DNA from: Myxococcales bacterium
GTDB taxonomy: Bacteria; Myxococcota_A; Polyangia; Nannocystales; Nannocystaceae
Direction: 5' to 3'
Assembly (NCBI GenBank): GCA_014240065.1
Contig: JAAZXR010000020.1
Coordinates: forward strand, 1-64,000
DNA: 64,000 nt
Shown here: piece after piece, positions 1 through 64,000 of the stretch
How positions within the stretch are numbered: position 1 is the first letter of the stretch
Layout: the number at the start of each line of letters is the position of its first letter
The notes under the pieces: model-generated
Told to the model about the DNA's origin: nothing
Database searches by the model: none
What the model saw: only the letters and a program-made list of their open reading frames with translations
Made by a program: the position numbers and the translations under genes

Positions 1-1
1 G

Positions 2-565
2 GACAAGCCATTTTTGATGCCAGTGGAGGACGTGTTCACGATCTCCGGCCGTGGCACGGTGGTGACCGGTAAGATCGAGCGTGGCAAGGTGATCGTGGGC
101 GAAGAGATCGCGATCATCGGGCTCAAGGACACGCAGACATCGGTAGTGACGGGAGTGGAGATGTTCCACAAGACGTTGGACGATGGGCAGGCGGGTGACA
201 ACGTGGGGTTGTTATTGAGAGGGATCGATCGGGAGGATGTGGAGCGGGGGATGGTGATCGCAAAACCGGGGTCGATCACGCCGCACACGAAGTTCATGGC
301 GTCGGTGTACGTGCTCAAAAAGGACGAGGGTGGACGTCACACGCCGTTCTTCAAGGGCTACAAGCCGCAGTTTTACTTCCGCACGACGGACGTGACCGGC
401 CAGGTCATCCTCCCGGAGGGCACCGAGATGGTGATGCCGGGAGACAACATCGAGTTCGAGGTGAACCTCGGCAAGACCATCGCCTGCGAAGAGGGCAGCA
501 AGTTCGCCATCCGTGAGGGTGGACGTACGGTCGGCGCCGGCGTGGTCACCAAGATCATCGAGTAA
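2..565 (+). CDS. tuf: Elongation factor Tu, C-terminal part (5' truncated by window edge)
   Basis: EF-Tu is the GTPase that carries aminoacyl-tRNA to the ribosome. The reading frame is open from base 2, so the G domain and start lie outside the window. What is visible is domain 2, with the signature [19 protein letters not shown] near its start, and domain 3, ending in the usual VVTKIIE. About 187 residues remain of roughly 396. It sits 26 bases upstream of rpsJ, the normal str-to-S10 arrangement. The first ATG in the window (17) is internal to the gene and is not a start. Confidence 0.97.
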
Positions 566-591
566 ACGACACCTAGCAACGGAACACTTCG

Positions 592-900
592 ATGGAGAAT
601 CTCAAAATACGTATCACGCTCAAGGCCTACGACCATAAGTTGTTGGATCAGTCGGCCAATGAGATCGCGGACACGGCGAAGCGCACCGGTGCGAACGTCG
701 CCGGTCCGATCCCGATGCCCACGAGGATCAACAAGTACACCGTACTTCGCGGACCCTTCGTGGACAAAAAGTCCCGCGAGCAGTTCGAGATTCGCACGCA
801 CAAGCGTCTGCTCGACATCCTCCGACCCAACAAAGAGACCCTGGACGCGCTCATGAAACTCGACCTTTCGGCCGGCGTTGACGTCCAGATCAAGACCTAA
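592..900 (+). CDS. rpsJ: 30S ribosomal protein S10
   Basis: Small-subunit head protein, also the NusE antitermination factor in bacteria. The 102-residue length is typical, and the family blocks are clear: [15 protein letters not shown] near the N-terminus and [15 protein letters not shown] in the middle. It is the first gene of the S10 operon. The next gene is rplD after only 31 bases, whereas rplC normally comes in between. Confidence 0.97.
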
Positions 901-931
901 CACTCATCAGCCATTCGGCGGAGTCTTCAAC

Positions 932-1579
932 ATGCCAAAGCTCAATGTCATAGACCTGGAAGGGAAGAACGTCGGCACGATCAACGTGTCGGACGAGGTC
1001 TTCCAGTCTAAAGTAAAAGAACACCTGCTGTGGGAGGTCGTTCGTTGGCAGCGCGCCAAAAAGCGCGCTGGAACGGCGAAGACCAAGGAGCGCAGCGAGG
1101 TGCATGGAACCCACGGGAAGATGTACAAGCAGAAGGGGACCGGCAACGCTCGACACAGCTCGAAGCGGGTCAACCTCTGGCGTGGTGGTGGCCAGTCCCA
1201 CGGTCCTCGCCCGCGCAGCTACGCCTTCTCGATGAACAAAAAGGCCGTCCGCGGCGCGCTCTGCTCCGCGCTGAGCCTGCGCGTCTCCCAAGACGCGCTG
1301 CTCGTCGTCAAGGACATGTCTGTCGCCGACGGGAAGACCAAGAATCTCGCCTCGGCCTTGACCAAGCTCGAGGCGCCCAAGGCGCTGCTCGTGGACTCCG
1401 GGGAGAACGCCACCTTGAAGCGAAGCAGCAAAAACCTCGCGACGGCGAACTTCCTGGATGCCCGCGGACTTAACGTCTACGACATCCTGAAGCACCCCAA
1501 GCTGTTGATCTCCGAGACCTCGCTTCGCGAGCTCGACGCCCGCTTGACCGGCGCCGACCCGGCCGGAGGTGAAGCATGA
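932..1579 (+). CDS. rplD: 50S ribosomal protein L4
   Basis: Large-subunit protein lining the exit tunnel; in some bacteria it also represses the S10 operon. The 215 residues include the expected loop block KMYKQKGTGNARHSS followed by a GGGQSHGPRPRSY segment. The ATG at 932 is preferred because GGAG lies just upstream (920-923) and MPKLNVIDLEG is a normal L4 start; the frame stays open to 878 with no family similarity. The 3' end overlaps the rplW start (ATGA) by 4 bases, implying coupled translation. Confidence 0.96.
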   Translation: MPKLNVIDLEGKNVGTINVSDEVFQSKVKEHLLWEVVRWQRAKKRAGTAKTKERSEVHGTHGKMYKQKGTGNARHSSKRVNLWRGGGQSHGPRPRSYAFSMNKKAVRGALCSALSLRVSQDALLVVKDMSVADGKTKNLASALTKLEAPKALLVDSGENATLKRSSKNLATANFLDARGLNVYDILKHPKLLISETSLRELDARLTGADPAGGEA

Positions 1580-1863
1580 ACGCACACCAAATCATTATCC
1601 GCCCGCTCGTCACGGAGAAATCCGGCGAGCTCCAAGGTGAGGACAACCAGTACACCTTTGAGGTGCACCGCGACTCCAACAAAATCGAGATCCGCAAGGC
1701 GGTCGAGATGGTGTTCGGCGTCCGGGTCAACAAGGTCCGAACCATGGTCGTGCGCGGCGATCTCCGCCGCGTCGGTCAAAACTACGGCAAAACCCGAAAA
1801 TGGAAGAAAGCGGTCGTCACGTTGCACCACGGCGACAGCATCGACCTCTACGGAGAGCAATAG
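1576..1863 (+). CDS. rplW: 50S ribosomal protein L23
   Basis: Tunnel-exit protein that docks trigger factor and SRP. The 95 residues contain the diagnostic IIRPLVTEKS near the N-terminus and FGVRVNKVRT in the middle. The start overlaps the rplD stop by 4 bases. The length and order (L4, L23, L2) match the standard S10 operon. Confidence 0.96.
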   Translation: MNAHQIIIRPLVTEKSGELQGEDNQYTFEVHRDSNKIEIRKAVEMVFGVRVNKVRTMVVRGDLRRVGQNYGKTRKWKKAVVTLHHGDSIDLYGEQ

Positions 1864-1873
1864 GAGCTAGATC

Positions 1874-2698
1874 ATGCCTCTCAAGAAGTATCGTCCAACG
1901 TCTCCCGGTCGTCGCAACATGACGACCAACACGAAGGATGCGGTCACGGCCTCAAAGCCGGAGAAGTCGTTGTTGGTGAAGAAGCACCGCGCTCAAGGGC
2001 GAAACAACTACGGCCGCATCACCTCTCGTTTTCGTGGAGGTGGCCACAAGCGTCGCTACCGCGTCATCGATTTCAAGCGCGACAAGTGGAGCGTGCCCGG
2101 GACGGTGGCGTCCATCGAGTACGACCCGAACCGCACCTGCTTCATCGCCTTGATCAACTACGCAGACGGCGAGAAGCGCTACATCCTCGCGCCCGGCGGC
2201 CTGAAGGTGGGCGACGAGGTGTTGACCTCGCCCTCCGCCAACATCCGCCCAGGCAACTGCCTGCCGCTGGCGAACATCCCGGTCGGCACCGTGTTCCACA
2301 ACCTGGAGATCAAAATCGGCAAGGGAGGACAGCTCGTCCGCTCCGCTGGCACCGGCGCGCGCCTCATGGCCCGCACCGGCGACTGGACGCAGGTTCGTCT
2401 GCCGTCCGGTGAGGTCCGGCGCGTGCACGCGCGTTGCCGCGCCACCGTCGGTGTGCTCAGCAACTCCGAGCACGCCAATCTAAAGTTGGGCAAGGCGGGG
2501 CGTTCCCGCTGGCTCGGTCGCCGTCCGCACAACCGCGGCGTCGTCATGAATCCGGTCGATCACCCCATGGGTGGTGGTGAGGGCCGTACCTCGGGTGGTC
2601 GTCACCCGGTCACTCCTTGGGGCAAGCCTACGAAGGGCGCCCGTACCCGTAACAACAAGCGCACCGAGACCTTCATCGTCTCTCGGAGGAAGAGGTAA
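1874..2698 (+). CDS. rplB: 50S ribosomal protein L2
   Basis: Large-subunit protein needed for subunit association and close to the peptidyl-transferase centre. It has 274 residues, the usual length. The C-terminal block [19 protein letters not shown] carries the conserved histidine, and a basic tail ends in SRRKR. AGGAGCTAG precedes the ATG. It is followed 3 bases later by rpsS. Confidence 0.97.
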
Positions 2699-2701
2699 GT
2701 T

Positions 2702-2977
2702 ATGCCCCGCTCCGTCAAAAAGGGACCGTTCGTCGATCCCGGTCTACGATCAAAGATTATCACCGCCATCGAGAGCAAAGATCGCAAGGCGATCAAGACC
2801 TGGTCTCGCCGTTCCATCATTCTCCCGGACTTCGTGGGTGCCAACGTGCTCGTGCACAACGGTCACAAGTTCATCCCCGTGTTCGTCACGGAGAATATGG
2901 TCGGCCACAAGTTTGGCGAGTTCTCGCCGACGCGTACGTTCCGTGGCCACGCCGCGGACAAGAAGGGCAAGAAGTAA
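2702..2977 (+). CDS. rpsS: 30S ribosomal protein S19
   Basis: Small-subunit head protein contacting S13 and L5 bridges. The 91 residues include [11 protein letters not shown] at the N-terminus, [14 protein letters not shown], and the C-terminal [20 protein letters not shown]. It is followed directly by rplV (1 base between stop and start). Confidence 0.96.
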
Positions 2978-2978
2978 G

Positions 2979-3314
2979 ATGGCGACCGCACGACTTCGCA
3001 ATCTTCGTATGGCGCCACGGAAGGCGCGAATCATCGCCAAGATGATCCGCGGCCAAAACGTGACCACCGCGATCAACCAGCTTCGCTTCACCAAGAAAGC
3101 TGGAGCCCGTGAGTTCTTCAAGCTGCTCGTGTCCGCGGTCGCCAACGCGGAGGACCGCGGCGGCGTGGATGTGGACAACCTCGTGGTGTCCACGGTGATG
3201 GTCGACCAGGGCGCCACCATGAAGCGCTGGCGTCCCCGCGCGCAAGGGCGCGCGACCCGGATTGAGAAGAAGACCAGCCACATCACCGTGGAAGTTACGG
3301 AAACGAGCAACTAA
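2979..3314 (+). CDS. rplV: 50S ribosomal protein L22
   Basis: Exit-tunnel protein. The 111 residues match the family length, with RLRNLRMAPRKARIIAKMIRG at the N-terminus and the tunnel hairpin region KRWRPRAQGRATRIEKK near the C-terminus. The frame is open upstream into rpsS sequence, but the ATG at 2979 is the only start giving a normal L22 N-terminus. Confidence 0.95.
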   Translation: MATARLRNLRMAPRKARIIAKMIRGQNVTTAINQLRFTKKAGAREFFKLLVSAVANAEDRGGVDVDNLVVSTVMVDQGATMKRWRPRAQGRATRIEKKTSHITVEVTETSN

Positions 3315-3317
3315 GTT

Positions 3318-4043
3318 ATGGGTCATAAAACACATCCAATCGGTTTTCGCGTTGGGGTCGTCAAGACCTGGAACTCGAAGTGGTTCGAGCAAGCTCGCTA
3401 TCGCAACTGGCTCCACGAGGACCTGCTCCTCCGCTCGTTCTTGAAGGGGGAGAAAGTCCCCGCGTCCGCGAACGACGCAGAAACCCGCGAGCTCGCGCGC
3501 ACCCTCCGTGGGGCAAGCATCGCCGAGATCACCATCGAGCGCGCCGCCAACAAGTTGAAGGTGAACATCTTCTCGGGTCGCCCGGGAATCATCATCGGCA
3601 AACGCGGCTCAGGCGTCGAGAAACTCAAGAAGATTGTCCAGCGTCTCACGGATTCCGAGGTGTTCTTGAACATCCAAGAGGTCCGCAAGGCGGAGATCAA
3701 CGCGCAGCTCGTGGCCGAGAATATCGCCCAACAGCTCGAGCGCCGCATCGCCTACCGCCGCGCGCTCAAGCGCTCGGTGCAGACCGCCATGAAGTTTGGC
3801 GCCAAGGGCATCCGCGTGAACGCGGCGGGCCGCCTCGGCTTCTCCGAGATGAGCCGGCGCGAGTGGTACCGACTCGGTCGCGTGCCGCTTCACACCCTGC
3901 GCGCAGACATTGAATACGGCTTCGCGGAAGCGAGCACCACGGCCGGCATCGTCGGCATCAAGTGCTGGATCTTCAAGGGCGAGGTCTACGACCGCAGCGG
4001 TGCAGATCCGCGCTTCCCCCGTCCCCGGCAAAACCGCAACTAA
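3318..4043 (+). CDS. rpsC: 30S ribosomal protein S3
   Basis: Small-subunit protein at the mRNA entry channel. The 241 residues begin [14 protein letters not shown] type II KH domain is present with the [17 protein letters not shown] loop at about residues 88-104, followed by the C-terminal [19 protein letters not shown] block. It is slightly longer than E. coli S3 (233) because of the charged C-terminus. Confidence 0.97.
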
Positions 4044-4061
4044 GCTAGGAGTCACTTCATC

Positions 4062-4478
4062 ATGCTTTCTCCAAATCGAGTTAAGTTCCGCAAGGTCCAC
4101 AAGGGCCGCATGAGGGGCAAGGCCAAAGGCGGCGACGTCGTCTCCTTTGGTGACTACGGCCTCCAGGCGCTGGAGTGCGGCTGGCTGACCTCTCGTCAGG
4201 TCGAGGCCGCCCGTATCGCCATCAACCGTCGCGTGAAGCGTGGCGGCAAGCTCTTCATCCGCGTGTACCCCGACAAGCCCATCTCCAAGAAGCCCGCGGA
4301 GACCCGCATGGGTAAGGGTAAAGGCGGACCGGAGTACTGGGTCGCCGTGGTCAAGCCTGGCCGCATGCTCTACGAAATTGAGGGTGTCCCCGAAGAGCTC
4401 GCGCGTGAGGCGTTTCGTCTCGCGCACCACAAACTCCCACTCAAGACCCGCTTCGTGTCCCGAGGGCAGGGCCTCTAG
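4062..4478 (+). CDS. rplP: 50S ribosomal protein L16
   Basis: Large-subunit protein near the A-site tRNA. The 138 residues include [20 protein letters not shown] at the N-terminus, [14 protein letters not shown], and [19 protein letters not shown] in the second half. It lies between S3 and L29 as usual, with AGGAG about 11 bases ahead of the ATG. Confidence 0.97.
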
Positions 4479-4493
4479 AAAGGAGCTGATGAA

Positions 4494-4703
4494 ATGAAAG
4501 CGTCAGAACTCCGAGATAAATCCAAGGAAGACCTCCTCCAGCTGGAGAAGGATCTTCGTGATCAGATTGTCCGCATGCGCGTGTCCCAGGCGACCTCCCG
4601 TCGCGTGAGCACTGCCATGTTCTCCTCGGTCCGTCGCGACATCGCCCGGATCAAAACCATCCTCACTCAGCGCGACAGCGCGACCGCCGGAGAGGCACAA
4701 TGA
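4494..4703 (+). CDS. rpmC: 50S ribosomal protein L29
   Basis: Small alpha-helical protein at the tunnel exit. The 69 residues begin [20 protein letters not shown], the usual helical hairpin. AAAGGAGCTGATGAA gives a strong ribosome binding site, and the stop overlaps the rpsQ start by 4 bases. There is a short acidic tail after the second helix. Confidence 0.94.
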
Positions 4704-4981
4704 GCGAAGAGAATCAAACAACGCAAGTCCGTCAGCGGCGCATCCTTGTGGGGACCGTGATCTCCGACAAGATGGACAAGACCGTCGTCGTCGAGGTGAT
4801 TCGTCGGTACCGACATCCTCGTTACAAGAAGTACATCCAAGAGCGGCTCCGCTACAAAGCCCACGACGAGCGCAACGACGCCAAAACTGGCGATCGCGTG
4901 AACATCGTGGAGAGCCGGCCGATCTCCAAGGACAAGCGCTGGCGCTTGCAGACCGTCGTCGAGAGAGGAGCCCAGCTGTGA
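4700..4981 (+). CDS. rpsQ: 30S ribosomal protein S17
   Basis: Primary 16S rRNA-binding protein with an OB fold. The 93 residues include [19 protein letters not shown] at the N-terminus and the loop [30 protein letters not shown]. Its stop overlaps the GTG start of rplN by 4 bases. Confidence 0.96.
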
Positions 4982-5346
4982 TTCAAGTTGAGTCAGTTCT
5001 CGATGTGGCCGACAACTCGGGCGCGCGCAAGGTCGCGTGCATCAAGGTCCTCGGTGGTTCGAAGCGACGGTACGCCTCGGTCGGCGACATCGTCGTGGTG
5101 TCCGTCCGTGAGTGCCTCCCCAACACCAAGATCAAGAAGGGGCAGGTGACCAAGGCGGTCATCGTCCGCACCAGGCAGGGCATGCGTCGTCAAGATGGGA
5201 GCCTCATCCGCTTCGACGTCAACAGCGCCGTGCTGGTCGACGCCCAAAACCAACCGGTGGGGACCCGGATCTTCGGCCCCGTCGCTCGCGAGCTCCGACA
5301 CAAGCGATTCTTGAAAATCGTGAGCCTCGCCCCGGAGGTGCTCTAA
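4978..5346 (+). CDS. rplN: 50S ribosomal protein L14 (GTG start)
   Basis: Intersubunit-bridge protein. Exactly 122 residues, the family standard, beginning [19 protein letters not shown] and ending [12 protein letters not shown]. The start codon is GTG, fixed by the conserved IQxES start and by GAGAGGAG 8 bases upstream. The stop TAA shares one base with the ATG of rplX. Confidence 0.97.
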
Positions 5347-5663
5347 TGGAACGTGTACGTAAGGGTGACGACGTCGTCATCATCGCAGGCAAAGACAAGG
5401 GGATGCGCGGCACCGTGCTTCGCGTGCTCCCTGGCGCTGATCGTGTCGTGGTGAAAGGGGTCAACATCGTGACCAAGCACCGCAAGCCCACCCGTGACAA
5501 CCAACGCGGTGGAATCGAGAAGCGCGAGGCTGCGATCCACCTCTCCAACGTCATGCTGGCGGATCCCCAAAGCGGCGAGCCGACCAGAATTCGATTCAAA
5601 AATCTCAAGGACGGCAAGAAGGTTCGGGTCGCCGTGAAATCCGGCGAGCAGCTCGACACCTGA
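5346..5663 (+). CDS. rplX: 50S ribosomal protein L24
   Basis: Assembly-initiating large-subunit protein. The 105 residues start [19 protein letters not shown], the KOW motif, followed by [14 protein letters not shown]. The ATG at 5346 overlaps the rplN stop (TAATG). The frame is open further upstream, inside rplN, but that part is not L24-like. Confidence 0.96.
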
Positions 5664-5673
5664 GGAATTAGCT

Positions 5674-6345
5674 ATGGCACAGGCAAGATCAAAATCAGGC
5701 GGGGCGACGCCCCCCAAGAAGAACGACGCCGCGGGCTACGCGTACAAGTTCAAGCGTGTACGCGACGCAGGCGTGGGGCGACCTTCCGGCACCAAGTCGC
5801 GACTTGAGCGGCGATTTCTCGACGAAATCGTTGGAAAGCTCCAAGAGGAGTTCAAGTACGCCAACCCCATGCAGGTCCCCCGCGTGGAGAAGATCGTCAT
5901 CAACATCGGCCTCGGCGAGGCGATTAAAACGCCGAAGCTGCTCGAGCAGGGGTTCGAGTCCCTCGGCCTCATCACGGGCCAACGTCCTGTGGTGACCCGG
6001 GCGAAGAAATCCATCGCTGGCTTCAAGCTCCGTGAGGGGATGAAGATCGGTTGCATGGTCACGCTTCGCAGCCACCAGATGTGGGAGTTCCTCGACCGTC
6101 TGCTGAACGTGGCGCTCCCTCGTACCCGCGACTTCCGTGGTCTCTCGCGTAAGGCGTTTGACGGGCGCGGTAACTACACCCTTGGGGTCAAGGAGATCCT
6201 CATCTTTCCAGAGGTCGACATCGAGCGCCTCGACAAGGTCCCAGGCATGAACATTTGCATTCACACCAGCGCGAAGACTGACGACGAGTCCCGCGCCATG
6301 CTGGGACACCTCGGCATGCCTTTTCGTCAAGTGAGTGGAGGTTGA
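5674..6345 (+). CDS. rplE: 50S ribosomal protein L5 with N-terminal extension
   Basis: 5S rRNA-binding protein of the central protuberance. The core (from about residue 43, [15 protein letters not shown], through [19 protein letters not shown] to the [16 protein letters not shown] end) is a standard L5. The protein is 223 residues against about 180 usual, because of a roughly 40-residue Lys/Gly/Pro-rich N-terminal extension. The start at 5674 has a good GAGGAATT ribosome binding site, and the next in-frame ATG lies inside the conserved core, so the extension appears real. rpsN should follow but does not. Confidence 0.94.
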
Positions 6346-6349
6346 TCCC

Positions 6350-6745
6350 ATGTCCATGACTGATCCCATCTCCGATATGTTGACCCGTATCCGCAACGCC
6401 CTGATGGCCGGACACCGTGAGGTGATCGTGCCAGGTTCCAAACTCAAACGCCGAATCGCTCAGATCCTCGATCAAGAGGGCTATATTGAGAGCTTCGAGT
6501 GGAATGAGGATGACCGCCAGGGCACACTTCGCATCTCTTTGCGTTGGCACGAGACCGCCCCGGCCATCGAGGGGCTCCGCCGCGTCAGCCGTCCGGGGCA
6601 GCGTCATTACGTACGCTGCTCAGATATCCCGAAGGTCCGCAACGGCCTTGGAATCATGATCGTCAGCACCTCGCATGGCGTGATGACAGACCGTGCAGCC
6701 CGGCGTGAAGGCGTCGGCGGCGAGCTCATCTGCAGCGTTTGGTAA
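6350..6745 (+). CDS. rpsH: 30S ribosomal protein S8
   Basis: 16S rRNA-binding protein and, in enterics, the spc operon repressor. The 131 residues begin MSMTDPISDMLTRIRNALMAG and end with the typical GVGGELICSVW. The ATG at 6350 is chosen because GGAGG (6337-6341) sits at a proper distance. Only 4 bases separate it from the rplE stop. Confidence 0.96.
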   Translation: MSMTDPISDMLTRIRNALMAGHREVIVPGSKLKRRIAQILDQEGYIESFEWNEDDRQGTLRISLRWHETAPAIEGLRRVSRPGQRHYVRCSDIPKVRNGLGIMIVSTSHGVMTDRAARREGVGGELICSVW

Positions 6746-6755
6746 CGGAGGCACC

Positions 6756-7295
6756 ATGTCTAGAGTCGGAAATGCTCCCATCGATATCCCCAAAGGGGTG
6801 ACTGTCAGCACCAGCGACCAGACCATTTCGGTCAAGGGTCCCAAGGGGAACTTGAGCTTCGAGGTCCCCCCGCCCATCAGCTTCGCGGTTGAGGGGTCCA
6901 CGGTGAAGTTCAGTCGTCCCAATGATCTGCAAGACAACCGCGCCCTCCACGGCATGGCTCGCGCCATGACGAACAATATGGTCGTGGGCTGCTCCGAGGG
7001 CTTCAAGCGCTCGCTCGAGATTATCGGCGTCGGTTATCGCGCCGTGGTCAAGGGCAAGAACGTGGACCTGACCTTGGGCTTCTCTCACCCCATCAGCTAC
7101 CCGCTCCCCGCGGGTGTGAGCGCCGAGGTCGACAAGCAAGGGCTCTTGCACCTTGAGTCTGCCGACAAGGCGCTGCTCGGTCGGGTCGCCGCGGACATCC
7201 GCGCGTACCGTCCGCCAGAGCCCTACAAAGGCAAGGGCGTCCGTTATGTGGGTGAGCGCATCATCCGTAAAGAAGGCAAGACCGGTAAGAAATAG
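6756..7295 (+). CDS. rplF: 50S ribosomal protein L6
   Basis: Large-subunit protein near the sarcin-ricin loop and factor-binding site. The 179 residues begin MSRVGNAPIDIPKGV, with two L6 repeats; the second ends in PPEPYKGKGVRYVGE. The start follows ACGGAGGCACC. The frame is open to 6693 inside rpsH without L6 similarity. Confidence 0.97.
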   Translation: MSRVGNAPIDIPKGVTVSTSDQTISVKGPKGNLSFEVPPPISFAVEGSTVKFSRPNDLQDNRALHGMARAMTNNMVVGCSEGFKRSLEIIGVGYRAVVKGKNVDLTLGFSHPISYPLPAGVSAEVDKQGLLHLESADKALLGRVAADIRAYRPPEPYKGKGVRYVGERIIRKEGKTGKK

Positions 7296-7309
7296 GCGAG
7301 GACTGACCG

Positions 7310-7696
7310 ATGAGCACGAACAACAGCAAAGCTGCGCGACTCCGTCGCAAACGCAGCATTCGCAACCGAATCTCGGGGACCTCCGCGCTTCCGCGCCTCT
7401 CCGTGTTTCGCAGCAACAAACACATCTACGCACAGGTCATCGACGATGTCTCTGGGACCACCCTCGCGGCGGCCAGCGACGTATCCGCCAAGGATGTCGA
7501 TGGCGTCAAGCTCGACCGCGCCCGCTTCGTTGGGACCGCGATCGCGGCGGCCTGCAAAGATAAGGGGATCGGCCGAGTGGTCTTTGATCGCAACGGCTAC
7601 GTGTATCGCAACGCCGACGCGGAGAACCCCAATTCAAAACCCACCCGCATCACCGCACTCGCGGACGCAGCCCGCGAAGGCGGCCTTGAGTTCTAA
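7310..7696 (+). CDS. rplR: 50S ribosomal protein L18
   Basis: 5S rRNA-binding protein. The 128 residues carry a basic N-terminus ([15 protein letters not shown]), then [19 protein letters not shown] and a C-terminal AREGGLEF. It is slightly longer than usual (about 117-120) from a loop around [20 protein letters not shown]. It lies in standard order between L6 and S5. Confidence 0.95.
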
Positions 7697-7713
7697 GACG
7701 GAGTCACTCGAAA

Positions 7714-8217
7714 ATGGCATCTTACGACATTGAAAATCTCGGCGACCTCGTAGACCGCGTGGTCAACATCAACCGCGTAGCGAAAGTGGTCAAGGGTGGC
7801 CGTCGCTTCGCATTCAGCGCGCTCGTCGTCGTTGGAAACGAAAAAGGTTGGGTCGGCGTCGGCTACGGCAAGGCACGCGAGGTGCCGGAGGCGATCCGCA
7901 AAGCCAACGAGATCGCGCGCAAGGAGATGTTCCAAGTGCCGCTCTCGGGCGCGACCATCCCCCACGAAATCATCGGACGCCACGGCGCGGGAAGCGTCCT
8001 GCTTCGCCCGGCCTCGGCTGGTACCGGTGTGATCGCTGGAGGCCCGGTCCGCGCAGTCGTCGAGTGCGCGGGCATTCACGACGTGCTGACCAAGTGCCTC
8101 GGAACCAACAACCCCCTCAACGTGGTCCACGCCGCCATCAACGCGCTTCAAAGCCTTCGCTCTCCGGAGCAGGTCGCGAGCCGTCGTGGTGTGACGGTGG
8201 CCCAGCTCATGGAGTAA
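7714..8217 (+). CDS. rpsE: 30S ribosomal protein S5
   Basis: Small-subunit protein at the mRNA entry site, involved in decoding fidelity. The 167 residues show the S5 N-domain [18 protein letters not shown] followed by [17 protein letters not shown], and the C-domain ending [14 protein letters not shown]. It is spaced 17 bases from rplR and 6 from rpmD. Confidence 0.97.
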
Positions 8218-8223
8218 TCCGTC

Positions 8224-8415
8224 ATGGCACACAAACTCAAAGTCACGCTCGTTCGAAGCACCATCGACCGTCCGCAGACGCAAAAGGCGACGGTCCGTGG
8301 TCTGGGGCTCCGTCGCCTCAACCACTCGGTTGTGCTCGAAGATTCCAACTCCATCCGCGGAATGATCCGCAAGGTGCAGCACCTCGTCGCTGTTGAAGCG
8401 GCGGACGAGGCCTAG
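8224..8415 (+). CDS. rpmD: 50S ribosomal protein L30
   Basis: Small large-subunit protein. The 63 residues include [19 protein letters not shown] and [21 protein letters not shown], the family core. It sits between S5 and L15 as in the spc operon. Confidence 0.95.
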
Positions 8416-8435
8416 ACCGCCCGGGAGAACAAACA

Positions 8436-8906
8436 ATGGGAACCGAACTTCATAACCTCAAAGCACCCGAGGGTGCTCGCAAGAAGAAAAAACGCATCGG
8501 GCGTGGACCCGGCTCTGGGAACGGCAAGACCGCCGGTCGCGGCAGCAAGGGTCAAAAGAAGCGCAGCACGGTCCGCGTGGGCTTCGAGGGCGGACAAAAT
8601 CCGATCCATCGTCGCGTGCCCAAGCGTGGCTTTGTGAATATCAACCGCGTGGAGGTCCACGGTGTCAACGTCGCGCGACTGTCTGAGGCGTTCGAAGCTG
8701 GGAGCGAGGTCACCGTGGAGGAGATCTTGGCTCGGGGGCTCGTGCCGAAGAAAGCGAAAGTTATCAAGGTCCTCGGCGACGGGAACCTCGACAAGAAACT
8801 CTCCATCAAGGTCCATCGCGTGAGCGAGAAAGCCCGCGAGAAGATCGAGGCCGCCGGCGGCTCCATCGATCTCCTTGAGTCGAAGTCGGCTGGCGCTGGC
8901 GCCTAG
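8436..8906 (+). CDS. rplO: 50S ribosomal protein L15
   Basis: Late-assembly large-subunit protein. The 156 residues include [20 protein letters not shown] and [18 protein letters not shown] in the extended N-terminal arm, and the globular domain [20 protein letters not shown]. The start follows GGGAGAAC. A hairpin lies downstream, before secY. Confidence 0.96.
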
Positions 8907-8934
8907 GCGCTAGTCCACGGGAGATCGGAGGGAA

Positions 8935-8956
8935 GGCCGCGCACTGCGCGGCCTTT
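8935..8956 (+). terminator. Hairpin in the rplO-secY gap (weak terminator or attenuator)
   Basis: Arms GGCCGCGCA and TGCGCGGCC form a near-perfect 19-base palindrome, followed by only three T residues. The T tract is too short for a strong intrinsic terminator, so it may attenuate or simply be an RNA stem ahead of secY, which must still be expressed. Confidence 0.35.
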
Positions 8957-9072
8957 GCGCATTCTCAAGTGAGGGCCGGTTGGCCCGCGTGCCCCTCGGG
9001 GGGTAAATACATGGTCCCGCCGGTGTCAGATCGGCGACAAGCTACGACAACCTGGCCAAGTCTACGTTCGAC

Positions 9073-10386
9073 ATGGGCATCATCATCAACATCTTCAAAC
9101 TCCCCGAGCTTCGGCGGCGCGTGCTGTTCACAGTCGCGATGCTCGCGGTCTATCGTTTCGGAATTTTTGTCGCCATCCCGGGCGTGGACCGTGCGGCGAT
9201 GGGCAAGGTGGTCGCGGGGGGTGCTGGCGGTCTGCTCGGCTACATGAACCTGTTCACCGGCGGCGCGTTCGCGCAGGCCTCGGTGTTCGCGCTGGGCATC
9301 ATGCCGTACATCAGCGCGAGCATCATCATGCAGCTGATGCAGGTGGTGATTCCGCGCCTCGAGGAGCTCCGCAAGGAGGGGGAGAGCGGGACCCGAAAGA
9401 TCAACCAGTACTCTCGCTACCTCACGGTGGGCTTGTCCGTGGTCCAGGGCTACTTCATCGCCAATTGGGTGGAGGGGCTCAACACCGCGGGCCAAACCGT
9501 GGTGCTCAACCCCGGCCTGTGGTTCAAGGTCATCGCGATCTTGGCGTTTACGGCGGGCACCTGCTTCTTGATGTGGCTCGGTGAGCAGATCACGGAGCGA
9601 GGGATCGGCAACGGCATCTCCCTCATCATCTTCGCAGGCATCGTCGCGGAGCTGATCCCCGCGCTGTTCCAGCTGTTCCAAAAGTCGGTGGATGACCCGG
9701 AGAACTTCGGGCCGATGATGCTCGGCATCCTGCTGACCGTGGTCTTGGCGGTGATCGCCTTTGTGGTGATCATGGAGCGTGGCCAGCGTCGAATCCCGGT
9801 GCTCTACGCGAAGCGCGTGGCTGGCAAGCAGATGTTCGGTGGCGCGCAACAAAACTACCTGCCGCTGAAGATTAACAGCGCCGGCGTGATTCCCCCCATC
9901 TTCGCCTCCTCGCTGATTATGTTCCCGAGCCAGATCGCGAGCATGACGGGCAACGTCTACCTTCAGCGCTTGTCGGTCGCGCTGCAGTACGGTGGGTGGC
10001 TCTACCTCAGCCTCTACGTGGTGTTGGTGATCTTCTTCTGCTTCTTTTATACGAAGCTGCAGTACAACCCCGTCGATCTCGCGGACAACCTGAAGAAGCA
10101 AAACGCGTCGATCCCTGGGATTCGACCAGGCAAACGCACGGCCGATTATATCGAGTTCATCTTGAACCGGCTGACCTTCGCCGGTGCGTGGTACATCGCC
10201 GCGGTCTGCGTGCTCCCGACGTTCTTGCAGATCAAGTACAACGTGCCGTTTTATTACGGCGGCACCTCGCTGCTCATCGTGGTGGGCGTGGCCCTCGATC
10301 TCGCACAGCAGATTGAGAGTCACCTCGTGACCCGGAGCTACGAAGGCTTCGCAGGTCCGAGCCAAGGCCGCCGGCGTCGCTCCTAA
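9073..10386 (+). CDS. secY: Protein translocase subunit SecY
   Basis: Channel of the Sec translocon in the inner membrane. The 437 residues have ten hydrophobic segments, starting with IFKLPELRRRVLFTVAMLAVYRFG and the plug-region sequence IPGVDRAAMG. The cytosolic loop QRRIPVLYAKRV and the block PGIRPGKRTADYIEFILNRLT are diagnostic. It is followed by a gene on the other strand instead of the usual adk-map-infA. Confidence 0.97.
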   Translation: MGIIINIFKLPELRRRVLFTVAMLAVYRFGIFVAIPGVDRAAMGKVVAGGAGGLLGYMNLFTGGAFAQASVFALGIMPYISASIIMQLMQVVIPRLEELRKEGESGTRKINQYSRYLTVGLSVVQGYFIANWVEGLNTAGQTVVLNPGLWFKVIAILAFTAGTCFLMWLGEQITERGIGNGISLIIFAGIVAELIPALFQLFQKSVDDPENFGPMMLGILLTVVLAVIAFVVIMERGQRRIPVLYAKRVAGKQMFGGAQQNYLPLKINSAGVIPPIFASSLIMFPSQIASMTGNVYLQRLSVALQYGGWLYLSLYVVLVIFFCFFYTKLQYNPVDLADNLKKQNASIPGIRPGKRTADYIEFILNRLTFAGAWYIAAVCVLPTFLQIKYNVPFYYGGTSLLIVVGVALDLAQQIESHLVTRSYEGFAGPSQGRRRRS

Positions 10387-10422
10387 GGGGGACGCCGCGA
10401 CTGCGCGGTGCACCGGCGCGCT

Positions 10423-11217
10423 CTACGGGGCGCGCGAGCGATCAGGCAACGGCAGGCAGCGGGAGCGCCGATCCTCGGTGGCCGTGGGCCACGGGCGTTG
10501 GGTTGAGTAACGCTCTTCAGGGCAGTCCATGGCGGCGAGCAGGATCGCCAAGTCACGCGGTACGGGTGCCACGACGCGTACGCGCGCGTCGGTGCGCGGG
10601 TGGGGGAACTCGATGCTCCACGCGTGGAGCGCGAGTCGACGGAAGTGACGCGCGCTCCTGTAGTGGCGGTTGATCCGGCCGTCCCCGTATCGGACGTCCC
10701 CGACGATGGGGTGAGACAGATGTTTGAGGTGTCGGCGGATCTGGTGAAGTCGCCCGGTGATCGGCATGGCCTCAAACAGGGAGCACCGCTCGTGGGCAGG
10801 TTGCTCGAGGCAGCGAATCCATGTGCTCGCCGGTACCCGTGGTCCATCCTCCGACCCCGGGACGGGATGTTCGAGCAGCAGGTCGTCTTCTTGGAGACGT
10901 CCGCGGCACACGCCGAGGTAGCGCTTGAGCGCGTGCCCCGCCTCGAACGCATCACACACGCGCCGGACGGTGTCCCGGGACTTGGTGAAGACCAGCACGC
11001 CGCTGGTGCTCCGGTCGAGTCGGTGCGCCAAAAACAGGTGTTGGCCGACGAGGTCTCGCGTGGATTGCAGCGCGACGGGTCCCTCTCGGGTCCAGCCGCG
11101 GTGGGACGACATCCCGGAGGGCTTGTGGACCACGACGAGGTCGTCGTCTTCGAGCAAGATCCGCAGCGTGTCTGGTTCCACTGACGCGGACTGTAGCGCA
11201 CGGGGACTCGGGTTCAT
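10423..11217 (-). CDS. RluA-family pseudouridine synthase
   Basis: Predicted to isomerise uridine to pseudouridine in rRNA or tRNA. The 264 residues contain VVVHKPSGMSSHRG and the catalytic motif AHRLDRSTSGVLVFTKS, in which the Asp of HRLD is the family nucleophile, plus GRLHQIRRHLKHLSHPIVGD. No S4 domain is present, so it resembles the short TruC/RluC-like members rather than RluD. The ATG at 11217 (MNPSPRALQSAS) is the most likely start; the frame stays open to 11631 through repeats without similarity. It interrupts the spc-alpha ribosomal cluster on the opposite strand. The exact RNA target cannot be read from sequence. Confidence 0.85.
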   Translation of the reverse strand: MNPSPRALQSASVEPDTLRILLEDDDLVVVHKPSGMSSHRGWTREGPVALQSTRDLVGQHLFLAHRLDRSTSGVLVFTKSRDTVRRVCDAFEAGHALKRYLGVCRGRLQEDDLLLEHPVPGSEDGPRVPASTWIRCLEQPAHERCSLFEAMPITGRLHQIRRHLKHLSHPIVGDVRYGDGRINRHYRSARHFRRLALHAWSIEFPHPRTDARVRVVAPVPRDLAILLAAMDCPEERYSTQRPWPTATEDRRSRCLPLPDRSRAP

Positions 11218-11367
11218 CCATGGACTGCCCGCGCGCGGGGAGCCACGTGGAGCGGGCCTTCGCGTCACCTGGAACCTCCGGGTGCGGCGGGTGTGGCGGG
11301 TGCGGCGAGACAGGCTCCAGCGCCGCGAGATTCGCGCCTCCCCAGGGGGGCCTCTCCCGAACATGTG

Positions 11368-11476
11368 GGCCCCGGGACGGCGCCTCGAGACCGCGCCTCG
11401 AGACCGCACCGGAGGGGCCCCGGGACGGCGCCTCGAGACCGCACCGGAGGGGGCCCGGGCCGACGCCCTCCGGTGC
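11368..11476. repeat. GC-rich direct and inverted repeats upstream of infA
   Basis: A 27-base unit starting GGCCCCGGGACGGCG and ending CGAGACCGC occurs at 11368-11394 and 11416-11442, with a partial 13-base copy (GCCTCGAGACCGC) at 11395-11407. An inverted repeat follows: GCACCGGAGGG (11441-11451) and CCCTCCGGTGC (11466-11476). The whole 524-base interval 11218-11741, between the synthase and infA, shows no gene. Confidence 0.75.
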
Positions 11477-11741
11477 GCGCTGTGGGGCGATCGTTCGGCC
11501 TCGTGGGAGCGGGGGGTCCGCCACGCAAGGGAGGTGACATGCGGCCTTGGAATCGGACAAGGGCTGGCGGAGTCGGGCGCGCTCCACGGCACATCGACAG
11601 GCTCGCGCGGGTTGCGCAAAAACCTCTCCATTTGGGTTGAATTCTCCCGCCGAGGCTGAGAAGTTCCGCCGGCTGTCGCGTGTTCTCAGCGGAGGCAAAC
11701 GGCACATTTGGGCGCTCCCAACCCCAAGGGGGGAAGAACGC

Positions 11742-11960
11742 ATGCAACAACCGCATCCCACCATCGAGGCGACAGTCGTCGCTGAGTTGCCCCAGCAGCT
11801 GTTTCGTCTCGAATCCGAAGACGGCCCCATCATCGCGGGTCGCTCTGAGGAGGCCACCCGGCAAGGGATGCTTATTCGGACGGGGCAGCGAGTGCGGGTC
11901 CAAAGAGCCCGCCTCGATCCGGGTCGGGGCGTCATCATCTCGGTGGCAGAGCCCGGCTAA
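11742..11960 (+). CDS. infA: Divergent translation initiation factor IF-1
   Basis: IF-1 is an OB-fold protein occupying the ribosomal A site during initiation. The 72 residues match the family length, and the OB pattern is recognisable: IEATVVAELPQQLFRLESEDG, then GQRVRVQRARLDPGRGVII. The segment that in most IF-1 proteins reads HISGKMR is replaced by GRSEEATRQG, so the RNA-binding loop is unusual. Its position just before rpmJ is the standard infA position, which supports the call. A second, canonical infA elsewhere is possible. Confidence 0.75.
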   Translation: MQQPHPTIEATVVAELPQQLFRLESEDGPIIAGRSEEATRQGMLIRTGQRVRVQRARLDPGRGVIISVAEPG

Positions 11961-11972
11961 GCAAGGAAGAAA

Positions 11973-12086
11973 ATGAAAGTCAGATCAAGCGTTAAACGCA
12001 TCTGTGAGAAGTGCAAGGTGATCAAGCGGTCGGGAGTCGTCCGCGTCATCTGCGAAAATCCTAAACACAAGCAGAGGCAAGGGTAG
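11973..12086 (+). CDS. rpmJ: 50S ribosomal protein L36 (zinc-binding form)
   Basis: The smallest ribosomal protein, 37 residues, beginning [17 protein letters not shown] and ending NPKHKQRQG. The zinc ligands are intact: Cys11, Cys14, Cys27 and His32. AAGGAAG lies just ahead of the ATG. It is 12 bases after infA and 2 bases before rpsM. Confidence 0.96.
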
Positions 12087-12088
12087 TC

Positions 12089-12463
12089 ATGGCACGTATT
12101 GCAGGTGTCGACCTCCCGAAAGCCAAGCGCATCGACGTCGCGCTCACGTACATCTACGGCGTGGGCGATCGTACGTCGGGCGAAATCCTTCGACGCTCCG
12201 GCGTCGGTGGCTCGATTCGTACCCAAGAGCTCACCGACGAGCAGGTGAGCGCCATTCGCAAGACCATCGAGACCGACTTCAAGGTCGAGGGTGATCTTCG
12301 CCGCGAGGTGCAAATGAGCATCAAACGGCTGATGGATCTCGGTTGCTACCGTGGCCTCCGCCACCGTCGCGGCCTCCCCGTTCGTGGTCAACGAACTCAC
12401 ACAAACGCGCGTACGCGCAAAGGGCCCAAGCGCGGGCAGGTCGCGCTCAAGAAGAAGGCGTAA
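12089..12463 (+). CDS. rpsM: 30S ribosomal protein S13
   Basis: Small-subunit head protein contacting P-site tRNA. The 124 residues start [19 protein letters not shown], and the C-terminal tail [19 protein letters not shown] is diagnostic. First of the alpha operon block S13-S11-S4-alpha-L17. Confidence 0.97.
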
Positions 12464-12469
12464 CCACCC

Positions 12470-12856
12470 ATGGCAAATCCAAGAGGCGGGCGTCGCAAGG
12501 CTCGCAAAAACATCGGCACGGGAGTGGTTCACATCCGCTCCACGTTCAACAACACGACGGTCACCATCACCGACGTCAACGGCAACACCGTGGCGTGGTC
12601 ATCGGCCGGAGTTCGTGGCTTCAAGGGCTCGCGTAAGAGCACCCCGTTCGCCGCGCAGCTCGCCGCGGATGACGCCGCGCGAAAGGCTCAAGATCACGGC
12701 ATGAAGACCGTCGCCATCAAGGTCTCCGGACCGGGCGCCGGCCGAGAGTCCGCGCTGCGGGGCATTCAGTCCGCAGGCCTTCGCGTGACCTCCATCCGTG
12801 ACGTCACCCCCATCCCACACAACGGCTGCCGCCCGCCGAAACGAAGGAGAGTCTAG
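12470..12856 (+). CDS. rpsK: 30S ribosomal protein S11
   Basis: Platform protein near the Shine-Dalgarno duplex. The 128 residues include [18 protein letters not shown], then [13 protein letters not shown] and the C-terminal [18 protein letters not shown], all family hallmarks. Confidence 0.97.
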
Positions 12857-12860
12857 GACC

Positions 12861-13490
12861 ATGGCACGCTACATCGGACCCGTTTGTAGGCTCTGCCGTC
12901 GCGAAGACGCAAAGCTCTTTTTGAAAGGCGATCGTTGCTACACCGACAAGTGTGGATACGAGCGTCGTCAATATCCCCCCGGCCAGCACGGACAAGCACG
13001 CCGCCGCCGCCCGAGTGACTACGGCCAGCAGCTTCGCGAGAAGCAGAAGGTCAAGCGCATGTATGGGCTCATCGAGAAGCAATTCCGTGGGTACTACTAC
13101 AAGGCCGCGCGCATGAAGGGCGTGACTGGTGAGAACCTGCTCCAGCTCCTCGAGCGTCGCCTCGACAACACCGCGCTGCGTTCGGGCTTCGCCTCGAGTC
13201 ACGCGGAGGCGCGCCAGCTTGTGCGTCACGGACACTTCCTCGTCAACGGCAAGAAGGTCAACATCCCCAGCTATCAAGTGCGACCTGGTGATGTGATCGA
13301 GGTCCGTGAAAAATCGCGGAAGGTGCAGAAAATCACTGACGCATTGGGCAACTTGGATCGTTCCCCGCTCCCCGCGTGGATCGAAATCGACCGTGACAAG
13401 TGCACGGGCAAAATCACCGCACTTCCAACCCGCGCCGATTCTTCGGCAGACATCGACGAGCAGCTCATCGTAGAGCTCTACTCGAAATAA
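12861..13490 (+). CDS. rpsD: 30S ribosomal protein S4 (zinc-binding form)
   Basis: Primary 16S rRNA-binding protein. The 209 residues start [15 protein letters not shown]. Cys9, Cys12, Cys26 and Cys31 form a C+ zinc site. An S4 RNA-binding domain follows at about residues 98-160 ([20 protein letters not shown]). The ATG at 12861 follows AGGAGAGTCTAGGACC. Together with C+ L36 this points to normal zinc-containing ribosomal proteins. Confidence 0.96.
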
Positions 13491-13502
13491 GGAGCCACAG
13501 TT

Positions 13503-14534
13503 ATGCAGCAAGATTTCAGCACACGCTCCCGGAACTGGCGCGATCTCATCCGCCCCAAAATGTTGGAGCAAGAGAACGTCAGCGAGAACTACGGCAAATT
13601 CACTTGTGAGCCGCTTGAGCGCGGCTACGGGATCACCCTGGGGAACAGCCTCCGCCGGGTGCTCTTGAGCTCCCTCCAGGGCGCGGCGATCACGAGCGTC
13701 CGCATCTCCAACGCGGTCCACGAGTTCGCCAGCATCGACGGCGTCGTCGAGGATGTCACGGACATCATCTTGAACATCAAGGGTCTTCGACTCGGGATGA
13801 AGGATGAGACCCCTCGCGTCCTCGTCCTCGACGTCAACAAGTCCAAGGTGGGCGACGACGGCAAGGTGCTCGGCAAGCACCTCGACACCCCCGAGGGGGT
13901 GGAGGTGCTCGACCCCGACCACCACATCGCGACGCTGAGCCCCTCGGGTGACGCGATGCTTCGTATCGAGATGACCTGCATGATGGGTCGCGGATACGCG
14001 ACGGCGGACGAGAACAAGACCGAAGGGATGCCCATCGGTGTGATCCCGATCGATTCGCTGTTCTCGCCGATCCGTAAGGTGAACTACCGCGTCACGAACG
14101 CGCGCGTCGGACACCGCACGGACTATGATCGCCTCATCCTCGAACTGTGGACCGACGGCTCCGAGAAGCCCGACGACGCGCTCGCGTTGGCGGCGAAGAT
14201 CCTCAAGGAGCAGCTCGCCATCTTCATCAAGTATGAGGACATGGAGGAGCAGGTCGTGCCGCAACAGACGGAGCGAGATCGCATCAACGACGTGCTCTGG
14301 CGCTCGGTGGACGAGCTCGAGCTCTCCGTTCGATCGGCCAACTGCCTCCAGAACGCAAATATTCACTACATCGGGGACCTCGTTCAGCGCTCCGAATCCG
14401 AAATGCTTAAGACCAAAAACTTTGGTCGAAAGTCGCTCAAGGAGATCAAAGAAATCCTCGGGCAGATGGGGCTCAGCCTCGGCATGAAGGTCGACGGCTG
14501 GCAAGGTCCCAACGCTCAAAGAGAGGACGGCTAA
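13503..14534 (+). CDS. rpoA: DNA-directed RNA polymerase subunit alpha
   Basis: Alpha dimerises to nucleate RNA polymerase assembly, and its C-terminal domain contacts UP elements and activators. The 343 residues have the N-terminal dimerisation domain ([26 protein letters not shown]) and, after a linker at about residues 240-265, the C-terminal helix-hairpin-helix domain ([12 protein letters not shown], then [14 protein letters not shown]). AAGGAGCC precedes the ATG. Confidence 0.98.
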
Positions 14535-14537
14535 GCC

Positions 14538-14978
14538 ATGCGTCACCAAAAGTCAGGTCGAAAGTTCGGCCGCAGCGCATCTCATCGAAAGGCCATGTTT
14601 CGCACCATGGTCACGAACCTGCTCGAGCATGAGCGCATTCAGACCACCGAAGCGAAGGCCAAAGAGCTCCGCGGCGTGGTCGAGCGCACCATCTCCATCA
14701 GCCTTCGCCTCGGTGATCTGCTGGAGAAACCCAAGGCAGACCGCAGCCGTGAGGAGCACATGCGAGTGGTCCACGCGATGCGCGAGGCCTCGAAGATGAT
14801 CCGGACCCGAGAGATCGTCCACAAGCTCTTCGAGGAGATCGCTCCGGCGCTCAAGGGTCGCCCCGGTGGGTACACTCGGGTGATCAAGCTCGGCCAACGC
14901 GAGGGCGACGGCGCCTCGATGGCGTTGATCGAGCTCGTCAGTCGCACCGACGGTGCGTCCGCGGCGGCCGAGGCCTAG
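14538..14978 (+). CDS. rplQ: 50S ribosomal protein L17
   Basis: Tunnel-exit protein and usual last gene of the alpha operon. The 146 residues begin MRHQKSGRKFGRSASHRKAM, followed by NLLEHERIQTTEAKAKEL and GGYTRVIKLGQREGDGASMALIEL. It has a longer central insertion than E. coli L17 (127). It starts 3 bases after rpoA. Confidence 0.96.
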   Translation: MRHQKSGRKFGRSASHRKAMFRTMVTNLLEHERIQTTEAKAKELRGVVERTISISLRLGDLLEKPKADRSREEHMRVVHAMREASKMIRTREIVHKLFEEIAPALKGRPGGYTRVIKLGQREGDGASMALIELVSRTDGASAAAEA

Positions 14979-15028
14979 GTCTAGGTCTAGGATCATCGTT
15001 CTGAGGCCCGCGCGCGGGCTTCCAATGG

Positions 15029-15064
15029 AGAGGCGCTCACTGCGATGTGGCGCCTCTCTTCGTT
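15029..15064 (+). terminator. Probable terminator of the ribosomal supercluster
   Basis: Arms AGAGGCGC (15029-15036) and GCGCCTCT (15050-15057) are perfect complements with a 13-base loop, followed by CTTCGTT. A second GC palindrome, GCCCGCGCGCGGGC (15006-15019), precedes it. Both lie in the 214-base gap after rplQ, where the cluster is expected to end. Confidence 0.5.
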
Positions 15065-15113
15065 GGTTGCGACGGTCGCCCTCCATTTGGATTCGGCATG
15101 AGATGTCGTTTTA

Positions 15114-15141
15114 TTGACACCTCCATCATTCGCCGTAAGGT
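15114..15141 (+). promoter_or_regulatory. Candidate sigma-70-type promoter for the fliO-R-like operon
   Basis: A perfect TTGACA (15114-15119) is followed after 16 bases by TAAGGT, a poor -10 match. It stands 52 bases upstream of the first export gene and downstream of the ribosomal terminator region, which is where a promoter is needed. The weak -10 makes this tentative. Confidence 0.3.
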
Positions 15142-15192
15142 CAAAGGGATCGCGATGTGGAATGACGTCACGCAGCGCAGGGGGGACGGCGC

Positions 15193-15489
15193 ATGCTGCT
15201 AGGGGTGGTCTGGGCCTCTGCTCGCATGCTGTTGGTGACTGCCGGGGTGTTGGGTGTGGGTGTGTACTTGTCGAAGAGGCTGACGAGAAAGACGGGTCCG
15301 GTCGGTCGCACGATTCGTCTGGGCGCCGCACACGAGCTCCACGTGGTCGAGGTTGACGGTGATCGGCTGCTCGTGGGTACGAGCCCCGGGGCGGCGCCCT
15401 CGCTCCTGCGGGTGCTCGACCCGGCAGAGGACCTCGACACTTCGGGGTGCCCCTCGGTGGGCTCGGGAGACAGGCGAGGGCGGCCATGA
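15193..15489 (+). CDS. fliO: FliO-like export apparatus assembly protein
   Basis: FliO is a small membrane chaperone that helps assemble the FliP pore of flagellar-type export gates. The 98 residues have one N-terminal transmembrane segment (about residues 4-25) and the cytoplasmic FliO-type block AAHELHVVEVDGDRLLVGTSPG, in which the VEVDGDRLLVG strand pair is characteristic. Identity rests on this block and on the fliP-like gene that overlaps its stop by 4 bases. The C-terminus is Asp/Gly/Arg rich and unstructured. Confidence 0.72.
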   Translation: MLLGVVWASARMLLVTAGVLGVGVYLSKRLTRKTGPVGRTIRLGAAHELHVVEVDGDRLLVGTSPGAAPSLLRVLDPAEDLDTSGCPSVGSGDRRGRP

Positions 15490-16139
15490 GCGACGGAGGG
15501 GTCTCCATATCGCTGTTTTGGCTCACCATAATTCTTGGCCCGCTGCTGTTCGCGATCACGACGTGCTTCGCGAAGGTCACGCTCGTGTTCTCGGCGCTGC
15601 GTCTCGGGCTCTCGCCGCGCGGCCTCATCCCGTGGTCCATCATCGCGAGCTTGTCGCTCCTCGTCTCGCTCGTCATCATGACGCCCACCGTCGAGGCGAT
15701 GTGGCCGGCCCTCCAGGCCCTGTGGGAGGTGGTGCGTGAGGCGAACCAGGGCGCGGGCGTCGCCGGGGCGGTGAGCCTGTGGGAGGTCGCGCGACCGGCC
15801 GCTGTGGAGGTCGGGACACCGCTCGTGGAGTTCATGACCCGTCACACAGATCCGGAGGTCGAGGCCAGCTTGAGATCGGTGGGGGACGGCGCGGTCCAAG
15901 GTCCAGGCGTCGCGGCGCTCGCCTTCTTGATCAGCGAGCTCACCTCGGGCTTGGCGCTGGGGGTGATGGTGCTCGTGCCCTTCGTGGCCGTGGACCTGGT
16001 GGTGAGTCAGGTGCTGGGCCTGGTAGGAGGAGGGGAGCAGCTGAGCGTGCACGTCGCGTTGCCGGCGAAGGTGGCCGTGTTCCTCGCCGCCGGCGGATGG
16101 ACCCAGCTGATCACGTCGCTCTGGGGAGGGTACGTTTGA
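15486..16139 (+). CDS. fliP: FliP/SctR-family export gate protein
   Basis: FliP/SctR forms the pentameric core of the flagellar or injectisome export gate. The 217 residues carry the family block ITTCFAKVTLVFSALRLGLSPRG in the first hydrophobic region and the C-terminal pair VPFVAVDLVVSQVL and LPAKVAVFLAAGGWTQL. No cleavable signal peptide is evident. It is about 30 residues shorter than E. coli FliP. The ATG at 15486 overlaps the fliO-like stop. Divergence leaves flagellar versus specialised secretion use open. Confidence 0.85.
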   Translation: MSDGGVSISLFWLTIILGPLLFAITTCFAKVTLVFSALRLGLSPRGLIPWSIIASLSLLVSLVIMTPTVEAMWPALQALWEVVREANQGAGVAGAVSLWEVARPAAVEVGTPLVEFMTRHTDPEVEASLRSVGDGAVQGPGVAALAFLISELTSGLALGVMVLVPFVAVDLVVSQVLGLVGGGEQLSVHVALPAKVAVFLAAGGWTQLITSLWGGYV

Positions 16140-16417
16140 TCGGAGCGGAATCGGGGCCGCTCGAGTTTTTTATCCAAGGCCTCCGCGTCGCCGCGCTGGT
16201 GCTCGTGCCGATCGCCGCCCTCGCGACGGGGCTGTCCGTCTCCGTCTCGTACGCGAGCGGCAGGCTAAAAATCCAAGACCCAGGGCTGCTCCGCTTCGTC
16301 CGCTTGCTCGGGATCATGATCGCGGTGGTCCTCGGCGGTGAGCTGATATGGGGTGAGCTTGAGGCCCTCACCGCGATGGGGTTGAGTCACGGATCGTCGG
16401 TCGCGGGGACGCGATGA
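16136..16417 (+). CDS. fliQ: FliQ/SctS-family export gate protein (TTG start)
   Basis: FliQ/SctS packs around the FliP pore. The 93 residues have two transmembrane segments: about residues 14-36, ending in GLSVSVSYASGRLKIQDPGL, and about 48-67. The IQDPGLLRFV turn matches the family's Q-x-QDPxL region. The most likely start is TTG at 16136, which overlaps the fliP-like stop by 4 bases; no ATG or GTG gives a complete first helix. Its stop overlaps the fliR-like start. Confidence 0.78.
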   Translation: MIGAESGPLEFFIQGLRVAALVLVPIAALATGLSVSVSYASGRLKIQDPGLLRFVRLLGIMIAVVLGGELIWGELEALTAMGLSHGSSVAGTR

Positions 16418-17178
16418 TCGCCTCCTTCGCGTGGGCCGCGGCCAGGTTGACGGGAATCCTCGTGGTGCATCCACTGTGGCGCGCGAGTTTTCCCCGCGGC
16501 GTCGGCCTGGTGATCGCGGCCGCGTTCGCGGTGTCTCTCGCCGCCGCCACCGTCTCCCCCGATCTGCTCGTCGCCGCGGGCCTCTTTGAGCTCGCGGGGA
16601 CCTCCTCCGAGCTCGACGCCTCGTTGGCGTCCTTCGCCGCCTCGCTTGGGGTTGAGTTCGCGATCGGGGCCGGACTCGGCGTGCTCATTTCGCTCCCGTT
16701 CCTCGGCGTGGTCGGCGGCGTCCGGTGGGCGGGGATCGCCGCGGGGTGTCGCGGCGCCGGCCTCCGCCCGTGGCTTCGTCTGCACCTATTGTTGACAGGG
16801 TGGATCTTCTTCGCGTCCTCACCGTATGTGCACGGGCTTGAGGGTCTGTTGAGACTCTCCGGATTGCACGCAGCGGACGGCTTGCACGCGCGCGAGCTCA
16901 TGGCTCTCACGGCGGCGCCCGCCGCGTTGCTAGGGGCGGTCGTGGACTACGCGGAGCTGAGTTTGGTCGTGGCGGTCGCGGTCTGCGCCCCGGCGATTGT
17001 GGCCGGTGCGGTGGTGTACGCCATCGCCGACCTCGGGACTGTGGGACATTCAGCCCTCCGCGAAGACATCGCCCCGGCAGCGCGGAGCGCCGCGATGGTG
17101 GCGATCGTCGCGGCGTGGACGGCTTCATGGAGCATCGCTTCGGTACAACGGGCGATGACGCTCGCGCCGGAATTTTAG
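16414..17178 (+). CDS. fliR: FliR/SctT-family export gate protein
   Basis: FliR/SctT completes the FliPQR cone. The 254 residues are strongly hydrophobic, with about six to seven membrane segments. AAARLTGILVVHPLWRASFPRGVG matches the start of FliR (R..G.....P.....P..vr), and GVEFAIGAGLGVLISLPFLGVV matches the ELxxGxxxG segment. It overlaps fliQ by 4 bases and ends the four-gene set; flhB and flhA do not follow directly. Confidence 0.78.
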   Translation: MIASFAWAAARLTGILVVHPLWRASFPRGVGLVIAAAFAVSLAAATVSPDLLVAAGLFELAGTSSELDASLASFAASLGVEFAIGAGLGVLISLPFLGVVGGVRWAGIAAGCRGAGLRPWLRLHLLLTGWIFFASSPYVHGLEGLLRLSGLHAADGLHARELMALTAAPAALLGAVVDYAELSLVVAVAVCAPAIVAGAVVYAIADLGTVGHSALREDIAPAARSAAMVAIVAAWTASWSIASVQRAMTLAPEF

Positions 17179-17287
17179 CCTCTAGACCCCCGCGGTAGGG
17201 GAATCCGTGCGCGCCTTGAGTGCGCGCGACGGGTGCGCGCCGCGACGGGCGCTTGAGCGGCCGCCGCGCGCGTGCGAACCTCGACGG

Positions 17288-18664
17288 GTGCCGTGTGTAG
17301 GTTCTCGATTGCCAGGGCGAAGGACTGCCGCCGCGGTCTTGGCTGCCGCCATCTTGAGCTGCGGCCCGAGCGATCAGGTCGCGCCGCTCCAGGGCTTGTA
17401 CCAGCCGTCAGGGCTGGCGCTGGCGCCTGGCGGTCGGTATCTGACCGTCGCAAACGGCAACCTCGACGGCAGATGGGAGGCGTCGTCGGTCGTGTTTGTC
17501 GATCTTGAGGGCCTGAGCCGGGGGGTCGGATCGCCCCTCTCGTCGGAGGCAGAGCTCTCGACGTCGCTCCCGTGCTACGAGGGGGCGACGGCGTTGGATC
17601 CGGCGTCGTGCTCGGCCGAGCTGTTGATCCGCTCCGACGCGTCGATCGCTGTCACCAGCGGCGCCGTGTCGGTGGCGTGGCAGCCGACCTCAGGTCCGGA
17701 CACGACGTCGCGGCTGTTCGTGGTGAGTCGGGGCGGCGATGGCCAGGTCGTCTGGGCGGACGCCCAGGGGCTGACCTCGGACCTCATGTCAGTGGAGTGC
17801 GGACAGGGGGCTGGTGGACGCTGCGGCGAACAGCACAGGATCCCAGGGGTGAGCTCGAATCCGGCGAGTATTAATGTTTCGCCCGGGGGCGCGCCGATCG
17901 CCGTGATCCCTCACCTCGAGGGGGGACGCCTCACGCTCTTGGATTTGCAAGGGCCCGGCGGTCCGGAGGTGGTCGACGTGGAGTCAGGATTTTTCCAGAC
18001 CGACCCCACCAACGGGACCGACCTCGCGGGTGGATTCGATGTCGCGCTGCGCGCCTGCGCGTCCCCCGATAACGCGCCGGTGAGCACGTTGGATTGTGAG
18101 CGCCCCATGCTCTACGCCTCCGAGCGATATTGGTGGGGGTTGAGGAGCTTTGAGGTCGCGCTCGGGCTCGACATCCTCATCCCGGGGACACGGGTGGAGC
18201 TTGAATCGAGCGCCAGCGTGCAGACACCGACGCGCCCGATCGGCGGAGGCGTGGCCTTCGAAGATCCCAGCGTCGGTCACCGCCTCCTCTACGTGCAGAC
18301 CACACCTCCAACGCTGCTCAGAATCGACACCTCCCTCGACGAGGGCGGGCGGCCACTCAACAAAATCCTCGGCGGGGTGCCGCTGTGCGCCAACCCGAAC
18401 CACGTGAAGGTCTTCACCCCAGAAACGGGAGAGCGCTTGGCTCTGGTCAGCTGCTTTGACGCGGATCGAGTGGCGATAATCTCGCTCGACACATGGAGCC
18501 AAGTGGCGGCGGTCCCGACGGGACGAGGCCCCGACGAGATCGCCGTGGATCCGGCGCGGGCGCTCGCATATGTTGCAAATGCAAAAGATTCATCCTTGTC
18601 GGTGGTCGAGCTGAATTCAACGTCGGCCGCCTACCTGCGTGAGGTGGCGAGGGTGGGGCCATAA
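17288..18664 (+). CDS. Lipoprotein with beta-propeller (YncE-like) repeats
   Basis: From the GTG at 17288 the protein has an Arg-rich n-region, a hydrophobic AAAVLAAAIL stretch and lipobox ILSC, so it is a likely lipoprotein of about 458 residues. The body has propeller-type strands such as GLALAPGGRYLTVAN near the N-terminus and GRGPDEIAVDPARALAYVAN near the C-terminus, as in YncE/lactonase-type surface proteins. The frame is open to 17207, but that extra sequence would bury the signal peptide. No enzyme motif is visible. It follows the export genes with a gap of about 110 bases. Confidence 0.75.
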   Translation: MPCVGSRLPGRRTAAAVLAAAILSCGPSDQVAPLQGLYQPSGLALAPGGRYLTVANGNLDGRWEASSVVFVDLEGLSRGVGSPLSSEAELSTSLPCYEGATALDPASCSAELLIRSDASIAVTSGAVSVAWQPTSGPDTTSRLFVVSRGGDGQVVWADAQGLTSDLMSVECGQGAGGRCGEQHRIPGVSSNPASINVSPGGAPIAVIPHLEGGRLTLLDLQGPGGPEVVDVESGFFQTDPTNGTDLAGGFDVALRACASPDNAPVSTLDCERPMLYASERYWWGLRSFEVALGLDILIPGTRVELESSASVQTPTRPIGGGVAFEDPSVGHRLLYVQTTPPTLLRIDTSLDEGGRPLNKILGGVPLCANPNHVKVFTPETGERLALVSCFDADRVAIISLDTWSQVAAVPTGRGPDEIAVDPARALAYVANAKDSSLSVVELNSTSAAYLREVARVGP

Positions 18665-18793
18665 GAGGCCGTGGGCTGGGGTTTAACCCTCGGACGCGCG
18701 CGGCCTACCGGGGGGGTGTCCTGCATGGGGCCGTCTCGGTGGGTTCGCGTACAGAGGCTCAAGAGTGTGGCCAGATGGTCGAATCGTGAACGT

Positions 18794-19537
18794 ATGCGCC
18801 CGCCTCCACAGCAGCGAAACAACCGAGTTTGGTCCGCTGCGCTGCTAGTCGGTTCCCTGGTCTTGGGGGGCTGCGGCGCCGTGCAGCGAGACACCTATCA
18901 CACCCGCGTTGTGTACACGGCCGAGGATGAGAGCTTCATGATGGAGTTCATCTCGCCGCCGTGGGAGCTGATCGCGGAGAGCTCGACGTCTGTGCGACTC
19001 GAGATCGCGGCGGAGATTTTTGGAGCGTCGATCAAGGACGCCCCCCCGACACACGTGCTGATCGCCGGGGCTGTCGACGGGGCGGCCGGGTTCGATAGCA
19101 TCATCGAAGAGCTTGGATTTGGGGACATCGGGGCGGACCTCCCGGACATCCCGGACCTCCCGGACTTCCCGGACCTCCCGGACCTCCCGGACCTCCCGGG
19201 CGAGGAAGAGACGGGGATCCCCGCCTATCTTCTCGACGTGGACTTGTCGAATCACCGGGACGTGGCCTTCGCGGAGCTTCGCTACTTGACCGAGGAGCTC
19301 GGCGGGCTGGTCGTCAACGGCCTCACGCCGTTCATCACAGACAGCGGTGAGGGGGGAGTCGTCTTCCAGGTGGGAATCGAGCCGGGGGTCTTCGTGCGGA
19401 GCTTCTATTTTGATCGAGGACAGGACGCGGCGCTGCGGGTCGGTGTGGCCTCGCTGTTTCAGCTTCAGACGACCGACATGGACCTGATGATCAAGCGGGT
19501 GCAGAGCGATCGCGCGATGGAGGAGCAGTCACAGTGA
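18794..19537 (+). CDS. Lipoprotein of unknown function with LPD tandem repeats
   Basis: The ATG at 18794 gives a 247-residue protein with a basic start (MRPPPQQRNNRVW), a hydrophobic core and lipobox LGGC. A tandem run of Leu/Ile/Phe-Pro-Asp triplets, seven in a row, occupies about residues 115-136 and is encoded by near-identical 9-base units. Flanking domains are not recognised. The frame is open to 18671 without a sensible signal peptide. The stop overlaps the next gene's GTG, so the two are probably co-translated and may act together in the cell envelope. Confidence 0.7.
   Translation: MRPPPQQRNNRVWSAALLVGSLVLGGCGAVQRDTYHTRVVYTAEDESFMMEFISPPWELIAESSTSVRLEIAAEIFGASIKDAPPTHVLIAGAVDGAAGFDSIIEELGFGDIGADLPDIPDLPDFPDLPDLPDLPGEEETGIPAYLLDVDLSNHRDVAFAELRYLTEELGGLVVNGLTPFITDSGEGGVVFQVGIEPGVFVRSFYFDRGQDAALRVGVASLFQLQTTDMDLMIKRVQSDRAMEEQSQ
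19138..19200 (+). repeat. 9-base tandem repeat inside the lipoprotein gene
   Basis: The unit CCGGACCTC, with ATC and TTC variants at the last codon, is repeated seven times in tandem and codes for Pro-Asp-Leu/Ile/Phe. Such short in-frame repeats can change copy number without a frameshift. Confidence 0.85.
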
Positions 19538-20409
19538 GCTTCGCCGCGAACATCGTGGCGGTGGCGTTGGTCATGGGCCCCCCGATGTTACCCCCGAAGC
19601 AGGGTGGCAGGGAGCCCGCGCCAGAGCCCCCCGTGCGCGCGGCGGTCTCAGCCTCGGGCGCCTCCGCCGACCCCGAAGTAGATCTACCGCGAGAGTTTCG
19701 AGATCCGGCGACGCTGAGCACCGCCACGGAAGACAAGCCCGACACGGCCGTCGTGGTCGTCGCCCCCGACGAGCCCCCACCGGTGGGCACGGTCGGTGAT
19801 CCACGGGTGGACCGCGCGACGAGTGTGGAAGGCGCGACGGGCCCTGGGGTGCTGGAGTACGAGACGCTCACGGCGGTTCGGACGGCGGAGCCGGCCCAGC
19901 CCAGCGGGAAGCTGACCTTTCAACGCGGGAAGCCGCCTCCGGAGAAGAGCGCCATGCTCGTCATCGGTTATCGCCAGTTCGCCATTCGCGACGGGCTCGA
20001 TCGCGATCAGACGTGGCATCTCGTCGGACTTGAGATCGCGCCAGTGCGTCGCTACGTGCGTTTTACGCTGCATACGGAGGTGGGGGTGGAAGGCGGAGAG
20101 GCTGCCACTGGGGAAGACCGCGCGGATCTGATGGTCCTCCAGAAGGTTGGACTTGGCATGCAGTATCCGTACTGGGTGACGCCATTTGTCGAGGCGCAAG
20201 TGGGCGTGGGCGCGGCCAGGATCGAGCTGTTTGAGCGGAATGATCTCGCGGCGATCTACACGGTTGGGCTCGACGCGGGTGTGCAGTGGGCGCTGCTCAA
20301 GCACCTGTATTTTGTAGGGAGCGTGGGCTGGATTCGCCCTTACTTCGCGGCGACGGGAACCACCGTGTACTCCGACCAGGTCACCTTTCGGGTGGGGATC
20401 GGATTCTAG
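19534..20409 (+). CDS. Predicted outer-membrane beta-barrel protein
   Basis: Starting at GTG 19534 (overlapping the preceding lipoprotein gene), the 291-residue protein has a hydrophobic start (FAANIVAVALVMGPPM), a Pro/Ala/Asp-rich low-complexity linker to about residue 135, then amphipathic strands (SAMLVIGYRQFAIRD, then VGLGMQYPYWVTPFVEAQVG). It ends VTFRVGIGF; a terminal Phe is typical of BAM substrates. The barrel call is inferred from strand pattern, not from a named family. Confidence 0.6.
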   Translation: MSFAANIVAVALVMGPPMLPPKQGGREPAPEPPVRAAVSASGASADPEVDLPREFRDPATLSTATEDKPDTAVVVVAPDEPPPVGTVGDPRVDRATSVEGATGPGVLEYETLTAVRTAEPAQPSGKLTFQRGKPPPEKSAMLVIGYRQFAIRDGLDRDQTWHLVGLEIAPVRRYVRFTLHTEVGVEGGEAATGEDRADLMVLQKVGLGMQYPYWVTPFVEAQVGVGAARIELFERNDLAAIYTVGLDAGVQWALLKHLYFVGSVGWIRPYFAATGTTVYSDQVTFRVGIGF

Positions 20410-20463
20410 CGAGTCCTCACGCTCATTTTTTTGGGCGGGCAACCGGTGGTTGTAACCTAGGCC

Positions 20464-21111
20464 GTGGCTTCGGGGTGGGCAGAGAGCAGGACAACGCGAC
20501 GCGATGAGCGGAGCCGACCGCGCGGCCCCGCCCGCGAGCGGGTGGTGGCGTGGGAGTCCATCGGCCTGCGCTTGTTGTTCGCGGCGGTGACGTTGGGGTG
20601 GGGGGCCGAGGCGCTCGTGGACGCGGCGGCGCGCGCCGTGACAATTGGCTACACACAGCTCGGGACGCCCGCGCCTGAATCTGTGAGCACCTCGTCGTTG
20701 CACGTGGCGCTCGCGGCTGTCGCGGGCGAGGGCGCGACACATCTCGCGCTGACGGTGGGGCTCGCGATCGCCGTCTTCGGTTCGGGATTCGTCGCCTCCG
20801 CGGTGAGCGTGGGCGCGCATCACGGGAGGTTGAAGCGTGACAGGCGAGCGCCGACCCGCGCGGGTCGTCGGGGAGGGATGGGGCCGAGCGGGCTCGCGCT
20901 GGTGCTGGTGAGCGGCTGCAGCGTGGGGGTGGTCGCGAGCGCGGCGCGGGCTGGGCTGGCGGCAGCGGGCGCGGTGTTGCCGCTGGTGATCGGGTGGCTC
21001 ATCGTGGTCACGGGGCTGTTCGGCGGGTGGTTCGTCGGCCAAGGCGTGCTGCGCCACGGGGATCGGGGCACCCGGGAAGGCGCCGATGATCCGACGGGGA
21101 CCGCGGACTAG
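20464..21111 (+). CDS. Multi-pass membrane protein, possibly FlhB-membrane-domain-like
   Basis: The GTG start at 20464 gives 215 residues: a basic N-terminus rich in Arg, then about four hydrophobic segments (roughly residues 33-55, 80-118, 142-160 and 165-190) and a short charged tail. Length and layout resemble the membrane half of FlhB/SctU without its autocleaving NPTH domain, and a fliOPQR-like set lies 3.3 kb upstream, but the sequence similarity I can see is weak. It may equally be an unrelated membrane protein. priA starts 14 bases downstream. Confidence 0.45.
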   Translation: MASGWAESRTTRRDERSRPRGPARERVVAWESIGLRLLFAAVTLGWGAEALVDAAARAVTIGYTQLGTPAPESVSTSSLHVALAAVAGEGATHLALTVGLAIAVFGSGFVASAVSVGAHHGRLKRDRRAPTRAGRRGGMGPSGLALVLVSGCSVGVVASAARAGLAAAGAVLPLVIGWLIVVTGLFGGWFVGQGVLRHGDRGTREGADDPTGTAD

Positions 21112-21125
21112 GGTAGGATCGAGCC

Positions 21126-23660
21126 ATGCCCCGCTTCGTAGACGTCGCAGTGCCCGTCGCGCTCGACCAGGCGTTTACCTACGGGGTGCCGCCGGCGCTC
21201 GACGACGTGATCGCGCCGGGCATGCGCATCCTTGTCCCCTTCGGGCGCCGCGTCTTGGTGGGGGTCGCGCTCGGTTGGCGGGACGAGGCGCCGGTGGAGA
21301 AGGTCAAGCAGGTGCTCGACGTGCTCGACGAACCAGAGCATCCGGCGCTGATCCCGTCGGTCCTCACGCTGTGCATGTGGATCAGCGACTACTACCTCTC
21401 GCCGATCGGTGAGGTCTGCAGGCTGGCCCTTCCGGGGTTGCTCGCGGCGGGCGACGCTCGCGTCGCCAACGTGACGGAGCGTGGGATCCGCCGGCTCGAA
21501 GGCGAGGGCGCCCCGCTCTTGGCGGGGATGGACGGTGAGGCGGTGGCGCTCTCATCGGGCGCGAAGCGACTTCTTGAGGCGCTCGTCGCCGCGGGGGATG
21601 ACGGCTGTACGGTGGGTGTGCTCGCGGCGTTGCGCCCGCCCATTCAAGGGCCGCTCGCTCGCCTCGCGGAGCTTGAGCAGGAGGGGTTCGCGGTCTCGCG
21701 GTGGGCGGATGACGCGAGAGGGCAGGCGCGAATGGAGCTGCATCTACGGGCGAGCGAGGCGGTTCGTGACGATGGCATCGACGAAGAGGCGCTGCGAAAG
21801 CTGCTCGGTCGTAGCAAGAAGCGCCGGGCCTTGCTCGACGTGTTGATGACCCAAGAGGGAGACACCTGGGTCTCGGCGTCGGAGCTCCGCGGCGCCTTCC
21901 CGCGCTGGAAGACGCTGCTCGCGCCGCTCGTGGAGGCGGCCATCGTGGAGACCTGTGAGCTCCCGAGGAAGACCGACCCCTTCGATATACAAGCGGAGGA
22001 GTCAGCCGAGCCTCAATCGTTGACCGGGGAGCAAAGCTCGGCCCTTGAGGCGCTGTTGCTCGCGCGTGAGGGCGGCTTCGCGACGCACCTGCTCCACGGG
22101 ATCACCGGGAGTGGCAAGACCGAGGTGTACCTCCAGCTGATCGACAAGATCCGCGCGGATGGGGGAGGGGCCATCGTGCTCGTGCCGGAGATCTCGCTGA
22201 CGCCGCAGGTGTCGAGTCGGTTTCGGGCTCGGTTCGGTGACGATGTCGCGGTGCTCCACAGCGGCCTCACGCCGCGGCAGCGGTTGGACGCATGGCACGA
22301 GATCCGGCGCGGTGATCGGCGCATCGTGATCGGGGCGCGGTCCGCTGTCTTCGCGCCGGTGCACGATCTTCAGGTGATCGTCACGGATGAAGAGCACGAC
22401 GGCTCGTTCAAACAAGAAGATGGCGTCCGCTACCACGCCCGTGACGTCGGCATGATTCGCGCGCGGGCCGTGGGGGCGCTCGTCGTATTGGGCTCCGCGA
22501 CCCCGTCCCTCGAGAGCTACAAGAAAGCCCATGAGGGCGGCTACGGCCTCTCGGAGTTGAAGGAGCGGCCGACGCCTCGACCGCTCCCCGAGGTGGAGAT
22601 CCTCCATCTCAAGTCTCACAGGGTCGCGCCAGACTCGCTGCTGTCGGCGCGGCTCAAGTCTGCGCTGCTCGAGACGGTGGAGCGAGGGGAGCAGGCGATC
22701 TTGTTCTTGAACCGGCGCGGATTTACGACGATGCTCAGCTGCCACTCGTGCGGGGCGATGCAGCAGTGTCCGGACTGCTCGGCGCCGTCCATGACCTTCC
22801 ATCAGGGTCGCAATCGGCTCATGTGCCACCTGTGTGGGTACGTCCACGGCGCCCCCACCCACTGCCTCGCGTGCAAGAAGCCGACCTTGGAGCACGGCGC
22901 CGCTGGGACTGAGCGGGTGGAGAAATCGCTCGAACAAGAACTCACGGGGGTCCGCATCGCGCGGCTCGACCGCGACACGGGCCGCGGGCGTCGGCTGCTC
23001 ACGACGCTCGAACGATTTCGGGCGCGGGAGGCCGACGTGCTCGTGGGGACTCAGATGCTCTCCAAGGGGCATGACTTCCCTGGCGTGACGTTGGTCGGCA
23101 TCTTGCGCGGAGACCACGGCCTCTCCCTCCCCGATCTGCGCGCGTCCGAGCGCGTGTTCCAGCTGCTGACTCAAGTCTCTGGCCGCGCCGGTCGCGGCGA
23201 CCGCCCCGGGCGGGTCATCGTGCAGACGTGGTTGGTCGATCACCCCGCCATCGCGCACGCCGCCAATCACGACTTCCACGCGTTCGCCGAGGACGAGCTT
23301 GAACGCCGCGCGGCCCTCGGGAACCCGCCGTTTGGGCACCTGGCTCTGGTCCGCGTCTCGGGACTCGACGCCGGCGAGGTGCGCGACCGGATCGAGGGGC
23401 TCGCGCGTCATTGTCGCGAGGACGCCACGCGGGCCTCGGTGAACGAGGAGGGCTCGCCGCGGATCTTGGTGCTAGGGCCGGTCGCGGCGCCTATCGAGCG
23501 CCTGAATCGCAAGTACCGATGGCAGCTGCTGCTCCGCGCGGATGATCGTCCCGCCTTGCGGTGGCTCCTTGGGCGCGTACGGTCGGCTCTCGGTTTGAGA
23601 GGATCGGGGCCGCGCGCGACGGTGGCCACCGTCGATGTCGATCCGCACTCCATGATGTAG
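21126..23660 (+). CDS. priA: Primosomal replication-restart helicase PriA
   Basis: PriA recognises stalled forks and reloads the replicative helicase. The 844 residues contain the N-terminal 3'-end-binding domain (FVDVAVPVALDQAFTYGVP), a winged-helix region, Walker A GITGSGKTE at about residue 325, the DEEH box at about 421, and the cysteine-rich zinc domain at about 540-590 (CHSCG, CPDC, CHLCG, CLAC). It ends with the PriA C-terminal domain. It is longer than E. coli PriA (732). Confidence 0.96.
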   Translation: MPRFVDVAVPVALDQAFTYGVPPALDDVIAPGMRILVPFGRRVLVGVALGWRDEAPVEKVKQVLDVLDEPEHPALIPSVLTLCMWISDYYLSPIGEVCRLALPGLLAAGDARVANVTERGIRRLEGEGAPLLAGMDGEAVALSSGAKRLLEALVAAGDDGCTVGVLAALRPPIQGPLARLAELEQEGFAVSRWADDARGQARMELHLRASEAVRDDGIDEEALRKLLGRSKKRRALLDVLMTQEGDTWVSASELRGAFPRWKTLLAPLVEAAIVETCELPRKTDPFDIQAEESAEPQSLTGEQSSALEALLLAREGGFATHLLHGITGSGKTEVYLQLIDKIRADGGGAIVLVPEISLTPQVSSRFRARFGDDVAVLHSGLTPRQRLDAWHEIRRGDRRIVIGARSAVFAPVHDLQVIVTDEEHDGSFKQEDGVRYHARDVGMIRARAVGALVVLGSATPSLESYKKAHEGGYGLSELKERPTPRPLPEVEILHLKSHRVAPDSLLSARLKSALLETVERGEQAILFLNRRGFTTMLSCHSCGAMQQCPDCSAPSMTFHQGRNRLMCHLCGYVHGAPTHCLACKKPTLEHGAAGTERVEKSLEQELTGVRIARLDRDTGRGRRLLTTLERFRAREADVLVGTQMLSKGHDFPGVTLVGILRGDHGLSLPDLRASERVFQLLTQVSGRAGRGDRPGRVIVQTWLVDHPAIAHAANHDFHAFAEDELERRAALGNPPFGHLALVRVSGLDAGEVRDRIEGLARHCREDATRASVNEEGSPRILVLGPVAAPIERLNRKYRWQLLLRADDRPALRWLLGRVRSALGLRGSGPRATVATVDVDPHSMM

Positions 23661-23672
23661 GTTCGGCGTCGA

Positions 23673-25502
23673 ATGGTGCCCGCGGGGGGCGAAAAGGAGT
23701 ATCATGGGGACGCGTTGCCACCCGAAGTTCTCATCGTCGGCGATGCCTCCAATCAACGCAGCCTCATCCGTGCGGTGAAGGAGGCCAGTTACGAGGTCAC
23801 CCTCTGCGCAGCCGTAGAGTTGGAGGACCGCATGGCGAGCCCGCCGCCGCCGGAGATGGCGATTTTGTGCATCTCGGATATCCAAGTTGAGCGCGTGCTG
23901 GGTCGCCTTCGCAGGACGCGGGCGGGAGCAGCGGTGCCTGTCATCTTGTGTGGATCCTACGGGGGAGACGTGCCGACGATGGACGACGCGCTGGAGCTCG
24001 GGGCTGATTTCTTCTTGGAAGAGCCGATCGACGGCGCGGTGCTCAAAGAGGCGCTGATTCAGCTGGCGGGTCTACCAGGGTCGGACGCGCAAGACGCGGT
24101 CGCGCCACGAGCGGGGACGACGAGCGGAGGTGACATCGGGAGGTACGCCGATCCACCCGGCGGGGAGGAGCCGCTCGACGAGTCGCTCCTCGATGCGGCG
24201 TTCTCAGACAGCCTCGGTCCTGCTGAGTCCGGGGGCGCAGGCGTCGAGGTGCCTCGACTGGGGGAGCATCCGAGCGCGTCCGAGTTTCAACTCGATCTCG
24301 ACGGCGAGGATGACGACGCCCCGTCGCCCGAGTCCTCGCGAGAGACCTGGTCCGATGGTGCATCCTCCGGGGCCAACGGAGGGGCGGCGGCCGAGCGCGA
24401 CGGGGGACGCTCCCGCAGCCGCGCCCACGCGCCCGAGCAGGGCCGCCTCGAAGAGACGTGCGTCCCAGAGCTGCTCTGGGGCCTGTTCCGATCCCATGGG
24501 ACCGCGCGCGTCCACCTGGAGCGCGACGACGTGGTCAAGGAGATATGGGTGGTGCGCGGGCACCCACGCTTCGCGACCAGCAGCGAGCCCTCGGATCGGC
24601 TGATCGAGCTGCTCGGTCGCCGTTCGCTGATCCCCGCCGAGAAACTGGAGACGGCGCGAACCCTGGTCGGACGTGACGAGCGCCGCGCGGGTGAGGTGCT
24701 CGTGGAGGCAGGCTTCCTCAAGGATGAGGAATTTGACGCGCTCTTGTCGGAACATCTCGTCGCCATCGTGTGGTCTGTGCTGGGCTGGACCAAGGGGCGC
24801 TTCGAGGTCTTCCACGGGGAAGAGGTGGACGAACCCACCCAGATCAAGTCTCCGCTCGCGCCGCTGCTCATCGAAGGCCTCGCGTACTACACGGACCGCC
24901 GGGATCTGGAGCGCTGGATCGGGTCGATGGGCCAACGCACCGCGCTCAAAGAGCGCTTGCAGGCGCCGCAGGGCTTTGACCAAGTCGCCGCAGAGTTCGG
25001 GCTCAGCGGCATGCACGTGGCGTGGATGCGTCGCCTCGGCGGGAGCGACAGCCTCGCGACCATGTCCACGCGGGCTCACGACGGGCAGGGGTTGCTCGCG
25101 TTGGTGTACGTGCTCGCCCTCGAGGGGTTGATCTCCATCACGACGGTGCGCGCCGATCGTCGCGGACATCGTTCCTCAGAGCACATCGACGAGGACCGCA
25201 TCGCCGCGAGGATGCGCCTCGTGCGAGACGGGAACTACTTCGCGCTGCTAGGCCTCGGCGCGGACGCGCGGCCGATGGAGGTGCGTCGGGCGTTTCACGA
25301 GCTGTCGCAGACATTTCAGCCCTCGGCCATTGAACCTGCCGTGCGAAGTCGCCGCGCGGACGACCTCGTGGAGCTGCGCGCGGCGCTGATGGAGGCGATG
25401 GAGGTGCTCTCGGACGAGGTGTTGCGCAGCGCCTACCTCGCACATTTTGAGCCCGAGCCCGAGACGCTCGGGGAGCAGCCCGACGAGACCTCGTCGTCGT
25501 GA
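23673..25502 (+). CDS. Pseudo-receiver / DUF4388 (PATAN) / J-like domain protein
   Basis: The 609-residue protein begins with a receiver-like fold (about residues 17-130, PEVLIVGDASNQRSLIRAV), but the phosphoacceptor position reads AILCIS and the switch Lys is replaced (FLEEPID), so it is probably not phosphorylated. An acidic linker follows, then a DUF4388/PATAN domain (about 250-400, GRLEETCVPELLWGLFRSHG). Near 520-575 is a J-like helix pair (YFALLGLGADARPMEVRRAF) with no HPD tripeptide. Such combinations are common in myxobacterial-type signalling proteins. It starts 12 bases after priA. Confidence 0.7.
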   Translation: MVPAGGEKEYHGDALPPEVLIVGDASNQRSLIRAVKEASYEVTLCAAVELEDRMASPPPPEMAILCISDIQVERVLGRLRRTRAGAAVPVILCGSYGGDVPTMDDALELGADFFLEEPIDGAVLKEALIQLAGLPGSDAQDAVAPRAGTTSGGDIGRYADPPGGEEPLDESLLDAAFSDSLGPAESGGAGVEVPRLGEHPSASEFQLDLDGEDDDAPSPESSRETWSDGASSGANGGAAAERDGGRSRSRAHAPEQGRLEETCVPELLWGLFRSHGTARVHLERDDVVKEIWVVRGHPRFATSSEPSDRLIELLGRRSLIPAEKLETARTLVGRDERRAGEVLVEAGFLKDEEFDALLSEHLVAIVWSVLGWTKGRFEVFHGEEVDEPTQIKSPLAPLLIEGLAYYTDRRDLERWIGSMGQRTALKERLQAPQGFDQVAAEFGLSGMHVAWMRRLGGSDSLATMSTRAHDGQGLLALVYVLALEGLISITTVRADRRGHRSSEHIDEDRIAARMRLVRDGNYFALLGLGADARPMEVRRAFHELSQTFQPSAIEPAVRSRRADDLVELRAALMEAMEVLSDEVLRSAYLAHFEPEPETLGEQPDETSSS

Positions 25503-25636
25503 GTGGGCCGTCGCGGACCGTCTCCTCATGGCGGCGCGCGGCGTAACCCTCGTGATGACGCGGGCGTGGGGGCTCGCGGGGACTCCAGGCGAGAGGTGGG
25601 AGCGTCGGCGCGCGCAGGAATCTGATAGAAGGGAGC

Positions 25637-26566
25637 ATGTCGCGGATCTCCGCCGTCTTCATGGGCTCTCCAGACTTCGCCGTGCCGTGCTTGCAGGCGA
25701 CGGCGGCCCGCTGTGAGTTGCGGGCGGTGGTGACCCAGCCTGACCGCCCTGCCGGGCGAGGACGCAAGCTGGTGGCGCCGGCGGTGAAGCTCGCCGCAGA
25801 GGCGATGGATGTCCCCGTGTGGCAGCCCATGAAGGTGCGCGACGGGACGCTCGCGGCGCGACTTCGCGATCTTGAGGTGGATGTGGTCATCGTGGTGGCC
25901 TACGGGCGCATCCTGCCGTTGGACGTGCTCTCGGCGCCCACGCACGGGTGTATCAACGTGCACGGCTCCTTGCTCCCGCGATGGCGAGGGGCGGCGCCGA
26001 TCCAGCGAGCGGTCCTCGCCGGCGACGCGGTGACGGGGATCTCCATCATGCAGATGGATGAGGGCTGCGACACGGGGCCTGTGTTCGAGCGCACCGAGAC
26101 CGACATCCTCCCGGGCGAGACCGCGGGGGCGCTGTTCGAGCGTCTGTCGCCCATGGCGGGCGCCTGCCTTGAGAAGTTTTTGTCGCGGTTTCCGAAGGTG
26201 GCCCCCGCCACACCGCAGCCCGCCGCGGGAGCGTTGCACGCGCCGAAGCTTGAGAAGTCGGAGGGGGCGGTGGACTGGACGCGACCGGCGGCCGAGGTGA
26301 TTCAGCACATCTGTGGGATGGACCCTTGGCCTGGTGCGACTGCGACTCGTCTCGATCAGACGCTGAAGCTCTTTGGCGCGGGCGCCTCGTCGAGGGCTTG
26401 TGGCCAACCCGGCGAGGTCGTCGCGGTCGACTCAGACGGCGCGCACGTCTCGTGCGCCGGGGCTTGCGTGCGCATCGACGAGATGCAGCCACCGGGCAAG
26501 CGGCGGATGTCTGTGAGCGCGTATGCTGCGGGGCGCCCGTTCGAGGCCGGTGAGCGGCTGGGCTAG
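25637..26566 (+). CDS. fmt: Methionyl-tRNA formyltransferase
   Basis: Transfers formyl from 10-formyl-THF to Met-tRNA(fMet) for initiation. The 309 residues contain VVTQPDRPAGRGRKL, the active-site blocks CINVHGSLLPRWRGAAPIQRA (Asn and His) and MDEGCDTGPVF (Asp), and a C-terminal OB-like domain. GAAGGGAG lies ahead of the ATG. The 134-base gap before it holds no recognised gene. No def gene is adjacent. Confidence 0.96.
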   Translation: MSRISAVFMGSPDFAVPCLQATAARCELRAVVTQPDRPAGRGRKLVAPAVKLAAEAMDVPVWQPMKVRDGTLAARLRDLEVDVVIVVAYGRILPLDVLSAPTHGCINVHGSLLPRWRGAAPIQRAVLAGDAVTGISIMQMDEGCDTGPVFERTETDILPGETAGALFERLSPMAGACLEKFLSRFPKVAPATPQPAAGALHAPKLEKSEGAVDWTRPAAEVIQHICGMDPWPGATATRLDQTLKLFGAGASSRACGQPGEVVAVDSDGAHVSCAGACVRIDEMQPPGKRRMSVSAYAAGRPFEAGERLG

Positions 26567-26619
26567 CGGCCGCGTCGATCACGAGTGACGGGAGCTGTAC
26601 GTGGCCCTCGGCCCAACGC

Positions 26620-27300
26620 TCACGTAGGCTCGTGCCCGAGCACGAGCGCGGTCTTGCTGAGCCCGAGCCGCTGCGCCCCCGCGTCGATCATGGCGAGGGC
26701 AGCCGCGCGGTCACGGATACCGCCGGAGGCCTTCACCCCCACGTGAGGCGCCGCGACCTCGCGCATCAATCGAACGTGGTCTCGTTGGGCGCCCGCACCC
26801 AAGAACCCAGTGGAGGTCTTCACAAAGTGAGCACCGGCGCGGTTCGTCGCCTCGCACCCCGCTACGATTTGGACGCGGTCGAGGTCGCCGGTCTCGAGGA
26901 TCACCTTCACCACCCGGCGGTCGGCGGCGTCGACCACCGCGCTGATCTCACGCTCCATGGCGGCCACGTCCGCGCGGATGATGGCGCTGAGGGTGATGAC
27001 CATGTCGACTTCATCGGCGCCTGCATCGATCGCGTCGCGCGTCTCGAACACCTTGGTGGAGACGGTGTTCGCGCCGTGAGGGAAGCCGACGACCGTGCAG
27101 ACCCGCGTGGCCACCGAGCCAAGCGAGGTCGCGGCGGTCGCGACCCATCGGGGGTGAACGCAGACCGACGCGCACCCCCAGGCGGCGGCGTCTCGGCACG
27201 CTCTCAGCACCGCCGCTTCGTCCGCGAAGGGGTCGAGCAGCGTGTGATCGATCCTCGCGGCGAGCGCGGCCGCGTCGACGGTGGAGGTGTCCGCTGTCAC
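26620..27300 (-). CDS. deoC: Deoxyribose-phosphate aldolase
   Basis: Cleaves 2-deoxyribose 5-phosphate to glyceraldehyde 3-phosphate and acetaldehyde in deoxynucleoside salvage. The 226 residues form a TIM barrel with both active-site lysines: VVKVILETGDL (proton relay) and FVKTSTGF (Schiff base). The N-terminal ARIDHTLLDP is diagnostic. GTG at 27300 overlaps the stop of the upstream polymerase gene by 4 bases; an upstream TTG at 27312 is a weaker alternative. Confidence 0.93.
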   Translation of the reverse strand: MTADTSTVDAAALAARIDHTLLDPFADEAAVLRACRDAAAWGCASVCVHPRWVATAATSLGSVATRVCTVVGFPHGANTVSTKVFETRDAIDAGADEVDMVITLSAIIRADVAAMEREISAVVDAADRRVVKVILETGDLDRVQIVAGCEATNRAGAHFVKTSTGFLGAGAQRDHVRLMREVAAPHVGVKASGGIRDRAAALAMIDAGAQRLGLSKTALVLGHEPT

Positions 27301-28949
27301 GCCTCCTCCCAATTGTCACAGACCGTGGCCTCCACTTCGATCGGGACGTCAGGGGTGACCGCTCTCATCCCGGCGGTCATCTCCTCGACCACCCGTTCAC
27401 GTACCTGCTCCGCGTGCGCCGCGGGGGCCTCGGCGATGTACTCGTCGTGGACGCAGAGCAAGCCACGAGCCTCGAGCGCCGGGAGCCGCGTATGCAGCCG
27501 CATCATCGCGAGTTTAAACCCCTCCGCGGCGGTGCCTTGTACAGGGATGTTGAGCGCGGTCGTGAAGCTAAAGTCCGCGATGTCGAAGCCGCGGCGGCGG
27601 CCCAATCGAGTCGCGACGTGTACGCGCTCATCGTTCGTGTCGCGAGGCAGCGCGGCCGTACGTTGATGCCACGCGTGGACGCCTGGGTAGGTGCGCAAGA
27701 ACGCGTCGCGGGCCTCTCGCGCCTGGGCTGGATCGAGCTCAAGCCCGTAGCTCGCCTCCGCGTACGACTGGAATCGCCGCGGTCCCATGCCGAACAAGAA
27801 CCCGAAGTTGATGGCCTTGGCGAGCTTGCGCTCCCGGTCGGTGATGTCGTGCTCCGACTTGCCCGTCAGCGTCGCCGCCGTCGTGCGGTGTGGATCACGA
27901 CCCTCCACAAACACCCGTCGCATCGCGTCGCAAGGGGCGACCTGCGCCGCCACGCGAAGTTCGACTTGGGCGTAGTCGGCGACGATCAAGCGGTGACCAG
28001 GGCTCGCCCGAAAGCAGGCGCGAAACCCCGGCGCGGTGTGGGTGCTGGGCACCTGCTGCAAATTTGGATCTGTGCACGAGAACCGACCGGAGTCTGTGGT
28101 CATCGGATGGAGATGGCAGCGGATCCTGCCGTCGTCGCCCACGAAGGTGTCGCCCCAGTGCGCGTAGGTGGAGAGCAGCTTTTTGAGCCTCCGGAGCCGG
28201 GGGGGGGCGTCCTCAGCGTCGGCGAGGGTCAGCTCGTCGTGGGCCTCCTGCCAGCCGCGCACGAGCACCGTGAACGCTTCGCGGTCGAAGCGAATCCCCC
28301 GTCGCTCCATGTCCAGCACGGACGGGAGCAGCGAGCACTCCATCTCAAATGTTGGCACGAGCCCCGCCCGTCGGAGCTGCGGGGTCATGCGGCGCATGAG
28401 CTCAAGACTGACGGAGGCCTCGCGGGCGAGCGCGTCGAACTCCGTGCACATGGGCGACAGCAGCTCCACGTCGAGGAGCTCCGCCGCGAGCTGTTCGAGC
28501 CAGCCCCTGCCTCTGAACCGTGGGCCACCCTCCGCGGCCAACAAGATCTGGGCCGTCATGACGCAACCAACGCGAGGTGGCTCCCACGAGCGCGCCGCCA
28601 TGCCTCGCAGCTCCGCCTGCGCGTGCCCGAACACGACGTAGGGGCCGTCGCTTCCCGACCACGCCGTCTGAAGCTCCTCGAGGCTGGTGAGCGCCGCGTC
28701 TTCAAACAGCCACGCGTGCGGCTCTCCCTCCAGGAGCGCGACGACGCAGACGACGGCGAGCGGAGGTGGCCCGGCGGCCGCATCTTCAACGTGAGCAGAT
28801 CGCACTCCCATGGCCACGACGGCCGGCTTGTGGGAGAGGAGATCTTGAATCGCAGCCGTCGCCGTCGCCGATGTTGAGCATCGGTGGAGGGTGGGCGTGG
28901 TCCATTGCGACCGTCCTTGTTGAATGGGCGGGGGCGGGCTGATGTTCAA
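27297..28949 (-). CDS. Short family A DNA polymerase lacking exonuclease catalytic residues
   Basis: The C-terminal part is a clear polymerase I domain: DSGRFSCTDPNLQQVPS, motif A DYAQVELRVAAQV, motif B RKLAKAINFGFLFGMG and motif C CVHDEYIAEAP. The N-terminal ~200 residues resemble a 3'-5' exonuclease fold, but the DxE motif is not seen, and no 5'-3' nuclease domain exists. About 550 residues against about 900 for PolA, so this is probably a specialised or phage-derived polymerase. The start (TTG 28949) is uncertain. It overlaps deoC and is divergent from kamA. Confidence 0.85.
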   Translation of the reverse strand: MNISPPPPIQQGRSQWTTPTLHRCSTSATATAAIQDLLSHKPAVVAMGVRSAHVEDAAAGPPPLAVVCVVALLEGEPHAWLFEDAALTSLEELQTAWSGSDGPYVVFGHAQAELRGMAARSWEPPRVGCVMTAQILLAAEGGPRFRGRGWLEQLAAELLDVELLSPMCTEFDALAREASVSLELMRRMTPQLRRAGLVPTFEMECSLLPSVLDMERRGIRFDREAFTVLVRGWQEAHDELTLADAEDAPPRLRRLKKLLSTYAHWGDTFVGDDGRIRCHLHPMTTDSGRFSCTDPNLQQVPSTHTAPGFRACFRASPGHRLIVADYAQVELRVAAQVAPCDAMRRVFVEGRDPHRTTAATLTGKSEHDITDRERKLAKAINFGFLFGMGPRRFQSYAEASYGLELDPAQAREARDAFLRTYPGVHAWHQRTAALPRDTNDERVHVATRLGRRRGFDIADFSFTTALNIPVQGTAAEGFKLAMMRLHTRLPALEARGLLCVHDEYIAEAPAAHAEQVRERVVEEMTAGMRAVTPDVPIEVEATVCDNWEEA

Positions 28950-29049
28950 AGTGTACGCTCCCGGCGAGTGATGGGACGGTCAACTTGTTGCGCGGGCCGG
29001 TCGGAGCGTTGTCGTCGCCGATGAAGCTCGCGGGTTCGCGTTGTCACGA

Positions 29050-29086
29050 CGATCAAAGATCGACGTATGCGGAGTTGGCGCATACG
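29050..29086. promoter_or_regulatory. Two adjacent inverted repeats in the polymerase-kamA divergent region
   Basis: CGATC-AAA-GATCG (29050-29062) is followed at once by CGTATGCG (29064-29071), a 7-base spacer and CGCATACG (29079-29086), both perfect. They lie in the 371-base gap between the two divergent genes, so they could be operators or RNA stems. No known riboswitch was recognised in the rest of the gap. Confidence 0.45.
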
Positions 29087-29320
29087 CGCAGCGGCGCTTG
29101 AGATCGGCGGGGATTTTTCGCGGATTGCTTCGCAGTTGGCTTTGTGGAGGGATTGCTCTGGAAATGGCAGTTAGGGCCGGGCTACACCGGTGATCAAGGC
29201 AATGGACGTGCGCTGTGGTCACCGACCACGCCGTCCGCCGCCACACACACCACCGCCTCGGTCTCCCCGGAGACAAGCGACGTGACCCGCCAAGGGCGCA
29301 GGGCTGGAGACGACCTGACC

Positions 29321-30736
29321 ATGAATACGAACACCGACCCCAAAGCTCGAGTTTCCCTCAACGTCGCCGGCCAAGGCGAGCCAGAGCGTAAGCGCAAACC
29401 AACGGTCGCCGCGGATTCGCTCTCCCACCGCGATCTTCGCTCCGGAGATTTTTGGCGCAGCCTCCCCGCGTTCACAGACATCGATGAGCCGACCTTCCTC
29501 GACCATCGATGGCAGGCGAAACACTCGATCACCAAGGTCGACAAGCTGCTCGGCGTCCTCGAGGGGCTGGTGCACAAGCGCTTCTTTGACGATCTCCGCC
29601 AGGGGTTCTCGAGCGCGCCCATGGCCGTTCGAGTCTCGCCGTATATGCTCTCGTTGATCGACTGGGCCAACCCCTACGACGACCCGATCCGGCGACAGTT
29701 CCTCCCCGTGGGATCGGAGATCCTCCCGGATCACCCGAAGCTCGATCTCGATTCTCTGCACGAGCAAGAAGACGCGCCCGTCGCGGGCTTGACCCACCGC
29801 TATCCGGACAAGGCGCTGTTTTTGGCGTTGGACACCTGCCCCGTGTACTGCCGATTTTGTACGCGGAGCTACGCCGTAGGCACCAACACGGAGGAGGTGG
29901 AGAAGGTCAGCCTGAAGGCGAGCGTCGCGCGATGGGAGGAGGCGTTCTCCTACGTGGAGTCGCGTGATGAGCTTGAGGACGTGGTCATCAGCGGCGGCGA
30001 TTCGTACCAGCTCCGCGCGGATCATATCCGGCAGATAGGCAATCGCCTGTTGGACATCGATCACATCCGACGGATGCGCTTCGCGAGCAAGGGCCCGGCG
30101 GTGATGCCCCAAAAGCTGCTCACCGACGATGACTGGGTGGACGCCTTGACCGAGGTCGTGGATCGCGGGCGCCGCATGCACAAAGAGGTCGTGCTCCACA
30201 CACACTTCAACCACCCCAACGAGATCACAGAGATCACCGCGCGGGCCTTGAATCGTCTGTTCGAGCGCGGCATCGTGGTGCGAAATCAGTCTGTGCTGCA
30301 GCGCGGTGTGAACGATGATCCGGCCACGATGACCACCCTCGTCAAGCGCCTCAGCTGGCTGAACGCGCACCCGTATTACGTGTACCAGCACGACATGGTG
30401 AAGGGCGTCGAGACGCTGAGGACGACGGTACAGACCGCGCTCGATCTCGAGAAACAGATTCGCGGTGTGACCGCGGGGTTCAACACGCCCGTGTTCGTGG
30501 TGGACGCCCCGGGCGGCGGCGGCAAGCGTGACGCCCACTCCTACGAGTACTACAACCGCGAGACCGGGGTGAGCGTGTACAAGAGCCCCAACGTCAACGC
30601 GGACGCGCTGTATTGCTACTTCGACCCGATCTACTCGCTGTCCGAGCGTGGGCGGGAGCGGTGGGCGGACCCGGCGAACCACGATGCGATCGTCGCTGAG
30701 GCGGTCGCGGCGGCGCGCAGCGGCGAGCACCGTTGA
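29321..30736 (+). CDS. kamA: KamA-family radical SAM lysine 2,3-aminomutase
   Basis: Predicted to interconvert lysine and beta-lysine using a 4Fe-4S cluster, SAM and PLP. The 471 residues contain the cluster motif CPVYCRFC (Cys173, Cys177, Cys180), the PLP-binding PGGGGK (Lys402), and both substrate-binding Asp positions (QHDMVKG and VVDAPGG, Asp395), which glutamate aminomutases change. The ATG at 29321 (MNTNTDPKARV) follows GGAGACG; the frame is open to 29144. It stands alone without an adjacent beta-lysine acetyltransferase. EpmB-type use on EF-P cannot be excluded, although the length favours KamA. Confidence 0.88.
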   Translation: MNTNTDPKARVSLNVAGQGEPERKRKPTVAADSLSHRDLRSGDFWRSLPAFTDIDEPTFLDHRWQAKHSITKVDKLLGVLEGLVHKRFFDDLRQGFSSAPMAVRVSPYMLSLIDWANPYDDPIRRQFLPVGSEILPDHPKLDLDSLHEQEDAPVAGLTHRYPDKALFLALDTCPVYCRFCTRSYAVGTNTEEVEKVSLKASVARWEEAFSYVESRDELEDVVISGGDSYQLRADHIRQIGNRLLDIDHIRRMRFASKGPAVMPQKLLTDDDWVDALTEVVDRGRRMHKEVVLHTHFNHPNEITEITARALNRLFERGIVVRNQSVLQRGVNDDPATMTTLVKRLSWLNAHPYYVYQHDMVKGVETLRTTVQTALDLEKQIRGVTAGFNTPVFVVDAPGGGGKRDAHSYEYYNRETGVSVYKSPNVNADALYCYFDPIYSLSERGRERWADPANHDAIVAEAVAAARSGEHR

Positions 30737-30780
30737 TCGACGAAGGGTGAGCCTCGCGTGTCGAGGAGGGCTCGGCGTCC

Positions 30781-30972
30781 TCACTCAAGATCGATACGAC
30801 GCGACCGCATGGACAGGTTGATCGCGGGCGGCGCGCTCTTCCACAGGAGGACGAACGCGTGGCGCGCGGATTCTTCGTCGTCGTGCTCTTCCACGGTCCA
30901 GCGCGAGTAGGGGTAGGCGAGATACTTGATCTCCCACCGTCGCTCGATCGCGTCGTCATGGATCTTCTCCAC
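30781..30972 (-). CDS. Small conserved-looking hypothetical protein
   Basis: The 63-residue frame starts at GTG 30972, 12 bases after the stop of the upstream membrane protein gene, with normal codon use. The sequence is charged and amphipathic (RRWEIKYLAYPYSRWTVEEHDDEESA), with no membrane segment or known motif. Tight spacing suggests it is translated as the second gene of a two-gene unit. Confidence 0.5.
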   Translation of the reverse strand: MEKIHDDAIERRWEIKYLAYPYSRWTVEEHDDEESARHAFVLLWKSAPPAINLSMRSRRIDLE

Positions 30973-30984
30973 GGGGTGATCGTA

Positions 30985-33237
30985 TCACAGGCGCGGCGAG
31001 ACCTCGATTTGACCGAGGACGACTTTCTCCTGTTTGCGACCGATGATCCTGGGGTGATCGGCGGTCTCATCTCCGGCGCGGGAATCGGCGACGTCGCGCG
31101 CTGGATCGCTGTCGTCCTCGGGGTTCACCTCGATCGCACCTGCGTCCTCCTCCTCGCCGGGAAGGCGGGCGCTGAGCGGGTGCTTTTCACGCTCGTAGAT
31201 GGTCACGATGAGGTCGTGGGTGCCGGCGAAGGCGACCAGGGGAGACAGCTCGATCTCTGCCTCGTGCACGATCACGTCACCGTGCCGCCACAAATTCGGC
31301 GGGTAGATATCACCCGCGAATGACTCGGGGCGCTCGTGGATTCTGCTGATGCGGCCGTGTTTGAGCCGCGTGACAATCTTGGCGCTGCGCGGCAGCCGTT
31401 TCTTGGCGCGGAAGATGAGCCGCAGCTTGATCGTCGCTCCGATGCGGGGTTCGCCCACGACCTCCCATTCGATGAGCTCCAGGCTATCCTCAAATTGGAC
31501 GCCGCTCGGGGTGCCTGTGTCCGGGGGTGACGGGATGAGTACGTCCGGGATCGGACTCAGATCCGAGAGCCCCTCCGGGAGGACGTTGGCCACGAGCCAC
31601 ACCTGGGGGTGGGTTCGATCCAACACGTAGACGGGACGGCGCGCGCGGTCGTCGACGGCGTAGAGGGCCGGGACGTCGGAGGCAGCGATGAGCAGGGCCC
31701 GCGGTGAATCTTGGTGCAGCCACGAGGTCGCTCTGGAGCGGGTTTCGAACGGCGTCAATTGAAGATCCCCCCGATCACGCGCGGCCACCCGCATCGCTCG
31801 GTCGAGCACGCGGTGTGTGCCAAGCGCGGGCGCGAGCGTCCCGTCCTTGACGAGCGACGTGAAGCGGTCGATGGCTGGAGACAGCGACCGCATGGAACGA
31901 GCGCGCTCAAGAGGGCCGTGCACCCACAGGATCCCGTGCAAGAGCGCGAGGAGGCACCACGCCCCGTACGCGGGGCGCCGCAGCTGTGGACGCATGGAAC
32001 GAGGGGTCAGGACCAGGAGGCCGAATGCCACGAGCATCACCGCGTTGATCCACGATGATCGTCGCACGAGGAGATCGGAGGGGTCCAGGTCACCGATCCA
32101 TCGGGGCCGGTCGTAGGCGGGGATCAGCGCGGAGTACGGCGCGTGCGAGAGGTCCGCCATGAGGACGAGCGCCGAGACGATGACGATCACGGCCAGCAAT
32201 CCGTGCGCCCGCGCCGAATTCGTCGGGCGCGTGTGGGCGTCGAGGCAGGCCACGGCGCTGAGCGCCATCGGGACCTCGAGGCTGATCGGGCAGGCGCCGT
32301 AGACCGCGGTCCAACCGCTGTACAGGACGATTCCACCCATCCACCAAAGGCCGATCCACGCGCGCGCTGTAGAGAGCGTCAAGACGCCAGCGAGCGCCAG
32401 GGGAGCCCATGGGAAGCTGCCGTGGAGCTGTTCGACGAGGGACGCCGCGATGGCCCGTCGAGCGGGTTGGTCCATGAGCGTCAGGCTCTTGGAGGCGGCG
32501 AGCGCCGGTACAAACCCGTCGCCTTGGAGGTGTGCGAGCGTCGCGCCCAGCACACCCAAGATCGCGGCCATGACCATCAGCGCAATTCGCGAGCGCCGTC
32601 CCTGCATGATCGTCGCGCCCACGAGGCAAGGGAGCACGCCCCCTACGATCACGCCGAGGCATGCGGTGGCGGTGGCGGTGGCGGCGGCGGCGGCCACCAT
32701 CAGCGCGACGTTCTTCCTGTCTGCGCCCTCGGGGACGCCACCTCGCGAGCGGTGTCCCTCCCGCGCCGCGTACAGCAGCGCGATGGCTGCGACGACGCCG
32801 CATCCACCCACGAGCGCAGGGACAGCGACGCGGGCCGTGTACATCAGGCTTGGACACGACAACGTGATGGCGCCTGCGAGCGCGCCGCGCCACGGATCTC
32901 GCCAAATTCGTGTTCCGAGCCAACAGCTCACGGCGACAATGAACGCGGCCCCGACGGCGCCCGGCAGCCGGAGCCCCCAGGTCGCCCCGAACACGCTCAC
33001 GGCGAGCGACGCGAGCGTATCGGGCAGCATGGGGCTGGTGGCGAGGTCTTCGAGCGGCACGCCGGCCGCTGCATCGACCCTGTCGAGTAGATCTCTTTCC
33101 TGTCCACCCACGAAGCCGCGCATCCCTAGCGCGGGGGTGACGATCGCCATGGTCAGCAGCCCCGCGAACGCGGCGATCCGGCGGGCGGCTCTGGCGCTGC
33201 CGTTCGGGCTGGATTCATTCGAGGCCTCGTGGGTCAC
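30985..33237 (-). CDS. GT-C/PMT-like membrane glycosyltransferase-type protein
   Basis: The 750 residues have about ten or more membrane segments in the first two thirds, followed by a soluble region of about 280 residues. The first periplasmic loop (RDLLDRVDAAAGVPLEDLATSPMLPDTLA, then VFGATWGLRLPGAVGA) follows the pattern of dolichyl/undecaprenyl-phosphate-sugar transferases (PMT/ArnT-like). The C-terminal part looks beta-rich and ends in an acidic tail. Substrate unknown. ATG 33237 is divergent from the peroxidase gene by 80 bases. Confidence 0.6.
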   Translation of the reverse strand: MTHEASNESSPNGSARAARRIAAFAGLLTMAIVTPALGMRGFVGGQERDLLDRVDAAAGVPLEDLATSPMLPDTLASLAVSVFGATWGLRLPGAVGAAFIVAVSCWLGTRIWRDPWRGALAGAITLSCPSLMYTARVAVPALVGGCGVVAAIALLYAAREGHRSRGGVPEGADRKNVALMVAAAAATATATACLGVIVGGVLPCLVGATIMQGRRSRIALMVMAAILGVLGATLAHLQGDGFVPALAASKSLTLMDQPARRAIAASLVEQLHGSFPWAPLALAGVLTLSTARAWIGLWWMGGIVLYSGWTAVYGACPISLEVPMALSAVACLDAHTRPTNSARAHGLLAVIVIVSALVLMADLSHAPYSALIPAYDRPRWIGDLDPSDLLVRRSSWINAVMLVAFGLLVLTPRSMRPQLRRPAYGAWCLLALLHGILWVHGPLERARSMRSLSPAIDRFTSLVKDGTLAPALGTHRVLDRAMRVAARDRGDLQLTPFETRSRATSWLHQDSPRALLIAASDVPALYAVDDRARRPVYVLDRTHPQVWLVANVLPEGLSDLSPIPDVLIPSPPDTGTPSGVQFEDSLELIEWEVVGEPRIGATIKLRLIFRAKKRLPRSAKIVTRLKHGRISRIHERPESFAGDIYPPNLWRHGDVIVHEAEIELSPLVAFAGTHDLIVTIYEREKHPLSARLPGEEEDAGAIEVNPEDDSDPARDVADSRAGDETADHPRIIGRKQEKVVLGQIEVSPRL

Positions 33238-33317
33238 GGAGCCGAGATGGTACCGAGAATTGGCGGCCCGCGCTCACCCATCGGGGCAGGCGAGACAACT
33301 TGCGTTAGGATTGGCCC

Positions 33318-34538
33318 ATGAAGCTCTCGCGTCTGCGCCGCCCTCGTCGCCCATCGTCCACCTTGTCTTGTGCCGCGTCGGTCGGGCTCATGGTGATTGG
33401 CGGTTGGGGCTGCACACCTTCCAAGCCGTCGGTGGACGAGAAGAAGACGGCGAGCGCCGCGGAGGCGGAGGCGGAGGCGGCGAGAGAAAAGGTGATGAGA
33501 CAAGCGGCTGAAGCTCGGGCGGCCGCCGCCGACAAGGCGTGGGACGGATGGACCCACACCCCGCGCCTCGCGGGCTTGTCTGCCCCTCCGGCGGTGCCCG
33601 ACTCCAACCCGATGGGCGAGGAGAAGATCGCGCTCGGTCACCGGCTGTTCATGGACAAGCGGCTGAGCAAGGACGGGAGCCGCTCGTGCTACAGCTGCCA
33701 CCTCAACGAGTACGGGAACACCGACGGCCAACAAAAGGCGCTCGGCGCCGGTGACAAACCCCTCACTCGCAATTCACCCACCATCTGGAACGTGGCGTAT
33801 CACAGCGAGCTGTACTGGGATGGGCGCGCCAAGAGCCTCGAGGCCCAGGCGCTGGGCGCGTGGCGTGGCGGCAATATGGGCGTCGGGGCGGACAACCTCG
33901 CCGCGAAAGCGGCAGAGATCGGCGCGCTGCCCGAGTACGCGCCGGCCTTCTCTGCCGCGTTTGGAGTGGCGCCTGGCGGGGAGGCCAAGGTCACGCCCGA
34001 GATGATCGCCCAGGCGATCTCCAGCTACGAGCGGACGCTGCTTTGCGGCGAGACACCGCACGACAAGGGGACGAGCGGCGCCGCCGCAACGCGGGGCTGG
34101 GATCTCTTCCGAGGCAAGGCGCAGTGCGCTGTGTGCCACAACGGCGACAACTTTTCAGACGGCCTTTATCACAACGTCGGCGTTGGCTTCGACGTGGACG
34201 GCAGCCCCGGCGAGGGCGCCGATATCGGTCGCGGGAAGGTCACGAAGGACGCGGCGGACAACTACAAGTTTCGGACGCCCACGCTCCGGAATGTCTCTGC
34301 CACGGCGCCCTACTTCCACGACGGGAGCGTCGCGACGCTCGAGGAGGCCGTGAAATATATGGCCTCGGGCGGGGTGGTGAAGGGCCCGAGCGCGGATCCG
34401 CTGCTGCGACCGGTGGCCTTGAGCGACGCGGAGGTCGACGACCTCGTGGCGTTCTTGGAGGCGCTGTCGTGTCCCGGGAGCCTCGAGGTCCTCGGCGACC
34501 AGGCCGCGCCGTGGTCGAAGCCCGCCGCGACGCCGTGA
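33318..34538 (+). CDS. Dihaem cytochrome c peroxidase family lipoprotein
   Basis: A 406-residue exported protein: lipobox GGWGC near residue 32, an Ala/Glu-rich helical linker, then two haem c sites, CYSCH (Cys124, Cys127) and CAVCH (Cys270, Cys273). RNSPTIWNVAYHSELYWDGRAKSLEAQA and FRTPTLRNVSATAPYFHDGS are standard for the CcpA/MauG family. It probably reduces hydrogen peroxide or oxidises a partner in the periplasm; catalytic type cannot be decided. No electron donor gene is adjacent. Confidence 0.88.
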   Translation: MKLSRLRRPRRPSSTLSCAASVGLMVIGGWGCTPSKPSVDEKKTASAAEAEAEAAREKVMRQAAEARAAAADKAWDGWTHTPRLAGLSAPPAVPDSNPMGEEKIALGHRLFMDKRLSKDGSRSCYSCHLNEYGNTDGQQKALGAGDKPLTRNSPTIWNVAYHSELYWDGRAKSLEAQALGAWRGGNMGVGADNLAAKAAEIGALPEYAPAFSAAFGVAPGGEAKVTPEMIAQAISSYERTLLCGETPHDKGTSGAAATRGWDLFRGKAQCAVCHNGDNFSDGLYHNVGVGFDVDGSPGEGADIGRGKVTKDAADNYKFRTPTLRNVSATAPYFHDGSVATLEEAVKYMASGGVVKGPSADPLLRPVALSDAEVDDLVAFLEALSCPGSLEVLGDQAAPWSKPAATP

Positions 34539-34558
34539 GACGTCGGGCGCAGGGGGAG

Positions 34559-34597
34559 AAAAAGCTTCGGCCCGCGCTCGGAGAGCCGCGGGCCGAA
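34559..34597 (-). terminator. Intrinsic terminator of rplM-rpsI
   Basis: A perfect 11-base stem (TTCGGCCCGCG, 34566-34576, with CGCGGGCCGAA, 34587-34597) is followed in the - direction by a run of five T (34559-34563 read on the - strand). It lies 27 bases past the rpsI stop. On the + strand no T run follows, so it serves the ribosomal genes. Confidence 0.8.
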
Positions 34598-34623
34598 AAG
34601 ATCGCAGGGGCGAAGAGATCGCC

Positions 34624-35022
34624 TTAGCGCTTGCTGAATTGGAAGCGCGCGCGGGCGCCCTTGCGGCCGTACTTCTTGCGCTCGACCTCGCGGGCGTCGC
34701 GGGTGAGGTACCCGTGAACCTTCAGCGCGTCGCGGAACTCGGCGTTCACGAGCATCAGCGCGCGGGAGATCCCGAGACGCACGGCGCCGGCTTGGCCGGA
34801 GAGGCCACCACCCTTGGTGGTCGCCCAGATGTCGAAGTTCTCGCGGGTGTCGGTGGCGACCAAGGGTTGCTCGACCTGCGCGAGGTTGGTGCGGCGCGTG
34901 AGGTATTGCTCCGCGTCGCGACGGTTGATGGTGATCTTCCCTTCGCCGGGCATGAGCCAAACGCGGGCGACGGCGGACTTGCGTCGTCCGGTGCTGTAAT
35001 ATTTCATCGTGTCGGTAGCCAT
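34624..35022 (-). CDS. rpsI: 30S ribosomal protein S9
   Basis: Small-subunit head protein whose C-terminal tail reaches P-site tRNA. The 132 residues include YYSTGRRKSAVARVWL at the N-terminus, GGGLSGQAGAVRLGISRAL, and the tail ending RFQFSKR. It follows rplM by 11 bases, the usual L13-S9 pair. Confidence 0.96.
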   Translation of the reverse strand: MATDTMKYYSTGRRKSAVARVWLMPGEGKITINRRDAEQYLTRRTNLAQVEQPLVATDTRENFDIWATTKGGGLSGQAGAVRLGISRALMLVNAEFRDALKVHGYLTRDAREVERKKYGRKGARARFQFSKR

Positions 35023-35033
35023 GGATTTCGCTC

Positions 35034-35468
35034 TCAGTTGCCGAGTTTGTGGGCCTTGGGGGCCTGGGCGGCGTGGGGGTGATCAGTGCCAGCGTAGACC
35101 TTCAACTTGTCGAAGGTCGCGCGTCCGAGCCGGTTCTTCGGGAGCATGCGCTTGACGGCTTGCTTGATGACGACCTCAGGTTTGCGGTCGAGCATCTCTT
35201 GTGCCGTGACGGTCTTCATGTTCCCGAGGTAGCCGGTGAACTTGTTGTAGGTGTGTTGCTCGAGCTTGTTGCCGGTGAACTTCACTTTCTCCGCGTTGAT
35301 GCAGACGACGAAGTCGCCCACATCGAGATGCGGTGTGAAGGTCGTCTTGTGCTTCCCTCGAAGCAGCGACGCAATTTGGCTCGCCGCACGACCAACTGTT
35401 GCACCGTCGAGGTCGACGAGCAGCCAATCGCGCTGGATCTCTTCTTTCTTGGGGTAATGGGTACCCAT
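35034..35468 (-). CDS. rplM: 50S ribosomal protein L13
   Basis: Early-assembly large-subunit protein. ATG 35468 gives 144 residues, starting MGTHYPKKEEIQRDWLLVDL; HVDVGDFV-type (HLDVGDFVVCINAEKV) and AVKRMLPKNRLGR blocks are diagnostic. The frame stays open to 35534 but without L13 similarity. Confidence 0.95.
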   Translation of the reverse strand: MGTHYPKKEEIQRDWLLVDLDGATVGRAASQIASLLRGKHKTTFTPHLDVGDFVVCINAEKVKFTGNKLEQHTYNKFTGYLGNMKTVTAQEMLDRKPEVVIKQAVKRMLPKNRLGRATFDKLKVYAGTDHPHAAQAPKAHKLGN

Positions 35469-35705
35469 AGGACGTTGGGATGTACGCGAGGGGCCGGGGG
35501 GTGTCAAGCACTTCCAACCGACCGTTGACCCCACGGCGTGACCTCTTCTCCCTCCGCGCCCCCGGCCGCACCGGAGCGGCGCCGAGCAGGCCTAGGCGCG
35601 AGAACATCCCCGTATTCGAAGTCCAGGGAGGCGACGGTATGCGTGAAACGCGCGGAGCGGCTATGGCTGTTCGCAAGGGGAGGAAGGCGTCATACTTGCC
35701 CACAC

Positions 35706-36644
35706 GTGAGCGAGTCCCCCATCAAGATTCTGGTCGCGGACGACACCCAGGCGGAGCGCCTGGTAGCGCGCGAAGCGCTAACCCGCGCCGGATACGAAGT
35801 CTGCGAGGCGTTTGACGGGATTCACACCCTTGAGGTCTTCGCCCGCGAGCTGCCGGCGCTGGTGATGCTCGATGTGGTGATGCCGAAGATGACCGGGATC
35901 GAGGCGTGCAGGATTCTCAAGGCTCGCATGCAGTCGGACTACCTCCCGGTGCTCATGATGAGCACCAAGAACACCGTCAACGCGCGGGTCGAGGGGCTGC
36001 GCAGCGGGGCCGACGATTTCCTCGGGAAGCCCTACGACACTGAGGAGCTGATCGCGAGGGTGGAGGTGCTCTTGCGGACGCGAGGGCGCCTGAGGAGTCG
36101 GCAAGACGAGCACCCCTCGTCTCCTCGGTCGCCGACCTCGGTCACGGGAGAGACGACCGCCCGGGATTTTCACGCGCGCCTCGAACAAGAGTTCATGCGC
36201 GCGGAGCGATACAGCGATCCGCTCGCGTGCCTCAAGCTCAAGATCGATCCAGGAGCCGACGGTCGCGACGGTGGAGGCGAAGCGCTGACCGGTGATTCGG
36301 CGCTGCTCCGCGACATGGTGGAAGATCATATTCGCAAGGTCGACATCGCCTTCGAGCTTGAGCCGCACATCTACACGATCATATTGCCCAACACGCACTT
36401 CCCTGGGGCGCTCGCCGCGGCGGAGCGCATCTCTCGGGCGGCGACGCGTGTACCCCTACCATCGCGGGCAGGAGGTCGACCCACAGCGAGTATTGGCGTG
36501 TCATTTTTTCCGAACAAGGACACGACCTCGGCGGCGGAGCTTGAGGGCTTGGTGAACCTCGCGCTCGAGCGCGCGAGCGCCGAGGGTGGAGGGCACATCT
36601 GTTTGTATCAACACCAGGGATATCTCTACGTCCCGGAGTCATAA
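35706..36644 (+). CDS. Receiver plus degenerate GGDEF domain protein
   Basis: From GTG 35706 the 312-residue protein has an intact receiver (about residues 4-120: VADD, phosphoacceptor in LVMLDVVMPKMTG, LGKPYD) and a C-terminal GGDEF fold (about 150-305). In the GGDEF position the sequence reads FELEPHIYTIILPNT, so the catalytic GG(D/E)EF is missing and no cyclic di-GMP synthesis is expected. RPTASIGVSFFP matches the fold's later strand. It may act by binding or dimerisation. The frame is open to 35538. Confidence 0.8.
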   Translation: MSESPIKILVADDTQAERLVAREALTRAGYEVCEAFDGIHTLEVFARELPALVMLDVVMPKMTGIEACRILKARMQSDYLPVLMMSTKNTVNARVEGLRSGADDFLGKPYDTEELIARVEVLLRTRGRLRSRQDEHPSSPRSPTSVTGETTARDFHARLEQEFMRAERYSDPLACLKLKIDPGADGRDGGGEALTGDSALLRDMVEDHIRKVDIAFELEPHIYTIILPNTHFPGALAAAERISRAATRVPLPSRAGGRPTASIGVSFFPNKDTTSAAELEGLVNLALERASAEGGGHICLYQHQGYLYVPES

Positions 36645-36669
36645 TGCGCGAAGGAAGTCGTCGTTGGTA

Positions 36670-37581
36670 ATGGAGACCGGAAAACTAGGGCCGTGCAACA
36701 CGGTGGTCGTGTATCCGCGGCCTGAGAGCCCCGAGGGGCACCGCCTCTCGGTCGATCTCGTGCGCACGCTCATGGCGCGCAACGTCCGGATCGCGGTGCC
36801 GGAGCAGGTGCTTCGCGAGCACGACGATTTCCCAGAGGGGACGATTGGCTTGTCGGAGCCCGAGCTTGAGGGCGGCATCGATTTGGTCTTGAGCCTCGGC
36901 GGCGACGGCACGCTCCTGCGCGCGAGCCGGTGGTTGGGCGCGCGACAGATCCCCGTGCTCGGGGTCAACCTCGGTGACCTCGGGTTTTTGTCGGCCTACG
37001 GCAAGGACGAACTCTCGGACGCCATCGATGATGTGGTCGCCGGCGGTCTCGAGTGGGAGGCCCGCGAACGTATGCACGTGGAGGTGATCCGCGACGGCGA
37101 GGTGGTCGCGTCAGACACCTCGCACAATGACATCTACGTGAAGCACGGGGTGATGCCGCGTCTGCTCCAGCTCGCCTGCTACGTGGGAGAACAATTCATG
37201 GCGGTGTACACCGCGGATGGCCTGGTGATCTGCACACCCACCGGCTCGACCGCGTACAACCTCGCGGCGGGCGGGCCCATCGTGACTGCGGGCACCGGGG
37301 TGCTCACCGTCACGCCGATCTGTCCTCACAGTTTGACGCATCGTCCGGTCGTGGTCTCTGGGGCCGCGCCCATTCGGGTTATCTATCTCGGGCCCACGGA
37401 GGAGTCGCGGGCCTTTTTGACGTCGGACGGGCAATGGACCACGGAGATGTTGATCAATGATGAGGTGAGGGTGACCTCCGCGCCGGAGAAGGCGCGCATG
37501 GTTCCACCTCGCACCTCGGTCTTTCATGTGCTCGCCAACAAACTAGGTTGGAGTGGTTCGGCGTGGTCCGAGCACTCTTGA
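36670..37581 (+). CDS. nadK: NAD kinase
   Basis: Phosphorylates NAD to NADP. The 303 residues contain the GGDG motif (77-80, LVLSLGGDGTLLRAS), the catalytic-site ND pair in TSHNDIYVKHG and the CTPTGSTAYNLAAGGPIV block. ATG 36670 gives a normal N-terminus; the frame is open to 36586 into the preceding gene. It lies 25 bases after the receiver gene, and the next gene starts 31 bases later. Confidence 0.95.
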   Translation: METGKLGPCNTVVVYPRPESPEGHRLSVDLVRTLMARNVRIAVPEQVLREHDDFPEGTIGLSEPELEGGIDLVLSLGGDGTLLRASRWLGARQIPVLGVNLGDLGFLSAYGKDELSDAIDDVVAGGLEWEARERMHVEVIRDGEVVASDTSHNDIYVKHGVMPRLLQLACYVGEQFMAVYTADGLVICTPTGSTAYNLAAGGPIVTAGTGVLTVTPICPHSLTHRPVVVSGAAPIRVIYLGPTEESRAFLTSDGQWTTEMLINDEVRVTSAPEKARMVPPRTSVFHVLANKLGWSGSAWSEHS

Positions 37582-37612
37582 GGGCGGGCGGCGGCGACCT
37601 GCGGAGGCGAGC

Positions 37613-38614
37613 ATGACCACGGTGGCGCACGTCCGCTGCGGGGGTGATATTCGTGATTCGTTGCGCGCGTGCGGTGTGCTCACCGATTCCTCAAGTTTCT
37701 TCGAGACGCACGACCCGGTGTGCGAGGGGCCGCTGAGCGCGGGTGAATTCGGGGCGACACCGGCGCGGGCGCGGTGGCTCGCGCAGGCGTGGGAGCTTCC
37801 CGAGGCGGCGTGCCTCGAGCGCATGCGGCGTCATCAGGGGCTTCATACTGCGCTCGCGGATTTTGACGAGGTTTGTCTCTGGTTCGAGCACGACCTGTTC
37901 GATCAGGCGTCGCTCGTGGAATTGCTCGCGCGGTGGGCCGCCATCCCCGAGGCGGCGGGGCTGCGGGATCGACTCTCGTTGGTTACTTTAGACGAGCACC
38001 CGAGCGTCGCGCGTTTTGTGGGACTCGGACAGCTGCGACCGGAGGTCTTGCCAGCGTTGTTTGACGGGCGCGTGCGCGTGACCGCCGGCGATGTGGAGGC
38101 CGCGTCGCAGGCGTGGAATGCGATGTGCTCCCGCGATCCTCGGTCGGTGCGCGCGGTACAGCCCTCGCCCGCGTTTTTATTTTTGCAGCGCGCGCTCGAG
38201 CGTCATCTTAACGAGCTGCCCTCCGTGGAGGCGGGCGTGGGACTCACCGAGCGGTTGGTGCTTCAGCGTCTGATGGACGGGCCGTGCATCGCGGTGGAGT
38301 GCTTCCAGTGGTGGATGCAGACCGATCCGCAGCCGTGGCTCGGCGATCTCATGTTCTGGGCTCGGCTGCGCGGGATGGCCTGCGCTCCGGCGCCGCTTCT
38401 CGCGATGCGAGGAGACTTCCCCGGCGAACTCCTGGAGTTAACACCGCTCGGCGTCGCCGTGGCCACGGGAGACGAGGACTGGCTCGCACATGCGAGCCCT
38501 GCCCCGTGGGAGGCGCGGCGTCATCGTGGAGGTGTGGAGATCGATCCCGCTCACGTCCATTGGCGTCGAGGGCCAGGGGGCGCGCTCGTGCGCACCGCAG
38601 CGGTCCGATCCTAG
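37613..38614 (+). CDS. DUF1835-domain protein
   Basis: The 333 residues begin TTVAHVRCGGDIRDSLRACG, and the block DPVCEGPLSAGEFGATPARARWL matches the DUF1835 pattern (GDS, then d.l..GP, then RA.W). FEHDLFDQASLVELLARW follows, as in that family. Function is unknown. ATG 37613 has GGAGGCG 6 bases upstream. The C-terminal half has no recognised motif. Confidence 0.75.
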   Translation: MTTVAHVRCGGDIRDSLRACGVLTDSSSFFETHDPVCEGPLSAGEFGATPARARWLAQAWELPEAACLERMRRHQGLHTALADFDEVCLWFEHDLFDQASLVELLARWAAIPEAAGLRDRLSLVTLDEHPSVARFVGLGQLRPEVLPALFDGRVRVTAGDVEAASQAWNAMCSRDPRSVRAVQPSPAFLFLQRALERHLNELPSVEAGVGLTERLVLQRLMDGPCIAVECFQWWMQTDPQPWLGDLMFWARLRGMACAPAPLLAMRGDFPGELLELTPLGVAVATGDEDWLAHASPAPWEARRHRGGVEIDPAHVHWRRGPGGALVRTAAVRS

Positions 38615-38629
38615 ATCGCGCCCGGATGG

Positions 38630-39256
38630 TCAGGCCATCCGGAAGACCTTGGGGATTCCCTCAAACTCACTGACCGTGAGGCCGAGATCTTTGAGGCGGC
38701 CGTCTTTGAGGTCGTAGATGAGCCCGTGAACGCTCAGCGGTCGACCCGAGCGCCACGTGGACTGGATGCTGGCGGTGGCGCAGACGTTGGCGACCTGGGC
38801 GGCGACGTTGAGCTCACACATGCGATCGAAGCGGGCGTCGTCATCGAGCGCGTCGAGGCTCTCTTGGTGGCTCGCGATCACGTCCTTGATGTGGCGGAGC
38901 CAGTTGTCGATGAGCCCGTAGGCGTGGTCCCCGGACGCCGCTTGCACACCGCCGCAGCCGTAATGTCCGCAGACCACCACGTGGTCAACCTTGAGCACCT
39001 CGACCGCGTATTGGATCACAGAGAGGCAGTTGAGGTCGGTGTGGGCGACCACGTTCGCGATGTTGCGATGAACGAAGACTTCGCCGGGGCCGAGGCCCGT
39101 GACGTCGGTCGCAGGGACGCGACTGTCTGCGCAGCCGATCCACAGGATCTTGGGACTTTGGCCCTTCGCGAGCTCCGAAAAAAATTGAGGTTCTGCGGCG
39201 GCTCGATCGGCGGCCCAGCGTTGATTTTGGTCGAGAATGGTTGAGATATCGGTCAT
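38630..39256 (-). CDS. can: Beta-class carbonic anhydrase
   Basis: Hydrates carbon dioxide to bicarbonate in the cytoplasm. The 208 residues hold the zinc ligands and Asp-Arg dyad in WIGCADSRVPATD, and the His and Cys ligands in VVVCGHYGCGGV. ATG 39256 (MTDISTILDQNQRWAADR) follows GGGAGTCTCCC; the frame is open to 39430 without similarity. It is convergent with the DUF1835 gene, 15 bases away. Confidence 0.95.
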   Translation of the reverse strand: MTDISTILDQNQRWAADRAAAEPQFFSELAKGQSPKILWIGCADSRVPATDVTGLGPGEVFVHRNIANVVAHTDLNCLSVIQYAVEVLKVDHVVVCGHYGCGGVQAASGDHAYGLIDNWLRHIKDVIASHQESLDALDDDARFDRMCELNVAAQVANVCATASIQSTWRSGRPLSVHGLIYDLKDGRLKDLGLTVSEFEGIPKVFRMA

Positions 39257-39451
39257 GGGAGACTCCCTGGGATTTCGGTGGTCGCAGTATAGCCACCTTG
39301 ACCGCCGAGGCATCTCGTCTCGGGTGGGGTTCCTCCGATTTCCTACGGGTCGCGTGCCACTCGCGCCCGCCCATGATCTCTTTGAGAGCACGCGGCCCCG
39401 CGACAATGGAAAGAAGTTGCGTGGAAGCACCGAGTGCTGTATAGATGTTCA

Positions 39452-41368
39452 GTGCTCGATTATCTCCGAATTCGAGGCCTCGCCATCGCCCACGACGTAC
39501 AAATCTCCTTCGGAGAGGGCCTCAATGTGCTCTCTGGGGAGACCGGCGCCGGCAAGAGCATCGTGATCGACGCGCTGTCGCTGCTCCGGGGCGCCCGGGG
39601 CCGCGCGGGTCAGGTGCGGGAGGGCTTCGACGCGCTGAGCGTGGAGGGGCAGTTTCGGCTCACCGAGCACCAGCGGGCGGCGGCGGCTCGCGTGGTGGAG
39701 GGCGAAGAATCCTGGCTCGAATCCGAGGAGGATCTGATCGTGAGTCGAACAGTGCAGACGAACGGGCGGGGTCGCAGCCGCGTACACAATCGCTTGGTCC
39801 CCCAAAGCGCGCTCCGTGCGGTGGGGGAGCAGCTTCTCGACATCTGCGGACAGCATGAGCAGCACGGGCTCACCCGCACGGATCAACATCGCCGGATTCT
39901 CGATGAATTCGCGGGGCTCGGCGAGGAGCTGCGCACCTACGAGGTGGCGTACGGACGGTGGCGGGCGGCCGCAGCGCTGCTCGACGAGCTCCGAGCGTCC
40001 AGTGGAGACGCGGCGAGACGAGAGGCGTATCTGCAGTTTCAGATCGACGAGATCGAGGGGCTCGAGCTTGAAGACGGAGAGCACGAGTCCCTTCAAGGGC
40101 GCTTGTCGTTGCTGCGGAACGTCGCGCAATGGAGGGCGCTCGCCCACGAGGTGCAGCATGAGGTGTACGAGCGCGAAGGGGCGGTGGTGGAGGTGCTCGG
40201 CGGACTCTCGGACAGGGCTGCCGCGGGGACCGAGGCGGCCGCGTCGCTCGGCGCCATGGCGGAACACCTGGCCGCGGCGCGAATCTCGTGTGAGGAGGCG
40301 GCGTCGGAGGCGACGTCGCTGCTCGGTCGACTAGACTTTGAGCCGGGCGCCCTCGAACTCCTCGAGGCTCGGGCGGCGCGGATCGACGACGTCGCTCGCA
40401 AGCACGGCTGTCCCCCCCGTGAACTAGTGAATCGACACCAGGAGATGCTCGGGGAGCTTGAGGATGTGCGCGGGGTCGATCGGAGGCTCGACGAAGAGAT
40501 CGAGCGTGAAGAGGCGGCGTGGCGCGAGTGCTGTGCAGGGGCGCTGTCGTTGCGACATGGTCGGCGGCGGGCGTCAAAAGAATTGGAGCGACGGGTGGTG
40601 GCCGAGCTCGCCGCAGTTCAGATGGCCGCCGCGCGTGTGCAAGTGCGGATGGTCGCGACCGTGGCAGACGCGCCACTTGAGCGACACGAGCGCGCGCCTG
40701 CGGACGACGCGGGGACGTGGCTGGATGCGTCTGGCGCGGATCGTGTCGATTTTTTGTTCTCTGCGAATGAGGGCGAGCCTCCGGCGTCGCTTGCGAAGGT
40801 GGCGTCTGGAGGAGAACTCTCGCGGCTGTTGCTGGCGTTCAAGACGGTCCTCGCAGGAGGTGCGTCGGTCGGGACGTCTGTGTTTGACGAGGTCGACGCG
40901 GGGGTGTCGGGCGCGGCCGCCGAGGCGGTCGGTGTGCGCCTGTCTCGGGCGAGCGCGGGTCGTCAGGTGATCTGCGTGACCCACCTTCCACAGATCGCGG
41001 CGCTCGCAGACCATCACTTCCGCCTGGAGAAAGTGGTCGAGGACGGGCGCACGGTCAGCCGCGTCCGGCTGCTGTCTCGCGCAGAGCGTGTGGAAGAGCT
41101 CGCGCGCATGGTCGGCGGGAGTGAGGTGTCCAAGAGCGCGAGGGCGCACGCGCGCGCGCTCCTTGGGGCGGCGGCGCAGCGGCGCGAGGGCCCTCAGGCC
41201 CCTTCGGAGCTTGAAGGGGACGAAGATGTCCGAGAGGTGAAAGGACGGGCGAAGCCGGCCAAGAAGGTGAGGGCGAGCGGCGCCACCCCACGACGCGCTC
41301 GAAGCCCCGGCGGCTCCAAGAAAAAGAAGGCGCCGAGCGCGACGGCGGACGCCGCCCCGGGTGCGTGA
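39452..41368 (+). CDS. recN: DNA repair ATPase RecN
   Basis: SMC-like protein that supports double-strand break repair. From GTG 39452 it is 638 residues, beginning MLDYLRIRGLAIAHD as RecN usually does. Walker A is GETGAGKS near residue 33; coiled-coil arms run from about 150 to 420; the signature VASGGELSRLLLAFK and Walker B SVFDEVDAGVSG follow, then CVTHLPQIAALADHH. A basic Ala/Lys/Pro tail of about 60 residues is extra. GTG 39434 is an alternative start. Confidence 0.95.
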   Translation: MLDYLRIRGLAIAHDVQISFGEGLNVLSGETGAGKSIVIDALSLLRGARGRAGQVREGFDALSVEGQFRLTEHQRAAAARVVEGEESWLESEEDLIVSRTVQTNGRGRSRVHNRLVPQSALRAVGEQLLDICGQHEQHGLTRTDQHRRILDEFAGLGEELRTYEVAYGRWRAAAALLDELRASSGDAARREAYLQFQIDEIEGLELEDGEHESLQGRLSLLRNVAQWRALAHEVQHEVYEREGAVVEVLGGLSDRAAAGTEAAASLGAMAEHLAAARISCEEAASEATSLLGRLDFEPGALELLEARAARIDDVARKHGCPPRELVNRHQEMLGELEDVRGVDRRLDEEIEREEAAWRECCAGALSLRHGRRRASKELERRVVAELAAVQMAAARVQVRMVATVADAPLERHERAPADDAGTWLDASGADRVDFLFSANEGEPPASLAKVASGGELSRLLLAFKTVLAGGASVGTSVFDEVDAGVSGAAAEAVGVRLSRASAGRQVICVTHLPQIAALADHHFRLEKVVEDGRTVSRVRLLSRAERVEELARMVGGSEVSKSARAHARALLGAAAQRREGPQAPSELEGDEDVREVKGRAKPAKKVRASGATPRRARSPGGSKKKKAPSATADAAPGA

Positions 41369-41413
41369 GCGCTGGCCGCGGCGCGCGGGGGCGAGGGGGC
41401 AGGTCATGCGAGG

Positions 41414-42376
41414 CTAGGGGGCGCGGGCGGAGGTGATGCCGTCGATCAATGACGTCGCCGGCGCGGCCGCCCCATAGGTCACCCCGGCGTGTGTCATGGT
41501 GGAGACGTGGACGCCGATCACGTCACCGGCGGTGTCGAGGACGGGCGCTCCCGGGGAGTGTGGCGCTGGCAAGTCAGCCTCGAAGGCGTAGATTAAGATC
41601 TCCGCGTTGGCATCGACGACCCGCGCGTAGAGCTCTCGGACCTCAAATTCCACGGAGAGGTCCTGTTTGGAGACCTCCGTCGCGGTTCTTCGCGTCGCCT
41701 CGAGCACCACGACGCGCACACGATCGCCGGACGTCGGCGGCTGCGCAGAGAGGGAGAGGGCGTGGATGCGAGACGGGGGTAACAGTTTGAACGCGAGGAT
41801 GTCGTCGCGCAGATTCCCGGGAGACACGATGCCGGTGTCAAGAATCGGCAAGGGGTCTTCGACGCTCGCGAAGATCGGCGACGAGGTGCGCCCGCGCCCG
41901 AAGCCGCGCTCGATGAAATCCGCCAATTGTTCTTGCGGGACGACCGCGGCTAGTCCGGAGGTTGGACCGAAGATCCGGTGGGTGGTGCACAGCAAGGGCG
42001 CGCTGTCGTCGGGTGGTCGGCATCCGAAGGCGGCGCCCGAGGTGACTTTGCCCCGCTTCGTCTCGTAGGACATGAGCACCAGCGCGTCCGCCGGGTCCGT
42101 CGACAGCACCTCAAAGGTCGCCTTGGGGTCCTCCGTATCTTGTGCGGCGGACAGGGGCGGAGAGGTCGGGGGCGGCTTGGGGTTCACGGGGAACGTCACG
42201 TGGTTCGAAGGATGCGCCACCGTGAATTGTTCGAGGTCGATCCCGGGCACCCGCGCCGGCGGCAATTGTGCCTCGCAGCCGCCGAGGTGTGGGCTGACGG
42301 CGACGCTCGCGATCAGCCCGGCGACGAGCAGCGAGGCGCGGTGTGGGCCGCGGTTGTGGGGGAGGCAAAGACGCAT
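41414..42376 (-). CDS. Trypsin-like serine protease-fold lipoprotein
   Basis: ATG 42376 gives 320 residues with a signal peptide ending in lipobox LGGC, then a Pro-rich linker. A chymotrypsin-like order is visible: TSGAAFGCRPPD leading to LLCTTHRIFGP (candidate His), then RDDILAFKLLPP (candidate Asp), then APHSPGAPVLDTAGDVIGVHV (candidate Ser), where the usual GDSGGP is altered to PHSPGAP. It may be a protease or a pseudo-protease. The frame stays open to 42601 across the divergent neighbour's start. ATG is 40 bases from the cupin gene. Confidence 0.6.
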   Translation of the reverse strand: MRLCLPHNRGPHRASLLVAGLIASVAVSPHLGGCEAQLPPARVPGIDLEQFTVAHPSNHVTFPVNPKPPPTSPPLSAAQDTEDPKATFEVLSTDPADALVLMSYETKRGKVTSGAAFGCRPPDDSAPLLCTTHRIFGPTSGLAAVVPQEQLADFIERGFGRGRTSSPIFASVEDPLPILDTGIVSPGNLRDDILAFKLLPPSRIHALSLSAQPPTSGDRVRVVVLEATRRTATEVSKQDLSVEFEVRELYARVVDANAEILIYAFEADLPAPHSPGAPVLDTAGDVIGVHVSTMTHAGVTYGAAAPATSLIDGITSARAP

Positions 42377-42416
42377 CTCATTGGCGCGGGTCCTTGGTCC
42401 ATGGCACCATCGCGCG

Positions 42417-42980
42417 GTGTCATCGTACCGTGAACAAGACGAGCCGCCGCGCCTATCTGACCATGACGTCGTGCGGCTCGCGGACTGTGGCTCCAAGGCG
42501 ATCATTGAGGCGCTCGAGATGCAGCGCCACCCCGAGGGGGGATGGTTCGTCGAGACGTGGCGACACGACGCGCCCTCGGGCCGCGGCGCCGGCACGTGCA
42601 TTTACTTTCTCCTCGAACGCGGGCAGCGCTCGCACTGGCATCGGGTGGACGCGGCGGAGATTTGGCATTGGTACGCGGGGGCGCCGCTCGAACTGGAGAC
42701 CTGGGAGGAGGGGGAGCCTGCCATCCAGCGCTACCTGCTCGGCGATGTGCTGAGCCTCTCTGCACGACCGACCGGCGAGGCCGGGCACCGCGGCGCTGGC
42801 GGCGCTCTCCCCGGCGATGGACACTGGGATCGGGCGTGCCCGCAGGTGGTGGTGCCGGCGAACGCGTGGCAGCGCGCTGCCACCTTGGGGTCATTCACCC
42901 TCGTCGGGTGCACCGTGAGCCCCGCCTTCGAATTTGAGCGGTTCGAGCTCGCGCCCCCCGCCTGGACTCCGCCGATCTGA
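42417..42980 (+). CDS. DUF985 (cupin_5) family protein
   Basis: The 187-residue frame from GTG 42417 contains the family blocks LEMQRHPEGGWFVETWRHD, CIYFLLERGQRSHWHRVDAAEIWHWYAGAPLEL and VVPANAWQRAATLGSFTLVGCTVSPAFEFERFEL, a cupin barrel with His-rich metal-site region. Function of this family is not established. The start is uncertain; a downstream GTG could be used. Confidence 0.82.
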   Translation: MSSYREQDEPPRLSDHDVVRLADCGSKAIIEALEMQRHPEGGWFVETWRHDAPSGRGAGTCIYFLLERGQRSHWHRVDAAEIWHWYAGAPLELETWEEGEPAIQRYLLGDVLSLSARPTGEAGHRGAGGALPGDGHWDRACPQVVVPANAWQRAATLGSFTLVGCTVSPAFEFERFELAPPAWTPPI

Positions 42981-43087
42981 GCCGGGATCTTGGAGCGAGC
43001 GCCCTGGCGGGGGGGGGCCACCGCGCGCCGGGGCTTTGAACCCGCCACAAATGCGGCGAAGTGACGCGGAGCAGATAGACTCGGGCG

Positions 43088-43939
43088 GTGTTCGATCCCA
43101 TGAGCAAACCGGTTTCCGGTTGGCGGCGCGAGGTCTACGAGGTGGTCTTCGAGACCGAAAAACGCGCGGGCCGGATCTTCGACTTCGCCCTGTTGGTGCT
43201 GATCGCGGTGAGCGGCATCGCGGTCTCGGTGGAGAGCGTGCCAGGGATCGACGAGACCACCAGCGACATATTGGTCGCGCTGGAGTACGGGCTCACGTTC
43301 CTGTTCACGGTGGAGTACGTGTTGCGAGCGGTCTGCGTCGAGCGCCCCCGGCGTTACGTGCTGTCCGTGTTCGGCATCATCGATTTGCTGGCGGTCCTCC
43401 CGACCTATCTGATGTTCTTCATCCCCGCCGCCGGCAGCCTTAGCGTCGTTCGAGTCCTTCGCTTGCTGCGGATCTTTCGCCTGTTTCGTCTCCGGCACTA
43501 CGTCCGTGAGGGAGACGCGCTGCTGCGCGCGATGAAGGCATCCCGCTATCGCATCACGGTGTTCGTGGTCACGGTGGTGATCGTCGTGGCGATCCTCGGC
43601 GCGGTGATCTATGTGGTGGAGGGGCCCGAGCACGGCTATGATTCCATCCCGTCGAGCATGTACTGGGCCGTGGTGACGTTGACGACCGTCGGGTACGGCG
43701 ACATTTCGCCGCAGACGCCGCTCGGTCAGGCGATCGCCGCGGTCGTCATGTTGCTCGGCTACGGCATCATCGCGGTGCCGACGGGGATCGTGACCGCTCA
43801 AATCGTCCAGGGCGAGCGCCCCCATCTCGGCGTGCCATTGGTGTCGCGGCGCTGCCCGTCCTGCGCCGCCGAGGAGCCCCGGCTGGATTCGAAGTTTTGC
43901 CGGCAGTGCGGAGCGGCGTTGGCGAAGGGCGCGGAATAG
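43088..43939 (+). CDS. Voltage-gated-type potassium channel with C-terminal zinc ribbon
   Basis: The 283 residues have six membrane segments. S4 reads LSVVRVLRLLRIFRLFRLRHY with arginines at every third position, and the pore has the selectivity filter TVGYGD after MYWAVVTLTT. After S6 comes a short linker and a zinc ribbon (CPSC and CRQC, about residues 257-277). The zinc ribbon is an uncommon cytoplasmic module for such channels. The GTG at 43088 or the ATG at 43100 may be the start. Confidence 0.88.
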   Translation: MFDPMSKPVSGWRREVYEVVFETEKRAGRIFDFALLVLIAVSGIAVSVESVPGIDETTSDILVALEYGLTFLFTVEYVLRAVCVERPRRYVLSVFGIIDLLAVLPTYLMFFIPAAGSLSVVRVLRLLRIFRLFRLRHYVREGDALLRAMKASRYRITVFVVTVVIVVAILGAVIYVVEGPEHGYDSIPSSMYWAVVTLTTVGYGDISPQTPLGQAIAAVVMLLGYGIIAVPTGIVTAQIVQGERPHLGVPLVSRRCPSCAAEEPRLDSKFCRQCGAALAKGAE

Positions 43940-44038
43940 GGGGAGCGGAGCTTCGCGCGATATGCGCGAACGACCGTTCCCAAGGGATGAAAACGCCGAA
44001 AAGTGGCTTGAACCGCCCCCTGTCTGGTACCGCAGTCA

Positions 44039-45529
44039 ATGATGCCGCGTTCGGCCAATCGTCGGGTCACCCCCGGGCGGAAGCCCCGCGCGAGGGCGAG
44101 GAAAGCGAAGTCTTCGGGCGCAAAGGGGCGCTCGAGGGGGACGCGGACCGCCACCACGCCAAGCAGAGGTCGCGGCCGCGGCGGGAGGCGCGGCGCCCAG
44201 GCAGCCGAGGCGATCCGCGAAGAGCGGATGACGAGGCTGCGCGGCGCGGCCATCGTGCTCGCGCTCGTGTTCATCAACGGGCTGGTCTTTTTTCGCTCGG
44301 GGGATGGGGCCGAGCTGCTGCAGCTGCCGGCCTCTGTGGGGGGATCAGCGTCACTGTCAGGCACCGCGTTGCCCATGGTCACCTCGTGTGACGGGCGCGG
44401 CACGCGGGTCTTCGACAACCTCGACGGGCAGCTGCATCGCTCAACTCGGCTCGCGCGCGGCAGGACGTTGCGTCTCGGCTTGATGGACGCCGGCGTGCGC
44501 TCCGATTCCATCGACGAGCTCGAGGCGGCGATTCGCTCCACCATCGACTTGGGGCTGCTCTCGGGGCACGGAGCGTTTGTTCGACTCGCGATGGACCGAA
44601 GTGGAGCGATCGATGCGCTCGAGCTTGAGATTTCGGAGGGGCATGTCATTCAAGTGTGTCGCGAGGTGGGGGACCTGCGGGTGCGCACGTTGCAACATCC
44701 GCTGCGGACCGACGTCGAGGTCATCCGCTTGGCGATTCCGCGGAGCGGGAGCCTGTTTGAGGCGGTCGCCGAGGCGGGGGAGCGCGGAGAGCTCGCGAGG
44801 AGGGTCGGCCTGCTCCTCGCTCACGAAGTGGACTTTGCGGTCGAGAGCCAGCCGGGAGACGTGGTGAGCGTCATCGTCGAGAAGCGCTATCTCGGGCACG
44901 ACTTTCACCGATATGGCCCGATCTTGGCGGTCCGGTATTCAGGCGCGCGAGGTCGCAAGGCGTTCTATCTCGCGAGCAGCGACACGACAGCGCCGCGGTA
45001 CTTTGATCGCAAGGGGGAGCCGATGGCCCGGGCCATCTTGCGCTCGCCGCTCGCGACCCACCCGTACGATCCCGACAGGAGAGGGACGATGGCGCCGACC
45101 ATCGAGTTCGTCGATGGCCGGATCGGTCTGGTGTATCAGCGCGAGCGCGGCGCCCCCATCGCGGCGCTTGGGGACGGAGAGGTCACCTTCGTCGGTCGCC
45201 TTCCTGACGAGGGGCTCGTGCTGGAGATCGCGCTCGATGATCGGCGGCGTTATCGCTACGCCCACCTCGATCGCGTGTTCGGTGATCTGGTGGTCGGGGC
45301 GAAGGTTGAGCAAGGACAGCTCGTGGGGGCAGTGGGACACACGGGGCAAGCTCGCACCGACCGTCTACGGCTCGAGTTCTTGCAAGATGGGGTGCTCGTC
45401 GATCCCTCGGTGACCGCATCTGGCGAAGAAATGTGGGCCGCGCATCGCGGCGGGCGCCTCGCCGGTGACGCACTGGAACAGTTTCGTACGGACACCAGAG
45501 GATGGCGTAAAATCCTGACGCGGAGCTAG
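44039..45529 (+). CDS. MepM/Csd3-like LytM (M23) protein with lost zinc ligands
   Basis: The 496 residues start with a highly basic, low-complexity region to about residue 62, then one membrane anchor (about 68-86). The periplasmic part resembles MepM: RSGSLFEAVAEAGE, ARRVGLLLAHEVDFAVESQPGD, then RGAPIAALGDGEVTF, RYAHLDRVFGDLVVGAKVEQGQ and VGHTGQARTDRLRLEF. The metal ligands are gone: HxGxD reads GRIGLVY, and the HLHFE motif reads LRLEF. It is therefore more likely a regulator of cell-wall enzymes, as with EnvC, than a hydrolase. Confidence 0.78.
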   Translation: MMPRSANRRVTPGRKPRARARKAKSSGAKGRSRGTRTATTPSRGRGRGGRRGAQAAEAIREERMTRLRGAAIVLALVFINGLVFFRSGDGAELLQLPASVGGSASLSGTALPMVTSCDGRGTRVFDNLDGQLHRSTRLARGRTLRLGLMDAGVRSDSIDELEAAIRSTIDLGLLSGHGAFVRLAMDRSGAIDALELEISEGHVIQVCREVGDLRVRTLQHPLRTDVEVIRLAIPRSGSLFEAVAEAGERGELARRVGLLLAHEVDFAVESQPGDVVSVIVEKRYLGHDFHRYGPILAVRYSGARGRKAFYLASSDTTAPRYFDRKGEPMARAILRSPLATHPYDPDRRGTMAPTIEFVDGRIGLVYQRERGAPIAALGDGEVTFVGRLPDEGLVLEIALDDRRRYRYAHLDRVFGDLVVGAKVEQGQLVGAVGHTGQARTDRLRLEFLQDGVLVDPSVTASGEEMWAAHRGGRLAGDALEQFRTDTRGWRKILTRS

Positions 45530-45713
45530 CTGCCGAGGTTGACGCCTGCATGACGAGGCGGCGCGTACCCCGCAGACGCGGGTGCTGGTCGCGACAGGCA
45601 GGGCTTGCGGCGGCCCAAGGTGCGTTAGTGCCCGACCTGAGCGGTTCGATCCGGACCATGGAAATTGGTCTCGCGCACTCAATGTTCGGGATGGTTCGGG
45701 CGAATAACTCCAC

Positions 45714-46112
45714 ATGGCGAAAATCCTAGTTGTCGACGACGCGCCTACCGTTCGCACCATGGTCGGGAAGACCCTCCGCGAAGACGGGCACGACATTACG
45801 GAGGCCGCCAACGGAGCGGAGGGCCTCAAGTATGCGGAGGCCGGCGAATATGACCTCGTCGTGACGGACGTCAACATGCCGGAGATGAGCGGCATTGAGC
45901 TGTGCCGAGCGCTGCGGAAGCGTTACGCGTATCAGAAGGTGCCGATCTTGATGCTGACGACCGAGGGCCGTTCGCGCCTGATCGCAGAGGGCAAAGAGGC
46001 GGGCGCCAGCGGCTGGATCGTCAAGCCGTTTGAACCTCGCAAGCTCTGCATGGCCGTCGATATGCTGATCAAAAAGAGCCGCGGTCGCGACGCTGTTATT
46101 CGTCGAGCGTAG
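45714..46112 (+). CDS. CheY-like single-domain response regulator
   Basis: A 132-residue stand-alone receiver: acidic pair VVDDAPT, phosphoacceptor in LVVTDVNMPEMSG, LMLTTEG and switch lysine in IVKPFEP, all intact. It lacks an output domain and so probably acts by protein contact. It is convergent with the HD-GYP gene. The 184 bases before it hold no recognised gene. Confidence 0.92.
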   Translation: MAKILVVDDAPTVRTMVGKTLREDGHDITEAANGAEGLKYAEAGEYDLVVTDVNMPEMSGIELCRALRKRYAYQKVPILMLTTEGRSRLIAEGKEAGASGWIVKPFEPRKLCMAVDMLIKKSRGRDAVIRRA

Positions 46113-46137
46113 GCTCGCTCAAGAACAGCCGGGGACG

Positions 46138-47853
46138 CTACGATGATCGGCGGACGCTCCGCAGCTCGTCATATTCCGGGAGCACCGGTGTGTCCTTCAT
46201 GGTCCTCGCGGCCGTGATATTGAGCGGGAGTGGACGTATCGCGAGCAGCGCGCCCTCGTCGATCTCGTCGACCTGGGAGCGAGGGAGTTCTTGGCGGGCG
46301 AATCGCAAGTAGGTCTGAGATGCGATGAACAGGTCGAAGAGTTCTGGATCGATGTGATTGTTGCGCTTCATTTCGCCCATGATCGAGAGGCTCTCTGAGA
46401 GCGTTTTTCCGGACTTGTAGGGGCGGTCGGCGGCGGTGAGGGCCTCAAAGGTGTCCGCGATCGCCATGACGCGCGCGGGGATCGACATGGTGCCCGCGTG
46501 CACACCGCGGGGATATCCGCCGCCATCCATTCGTTCGTGATGGCCGGTCGCGTATTCGGGCACCCTGGCGAGCTCGGGGGGGAAGGGCAGCCCCTCCAAC
46601 ATGTCCACCGTGTGCACCATATGCCCGTTGATGAGGCGTCGCTCGCGCTCGGTGAGGGTGCCTCGCTCGACGAGGAGGTGCTCAAGCTCGTCCTCAGAGA
46701 TCAGCCGCTGTGGCTGTCCGCCCACACGCAGCTCGATCTTGGACAGCTCAAGGATCCGGGCGCGATCCTCCTGTCGAAGGAACTCGGCGCCCACGTTGAT
46801 CCGACGCAAAAAGGTGACCATCTCGCGCAATTCGCCGCCGCGACGTCGGGCGTGCTCGAGGGCCTCATCGAGGGGTTGGACCCCCGCAGCGGCCTGTTCG
46901 TAGGCGCGGAGCTGCGCGTCTCGGATCAGCACCTCGACCCTGGTGGAGAGGAGCTCCACTCGATCAAAGATCGCCTCGAGCTTCGTCGCCTTGTCCATGA
47001 CGTGGGAGGGGGTCGCGACCTTGCCGCAGTCGTGCATCCACGCCGCGATCCGAAGCTCGTACCACTCCGCGTCGGTGAGCTGGAAGGCCGCGAATGGCCC
47101 TTCGGTCTGCTGGCAGGCCGCGCGCGTCAACATCTCGGTGAGCAGAGGGACGCGCGCGCAGTGGGCCCCGGTATACGGCGACTTGGCGTCGATGGCGTTC
47201 GCGAGCACGCGGATAAAACTCTCGAGCAAGACTCGTTGTCCCTCGAGCAGCGAGCGGTTTTCAAGGGTGATCGCAGCGAGCGAGGCGAGCGCGTCGATCG
47301 CCGCGCGTGCCCGCTCGCCGAAAGGGATGGGGTCGTTGGTGCTCACGGAGCGAGCGTTCACGAGCTGGACGACTCCGAGGACACGCTCGCTCGCGTCCAT
47401 TAATGGGATCGTGAGGAACGAGATTGTCTTGTAGTCGTGTTCGGTGTCGAACGCTCGAACGCCGCGGACCTCAGGGGCGGAGGGGTCCATCGCGTAGACG
47501 TCGTCGATCGCGAGCGCTTGATGCGTCCAAAATGATCGCGAGGCGAGGTTGAATAGGTTCGGGGTCCCGTCCAAATTGCGGAGCGGCACAGGCGGGAGGG
47601 TGCAGGTTTTGGCAGCCGTTCCCCCGAAGTGGATGCCAAGAGTCTCGTTGTGCATGATCTCAAAACAGAGCCCTCCCGAGTCATCGAGGAGGTAGAGAGT
47701 GCCGCCGTCAGCATTCGCCAGGGCTCGCGCCTCCATCAGCACCGTCTCGACGAGGCGCGCCCGGTCACTCTGCGTGTTGAGGGATCGATTGACTCGAACG
47801 AGGGCCTCGAGCAGCTGGCGCTCTTCGGCGCCCAATGACGGTGGGGTGGCCAT
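46138..47853 (-). CDS. GAF-HD-GYP phosphodiesterase
   Basis: Predicted cyclic di-GMP (or related) phosphodiesterase with a sensor. From ATG 47853 it has 571 residues: a GAF domain at about 10-195 (ADGGTLYLLDDSGGLCFEIMHN), then an HD domain with WMHDCGKVATPSHVMDKATKLE, a helical insertion of about 100 residues, and the GYP block TGHHERMDGGGYPRGVHAG. Metal-binding residues look intact. The frame is open to 48225 but without similarity or a ribosome binding site. It is divergent from the next HD-GYP gene. Confidence 0.9.
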   Translation of the reverse strand: MATPPSLGAEERQLLEALVRVNRSLNTQSDRARLVETVLMEARALANADGGTLYLLDDSGGLCFEIMHNETLGIHFGGTAAKTCTLPPVPLRNLDGTPNLFNLASRSFWTHQALAIDDVYAMDPSAPEVRGVRAFDTEHDYKTISFLTIPLMDASERVLGVVQLVNARSVSTNDPIPFGERARAAIDALASLAAITLENRSLLEGQRVLLESFIRVLANAIDAKSPYTGAHCARVPLLTEMLTRAACQQTEGPFAAFQLTDAEWYELRIAAWMHDCGKVATPSHVMDKATKLEAIFDRVELLSTRVEVLIRDAQLRAYEQAAAGVQPLDEALEHARRRGGELREMVTFLRRINVGAEFLRQEDRARILELSKIELRVGGQPQRLISEDELEHLLVERGTLTERERRLINGHMVHTVDMLEGLPFPPELARVPEYATGHHERMDGGGYPRGVHAGTMSIPARVMAIADTFEALTAADRPYKSGKTLSESLSIMGEMKRNNHIDPELFDLFIASQTYLRFARQELPRSQVDEIDEGALLAIRPLPLNITAARTMKDTPVLPEYDELRSVRRSS

Positions 47854-48362
47854 CTGCGTGCTCAAGAGGCTAGCGCATATTGAGGGGCCTGTTCGCCGCC
47901 CGTGGTGAGGCCTTCGTCGGCAGACCCGGGCTCTCCATTGTACAAGGTTCTCGTGGGGAGACGCCGCGCCGATGCTCGGAGGGGGGGGAGCTTCTCCAGC
48001 GGGCGATGGTCGGCGCGGACTGGCGCAAACCGCCCGAGGGAGCCTCTTCGCGGCGCCACTCGGTCGCCCTATCTTGGGGGTCCGGGGACGCGGCTCCAAC
48101 GCGGTCGCGGAGCGCGCGTGGTCGCCGGTCAAGCGCCACCGCGCGCCTCCTCTTCTGGGCCATTCGCCTACCAGGCGCGCTAGACTCGCCGCCGATGGTA
48201 GGGGAGATCGTCGCTTGGGGTACACCGCGGGGCGCTCGCACGGAGGACGGGTGCCGGAGGCGCATATTCCCTACACCGGCGCAGCGAGGCGGCGAACGAT
48301 GTGCTCGTCGACATTGCGCGACGCACTCTTGTCTGGCAGTCTAGTTCCGAGTTTGACACCCT
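47854..48362. other. 509-base divergent intergenic region
   Basis: Separates the two divergent HD-GYP genes and so must hold both promoters. I see no RNA gene, no repeat and no convincing -35/-10 pair. Several frames stay open because of GC bias, but none has a start signal. Confidence 0.6.
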
Positions 48363-49541
48363 ATGCGACCGCACTCAACGCTCGAAGGCGACAAGAGCAA
48401 GATCCTATTCGTCGACGACGAGACGCAGATCACTGAGACACTCAGCCTCGCGTTGACGCGCCGTTCAAAGGAGTACGAGATCGTTGGTGCGAGCTCGGTG
48501 GACGAGGCGATGAGACAGCTCGCCTCGCACTCATTCGACGTCGTGGTCACGGACGTCCAGATGCCAGGGAAGTCTGGCTTCGATCTGCTCAACGAGATCC
48601 GATCCAGCGAGCGACTGAAGACGCTCCCGGTGATCGTTATCACCGGGATGGGAGATCAGGAGATGAAGCGCCAGGCCATCGACAGCGGCGCCGACGACTT
48701 GCTCGCGAAGCCAGTGTCTGTCGCGGACCTGGTCGCCCGTCTCAAGAGCGCGTTGCGGATCAAGCGCTATCAAGACGAGCTTCGTCATCAAAACGAGAAC
48801 CTCGAACAGGTCGTGGCGAATCGCACCGCGCAACTAGAGATGGCGCGGGTGGAGTTGCTCTGGCGACTTGGGGTGGCGGGTGAGTTCCGTGACAACGAGA
48901 CCGGAAATCACGTCCTCCGGGTCGGCTATTTCACCCGCGAGTTGTCGCGAGCGCTCGGGCTCGATGATGAGTTTTCGGAGACAGTATTCCTCGCCGCGCC
49001 GTTGCACGATATTGGGAAGATCGGGATTCCAGATTCCATCCTGCTGAAGCCTGGGAAACTCACAGATACGGAGTGGGTCACCATGCGTCGACACACGGAG
49101 TTCGGCGCTCAAATTCTTCGCTCGCGATTCGTCGACCCACGCGCCGTGCTCGATGAGGATCATGTCCCTGGTTCGTTGTCGCAGACCGTGTCAGACGGAC
49201 TGATGCTGACGGCCGCAAACATCGCGCTCAACCACCACGAGCGATGGGATGGCAGCGGCTATCCCAACGGGATCAGCGGTGAGGAGATCCCTATTGAGGC
49301 GCGGCTGACGACGATCGCCGACGTCTACGACGCGCTGAGCTCCGTGCGCCCCTACAAGCCGGCGTTCCCTGAGGAGAAGGTGCTCTCGATCATGCGCGAG
49401 GGGGTAGGCACTCAATTCGATCCTGCGGTGTTCGACGCATTTGAGCGCTCGCTCGACATCTTTCGCTCGATTCAGCGCTCCCTCCGCGATACGGAAGACG
49501 ATTTCGCGAAGTTGCCCACGGCGAGTAAACCTGCTGGTTGA
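48363..49541 (+). CDS. Receiver-HD-GYP response regulator
   Basis: The 392 residues combine an intact receiver (residues about 13-128: FVDDET, VVVTDVQMPGKSG, LLAKPVS), a helical linker, and an HD-GYP domain (about 165-365) with APLHDIGKIGIPD and NHHERWDGSGYPNGISG, so all catalytic residues are present. It is an RpfG-type phosphodiesterase expected to degrade cyclic di-GMP when phosphorylated. The partner kinase is not in the window. truA starts 11 bases downstream. Confidence 0.93.
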   Translation: MRPHSTLEGDKSKILFVDDETQITETLSLALTRRSKEYEIVGASSVDEAMRQLASHSFDVVVTDVQMPGKSGFDLLNEIRSSERLKTLPVIVITGMGDQEMKRQAIDSGADDLLAKPVSVADLVARLKSALRIKRYQDELRHQNENLEQVVANRTAQLEMARVELLWRLGVAGEFRDNETGNHVLRVGYFTRELSRALGLDDEFSETVFLAAPLHDIGKIGIPDSILLKPGKLTDTEWVTMRRHTEFGAQILRSRFVDPRAVLDEDHVPGSLSQTVSDGLMLTAANIALNHHERWDGSGYPNGISGEEIPIEARLTTIADVYDALSSVRPYKPAFPEEKVLSIMREGVGTQFDPAVFDAFERSLDIFRSIQRSLRDTEDDFAKLPTASKPAG

Positions 49542-49552
49542 GGAGCGAGGCC

Positions 49553-50347
49553 ATGAGCGTCTTGCTTCGCGTCGCGTACGACGGCACTGAGTTTCATGGC
49601 TACGCAGCGCAGCCCGGACAGCGGACGGTTCAGGGCGTCTTGCAAGAGCAGCTCAGGGAGCTGTTCGCGGGGGCCACGATCGAGGTGCGGGCCGCGTCTC
49701 GTACGGACGCAGGCGTGCATGCTCACGGTCAGCTGGTCGCCTTCGAAAAGACGCTGCCGATACCGCCAGGGGGGATCCTCAAGGGGCTCAACGGCCACCT
49801 CCCGGCCGACGTGGCGGTGCTCTCGGCGTGGGAGGAGTCGCGCCCCGACGGCGTGGTGGTGGAGCCGCGCTTCGAAAATGCCGGCAAGCACTATCGATAT
49901 CACCTCGTGCAAGATTGCGTGCCCGACCCTCTCCGCGATCGAACCGTGTGGCGAGTGGAGCACGACCTCGACGTGGCTCTCATGCGCGACGCGGCGCAGG
50001 AGTTCATCGGGACGCACGATTATGTGGCCTTTCGTGCCAGCGACTGCCAAGCGACGAATACGAAGCGGACCATGACGAGGGTGGATGTTCGCGAAGGAGA
50101 GCTCGCCACCCTCCACGGGGAGACCGTGCGGACCTATGTTGTCGATGTTGAGGGGCAGGCGTTCATGAAGCGGATGGTGCGGGTGATGGTCGGGACCTTG
50201 GTGGAGATCGGGAGAGGTCACTTGGAACCCTCCGCCATCGCGAGGGCGCTTCGCAGCGGAGCTCGCACCGACGCCGGCTCGACGGCCCCGGCGCGGGGGT
50301 TGTGCCTGGTCGAGGTGAAGTGGCCCGGACCTCACGGGCGCTCCTGA
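49553..50347 (+). CDS. truA: tRNA pseudouridine synthase TruA
   Basis: Modifies U38-40 in tRNA anticodon arms. The 264 residues hold YDGTEFHGYAAQPGQRTVQG, the catalytic Asp in RAASRTDAGVHAHGQLVAF, and GQAFMKRMVRVMVGTLVEIG. ATG 49553 follows GAGGAGCGAGG; the frame is open to 49538. Confidence 0.96.
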   Translation: MSVLLRVAYDGTEFHGYAAQPGQRTVQGVLQEQLRELFAGATIEVRAASRTDAGVHAHGQLVAFEKTLPIPPGGILKGLNGHLPADVAVLSAWEESRPDGVVVEPRFENAGKHYRYHLVQDCVPDPLRDRTVWRVEHDLDVALMRDAAQEFIGTHDYVAFRASDCQATNTKRTMTRVDVREGELATLHGETVRTYVVDVEGQAFMKRMVRVMVGTLVEIGRGHLEPSAIARALRSGARTDAGSTAPARGLCLVEVKWPGPHGRS

Positions 50348-50373
50348 CGAATCGCGCGTCGCACCACCTGGGC

Positions 50374-51252
50374 TCAGGCGGCAGCGTCTGGTGGCGTCGC
50401 GGCGCGTTCAAACAGGTCATCGAGCCATCTCTTGACCTGCTCGGGATGGAGACAGCAGAGATAGGTCGTCAATACCAGGACCGTGAAGTCGGGGGCGTTG
50501 AGCGTGAAATAGATGCCCAGGTGAAACGCGACCCCCCACCACATCGCGATGTGACGCGTCTTGCGGTACGCGAGCAGGGGGATGAGCCCGAGCTCGGTCA
50601 CCGTCACGATCACCGCGGACATCCTCGCGAAGTTGTGCAGCCATGGGTAGAGCCCGAGCGCGTCCGAGCTCGCGTAGAGGTTCATCCAGGTTCGTTCGAG
50701 GCGCTCACCGCTGAGCCATCCCGGGTCCAGCTTGTCGAACCCGGCCCAGAAGTACATCACACAGATCTGCAGGGCGAACAGATCGAGGTAGACCCACGGC
50801 ATGCGTTCTGGGGGGGGCGCGACGCCACGCGCGCGAGCGCGACGGACCGCCCGCAGTCGATCTACGGAGCATGAGCGGCCGCACGGTGAGAGCGCGAGCA
50901 ACACCACCACATGGAATGGATGGAATGGTTTCTTCAGGCGGCTCACGCCCAGGTGCTGGCCGAAGTACAAGAAGAGCACGCAGAAACTGACCACCATGAC
51001 AACCTTCGCGATCCGCGTGTGAAATCCGATGCAGCAGAACATCGTCGCGATGAGGAAGGCGAGGACGAGGAGGAGCTGTTCCGGGGCGCGATGAAAATGC
51101 CGAGGTGCCCACAGCCCGTCGAAGCGATAGAGGATGATGGCGCACGCTACGATCCTCAAGAGGCCGAGCGAGCGCGTGGAGACCTGGGTGTCGAAGAACG
51201 CGTCGACGCGCCGGGTGACACGAGACGACAGGCTCGCTGGTCCCCCGTTCAT
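50374..51252 (-). CDS. HTTM-domain membrane protein
   Basis: The 292 residues from ATG 51252 have about six membrane segments and the HTTM pattern seen in vitamin-K-dependent gamma-carboxylase relatives: STRSLGLLRIVACAIILYR, PFHPFHVVVLLALSPCG, YFWAGFDKLDPGWLSGERL and AFHLGIYFTLN. Bacterial members have mostly unknown roles. The ATG overlaps the stop of the preceding gene by 4 bases, so the two form a pair. Confidence 0.8.
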   Translation of the reverse strand: MNGGPASLSSRVTRRVDAFFDTQVSTRSLGLLRIVACAIILYRFDGLWAPRHFHRAPEQLLLVLAFLIATMFCCIGFHTRIAKVVMVVSFCVLFLYFGQHLGVSRLKKPFHPFHVVVLLALSPCGRSCSVDRLRAVRRARARGVAPPPERMPWVYLDLFALQICVMYFWAGFDKLDPGWLSGERLERTWMNLYASSDALGLYPWLHNFARMSAVIVTVTELGLIPLLAYRKTRHIAMWWGVAFHLGIYFTLNAPDFTVLVLTTYLCCLHPEQVKRWLDDLFERAATPPDAAA

Positions 51253-51758
51253 TTCTTCCTCCGGGACGAGCGGATGCCTCGCTTCCCGTTGCGTCCCTTG
51301 GACTTGGGTTTTGCGCACACATCCTCGTGACCGTCGAGCACGACCTCCCATCCGTCCTTTCGAGGTCGATCGGTGCAGCGGACCTCCGGATACAGTGGCC
51401 GAGGCTCATCGTGCATCTTCCGCCAGGCTCCGCACAGGCGGCGGTGGTGTCCTCGGAGGTCTCTTCGACCCAAGTGAGAGAGTGTCTTGGGGAGCTCGTC
51501 AGGATGTTGGAACCCCAGGACGGCCCATCGCTTGATGTAGGTCCGGTCGGTGTTCGCCGGAGCGTCGTAGTAGCGGACATCGCAGACGCCGGAGCCTGCC
51601 CCGTGGTACATGGCCCAGCCCGTCGAGAACAAGCCCGCTGGTTGAGCTCGCAGCTGGCGATTTACAGGGAAGATATTGAAGAATATGAAGACGCCGATAA
51701 TCAGCGCGGCCAGCTTCAATCTCGACGCAGACGTTGATGGCGAACGCGAATCATCCAT
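51249..51758 (-). CDS. Small membrane-anchored partner protein of the HTTM gene
   Basis: The 169 residues have an N-terminal membrane segment (LKLAALIIGVFIFFNIFPVN), an exported middle part with a few Cys and a strongly basic tail (KPKSKGRNGKRG, then RRKK). This size and topology, translated just ahead of an HTTM protein, recur in some bacteria, but I cannot name a family. Translationally coupled to the HTTM gene (ATGA overlap). Confidence 0.68.
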   Translation of the reverse strand: MDDSRSPSTSASRLKLAALIIGVFIFFNIFPVNRQLRAQPAGLFSTGWAMYHGAGSGVCDVRYYDAPANTDRTYIKRWAVLGFQHPDELPKTLSHLGRRDLRGHHRRLCGAWRKMHDEPRPLYPEVRCTDRPRKDGWEVVLDGHEDVCAKPKSKGRNGKRGIRSSRRKK

Positions 51759-51916
51759 ACGCGTCGATAATAGGAGAGGCGCCGAAGCGCAGGTGGATCA
51801 GCGCGCCTGGAAATCATGACGTTCGCCGCCCGCCGATCGGCTGGACGGCGCGGGGCCGGCGTGGCCGGTCCGCTGGCTGATGCGACGGCGGGTCGAGGCC
51901 GGCGCGTGGTGGAGCG

Positions 51917-52126
51917 CTAGGCGCGAAGGCGGGTGTTGTGCTCGGCGGCGACCAGGCGGTCCTCCGCCCGGCGACCACCCATGCGGCCGTCGCGGCCGCG
52001 TCGGCGAGTTTTCGCAACCCTGCGAAATTCTTTGTGACTTCGACCGGTGGGATATCCGAGGCGGACGCTGAACGCGAAGATGGTGAAGACGGCCGCGATG
52101 ATTCCAAAGATGGTGGAGATACTCAT
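51917..52126 (-). CDS. Small predicted single-pass membrane protein
   Basis: ATG 52126 starts a 69-residue frame with a clear membrane segment (SISTIFGIIAAVFTIFAFSV) and a basic Arg-rich tail. AAGGA lies 8 bases ahead of the ATG and supports translation. No family is recognised. The frame remains open upstream to 52228, and the rest of 51759-51916 shows nothing. Confidence 0.45.
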   Translation of the reverse strand: MSISTIFGIIAAVFTIFAFSVRLGYPTGRSHKEFRRVAKTRRRGRDGRMGGRRAEDRLVAAEHNTRLRA

Positions 52127-52188
52127 GACGTTGTTCCTTATCTGTCGCCGGACGTGGGGTGTGTGTGGGTCCCACGAGGTGGCTCTCT

Positions 52189-52307
52189 TACCTACATGCG
52201 ATTCGCATGCCATTTTCATAAACCTCATAAACTGTTGAAAATACTCGAGTTCTCAATGTGAGACAAAGCAGGTAAATGTAGGATGCTAGTGCAATAGCCA
52301 CCTACAT
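52189..52307. promoter_or_regulatory. AT-richer divergent control region with palindromes, upstream of murJ
   Basis: This patch is clearly richer in A/T than its surroundings. It holds the perfect palindrome CATGCGA-T-TCGCATG (52195-52209), plus CCTACATG at 52191 and 52301 and its inverse ATGTAGG at 52276-52282. It lies between the divergent small membrane gene and murJ and probably holds their promoters and an operator. Confidence 0.45.
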
Positions 52308-52425
52308 GGCTACACCTCTGGTCACCCCATCGTTGGTCACGCCGCGCATTGAGCGCGTTCAGCGGGTTGCGCGGGATCGACCGACTCGTATCCATCGGCA
52401 CCCCGACAGCGCGGGAATTTCGTGG

Positions 52426-54039
52426 ATGGCTCATGCGTCGGCACAGTGGGGCCACGTGAATACCTTGAAGCAGTCGAGCCGGGTGTCGGTGGCGGTCGCC
52501 AGCTCGCGGGTCCTTGGGCTCGTCCGAGAATCGTTGTTCGCCGCGCTGTTCGGCGGCGGCGCCATCGCGGACGCGTTTCAGGTCGCGTTTCGAATCCCGA
52601 ATCTGCTCCGTGACCTGCTCGCCGAGGGCGCCCTGTCCAGCGCGTTCGTCCCGACCTTCACGCACACCCTCACGCGCGAGGGACCCGACGCGGCGCGAGC
52701 CCTCGCGCGGTTGATGCTCGGGCTGGTGTTGATGGTGACGGGGGTGCTCACGGCGCTGGGGGTGGTCTTCGCCGAACCGATCGTCCAAGCGATCTCCCTG
52801 GGCTTCGCCGGCGACGCGGAGAAGGTCGCCTTGGCGGTTCAACTCACGCGAGTCATGATGCCGATCCTCGCGCTCATGAGCATCGGCGCCGTGTGGATGG
52901 GGGTGCTCAACGCCCAACGCCGATTCATGCCGCCCGCGCTGGCGCCGCTCGCGTTCAACGCTGTGAGCATCGGCGTCGGCGTCGCGTTGGTGCTCTCGGG
53001 CGACGCCGCGGACGCTTCGATTCGGTGGTGGAGCATGGGCGCGACGTTGGCAGGGCTGGCCCAAGCGGTGATTCAGGTGCCGTCCTTGTGGCGGCTCGGG
53101 TATCGGCCGTGGCCGCGCCTGCGTGGCGCGCTCTCTCATCCGGGCGTGCGCCAGGTGGCTCGGTTGATGGCGCCGGCGGTGCTCGGCTTGGCGGCCGTGC
53201 AGATCAACGTGTTCGTCAACACGCAGTTCGCGGCGAGCCTCGGTGACGGCCCTGTCGCGCAGCTGAGCTACGCGTTCCGGGTGTTCTTCTTGCCGATCGG
53301 CGTGTTCTCCGTGGCGCTGGCCACGGTGACCACGACCAACGTGGCGGAGCGGGCGGCGGCGGGAGACGACGCGGGCCTGCTCGCAGCGACCCGCGAGGCG
53401 CTCGGGGGCGTCTGGCTGTTTCTCGCGGGGAGCGTCGTGATCATGGTGGTGTTGGCGTCGCCCGTGGTGAGCCTCCTGTTCGAGCGCGGGGCCTTCGGGC
53501 CCGAGGACACGCAGGCGACGGCGCGCGTGATGCAGGCCTACGCCATCGGGCTGCTGCCCTACGGGATGGTGAAGGTGCTCGCGCCTGTTTTCTACAGCGT
53601 CAACCGACCGCGGATCCCCTTGGCGGCGTCCATCTCGGGGGTGACGGTGAACTTGGCCTTCAACGCCTGGACGTACCGGACCCTCGGCGCACCGGGGCTC
53701 GCGCTCGGCACCTCGCTTGGCGCCTTCGCGAACGTGGCTGTGCTGCGATGGTTCCTGCACAAGGAGGTGGGGGCCCTCGGGCCGACAGGCGCGCGCGTGG
53801 GGGAGGTGGTCCGGGTCGCGGTCGCCTCGCTCGCCATGGCCGGGACCGCCGCTGCGATGTGGGGCGCCGTCGCGCCCTGGGTCCAGACCGACGGCACGCT
53901 CGCGCGCCTCTGGAGCCTGGGGCTCGCGCTCGTCGCCACCCTCACGACGTCGGGGGGGGCGTACGTCGTGGTGCTCGTGCTGCTGCGAGACGCTCGGGTC
54001 GCGGCGATCCGCCGGCGACTAAGCGGCGGTGAGCCCTAG
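52426..54039 (+). CDS. murJ: Lipid II flippase MurJ (MviN family)
   Basis: Flips lipid II across the inner membrane for peptidoglycan synthesis. The 537 residues have about fourteen membrane segments, with SRVLGLVRESLFAALFGGG, AFRIPNLLRDLLAEGALSSAFVP and VFYSVNRPRIPLAASISGV as in MurJ. ATG 52426 is chosen; GTG 52456 (NTLKQSSRVSVAVASSRVL) is a good alternative, and the frame is open to 52306. A 14-base duplication spans its stop. Confidence 0.92.
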   Translation: MAHASAQWGHVNTLKQSSRVSVAVASSRVLGLVRESLFAALFGGGAIADAFQVAFRIPNLLRDLLAEGALSSAFVPTFTHTLTREGPDAARALARLMLGLVLMVTGVLTALGVVFAEPIVQAISLGFAGDAEKVALAVQLTRVMMPILALMSIGAVWMGVLNAQRRFMPPALAPLAFNAVSIGVGVALVLSGDAADASIRWWSMGATLAGLAQAVIQVPSLWRLGYRPWPRLRGALSHPGVRQVARLMAPAVLGLAAVQINVFVNTQFAASLGDGPVAQLSYAFRVFFLPIGVFSVALATVTTTNVAERAAAGDDAGLLAATREALGGVWLFLAGSVVIMVVLASPVVSLLFERGAFGPEDTQATARVMQAYAIGLLPYGMVKVLAPVFYSVNRPRIPLAASISGVTVNLAFNAWTYRTLGAPGLALGTSLGAFANVAVLRWFLHKEVGALGPTGARVGEVVRVAVASLAMAGTAAAMWGAVAPWVQTDGTLARLWSLGLALVATLTTSGGAYVVVLVLLRDARVAAIRRRLSGGEP

Positions 54040-54054
54040 GCGGTGAGCCCTAGG
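54027..54054 (+). repeat. 14-base perfect tandem duplication over the murJ stop codon
   Basis: CGGTGAGCCCTAGG is repeated twice in tandem (54027-54040 and 54041-54054). The first copy contains the murJ stop TAG, and the second is followed by degenerate copies (CGGTGTCCTGG, then GGGTCCTAGGG) up to about 54083. Confidence 0.8.
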
Positions 54055-54075
54055 GCGGTGTCCTGGTGCGGGGTC

Positions 54076-54681
54076 CTAGGGCGGGGTCACGCCGAGCTTT
54101 TTGGTGACGACCCCACGATAGGGGTCGCGCGCCGCAGTGATCAGCCCCTCGCACAGGCGGTCGCTATGCCGCAGGGAGAATCGAAGCTGATCAAAGACGG
54201 CCCGCACCTCGTCGATGGGGAAGGCCTCCAACGGCCGTGAGCGGCGGGCGCGGCGGACGGCGTCGCGCAGGTGCTCCATGGCGCTCACGAGCGGGCGCCC
54301 GTCTTCGCCGTGCTGCTCAAGATAAGCGATCTGTGAGTCATCGAGGCCGTCGTAGTCTTGCCGCCACCGGCGCAACGCGTTCCAGGATTCCAGCACCTGC
54401 CGCCGGTATCGCTCGTCTCGAATCTCACCGAGCGGGGCGTCCGGATCTGTCATGATGATCCTCTCGAGCAGCTGGGTCGCTTCATGGAGGGTCCCCGACA
54501 GTGACTTCGTCGCGTCGAACAGCGCGGCGAACGGCGGCCCAAGCTCGGGCGGGGCGTTGAGTTTCGGCCGCGGGGCGCCCGTCATCAGCGACGCCCGGCG
54601 GTAGAGAAGCTCGCCTCTCACGCGGAGTACGATCCTCACGAGACCGTAGATGGCGAGCAAGATCGCGACGATCCAGGACAC
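54076..54681 (-). CDS. Membrane-anchored hypothetical protein
   Basis: The 201-residue frame starts at GTG 54681 with one membrane segment (SWIVAILLAIYGLVRIVLRV), then a mostly helical, charged cytoplasmic domain (ATKSLSGTLHEATQLLERI, RDAVRRARRSRPLEAFPIDE). No family is recognised. It ends convergent with murJ. The 175 bases upstream, before the AraC gene's stop, hold no further gene. Confidence 0.6.
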   Translation of the reverse strand: MSWIVAILLAIYGLVRIVLRVRGELLYRRASLMTGAPRPKLNAPPELGPPFAALFDATKSLSGTLHEATQLLERIIMTDPDAPLGEIRDERYRRQVLESWNALRRWRQDYDGLDDSQIAYLEQHGEDGRPLVSAMEHLRDAVRRARRSRPLEAFPIDEVRAVFDQLRFSLRHSDRLCEGLITAARDPYRGVVTKKLGVTPP

Positions 54682-54856
54682 CTGTGTAGTATGTCAGCGA
54701 TCTTGGGGGCGCACACCGGACGCCGGCGGCCATCGCGGCTTGGGTCGCTCCCGCGCCGATCTGCGAGGCCGCGAGGGGACAACCCGCCGCGCTTGAGAAC
54801 GCGGGCGCGCCTACCGCCCACCGACCGGGGCCCGGGCAGCGGGCATTCGGCGTCGG

Positions 54857-55726
54857 CTACAACGGGCCGAGCTTCTGGTATTCGCTCGGCGTCATCCCCA
54901 TATGTCGCGCGAACGCCCGCGAGAACGAGGGGTGGTCAGCAAAGCCCACCGACAAGGCGACATCGAGGATCGGCTGGTCGGTGGTCCGGAGCTTACGGGC
55001 GGCGTGACACAGGCGCAGCGTTCGCAGGTACGCGCCGGGTGTGATCCCCACGGTCTGGGAGAACTGGCGCAAGAAATGATACTTGCTCAGGCCGGCGATC
55101 TCGGCGAGCGCGTCGAGGCTGAGCGAGGTCGGGTTGACGTGATCTTCGAGGCCCCGAATATGATCCATGGCCTTGGCGATCTTGCGGTGGCTCACGCGGT
55201 TGGTCGAGCGGAGCATCGGTTGATGCAGGTTGGAGAACCGCTCGAGGGTGCTGCTCACCACGCCTTCGAGGATCGAAGCCAGTTCTGTCGAGGGGCTGGC
55301 TTCCTGCGGAGCCTCAAGCAGGCGGCGCGCGTGGTCGAGGAGCCTGCGAATCTCCTCGATGAGCGGCCACTGGTCCTCGGCGCGGATCACCGTAAACTCA
55401 GGAGCGTCGCAGGGAGCTTCAAGCGTCCGCGCGAGCCGTCGAACGTAGCCCGAATCGACGTACAGGCTGAGATACTCGAGGTCGTCGTTGCCTTCGGCGT
55501 TGCCGGTGTGGACCTGTTGCGGGTTGATGAGCACGAGATCCCCCGCTTCAAAGCGCTGCAGCTTGCCGGAGATCTCAAAGGTCTCGGACCCTTGGAGCTG
55601 CGCGCAAATCAGGTACTCGTCGTGAAAATGGGGCGTGAGCGGCATCTCGCTGTTGCGGCCCCACGCGTGGTACAGGGTGAACCCTGGCCCCCCGAAGAAC
55701 GAGGCTTTGAGGTCAAAGCGCGACAC
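54857..55726 (-). CDS. AraC-family transcriptional regulator
   Basis: From GTG 55726 the 289 residues contain an N-terminal cupin sensor (about residues 10-150, MPLTPHFHDEYLICAQLQG and FEAGDLVLINPQQVHTG) and two C-terminal helix-turn-helix motifs (LDALAEIAGLSKYHFLRQFSQ and ILDVALSVGFADHPSFSRAF). A more upstream ATG at 55870 is possible. It is divergent from the aminotransferase fusion gene by 177 bases, so it is the obvious candidate regulator of that operon. The ligand is unknown. Confidence 0.92.
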   Translation of the reverse strand: MSRFDLKASFFGGPGFTLYHAWGRNSEMPLTPHFHDEYLICAQLQGSETFEISGKLQRFEAGDLVLINPQQVHTGNAEGNDDLEYLSLYVDSGYVRRLARTLEAPCDAPEFTVIRAEDQWPLIEEIRRLLDHARRLLEAPQEASPSTELASILEGVVSSTLERFSNLHQPMLRSTNRVSHRKIAKAMDHIRGLEDHVNPTSLSLDALAEIAGLSKYHFLRQFSQTVGITPGAYLRTLRLCHAARKLRTTDQPILDVALSVGFADHPSFSRAFARHMGMTPSEYQKLGPL

Positions 55727-55903
55727 CCCGCAAGGGTATCGCGGGCCGCGTGCGGGATCGACCTCGATGGCGGCTCGCGCGCGCCCGCGCCGGTCGCTGA
55801 CATCAAGTCGCGCGGTGCGTGAGGATCGGCGCCGCAGCGGGTTGGGTCGATTGAGGCAATCTCCGCGCATGAACGGGGGCCGCGACCCAGTAGACTGCGC
55901 CGC

Positions 55904-58894
55904 ATGAGCGACGTGACTTCGAATCGGCCCCCCGGGGATCTCGCCACGCTAGAGGCGACCCAGCGCGAGGAGCTCCCCGCGCCCGGTGCGCCGCAGCGGG
56001 TGCACACGCGGGGTGTCCGTGTGCCCGAGGGCGGGGCGCTGCCGCAATCGGCGCGCTGGCTCGCGCGTCTGTACGACGGCGGCGTCGTCGCGCGCGAGAA
56101 AAAACCCCAGGTCATCGACACACGCCGGAGCCTCGGGCCGCATCTCGTGTCGGTGGACGACGATCCCATGGTGCTGCTCGACGCCTGCTCCCAGATCGCC
56201 ACGGTGACCCACGGGGCGCGCCACCCCAAGATGGTGCGGGACCTCTACGATGGTCGCTTCGGCGCGGCGCTGTGGTCCAACCCGGACACCACAGTGGGAG
56301 CGCCGAACGCCGTGCTCGCCGACTACGCGGCCGCGCTGCTGGAGCGCGCGCCCAAGGGCTTGTCTCACGTGTGCTTCACCGCGGCCGGCGGTGCGGAGGC
56401 CAACGAGAAAGCGTTTCGCGTCGCGCGGCTGCGCACCGAGGCGACCGGCAAGAAGCGCCGCGTCCTCGCGTTTGAGAGCGGCTTCCACGGGCGCACACAT
56501 ATCTCCTTGATGGCCACATGGAACAAGGTCAAGCGTGGACCGTTCGAGCTTGAGGGATTTGAGTCGGTGTTTTGTCCCACCGACCTCGACGCGCTGGCGA
56601 CCCTGCTCGAGTCTCAGGGTGCTGAGATCTACGCGGCGATTTTGGAACCGATGATGGCGGAGGGGGGCGACGTTCACCTCACGCGCGAGTTCGTGTTGGG
56701 GGTCCGCGAGCTGACGCGCGCCCACGGCATCCCGCTCATCGCGGACGAGGTGCAGACAGGATTCGGGACCGGCGGGTCGTTCTTTTGGTGGAATCGGCTG
56801 GGCCTCGGTGACGACCCGGCGCACGCTCCCGATATGCTCACCTCGGCGAAGAAAGCGGGACTGGGCGTCGTGCTCTCGCGCTGGGCCGACCCCGAGCCAA
56901 CGCCTGTGTGTGTGGCGTCCGCGTTGCGCGGGCTGATTCAGCTGGAGACGGCGGGGGAGCAAGACCACCTCGCGGAGGCGATCACCCCGAGGCTGGAGAA
57001 ACTCCAGGCCGCGCACCCCGATTTGGTCTCGGGCGCGCGCGCGGCGGGCACCACCTTCGCGTTTGATCTCCCCGACGGCGACCTCCAAAGAGCCTTCATC
57101 GCGCAGCGGTTTCAGCGGGGCTTCATGACCTATCAAGCGGGGCCACGGACCATTCGATTCCGGCTCAACGCCAGCTTCGACGACGTCGCCCTCGACGATC
57201 TGTTCGCGCGAATCGACACGGCGCTCCGGCTCCTCTCAAGCCCAGACGCCACCACGTGGAAGGTCGAGGGCCGCGCGATGCCAGCGGTGCCTGAGGGCAT
57301 CGAGATCCGCGAGGTGGTGCCCTCGGACTGGGAGAAAATTATGGCCATCGAACACGAGGTCTACGAGCCTGCGCGCGTGGATGACGAGCAAGAGCTCCGC
57401 ACCCACACGGACCTCGGCGTCGGACTCGTCGCCACCGACGGCGTGACCGGTGACGTCCTCGGGTTTTGTTTCGCGAGCCCGGTCGAGCACAACCTGCACA
57501 AGGACGGTCCCAAGCATGATGACCGCGTGGGGCACAAGGACACGCTGTACAGCATCGACGTGACGGTGTCGTCGCGGGCGAGGGCGCGCGGCGTGGGACT
57601 CGCGCTCAAGGGCGCGCAGCTGGAGTGGGCGCGGCAGCACGGGTACAGCTACGTCACCGGTCGCAACCGCGTGGGTGCCACCACCGCGATGGCCGCGCTC
57701 AACAACTCGCTCGGGGCGTTCTTGTTCAAGCGCCTCGAACATCAATATGAAGGTGAGGCGCAGGCCGACTACTATCGCATCCCGCTGCTGGGCCCCGAGG
57801 CGCCGGTCGTCGCTCCGGATCTGTTAAACCTGGCGGAGGGGCTCCAGTCCCCCTTCGGCCCCACGCCGAGCTTTATGGCCACGCGAGAGCTTGTGGGGCC
57901 CACGTGTACGCGGCTCAACCTCTCGAATTGGACGACGCCGGACATCGTCCACTACGTCGAGCACCTCACGCGGATCATGCCGCGCGGTACGGGGCACCTC
58001 TACTTCACGAGCAGTCGCGACGAGACCGTGGACAAGGGCTTGCGCTGCCTCCGGGTGAATCGTCCCGACGCCCGGATCGCGGTCGGGGTGGAGGGTGGAT
58101 TCGTCGGCAACATCACGGCCGCGGCGCGATCCATCTCCGACCCGCGTGGCTTCGACTCAAACTTCCCGCTCTTCGACTGGCCCACGATCCCGCACCCGCG
58201 CGGGGTGGGGGGGCACCAAGCGACGGTGCAGGCGCTGGAGGCCTTGGTGGCGGAGCACGGCGCCGAGGCCTTGTACGGGCTCGTCGTCGAGGTCGTCGGC
58301 GAGCGCTCCGGGGTCGCCCTTGAAGGAGCGGGGGCGGTGGCCTTGGCCGAGGCCTGCGCGCGCCTCGAGGTCCCCTTGGTCTTGGTGGAGACGGCCACGG
58401 GGATGTACCGCTCGGGTGCAGGGGCGTGGGGGGTCGACGGGCTCCCTCCCGAGGTGGTGCCCGACATGGTGCTCTGGAGCGCCGGCGGTCAGCTCGGGCA
58501 CGTGTTTGTGAGCGACAGGTATTGGGTGGACAAGCCGCTCACTTTAATCTCCACGTGGGACGGCGACGAGCTGTGCGTGATCCGAACGCACGAGGCGCTG
58601 CGCGCGGCGTGGCGCCTCGACCTCTCGCCTGCCATCACCGCGCTCGACACCTTGGTCCAGGAGGTGGCGATGCGGCTCGGCGGGTGCGCCGGCGGTCGCG
58701 GCTTGTACCGAACCATCGCGCTACCCGACGCGCTGGCGGAGGTCTTTGGTGAGGCGCTGGCCAAGGAGGGGATCACCGCCAAGCGCGGGCTCCCTGCCGT
58801 GTGGACGCTGTGTCCGCCCCTCGACATCACCGCCGACGAGATCGACACCCAGGTTCGCCCTGCGCTCATGCGGGCGGCCGTGTCTTTGCTGTGA
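55904..58894 (+). CDS. Aminotransferase III - GNAT acetyltransferase - pseudo-aminotransferase fusion
   Basis: A 996-residue three-domain protein. Domain 1 (about 60-445) is a class III PLP aminotransferase: CFTAAGGAEANEKAFRVAR, FESGFHGRTH, the pyridine-N Asp281 in IADEVQTGFGTGG and Lys316/317 in MLTSAKKAGLG, like lysine epsilon-aminotransferases. Domain 2 (about 465-625) is GNAT-like, with YSIDVTVSSRARARGVGLAL as acetyl-CoA motif. Domain 3 (about 640-990) is again aminotransferase-like, but Asp is replaced (VETATGMYRSG) and the Lys site reads WSAGGQLGHVF, so it cannot bind PLP normally. First gene of a four-gene unit; likely transaminates and acetylates a diamine or amino acid. Confidence 0.85.
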   Translation: MSDVTSNRPPGDLATLEATQREELPAPGAPQRVHTRGVRVPEGGALPQSARWLARLYDGGVVAREKKPQVIDTRRSLGPHLVSVDDDPMVLLDACSQIATVTHGARHPKMVRDLYDGRFGAALWSNPDTTVGAPNAVLADYAAALLERAPKGLSHVCFTAAGGAEANEKAFRVARLRTEATGKKRRVLAFESGFHGRTHISLMATWNKVKRGPFELEGFESVFCPTDLDALATLLESQGAEIYAAILEPMMAEGGDVHLTREFVLGVRELTRAHGIPLIADEVQTGFGTGGSFFWWNRLGLGDDPAHAPDMLTSAKKAGLGVVLSRWADPEPTPVCVASALRGLIQLETAGEQDHLAEAITPRLEKLQAAHPDLVSGARAAGTTFAFDLPDGDLQRAFIAQRFQRGFMTYQAGPRTIRFRLNASFDDVALDDLFARIDTALRLLSSPDATTWKVEGRAMPAVPEGIEIREVVPSDWEKIMAIEHEVYEPARVDDEQELRTHTDLGVGLVATDGVTGDVLGFCFASPVEHNLHKDGPKHDDRVGHKDTLYSIDVTVSSRARARGVGLALKGAQLEWARQHGYSYVTGRNRVGATTAMAALNNSLGAFLFKRLEHQYEGEAQADYYRIPLLGPEAPVVAPDLLNLAEGLQSPFGPTPSFMATRELVGPTCTRLNLSNWTTPDIVHYVEHLTRIMPRGTGHLYFTSSRDETVDKGLRCLRVNRPDARIAVGVEGGFVGNITAAARSISDPRGFDSNFPLFDWPTIPHPRGVGGHQATVQALEALVAEHGAEALYGLVVEVVGERSGVALEGAGAVALAEACARLEVPLVLVETATGMYRSGAGAWGVDGLPPEVVPDMVLWSAGGQLGHVFVSDRYWVDKPLTLISTWDGDELCVIRTHEALRAAWRLDLSPAITALDTLVQEVAMRLGGCAGGRGLYRTIALPDALAEVFGEALAKEGITAKRGLPAVWTLCPPLDITADEIDTQVRPALMRAAVSLL

Positions 58895-58905
58895 GGGGAC
58901 CCCAA

Positions 58906-59967
58906 GTGCCCGAATTTCAGGTGATCGATCTCGGGGGTGCGACGCCGCGGGCGCGGGGCGAGGCGCTCGGTGAGGTGCAGGCCGCGATGCTGCGGGCTGC
59001 GGCCGCGAGCCTCGAGGGGCTCGCCGCCGCGTGTGGCGCGGCTGTCCGCGCTGAGCAGGCCGCGTGCTGCCGAGAGTTTCTGGAGGGCTTGGGAGGTTCG
59101 CGCCCCGACTTGCACGAAGAACTCGCGGGGCTCGCGGCAGCGTCCGGGGTCGCGCTCGCGACGGTGGCGCAGCTTAATTTGCTCGGTGACAGCCCGCTCG
59201 GGCGCGCCGCGGCGGACGACGCGATGCTCGGCACCTCCACGGTGATTCACGCGAGCAGCGATGGCGGGGTCGTGATGGCGGGCGCCGTGCTCGGCGGGGT
59301 GCTCGGGTGGGGGCTCACGATGACAACCCACGAAGAGGGGGGGCGCCGAGTCGCGCTGCTGCGCGGCCCTGGCGGGCTCGGTTGGGCGGGGATTAACGCC
59401 GGCGGGGTCGCGGTGATGGCCGCCCATCCACGTTGGTCCGCCGTCGATGGTCGCGGCGAGGCGTGGCCGGTGGTCTTGCGGGCGTCGCTCGCCTGCGAGA
59501 GCGCGCTGCGAGCCCGCGAGACGCTGCGCGGGAGCGCGAGGCGAGGTGGCCGCTATTGGCTGGTGTCGGACGGCGCTGAGAGCTTCGGGTTGGAGAGTTC
59601 CCCCGAGCGAATGGCGGTCACCCGGCGGGGCGCGAAGGCGGCGCACGTCCACACGGATCACTTCTTCGACGTGGGGTTCCGCAGCAAGGAGCGCGCGCCC
59701 GTGAGCCCGCGGTCGTTTCGGCGCATGGAGCTCGCGTCGTCGATCTACGTGCAGCGGCGCCCCGAGCAGCCCGAGGCCCTGTTTGAATTCCTGACCGAGC
59801 TCGACCACACCCACGGGGCCACGGGAGACGCGGGCCCCGAAGACTCCGATCTCGAACGACTTGGCCCTTCGGTGCAATTCGTCGCACACTGTGAGGAGCG
59901 GGCGCTGTCCGCGTCTGCAATCATCGGTGGCGCGCGCGAGGTCCATCGCATGGACGTTTCCCCATGA
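58906..59967 (+). CDS. C45/acyl-CoA:6-APA acyltransferase-like protein lacking the usual Cys
   Basis: The 353 residues follow the AAT/C45 Ntn-hydrolase pattern: DLHEELAGLAAASGVALATVAQLN, GWAGINAGGVAVMAAHP, PVVLRASLACESALRARETL and YWLVSDGAESFGLESSPE ahead of HTDHFFD. The self-processing nucleophile normally sits in a Gly/Cys-Thr-Ser block; here it reads MLGTSTV, without Cys. It may be inactive, use another residue or have changed function. GTG 58906 is 11 bases after the fusion gene's stop, and its own stop overlaps the next gene by 4 bases. Confidence 0.7.
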   Translation: MPEFQVIDLGGATPRARGEALGEVQAAMLRAAAASLEGLAAACGAAVRAEQAACCREFLEGLGGSRPDLHEELAGLAAASGVALATVAQLNLLGDSPLGRAAADDAMLGTSTVIHASSDGGVVMAGAVLGGVLGWGLTMTTHEEGGRRVALLRGPGGLGWAGINAGGVAVMAAHPRWSAVDGRGEAWPVVLRASLACESALRARETLRGSARRGGRYWLVSDGAESFGLESSPERMAVTRRGAKAAHVHTDHFFDVGFRSKERAPVSPRSFRRMELASSIYVQRRPEQPEALFEFLTELDHTHGATGDAGPEDSDLERLGPSVQFVAHCEERALSASAIIGGAREVHRMDVSP

Positions 59968-61226
59968 ACAGCTCATCCCTACGAGACCGGCAAGCCCAGG
60001 GGCTCTTTTTCACCTGGAGCGCGCAAGGATCCACGCGCGGCATGGAGGTCGTGGACGCGAAGGGCGCCCAATTTCAACTCGCCGACGGCCGCTGGGTTTG
60101 GGACCTTGAGAGTCAGGTCTACAACGTGAACGCCGGTCATCAGCACCCTCACATCAAAGCGCGGATGATCGAGCAGATTAACACGCTGCCCGCCTGCGCC
60201 CCCAACGCCGTGCTGGAGATCCGCGCGACGCTTGGAGAGCTGTTGTCGAAGAAGACCGGGCTCACCAAGTCCTTCCTCACCTGCGGCGGGAGCGAGGCGG
60301 TGGAGAACGCCATCAAGATCGCCCGGTTGGTCACAGGTCGCAGCAAGGTCCTCGCGCGGCGTCACAGCTACCACGGCGCGAGCTTGGCCGTCCTCGGCGT
60401 CTCCGGAGATCCTCGCCGGGCGCCCTTCGAGCGCGACCTCCAAGAGTCCTATCTCATCGACGACCCGTTCCCTCATCCGCCGACAGCCGCGGGCGCGCCG
60501 TCGGCGTGGCTCGCGAGCTTCGACGCGCTGCTCGAGCGCGTGGGCGCAGACTCGGTGGCCGCCGTCCTCCTCGAAGGCTTCACCGGCACCAACGGCATGC
60601 AAGAACCCCCCGCCGATTTTTGGCCCGGTGTTCGAGCGCGCTGCGACGCGCACGGCATCATGCTCATCGACGATGAGATTTTCTCGGGGTTCGGTCGCAC
60701 CGGGAGATGGTTCGCGGCCGAGCACTGGGGCGTCCGCCCCGACATGATGACCGTGGGCAAGGGCCTGACCTCCGGGTACGCGCCGCTCGCTGGCGTCGTG
60801 GTCAACGAGCCCATCGCGTCGCATTTCGAGGATCACAAGCTCTGGTGCGGCCTCACCCACTACGCGCACCCTGTGAGCTGCGCCGCCGCGGTGGGCAGCA
60901 TCGAGGCCATCGAGGCCGACGGGCTGGTTCCATTGGCGGCGCAGGTGGGCGCCGCGCTGCGGTCGGGGCTCGAAGAGATGGCCGCCCGCTATCCCGGGGT
61001 CGTGCGCGTGCTCGGTCGCGGGATGATGCTCGGTGTGGTCCTCGATCGGCCCGCCGCCGCGCTCGTTGAGCAGGGGTGGGCGCGGGATCTGTACATCCCC
61101 AGCCGGGAGGACACCGTCTTCATCTGCCCGCCGCTGTGCCTCGGGCGCGAGGGCGCGGGCGAGATCCTCAGCCGCGTCGACGCGGCCATGACGGCCGCGG
61201 GGCTCGACGTCGCCGCCGCGCAGTGA
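59964..61226 (+). CDS. Class III PLP-dependent aminotransferase
   Basis: A 420-residue enzyme, probably an omega-amino-acid or diamine transaminase. Visible: TCGGSEAVENAIKIARLVTG, HSYHGASLAVLGVSGDPRR, the Asp-binding block LIDDEIFSGFGRTG, and the Schiff-base lysine in MMTVGKGLTSGYAPLAGVVV, all intact. WCGLTHYAHPVSCAAA matches beta-alanine:pyruvate and taurine-type relatives. ATG overlaps the upstream stop by 4 bases. The substrate cannot be read directly. Confidence 0.92.
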   Translation: MNSSSLRDRQAQGLFFTWSAQGSTRGMEVVDAKGAQFQLADGRWVWDLESQVYNVNAGHQHPHIKARMIEQINTLPACAPNAVLEIRATLGELLSKKTGLTKSFLTCGGSEAVENAIKIARLVTGRSKVLARRHSYHGASLAVLGVSGDPRRAPFERDLQESYLIDDPFPHPPTAAGAPSAWLASFDALLERVGADSVAAVLLEGFTGTNGMQEPPADFWPGVRARCDAHGIMLIDDEIFSGFGRTGRWFAAEHWGVRPDMMTVGKGLTSGYAPLAGVVVNEPIASHFEDHKLWCGLTHYAHPVSCAAAVGSIEAIEADGLVPLAAQVGAALRSGLEEMAARYPGVVRVLGRGMMLGVVLDRPAAALVEQGWARDLYIPSREDTVFICPPLCLGREGAGEILSRVDAAMTAAGLDVAAAQ

Positions 61227-61266
61227 CGGCGCTTGATTCGCGGGAGGCGCCGGGCGAAGATGCGGC

Positions 61267-62025
61267 ATGTTCGTCGTCGGCCGAGGTCGGATCGGGGGGG
61301 CGCTGGAGCAGCGCTCGCCCACGCCCTGCACCGTGCTGCTCCGGGGCGGCGACTGGGGCGAGGTCGAGGCCGCGTCCGATCCCATCGTCGTCACCACCCG
61401 CAACGATGATCTCGATGGCGTGGTCGCTCGTATCCCCGCCTCGCGGCGGCCCGATCTCGTGCTGATTCAAAACGGCATGCTGCGCCCGTGGCTCGCAGAT
61501 CGCGGGCTGTCGGAGGTCACGCGGGGGCTCCTCTTCTTCGCGGTGCCGTCGCTGGGAGCGACACCGGAGGTGGGCGGCCCAAGCCCGTTCGTGGGTCCGC
61601 GGGCGCCGGCTGTGGTGCGATGGCTGGAGTCGATGCGGCTCGACGCGCGCGCGGTGAGCGAGCGGGAGTTTCGTGAGGTCGAGCTGGAGAAACTCGTGTG
61701 GAACAGCGCCTTCGGGTTGTTGTGCGAGGCCTGCGATGCCCCCGTCGGAGAGGTGGTCGACGCACACGGTGACGTGTTCGCGCGCCTCGCCACGGAGCTT
61801 ATCGAGCTGGGCGCGGCCTCCTTGGAGGTCGAGGTGGACCGCGCCACCATGGTCGATTCCCTCGCAGCCTATTCGCGCTCCATCCCAACCTACCGCGGGG
61901 CCGTGAAGGAGTTCGCGTGGCGCAACGGGTGGTTTGTCGGGCTCGCGCGGGGGCGGGGGACATGGCGAGGCGGCGAGCACCACCGCTTGCTGGCCGCGGT
62001 GGGGAAGCTCCCCATCGGGCGCTAG
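61267..62025 (+). CDS. Ketopantoate-reductase-like (PanE/ApbA fold) protein
   Basis: The 252 residues start MFVVGRGRIGGALEQ, a GxGxxG Rossmann site, and LVLIQNGMLRP matches the LQNG block of ketopantoate reductases. The C-terminal helical domain contains VELEKLVWNSAFGLLCEACDAPVGEV, in the place of the family's catalytic Lys and Asn. It is shorter than PanE (about 300). Probably an NAD(P)H-dependent reductase of the operon's product rather than a pantothenate enzyme. It lies 40 bases after the aminotransferase. Confidence 0.72.
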   Translation: MFVVGRGRIGGALEQRSPTPCTVLLRGGDWGEVEAASDPIVVTTRNDDLDGVVARIPASRRPDLVLIQNGMLRPWLADRGLSEVTRGLLFFAVPSLGATPEVGGPSPFVGPRAPAVVRWLESMRLDARAVSEREFREVELEKLVWNSAFGLLCEACDAPVGEVVDAHGDVFARLATELIELGAASLEVEVDRATMVDSLAAYSRSIPTYRGAVKEFAWRNGWFVGLARGRGTWRGGEHHRLLAAVGKLPIGR

Positions 62026-62047
62026 CGAGCGGGGAGTTCGCGCGAAG

Positions 62048-62078
62048 AAAAAGCGAAGGCCCCTCGCGAAAGGGGCCT
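62048..62078 (-). terminator. Intrinsic terminator of the FGE-domain lipoprotein gene
   Basis: Stem AGGCCCC (62057-62063) with GGGGCCT (62072-62078), 8-base loop; on the - strand a run of five T follows at 62052-62048. It also lies just after the + strand operon end but has no T run in that direction. Confidence 0.75.
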
Positions 62079-62121
62079 CGCGCTCACGAGCGCCGGGCGC
62101 GTTCGGTCCCGGTCTCGTCGC

Positions 62122-63003
62122 CTACATCGGGGGCACGGGGGTCTGCGCGCAGCGGATCCCGACGCTGTTGCTGTTGCTGTCTGGGTAGAGGCGCTCGCGC
62201 TTGTTGACGCGCAGCTGCTCGCCAGTGTTGCTCCCGAGGGAGCCGCCACGGATGACGCGAAGCTCGCCCTCCGCAGGACCGACGGGGTTCGTGGTCTCCG
62301 CGGCGTCGTAGCCATCGGCGTACCAGTCGGCGACCCACTCGCGCACGTGACCGGCCATGTTTCGCACGCCGTACGGGGATTCACCCGCGACGATATTAAT
62401 CGTGACCGGTTGCGTCCCAGCGCCACACCCGACCCCGGCGTCGGTGCGCCAGATGACCTTCATGCACATCTGGGTGGGAGCCTCGTCTCCCCACGGGTAC
62501 AAGCGTGAGCCGTCGGCGCCCGCCGCGTTCTCCCACTCGGCCTCCGTGAGCAGCCGCTTCCCACGGAACGCGCAGTAGGCGTCCGCTTGGTCGTGCATGA
62601 TGCAGTTGGCGGGGTGGCTCCCGCGATCCGGGTCGTCGTAGGTGCAGTCGGTGCCGGTGGGGGCGGAGCAGTCTCCCGCTGTGACGCACTCTCGATATTC
62701 GTCCGCCGAAGTCTCAAACGTGTCGATCCAGTAGGGATCCAACGTCACCTCTCGGAGCGGGAGCGTCTCGGTCGGGTAGAGGTCGGAGCCCATGGTGAAG
62801 GTGGTCCCCTCCACGCACTTCATGTTGTCGGGGAGCGCCGCGCACACGTCGAAGTCGAAGCCTCCGTCGTCACCGGTGGTGGAGTCCGCCGTGGAGGAAT
62901 CGTCCGCGTCGGATCCTCCGCAGCCGGCGAGGGACAGCATGAGGGTCGCCGCGAGGGCGGGAAGTAAGGAGTGGGGTAAGCCTTGAGTTCGCACGGCACT
63001 CAT
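62122..63003 (-). CDS. FGE-sulfatase (SUMF1) domain lipoprotein
   Basis: The 293 residues from ATG 63003 have a signal peptide with lipobox LAGC, a Ser/Thr/Asp/Gly-rich linker, and the formylglycine-generating-enzyme-like fold: TFTMGSDLYPTETLPLREV, RGKRLLTEAEWENAAG, YPWGDEAP, GVRNMAGHVREWVADWY and RVIRGGSLGSNTGEQLRV. Extra Cys pairs are present. Many such lipoproteins do not make formylglycine; the role is unknown. The adjacent terminator defines its 3' end. Confidence 0.88.
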   Translation of the reverse strand: MSAVRTQGLPHSLLPALAATLMLSLAGCGGSDADDSSTADSTTGDDGGFDFDVCAALPDNMKCVEGTTFTMGSDLYPTETLPLREVTLDPYWIDTFETSADEYRECVTAGDCSAPTGTDCTYDDPDRGSHPANCIMHDQADAYCAFRGKRLLTEAEWENAAGADGSRLYPWGDEAPTQMCMKVIWRTDAGVGCGAGTQPVTINIVAGESPYGVRNMAGHVREWVADWYADGYDAAETTNPVGPAEGELRVIRGGSLGSNTGEQLRVNKRERLYPDSNSNSVGIRCAQTPVPPM

Positions 63004-63182
63004 GTACCAGCGGCGTTTGTGGAGGGCAAGCGGTCGGCCCAAGTCCCGCAATTTCGTGGGATTATGGTGCCGCGCTCGTCGGGCTCGCCGCGCACGCGAG
63101 GGAGATAATACGGCAATATCGCCTCATGCGGGGGTTGACCGACCGGATACCCCGACGGCACCCTACCCAGGTGCCCCCCTCC

Positions 63183-63899
63183 GTGAGACTGCTGGAGAGC
63201 CCGAAGGTCCGCGAGAGCGCCGCGCTCGCCCTGTCGGACTTGGACGACGGCGCGAGCATCGCGGTCGGAGGCTTCGGCCTTTGTGGCAACCCCGAGGCGT
63301 GCATCGCCGCCGTCGCCGCCTCAGGCGCCGACGGGCTCACGATCATGTCGAACAATTGTGGCAACCAGGGGCGCGGGCTCGCCATCTTGCTCAAGCAGCG
63401 CCAGGTCGCGCGGGTGATCTGCAGCTTCGTGGGCGGCAACCCTGACCTCGAGGCGCAGATGTTGGCGGGCGAAGTGGACGTGCAGCTCAACCCCCAAGGG
63501 ACCTTGGCCGAGCGGTTGCGGGCGGGGGGCGCGGGGATCGAGGCGTTCTTCACGCCGACGGGCGCGGGGACCAAGGTCGCAGAAGGCAAAGAGGTGCGCG
63601 ACTTTGAGGGGCGGCCGTGCGTGTTGGAGACCGCCCTCAAGCCGGACTTCGCCATCGTCCGCGCGGCCAAGGGCGACGTGTTTGGTAACCTCCAATTTTA
63701 TCGGACCTCGCAGAATTTCAACCCGCTCGCCGCCATGGCCGGGCGCGTGACGATCGCCGAGGTCGACGAGCTCGTCCCCGCCGGGGCGCTCGATCCTGAC
63801 CACGTGCACCTGCCGGGGATCTTCGTCCAGCGGGTGGTGCACGTCCCTGAACACGCGAATTTTATCGAATATCGCACGACGAGCGCCCGTCCCTCGTAG
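63183..63899 (+). CDS. scoA: 3-oxoacid CoA-transferase subunit A
   Basis: Alpha subunit of succinyl-CoA:3-ketoacid CoA-transferase type enzymes. From GTG 63183, 238 residues contain ASIAVGGFGLCGNPEACI, VDVQLNPQGTLAERLRAGG and FEGRPCVLETALKPDFAIVRA, then GDVFGNLQFYRTSQNFNP. An ATG at 63126 would add 19 residues. The beta subunit, which carries the catalytic Glu, normally follows directly but is not seen in the remaining bases. Confidence 0.9.
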   Translation: MRLLESPKVRESAALALSDLDDGASIAVGGFGLCGNPEACIAAVAASGADGLTIMSNNCGNQGRGLAILLKQRQVARVICSFVGGNPDLEAQMLAGEVDVQLNPQGTLAERLRAGGAGIEAFFTPTGAGTKVAEGKEVRDFEGRPCVLETALKPDFAIVRAAKGDVFGNLQFYRTSQNFNPLAAMAGRVTIAEVDELVPAGALDPDHVHLPGIFVQRVVHVPEHANFIEYRTTSARPS

Positions 63900-63940
63900 T
63901 GGGCATCGCGCGGCGTCGCCGCGGTGCTACTGTGAAAGTC

Positions 63941-64000
63941 ATGGGGTACGTCAATTTGCATGCTCGTGTGGTCACGTCCGCCCTCGCGTTCGCGGTCGGC
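63941..64000 (+). CDS. Start of an unidentified exported protein (cut by window edge)
   Basis: From ATG 63941 (or GTG 63932 in the same frame) the translation reads MGYVNLHARVVTSALAFAVG up to the edge, which looks like the start of a signal peptide. Too short to identify. It is not the N-terminus expected of CoA-transferase subunit B. Confidence 0.3.
   Translation, partial: MGYVNLHARVVTSALAFAVG

Follow-up and report, generated by a model that had tools for sequence, protein, structure and literature searches.

A conserved myxobacterial operon built around an aminotransferase-GNAT-pseudo-aminotransferase fusion, with a plausible role in lysine catabolism

The window analysed here is a stretch of 64,000 nucleotides from a 4.7-Mb draft assembly of a Myxococcales bacterium (family Nannocystaceae). 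At positions 54857-62025 a first-pass annotation had described an AraC regulator gene and, divergent from it, four + strand genes. We found the AraC ORF on the - strand and all four + strand ORFs to be open, in the divergent arrangement and with precisely the spacing described: the stop codon of the fusion gene (58892-58894) is followed by 11 bases and then the GTG start of the C45 gene at 58906, the C45 and AT2 genes overlap by 4 bases (ATGA, 59964-59967) and a 40-base gap separates AT2 from the PanE-like gene, which starts at 61267. Although the AraC ORF reaches 55870, the gene probably starts at the GTG at 55726, because most orthologs align only from about residue 49 onward; this start would leave a divergent intergenic region of ~177 bp. 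The genes of the interval are thus present as described, but the interval stops short of a gene for CoA-transferase subunit A at 63126-63899. The features discussed below, including a KamA homologue outside the operon, are as follows.

29144-30736, + strand: KamA-1, lysine 2,3-aminomutase (LAM)-like radical SAM enzyme, outside the operon; LAM residues conserved relative to 2A5H
54857-55726, - strand: AraC-family regulator (Pfam HTH_18, 2.4e-26; AraC_binding, 2.4e-18)
55727-55903, unstranded: divergent intergenic region, by its position the presumed control region of both transcripts
55904-58894, + strand: 996-aa fusion, class III aminotransferase-GNAT-pseudo-aminotransferase; full-length AlphaFold model confident throughout (pLDDT 91.6, pTM 0.92)
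56009-57259, + strand: domain 1 of the fusion (AT_N), class III aminotransferase (PF00202, 3.5e-54), with PLP lysine Lys316 (codon 56849-56851) and Asp281 (56744-56746)
57269-57823, + strand: domain 2, GNAT acyltransferase (PF00583, 25 bits; cut-off 20.7)
57821-58891, + strand: domain 3, pseudo-aminotransferase (PF00202, 30.8 bits; cut-off 30.5)
58906-59967, + strand: C45-like (AAT/carcinine-hydrolase-type) Ntn-hydrolase-like protein (NCBIfam C45_proenzyme, 81.4 bits; cut-off 85)
59964-61226, + strand: second class III aminotransferase, AT2, 420 aa (PF00202, 2.4e-72)
61267-62025, + strand: PanE/ApbA-like protein, 252 aa (ApbA_C, 20.6 bits, under the cut-off)
63126-63899, + strand: 3-oxoacid CoA-transferase subunit A (TIGR02429, 253.2 bits; cut-off 128.5)

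The first gene had been read as a fusion of an aminotransferase with a GNAT acetyltransferase. Both domains were confirmed, but the protein is not a two-domain one, as residues ~640-996 form a third, aminotransferase-like domain. For AT_N, the best solved relative by profile was the L-lysine epsilon-aminotransferase of M. tuberculosis (164 bits), followed by GABA aminotransferase (157 bits), whilst by structure succinylornithine (AstC), acetylornithine and lysine aminotransferases were approximately tied (Z 25.6-24.5, rmsd 2.2-2.4, 333-386 aligned). The GNAT domain was kept in all of the fusions that we aligned. Three GNAT domains were scanned and none had an NCBIfam match at E-values up to 0.1, only the generic GNAT Pfam being hit; as such, the acyltransferase could be assigned neither to the AstA succinyltransferases nor to the AblB/YodP-type acetyltransferases. 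Domain 3 shows distant homology to the class III enzymes, matching lysine aminotransferase by profile at 5e-19 and domain 1 with 99.4% probability; domain 1 filled the structural search list, and the fold of domain 3 was assigned from the profile evidence. No relative of the GNAT-pseudo-aminotransferase part was found in the plasmids searched.

The two aminotransferase domains have lost different parts of the active site. Across 28 aligned sequences, AT_N invariantly retains Lys316, Asp281 (within DEVQ), the FHGR motif and the Glu switch at position 253, and in place of the Ser-Thr-Trp loop that would serve a partner subunit it has a short AS..RG-type stretch. In domain 3, GGQ (residues 861-863) or GAQ stands in place of the PLP lysine in each of the 17 sequences of the first alignment, the full set of 28 invariably having Gly861 and Gln863, and the PLP aspartate is replaced by Glu829 throughout; STWDGD (residues 883-888, 58550-58567) is, however, invariant in the aligned sequences. 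This dead domain is not decaying, since its dN/dS relative to the sister genome is 0.075 (0.060 for domain 1 and 0.086 for GNAT) and the STWDGD motif is unchanged; it is a catalytically dead domain under purifying selection. In lysine aminotransferase, Lys300 and Asp271 belong to the subunit's own site, whilst Ser329 and Thr330 reach the site of the other subunit, where Thr330 binds the PLP phosphate (PMC9780415). In our alignment the former pair maps to Lys316 and Asp281 of AT_N, and the latter to Ser883 and Thr884 of domain 3. Each half keeps what the other misses, and these reciprocal losses point to one composite active site formed between domains 1 and 3 of a single chain. The first aminotransferase would accordingly be an asymmetric pseudo-dimer, in which domain 1 holds PLP through Lys316 and Asp281 and the PLP phosphate is bound by the Ser-Thr-Trp loop (883-885) of the dead domain.

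With Rv3290c (2CIN), an L-lysine epsilon-aminotransferase, and with GABA aminotransferase, domain 1 shares the fold and the own-subunit catalytic residues, and domain 3 the partner Ser-Thr-Trp loop; those enzymes are symmetric homodimers, whereas here two complementary halves lie in one chain with GNAT between them. A PLP-bearing half is paired with a dead half in the glycine decarboxylase P-protein and in LCB1/LCB2 of serine palmitoyltransferase, the same pairing as in the fusion, although these belong to other fold-type I subfamilies. To our knowledge, no paired active and inactive enzyme has been known among class III aminotransferases.

A contig scan with a single protein recovered just one sister contig, 90% identical and labelled uncultured Nannocystaceae. 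With the GNAT and C-terminal part of the fusion as query, strong matches were found among 189 genomes of the phylum in 17 besides that of the window. Across families of the Myxococcota the same order recurs: an AstD-like aldehyde dehydrogenase (ALDH; where present), aminotransferase-GNAT-aminotransferase-like domain, C45, AT2, CoA-transferase A and CoA-transferase B. Fusion, C45 and AT2 follow one another in at least 10 genera, a clustering far beyond chance, and not the scattering of homologues that the first-pass annotation had named as evidence against its proposal. The AraC-divergent metabolic cluster that it had pictured, with two class III aminotransferases, a GNAT and an Ntn-hydrolase-like protein, is thus conserved. 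UDG, DFP, peptidase M19, GCV_T, RF3 and a kinase were considered as further members and rejected, as they are not conserved beside the operons. Two divergent versions still lie beside CoA-transferase genes: in L051, GNAT occurs in an ORF with no detected N-terminal aminotransferase, and in L052 the frame spans 999 aa with flanking domains too diverged for BLAST. A literature search of partial coverage returned no description of the operon, of the fusion or of a beta-lysine/3-oxoadipate route. The conserved operon with its unusual enzyme architecture is real, and apparently undescribed.

Most relatives carry the dehydrogenase, either fused or immediately upstream. It is a separate upstream gene in four loci (L039, L041, L043 and L044), and in five others (L037, L038, L046, L047 and L048) it is fused in frame, giving four-domain proteins of 1527-1720 aa. 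Among solved structures it comes closest to three AstD succinylglutamate-semialdehyde dehydrogenases (307, 304 and 284 bits, with the next family at 222), and AstD models lead in NCBIfam, yet score under the equivalog cut-off. A two-domain ALDH-GNAT protein lacking an aminotransferase was found in one genome (G023), where it would couple those two activities. At L053:8736-10799 (- strand), an ALDH-GNAT protein without aminotransferase is encoded immediately downstream of an ABC transporter of the glycine-betaine type (OpuAC); the genome concerned has no KamA-1. Within the Nannocystaceae, the fusion was present in 19 of 29 genomes, surrounded in nearly all sufficiently long loci by C45, AT2 and a divergent AraC gene. 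No AstD-like dehydrogenase, linked or elsewhere, was found in this family, the window genome included (best score 224 bits, versus ~270-430 for operon-type copies, the query itself excluded); of the ALDHs that the window genome still has, the closest scored best as a succinate-semialdehyde dehydrogenase (328 bits, below the cut-off of 521).

C45 proteins are amide hydrolases/acyltransferases whose nucleophile Cys is bared by autoproteolysis. Orthologs of the operon member keep GGC(S/T), QTWDMH and TNH, whereas the window protein has Ser at the position of the Cys nucleophile and has lost the latter two motifs; one relative's ortholog with the Cys scores 197.5 bits against the model whose cut-off the window protein fails to reach. 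The same change, with other catalytic motifs lost, is seen in L092, L093 and L097, and apparently affects two Nannocystaceae lineages, with a second genus altered in a similar way; C45 was not detected in L104. For AT2, the closest NCBIfam model was PRK06062 and the closest solved structures were taurine:2-oxoglutarate aminotransferase and omega-transaminase.

In relatives, CoA-transferase orthologs come straight after AT2, and 3-oxoacid CoA-transferase genes usually close the set; within the Nannocystaceae they are linked in two genera only, that of the window and one other. The window's subunit A gene falls in the pcaI/scoA family, over the cut-off, its closest solved relative being succinyl-CoA:3-ketoacid CoA-transferase, and shares 82% identity with the L034 gene that comes immediately after AT2. 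Judged by these matches, it is the final gene of the ancestral set, since displaced, and is separated from AT2, in the window only, by the PanE-like gene together with an FGE-sulfatase-type gene in inverted orientation. An orphan subunit B gene with no A gene beside it lies on another contig (G000:C227:3530-4156), and is a possible partner of the orphan A gene. The inserted FGE-sulfatase-domain gene (62122-63051, - strand) is lipoprotein-like, and L048 and L050 have similar FGE genes on the downstream side of the operon. Directly after CoA-transferase A, a small 131-aa protein with repeated VENFPDLKV-like motifs occupies 63899-64000 and continues as L054:11900-12295.

A pathway that transaminates, acylates and reduces a diamine, a lysine derivative or an osmolyte had been suggested for these genes. 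The reductive step finds no support in relatives, where the conserved redox partner is the AstD-like ALDH; the supposed PanE-like reductase falls below both family cut-offs (Pfam 20.6 bits, cut-off 22.7; NCBIfam 24 bits, cut-off 141) and accompanied the operon at none of the other loci examined. As relatives carry that dehydrogenase and end in CoA-transferase, the set looks catabolic and oxidative and unlike a reductive or osmolyte route. A lysine-derived diamino compound is a plausible substrate. One could argue instead for biosynthesis of a modified amino acid, osmolyte or secondary metabolite, with C45 acting as an acyltransferase and the PanE-like protein as a reductase, as the Nannocystaceae operons have no linked dehydrogenase and usually no CoA-transferase, leaving acylation and two transaminations, and a PanE-like gene does lie in the window operon. 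This we consider quite improbable, given that the PanE-like gene is confined to a single genome, that the ancestral set included two enzymes typical of catabolism (an AstD-like dehydrogenase and a 3-oxoacid CoA-transferase), and that the proteins scanned included no NRPS/PKS neighbour. Ectoine-type and NRPS-type explanations were dropped, as no matching partner gene was seen.

A link to KamA had been offered as speculation, and it has since gained support. When aligned to Clostridium lysine 2,3-aminomutase (2A5H), KamA-1 was found to conserve the cluster cysteines and the positions of Arg134, Asp293, Asp330 and Lys337, which we take to be the LAM active-site residues. It scores 270 bits against an equivalog cut-off of 525 for lysine 2,3-aminomutase and is unlinked, 25 kb from the operon (KamA biochemistry is treated in PMC6522883). 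A second KamA homologue (G000:C180:42017-43075) scores above it as a canonical lysine 2,3-aminomutase, at 434 bits; this type is near-universal in the phylum, whereas the window type is patchy. Counting orthologs at E < 1e-100, where there is a clear gap, we found KamA-1 in 16 of 17 operon genomes versus 45 of 162 others (Fisher p 9.6e-8, for genomes that are not independent and with shared ancestry ignored); by genus the p value was 9.8e-7 and by family 3e-4, again ignoring shared ancestry. Within the Nannocystaceae, KamA-1 accompanies 18 of 19 operons, the exception being a genome 54% complete, and occurs in one of 10 operon-less genomes (genus-level p = 0.01). Families with both states (f1 and f3) show the same pairing, and genome size does not explain it, because operon-less Nannocystaceae have large genomes. 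Urease, included as a negative control, was too rare (6/179) for calibration. KamA-1 and the operon were never adjacent, either around the operon loci or around 20 KamA-1 loci, and KamA-1 is common without the operon (nearly all of f17 and most of f15); for these reasons it looks necessary, but not dedicated.

This co-occurrence supports beta-lysine as the substrate. It might also reflect shared lifestyle or clade history, with some other amine or diamino acid as the true substrate, be it alpha-lysine, ornithine, a polyamine or an N-acylated compound. The relatives of AT_N, which include acetylornithine, succinylornithine, lysine and putrescine aminotransferases, would allow this, as would the frequent presence of KamA-1 without the operon and the dependence among genomes, which leaves the genus-level test within the Nannocystaceae at the modest value given above. 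We nevertheless see this as possible but on the unlikely side, as the pairing holds in several mixed-state families irrespective of genome size, and the breakdown of alpha-lysine or ornithine offers no obvious step for a 3-oxoacid CoA-transferase.

The reading that we favour, at somewhat short of even confidence, is that the operon encodes a module, conserved among myxobacteria, for the breakdown of a diamino acid, KamA-made beta-lysine being the likeliest; the module would follow the logic of the arginine succinyltransferase (AST) pathway and have the fusion as its pseudo-dimeric enzyme. GNAT would acylate the 3-amino group of beta-lysine, and since the acyl group would stop the later aldehyde from cyclising, the route explains the need for acylation. 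The fusion aminotransferase would then remove the 6-amino group and the AstD-like ALDH oxidise the semialdehyde to N-acyl-3-aminoadipate, which C45 would deacylate. AT2 would convert 3-aminoadipate to 3-oxoadipate, 3-oxoacid CoA-transferase would yield 3-oxoadipyl-CoA and a thiolase would split this to succinyl-CoA and acetyl-CoA. Gene order matches the proposed order of steps, save for the internal order within the fusion. A pcaF-like thiolase is uninformative as support for the 3-oxoadipate ending, being also present in operon-less Nannocystaceae, and operon genomes G124 and G167 yielded none at the E-value applied. It is doubtful that the route is complete in the window organism, and in Nannocystaceae it seems partial or rewired, because they have no AstD-like ALDH, the window C45 lacks the Cys nucleophile and C45 went undetected in L104; the full route is best stated for the wider Myxococcota.

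The near-equality of GABA aminotransferase and lysine aminotransferase as relatives of AT_N counts against this reading, and fits a Barker/Bacillus-type degradation of beta-lysine built from the same list of parts. There, GNAT would form N6-acetyl-beta-lysine, AT2 would give 3-keto-6-acetamidohexanoate, CoA-transferase and thiolase would lead to 4-acetamidobutyryl-CoA, and C45, as deacetylase/thioesterase, to 4-aminobutyrate, with AT_N and ALDH serving as GABA transaminase and succinate-semialdehyde dehydrogenase. KamA-1 co-occurrence is accommodated equally well, as is the resemblance of the closest ALDH in the window genome to succinate-semialdehyde dehydrogenases. Against it, the operon ALDH is AstD-like and not of the latter type, the GNAT domains scanned matched no AblB-type model, the steps would be out of gene order and it would be odd for the first and last of them to be joined in one protein, and an ALDH-GNAT protein without aminotransferase exists; we judge it unlikely, though a serious competitor to the favoured reading.

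The favoured catabolic module would share with the AST pathway (AstC/AstD) the logic of acylating, transaminating the distal amino group, oxidizing with an AstD-like dehydrogenase and deacylating. It differs in having GNAT and C45 in place of AstA and AstE (no AstE desuccinylase was recognized, its place being held by the C45-type protein), in lacking AstB, in adding a second transamination and a CoA-transferase, in the fusion of the first steps into one chain and, for the window genome, in the missing AstD-like part. Beta-lysine degradation in Pseudomonas and the Bacillus kamA-yod operon employ KamA, a GNAT, class III aminotransferases, a CoA-transferase and a deacylase. Counterparts occur here, that of KamA being the lysine 2,3-aminomutase-like KamA-1. 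Here, however, KamA is unlinked, GNAT has no NCBIfam match, C45 replaces an M20-type deacetylase, and there are an AstD-like dehydrogenase, fusions and a pseudo-aminotransferase domain.

The fusion architecture is well supported by the sequence comparisons, and the predicted lysine-catabolic function is plausible. The broader proposal, that Myxococcota possess a new lysine route running through beta-lysine, N-acyl-beta-lysine, 3-aminoadipate and 3-oxoadipyl-CoA by way of a fused ALDH-AT-GNAT-pseudo-AT with one composite PLP site per chain, is a tentative one. Its pseudo-dimer component is directly testable by single point mutations and, if true, would provide a clear case of an inactive duplicate that persists because its twin needs it for a complete active site. 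If the catabolic assignment is also true, a gap in lysine use by predatory myxobacteria would be filled, and KamA-made beta-lysine would gain a metabolic fate.
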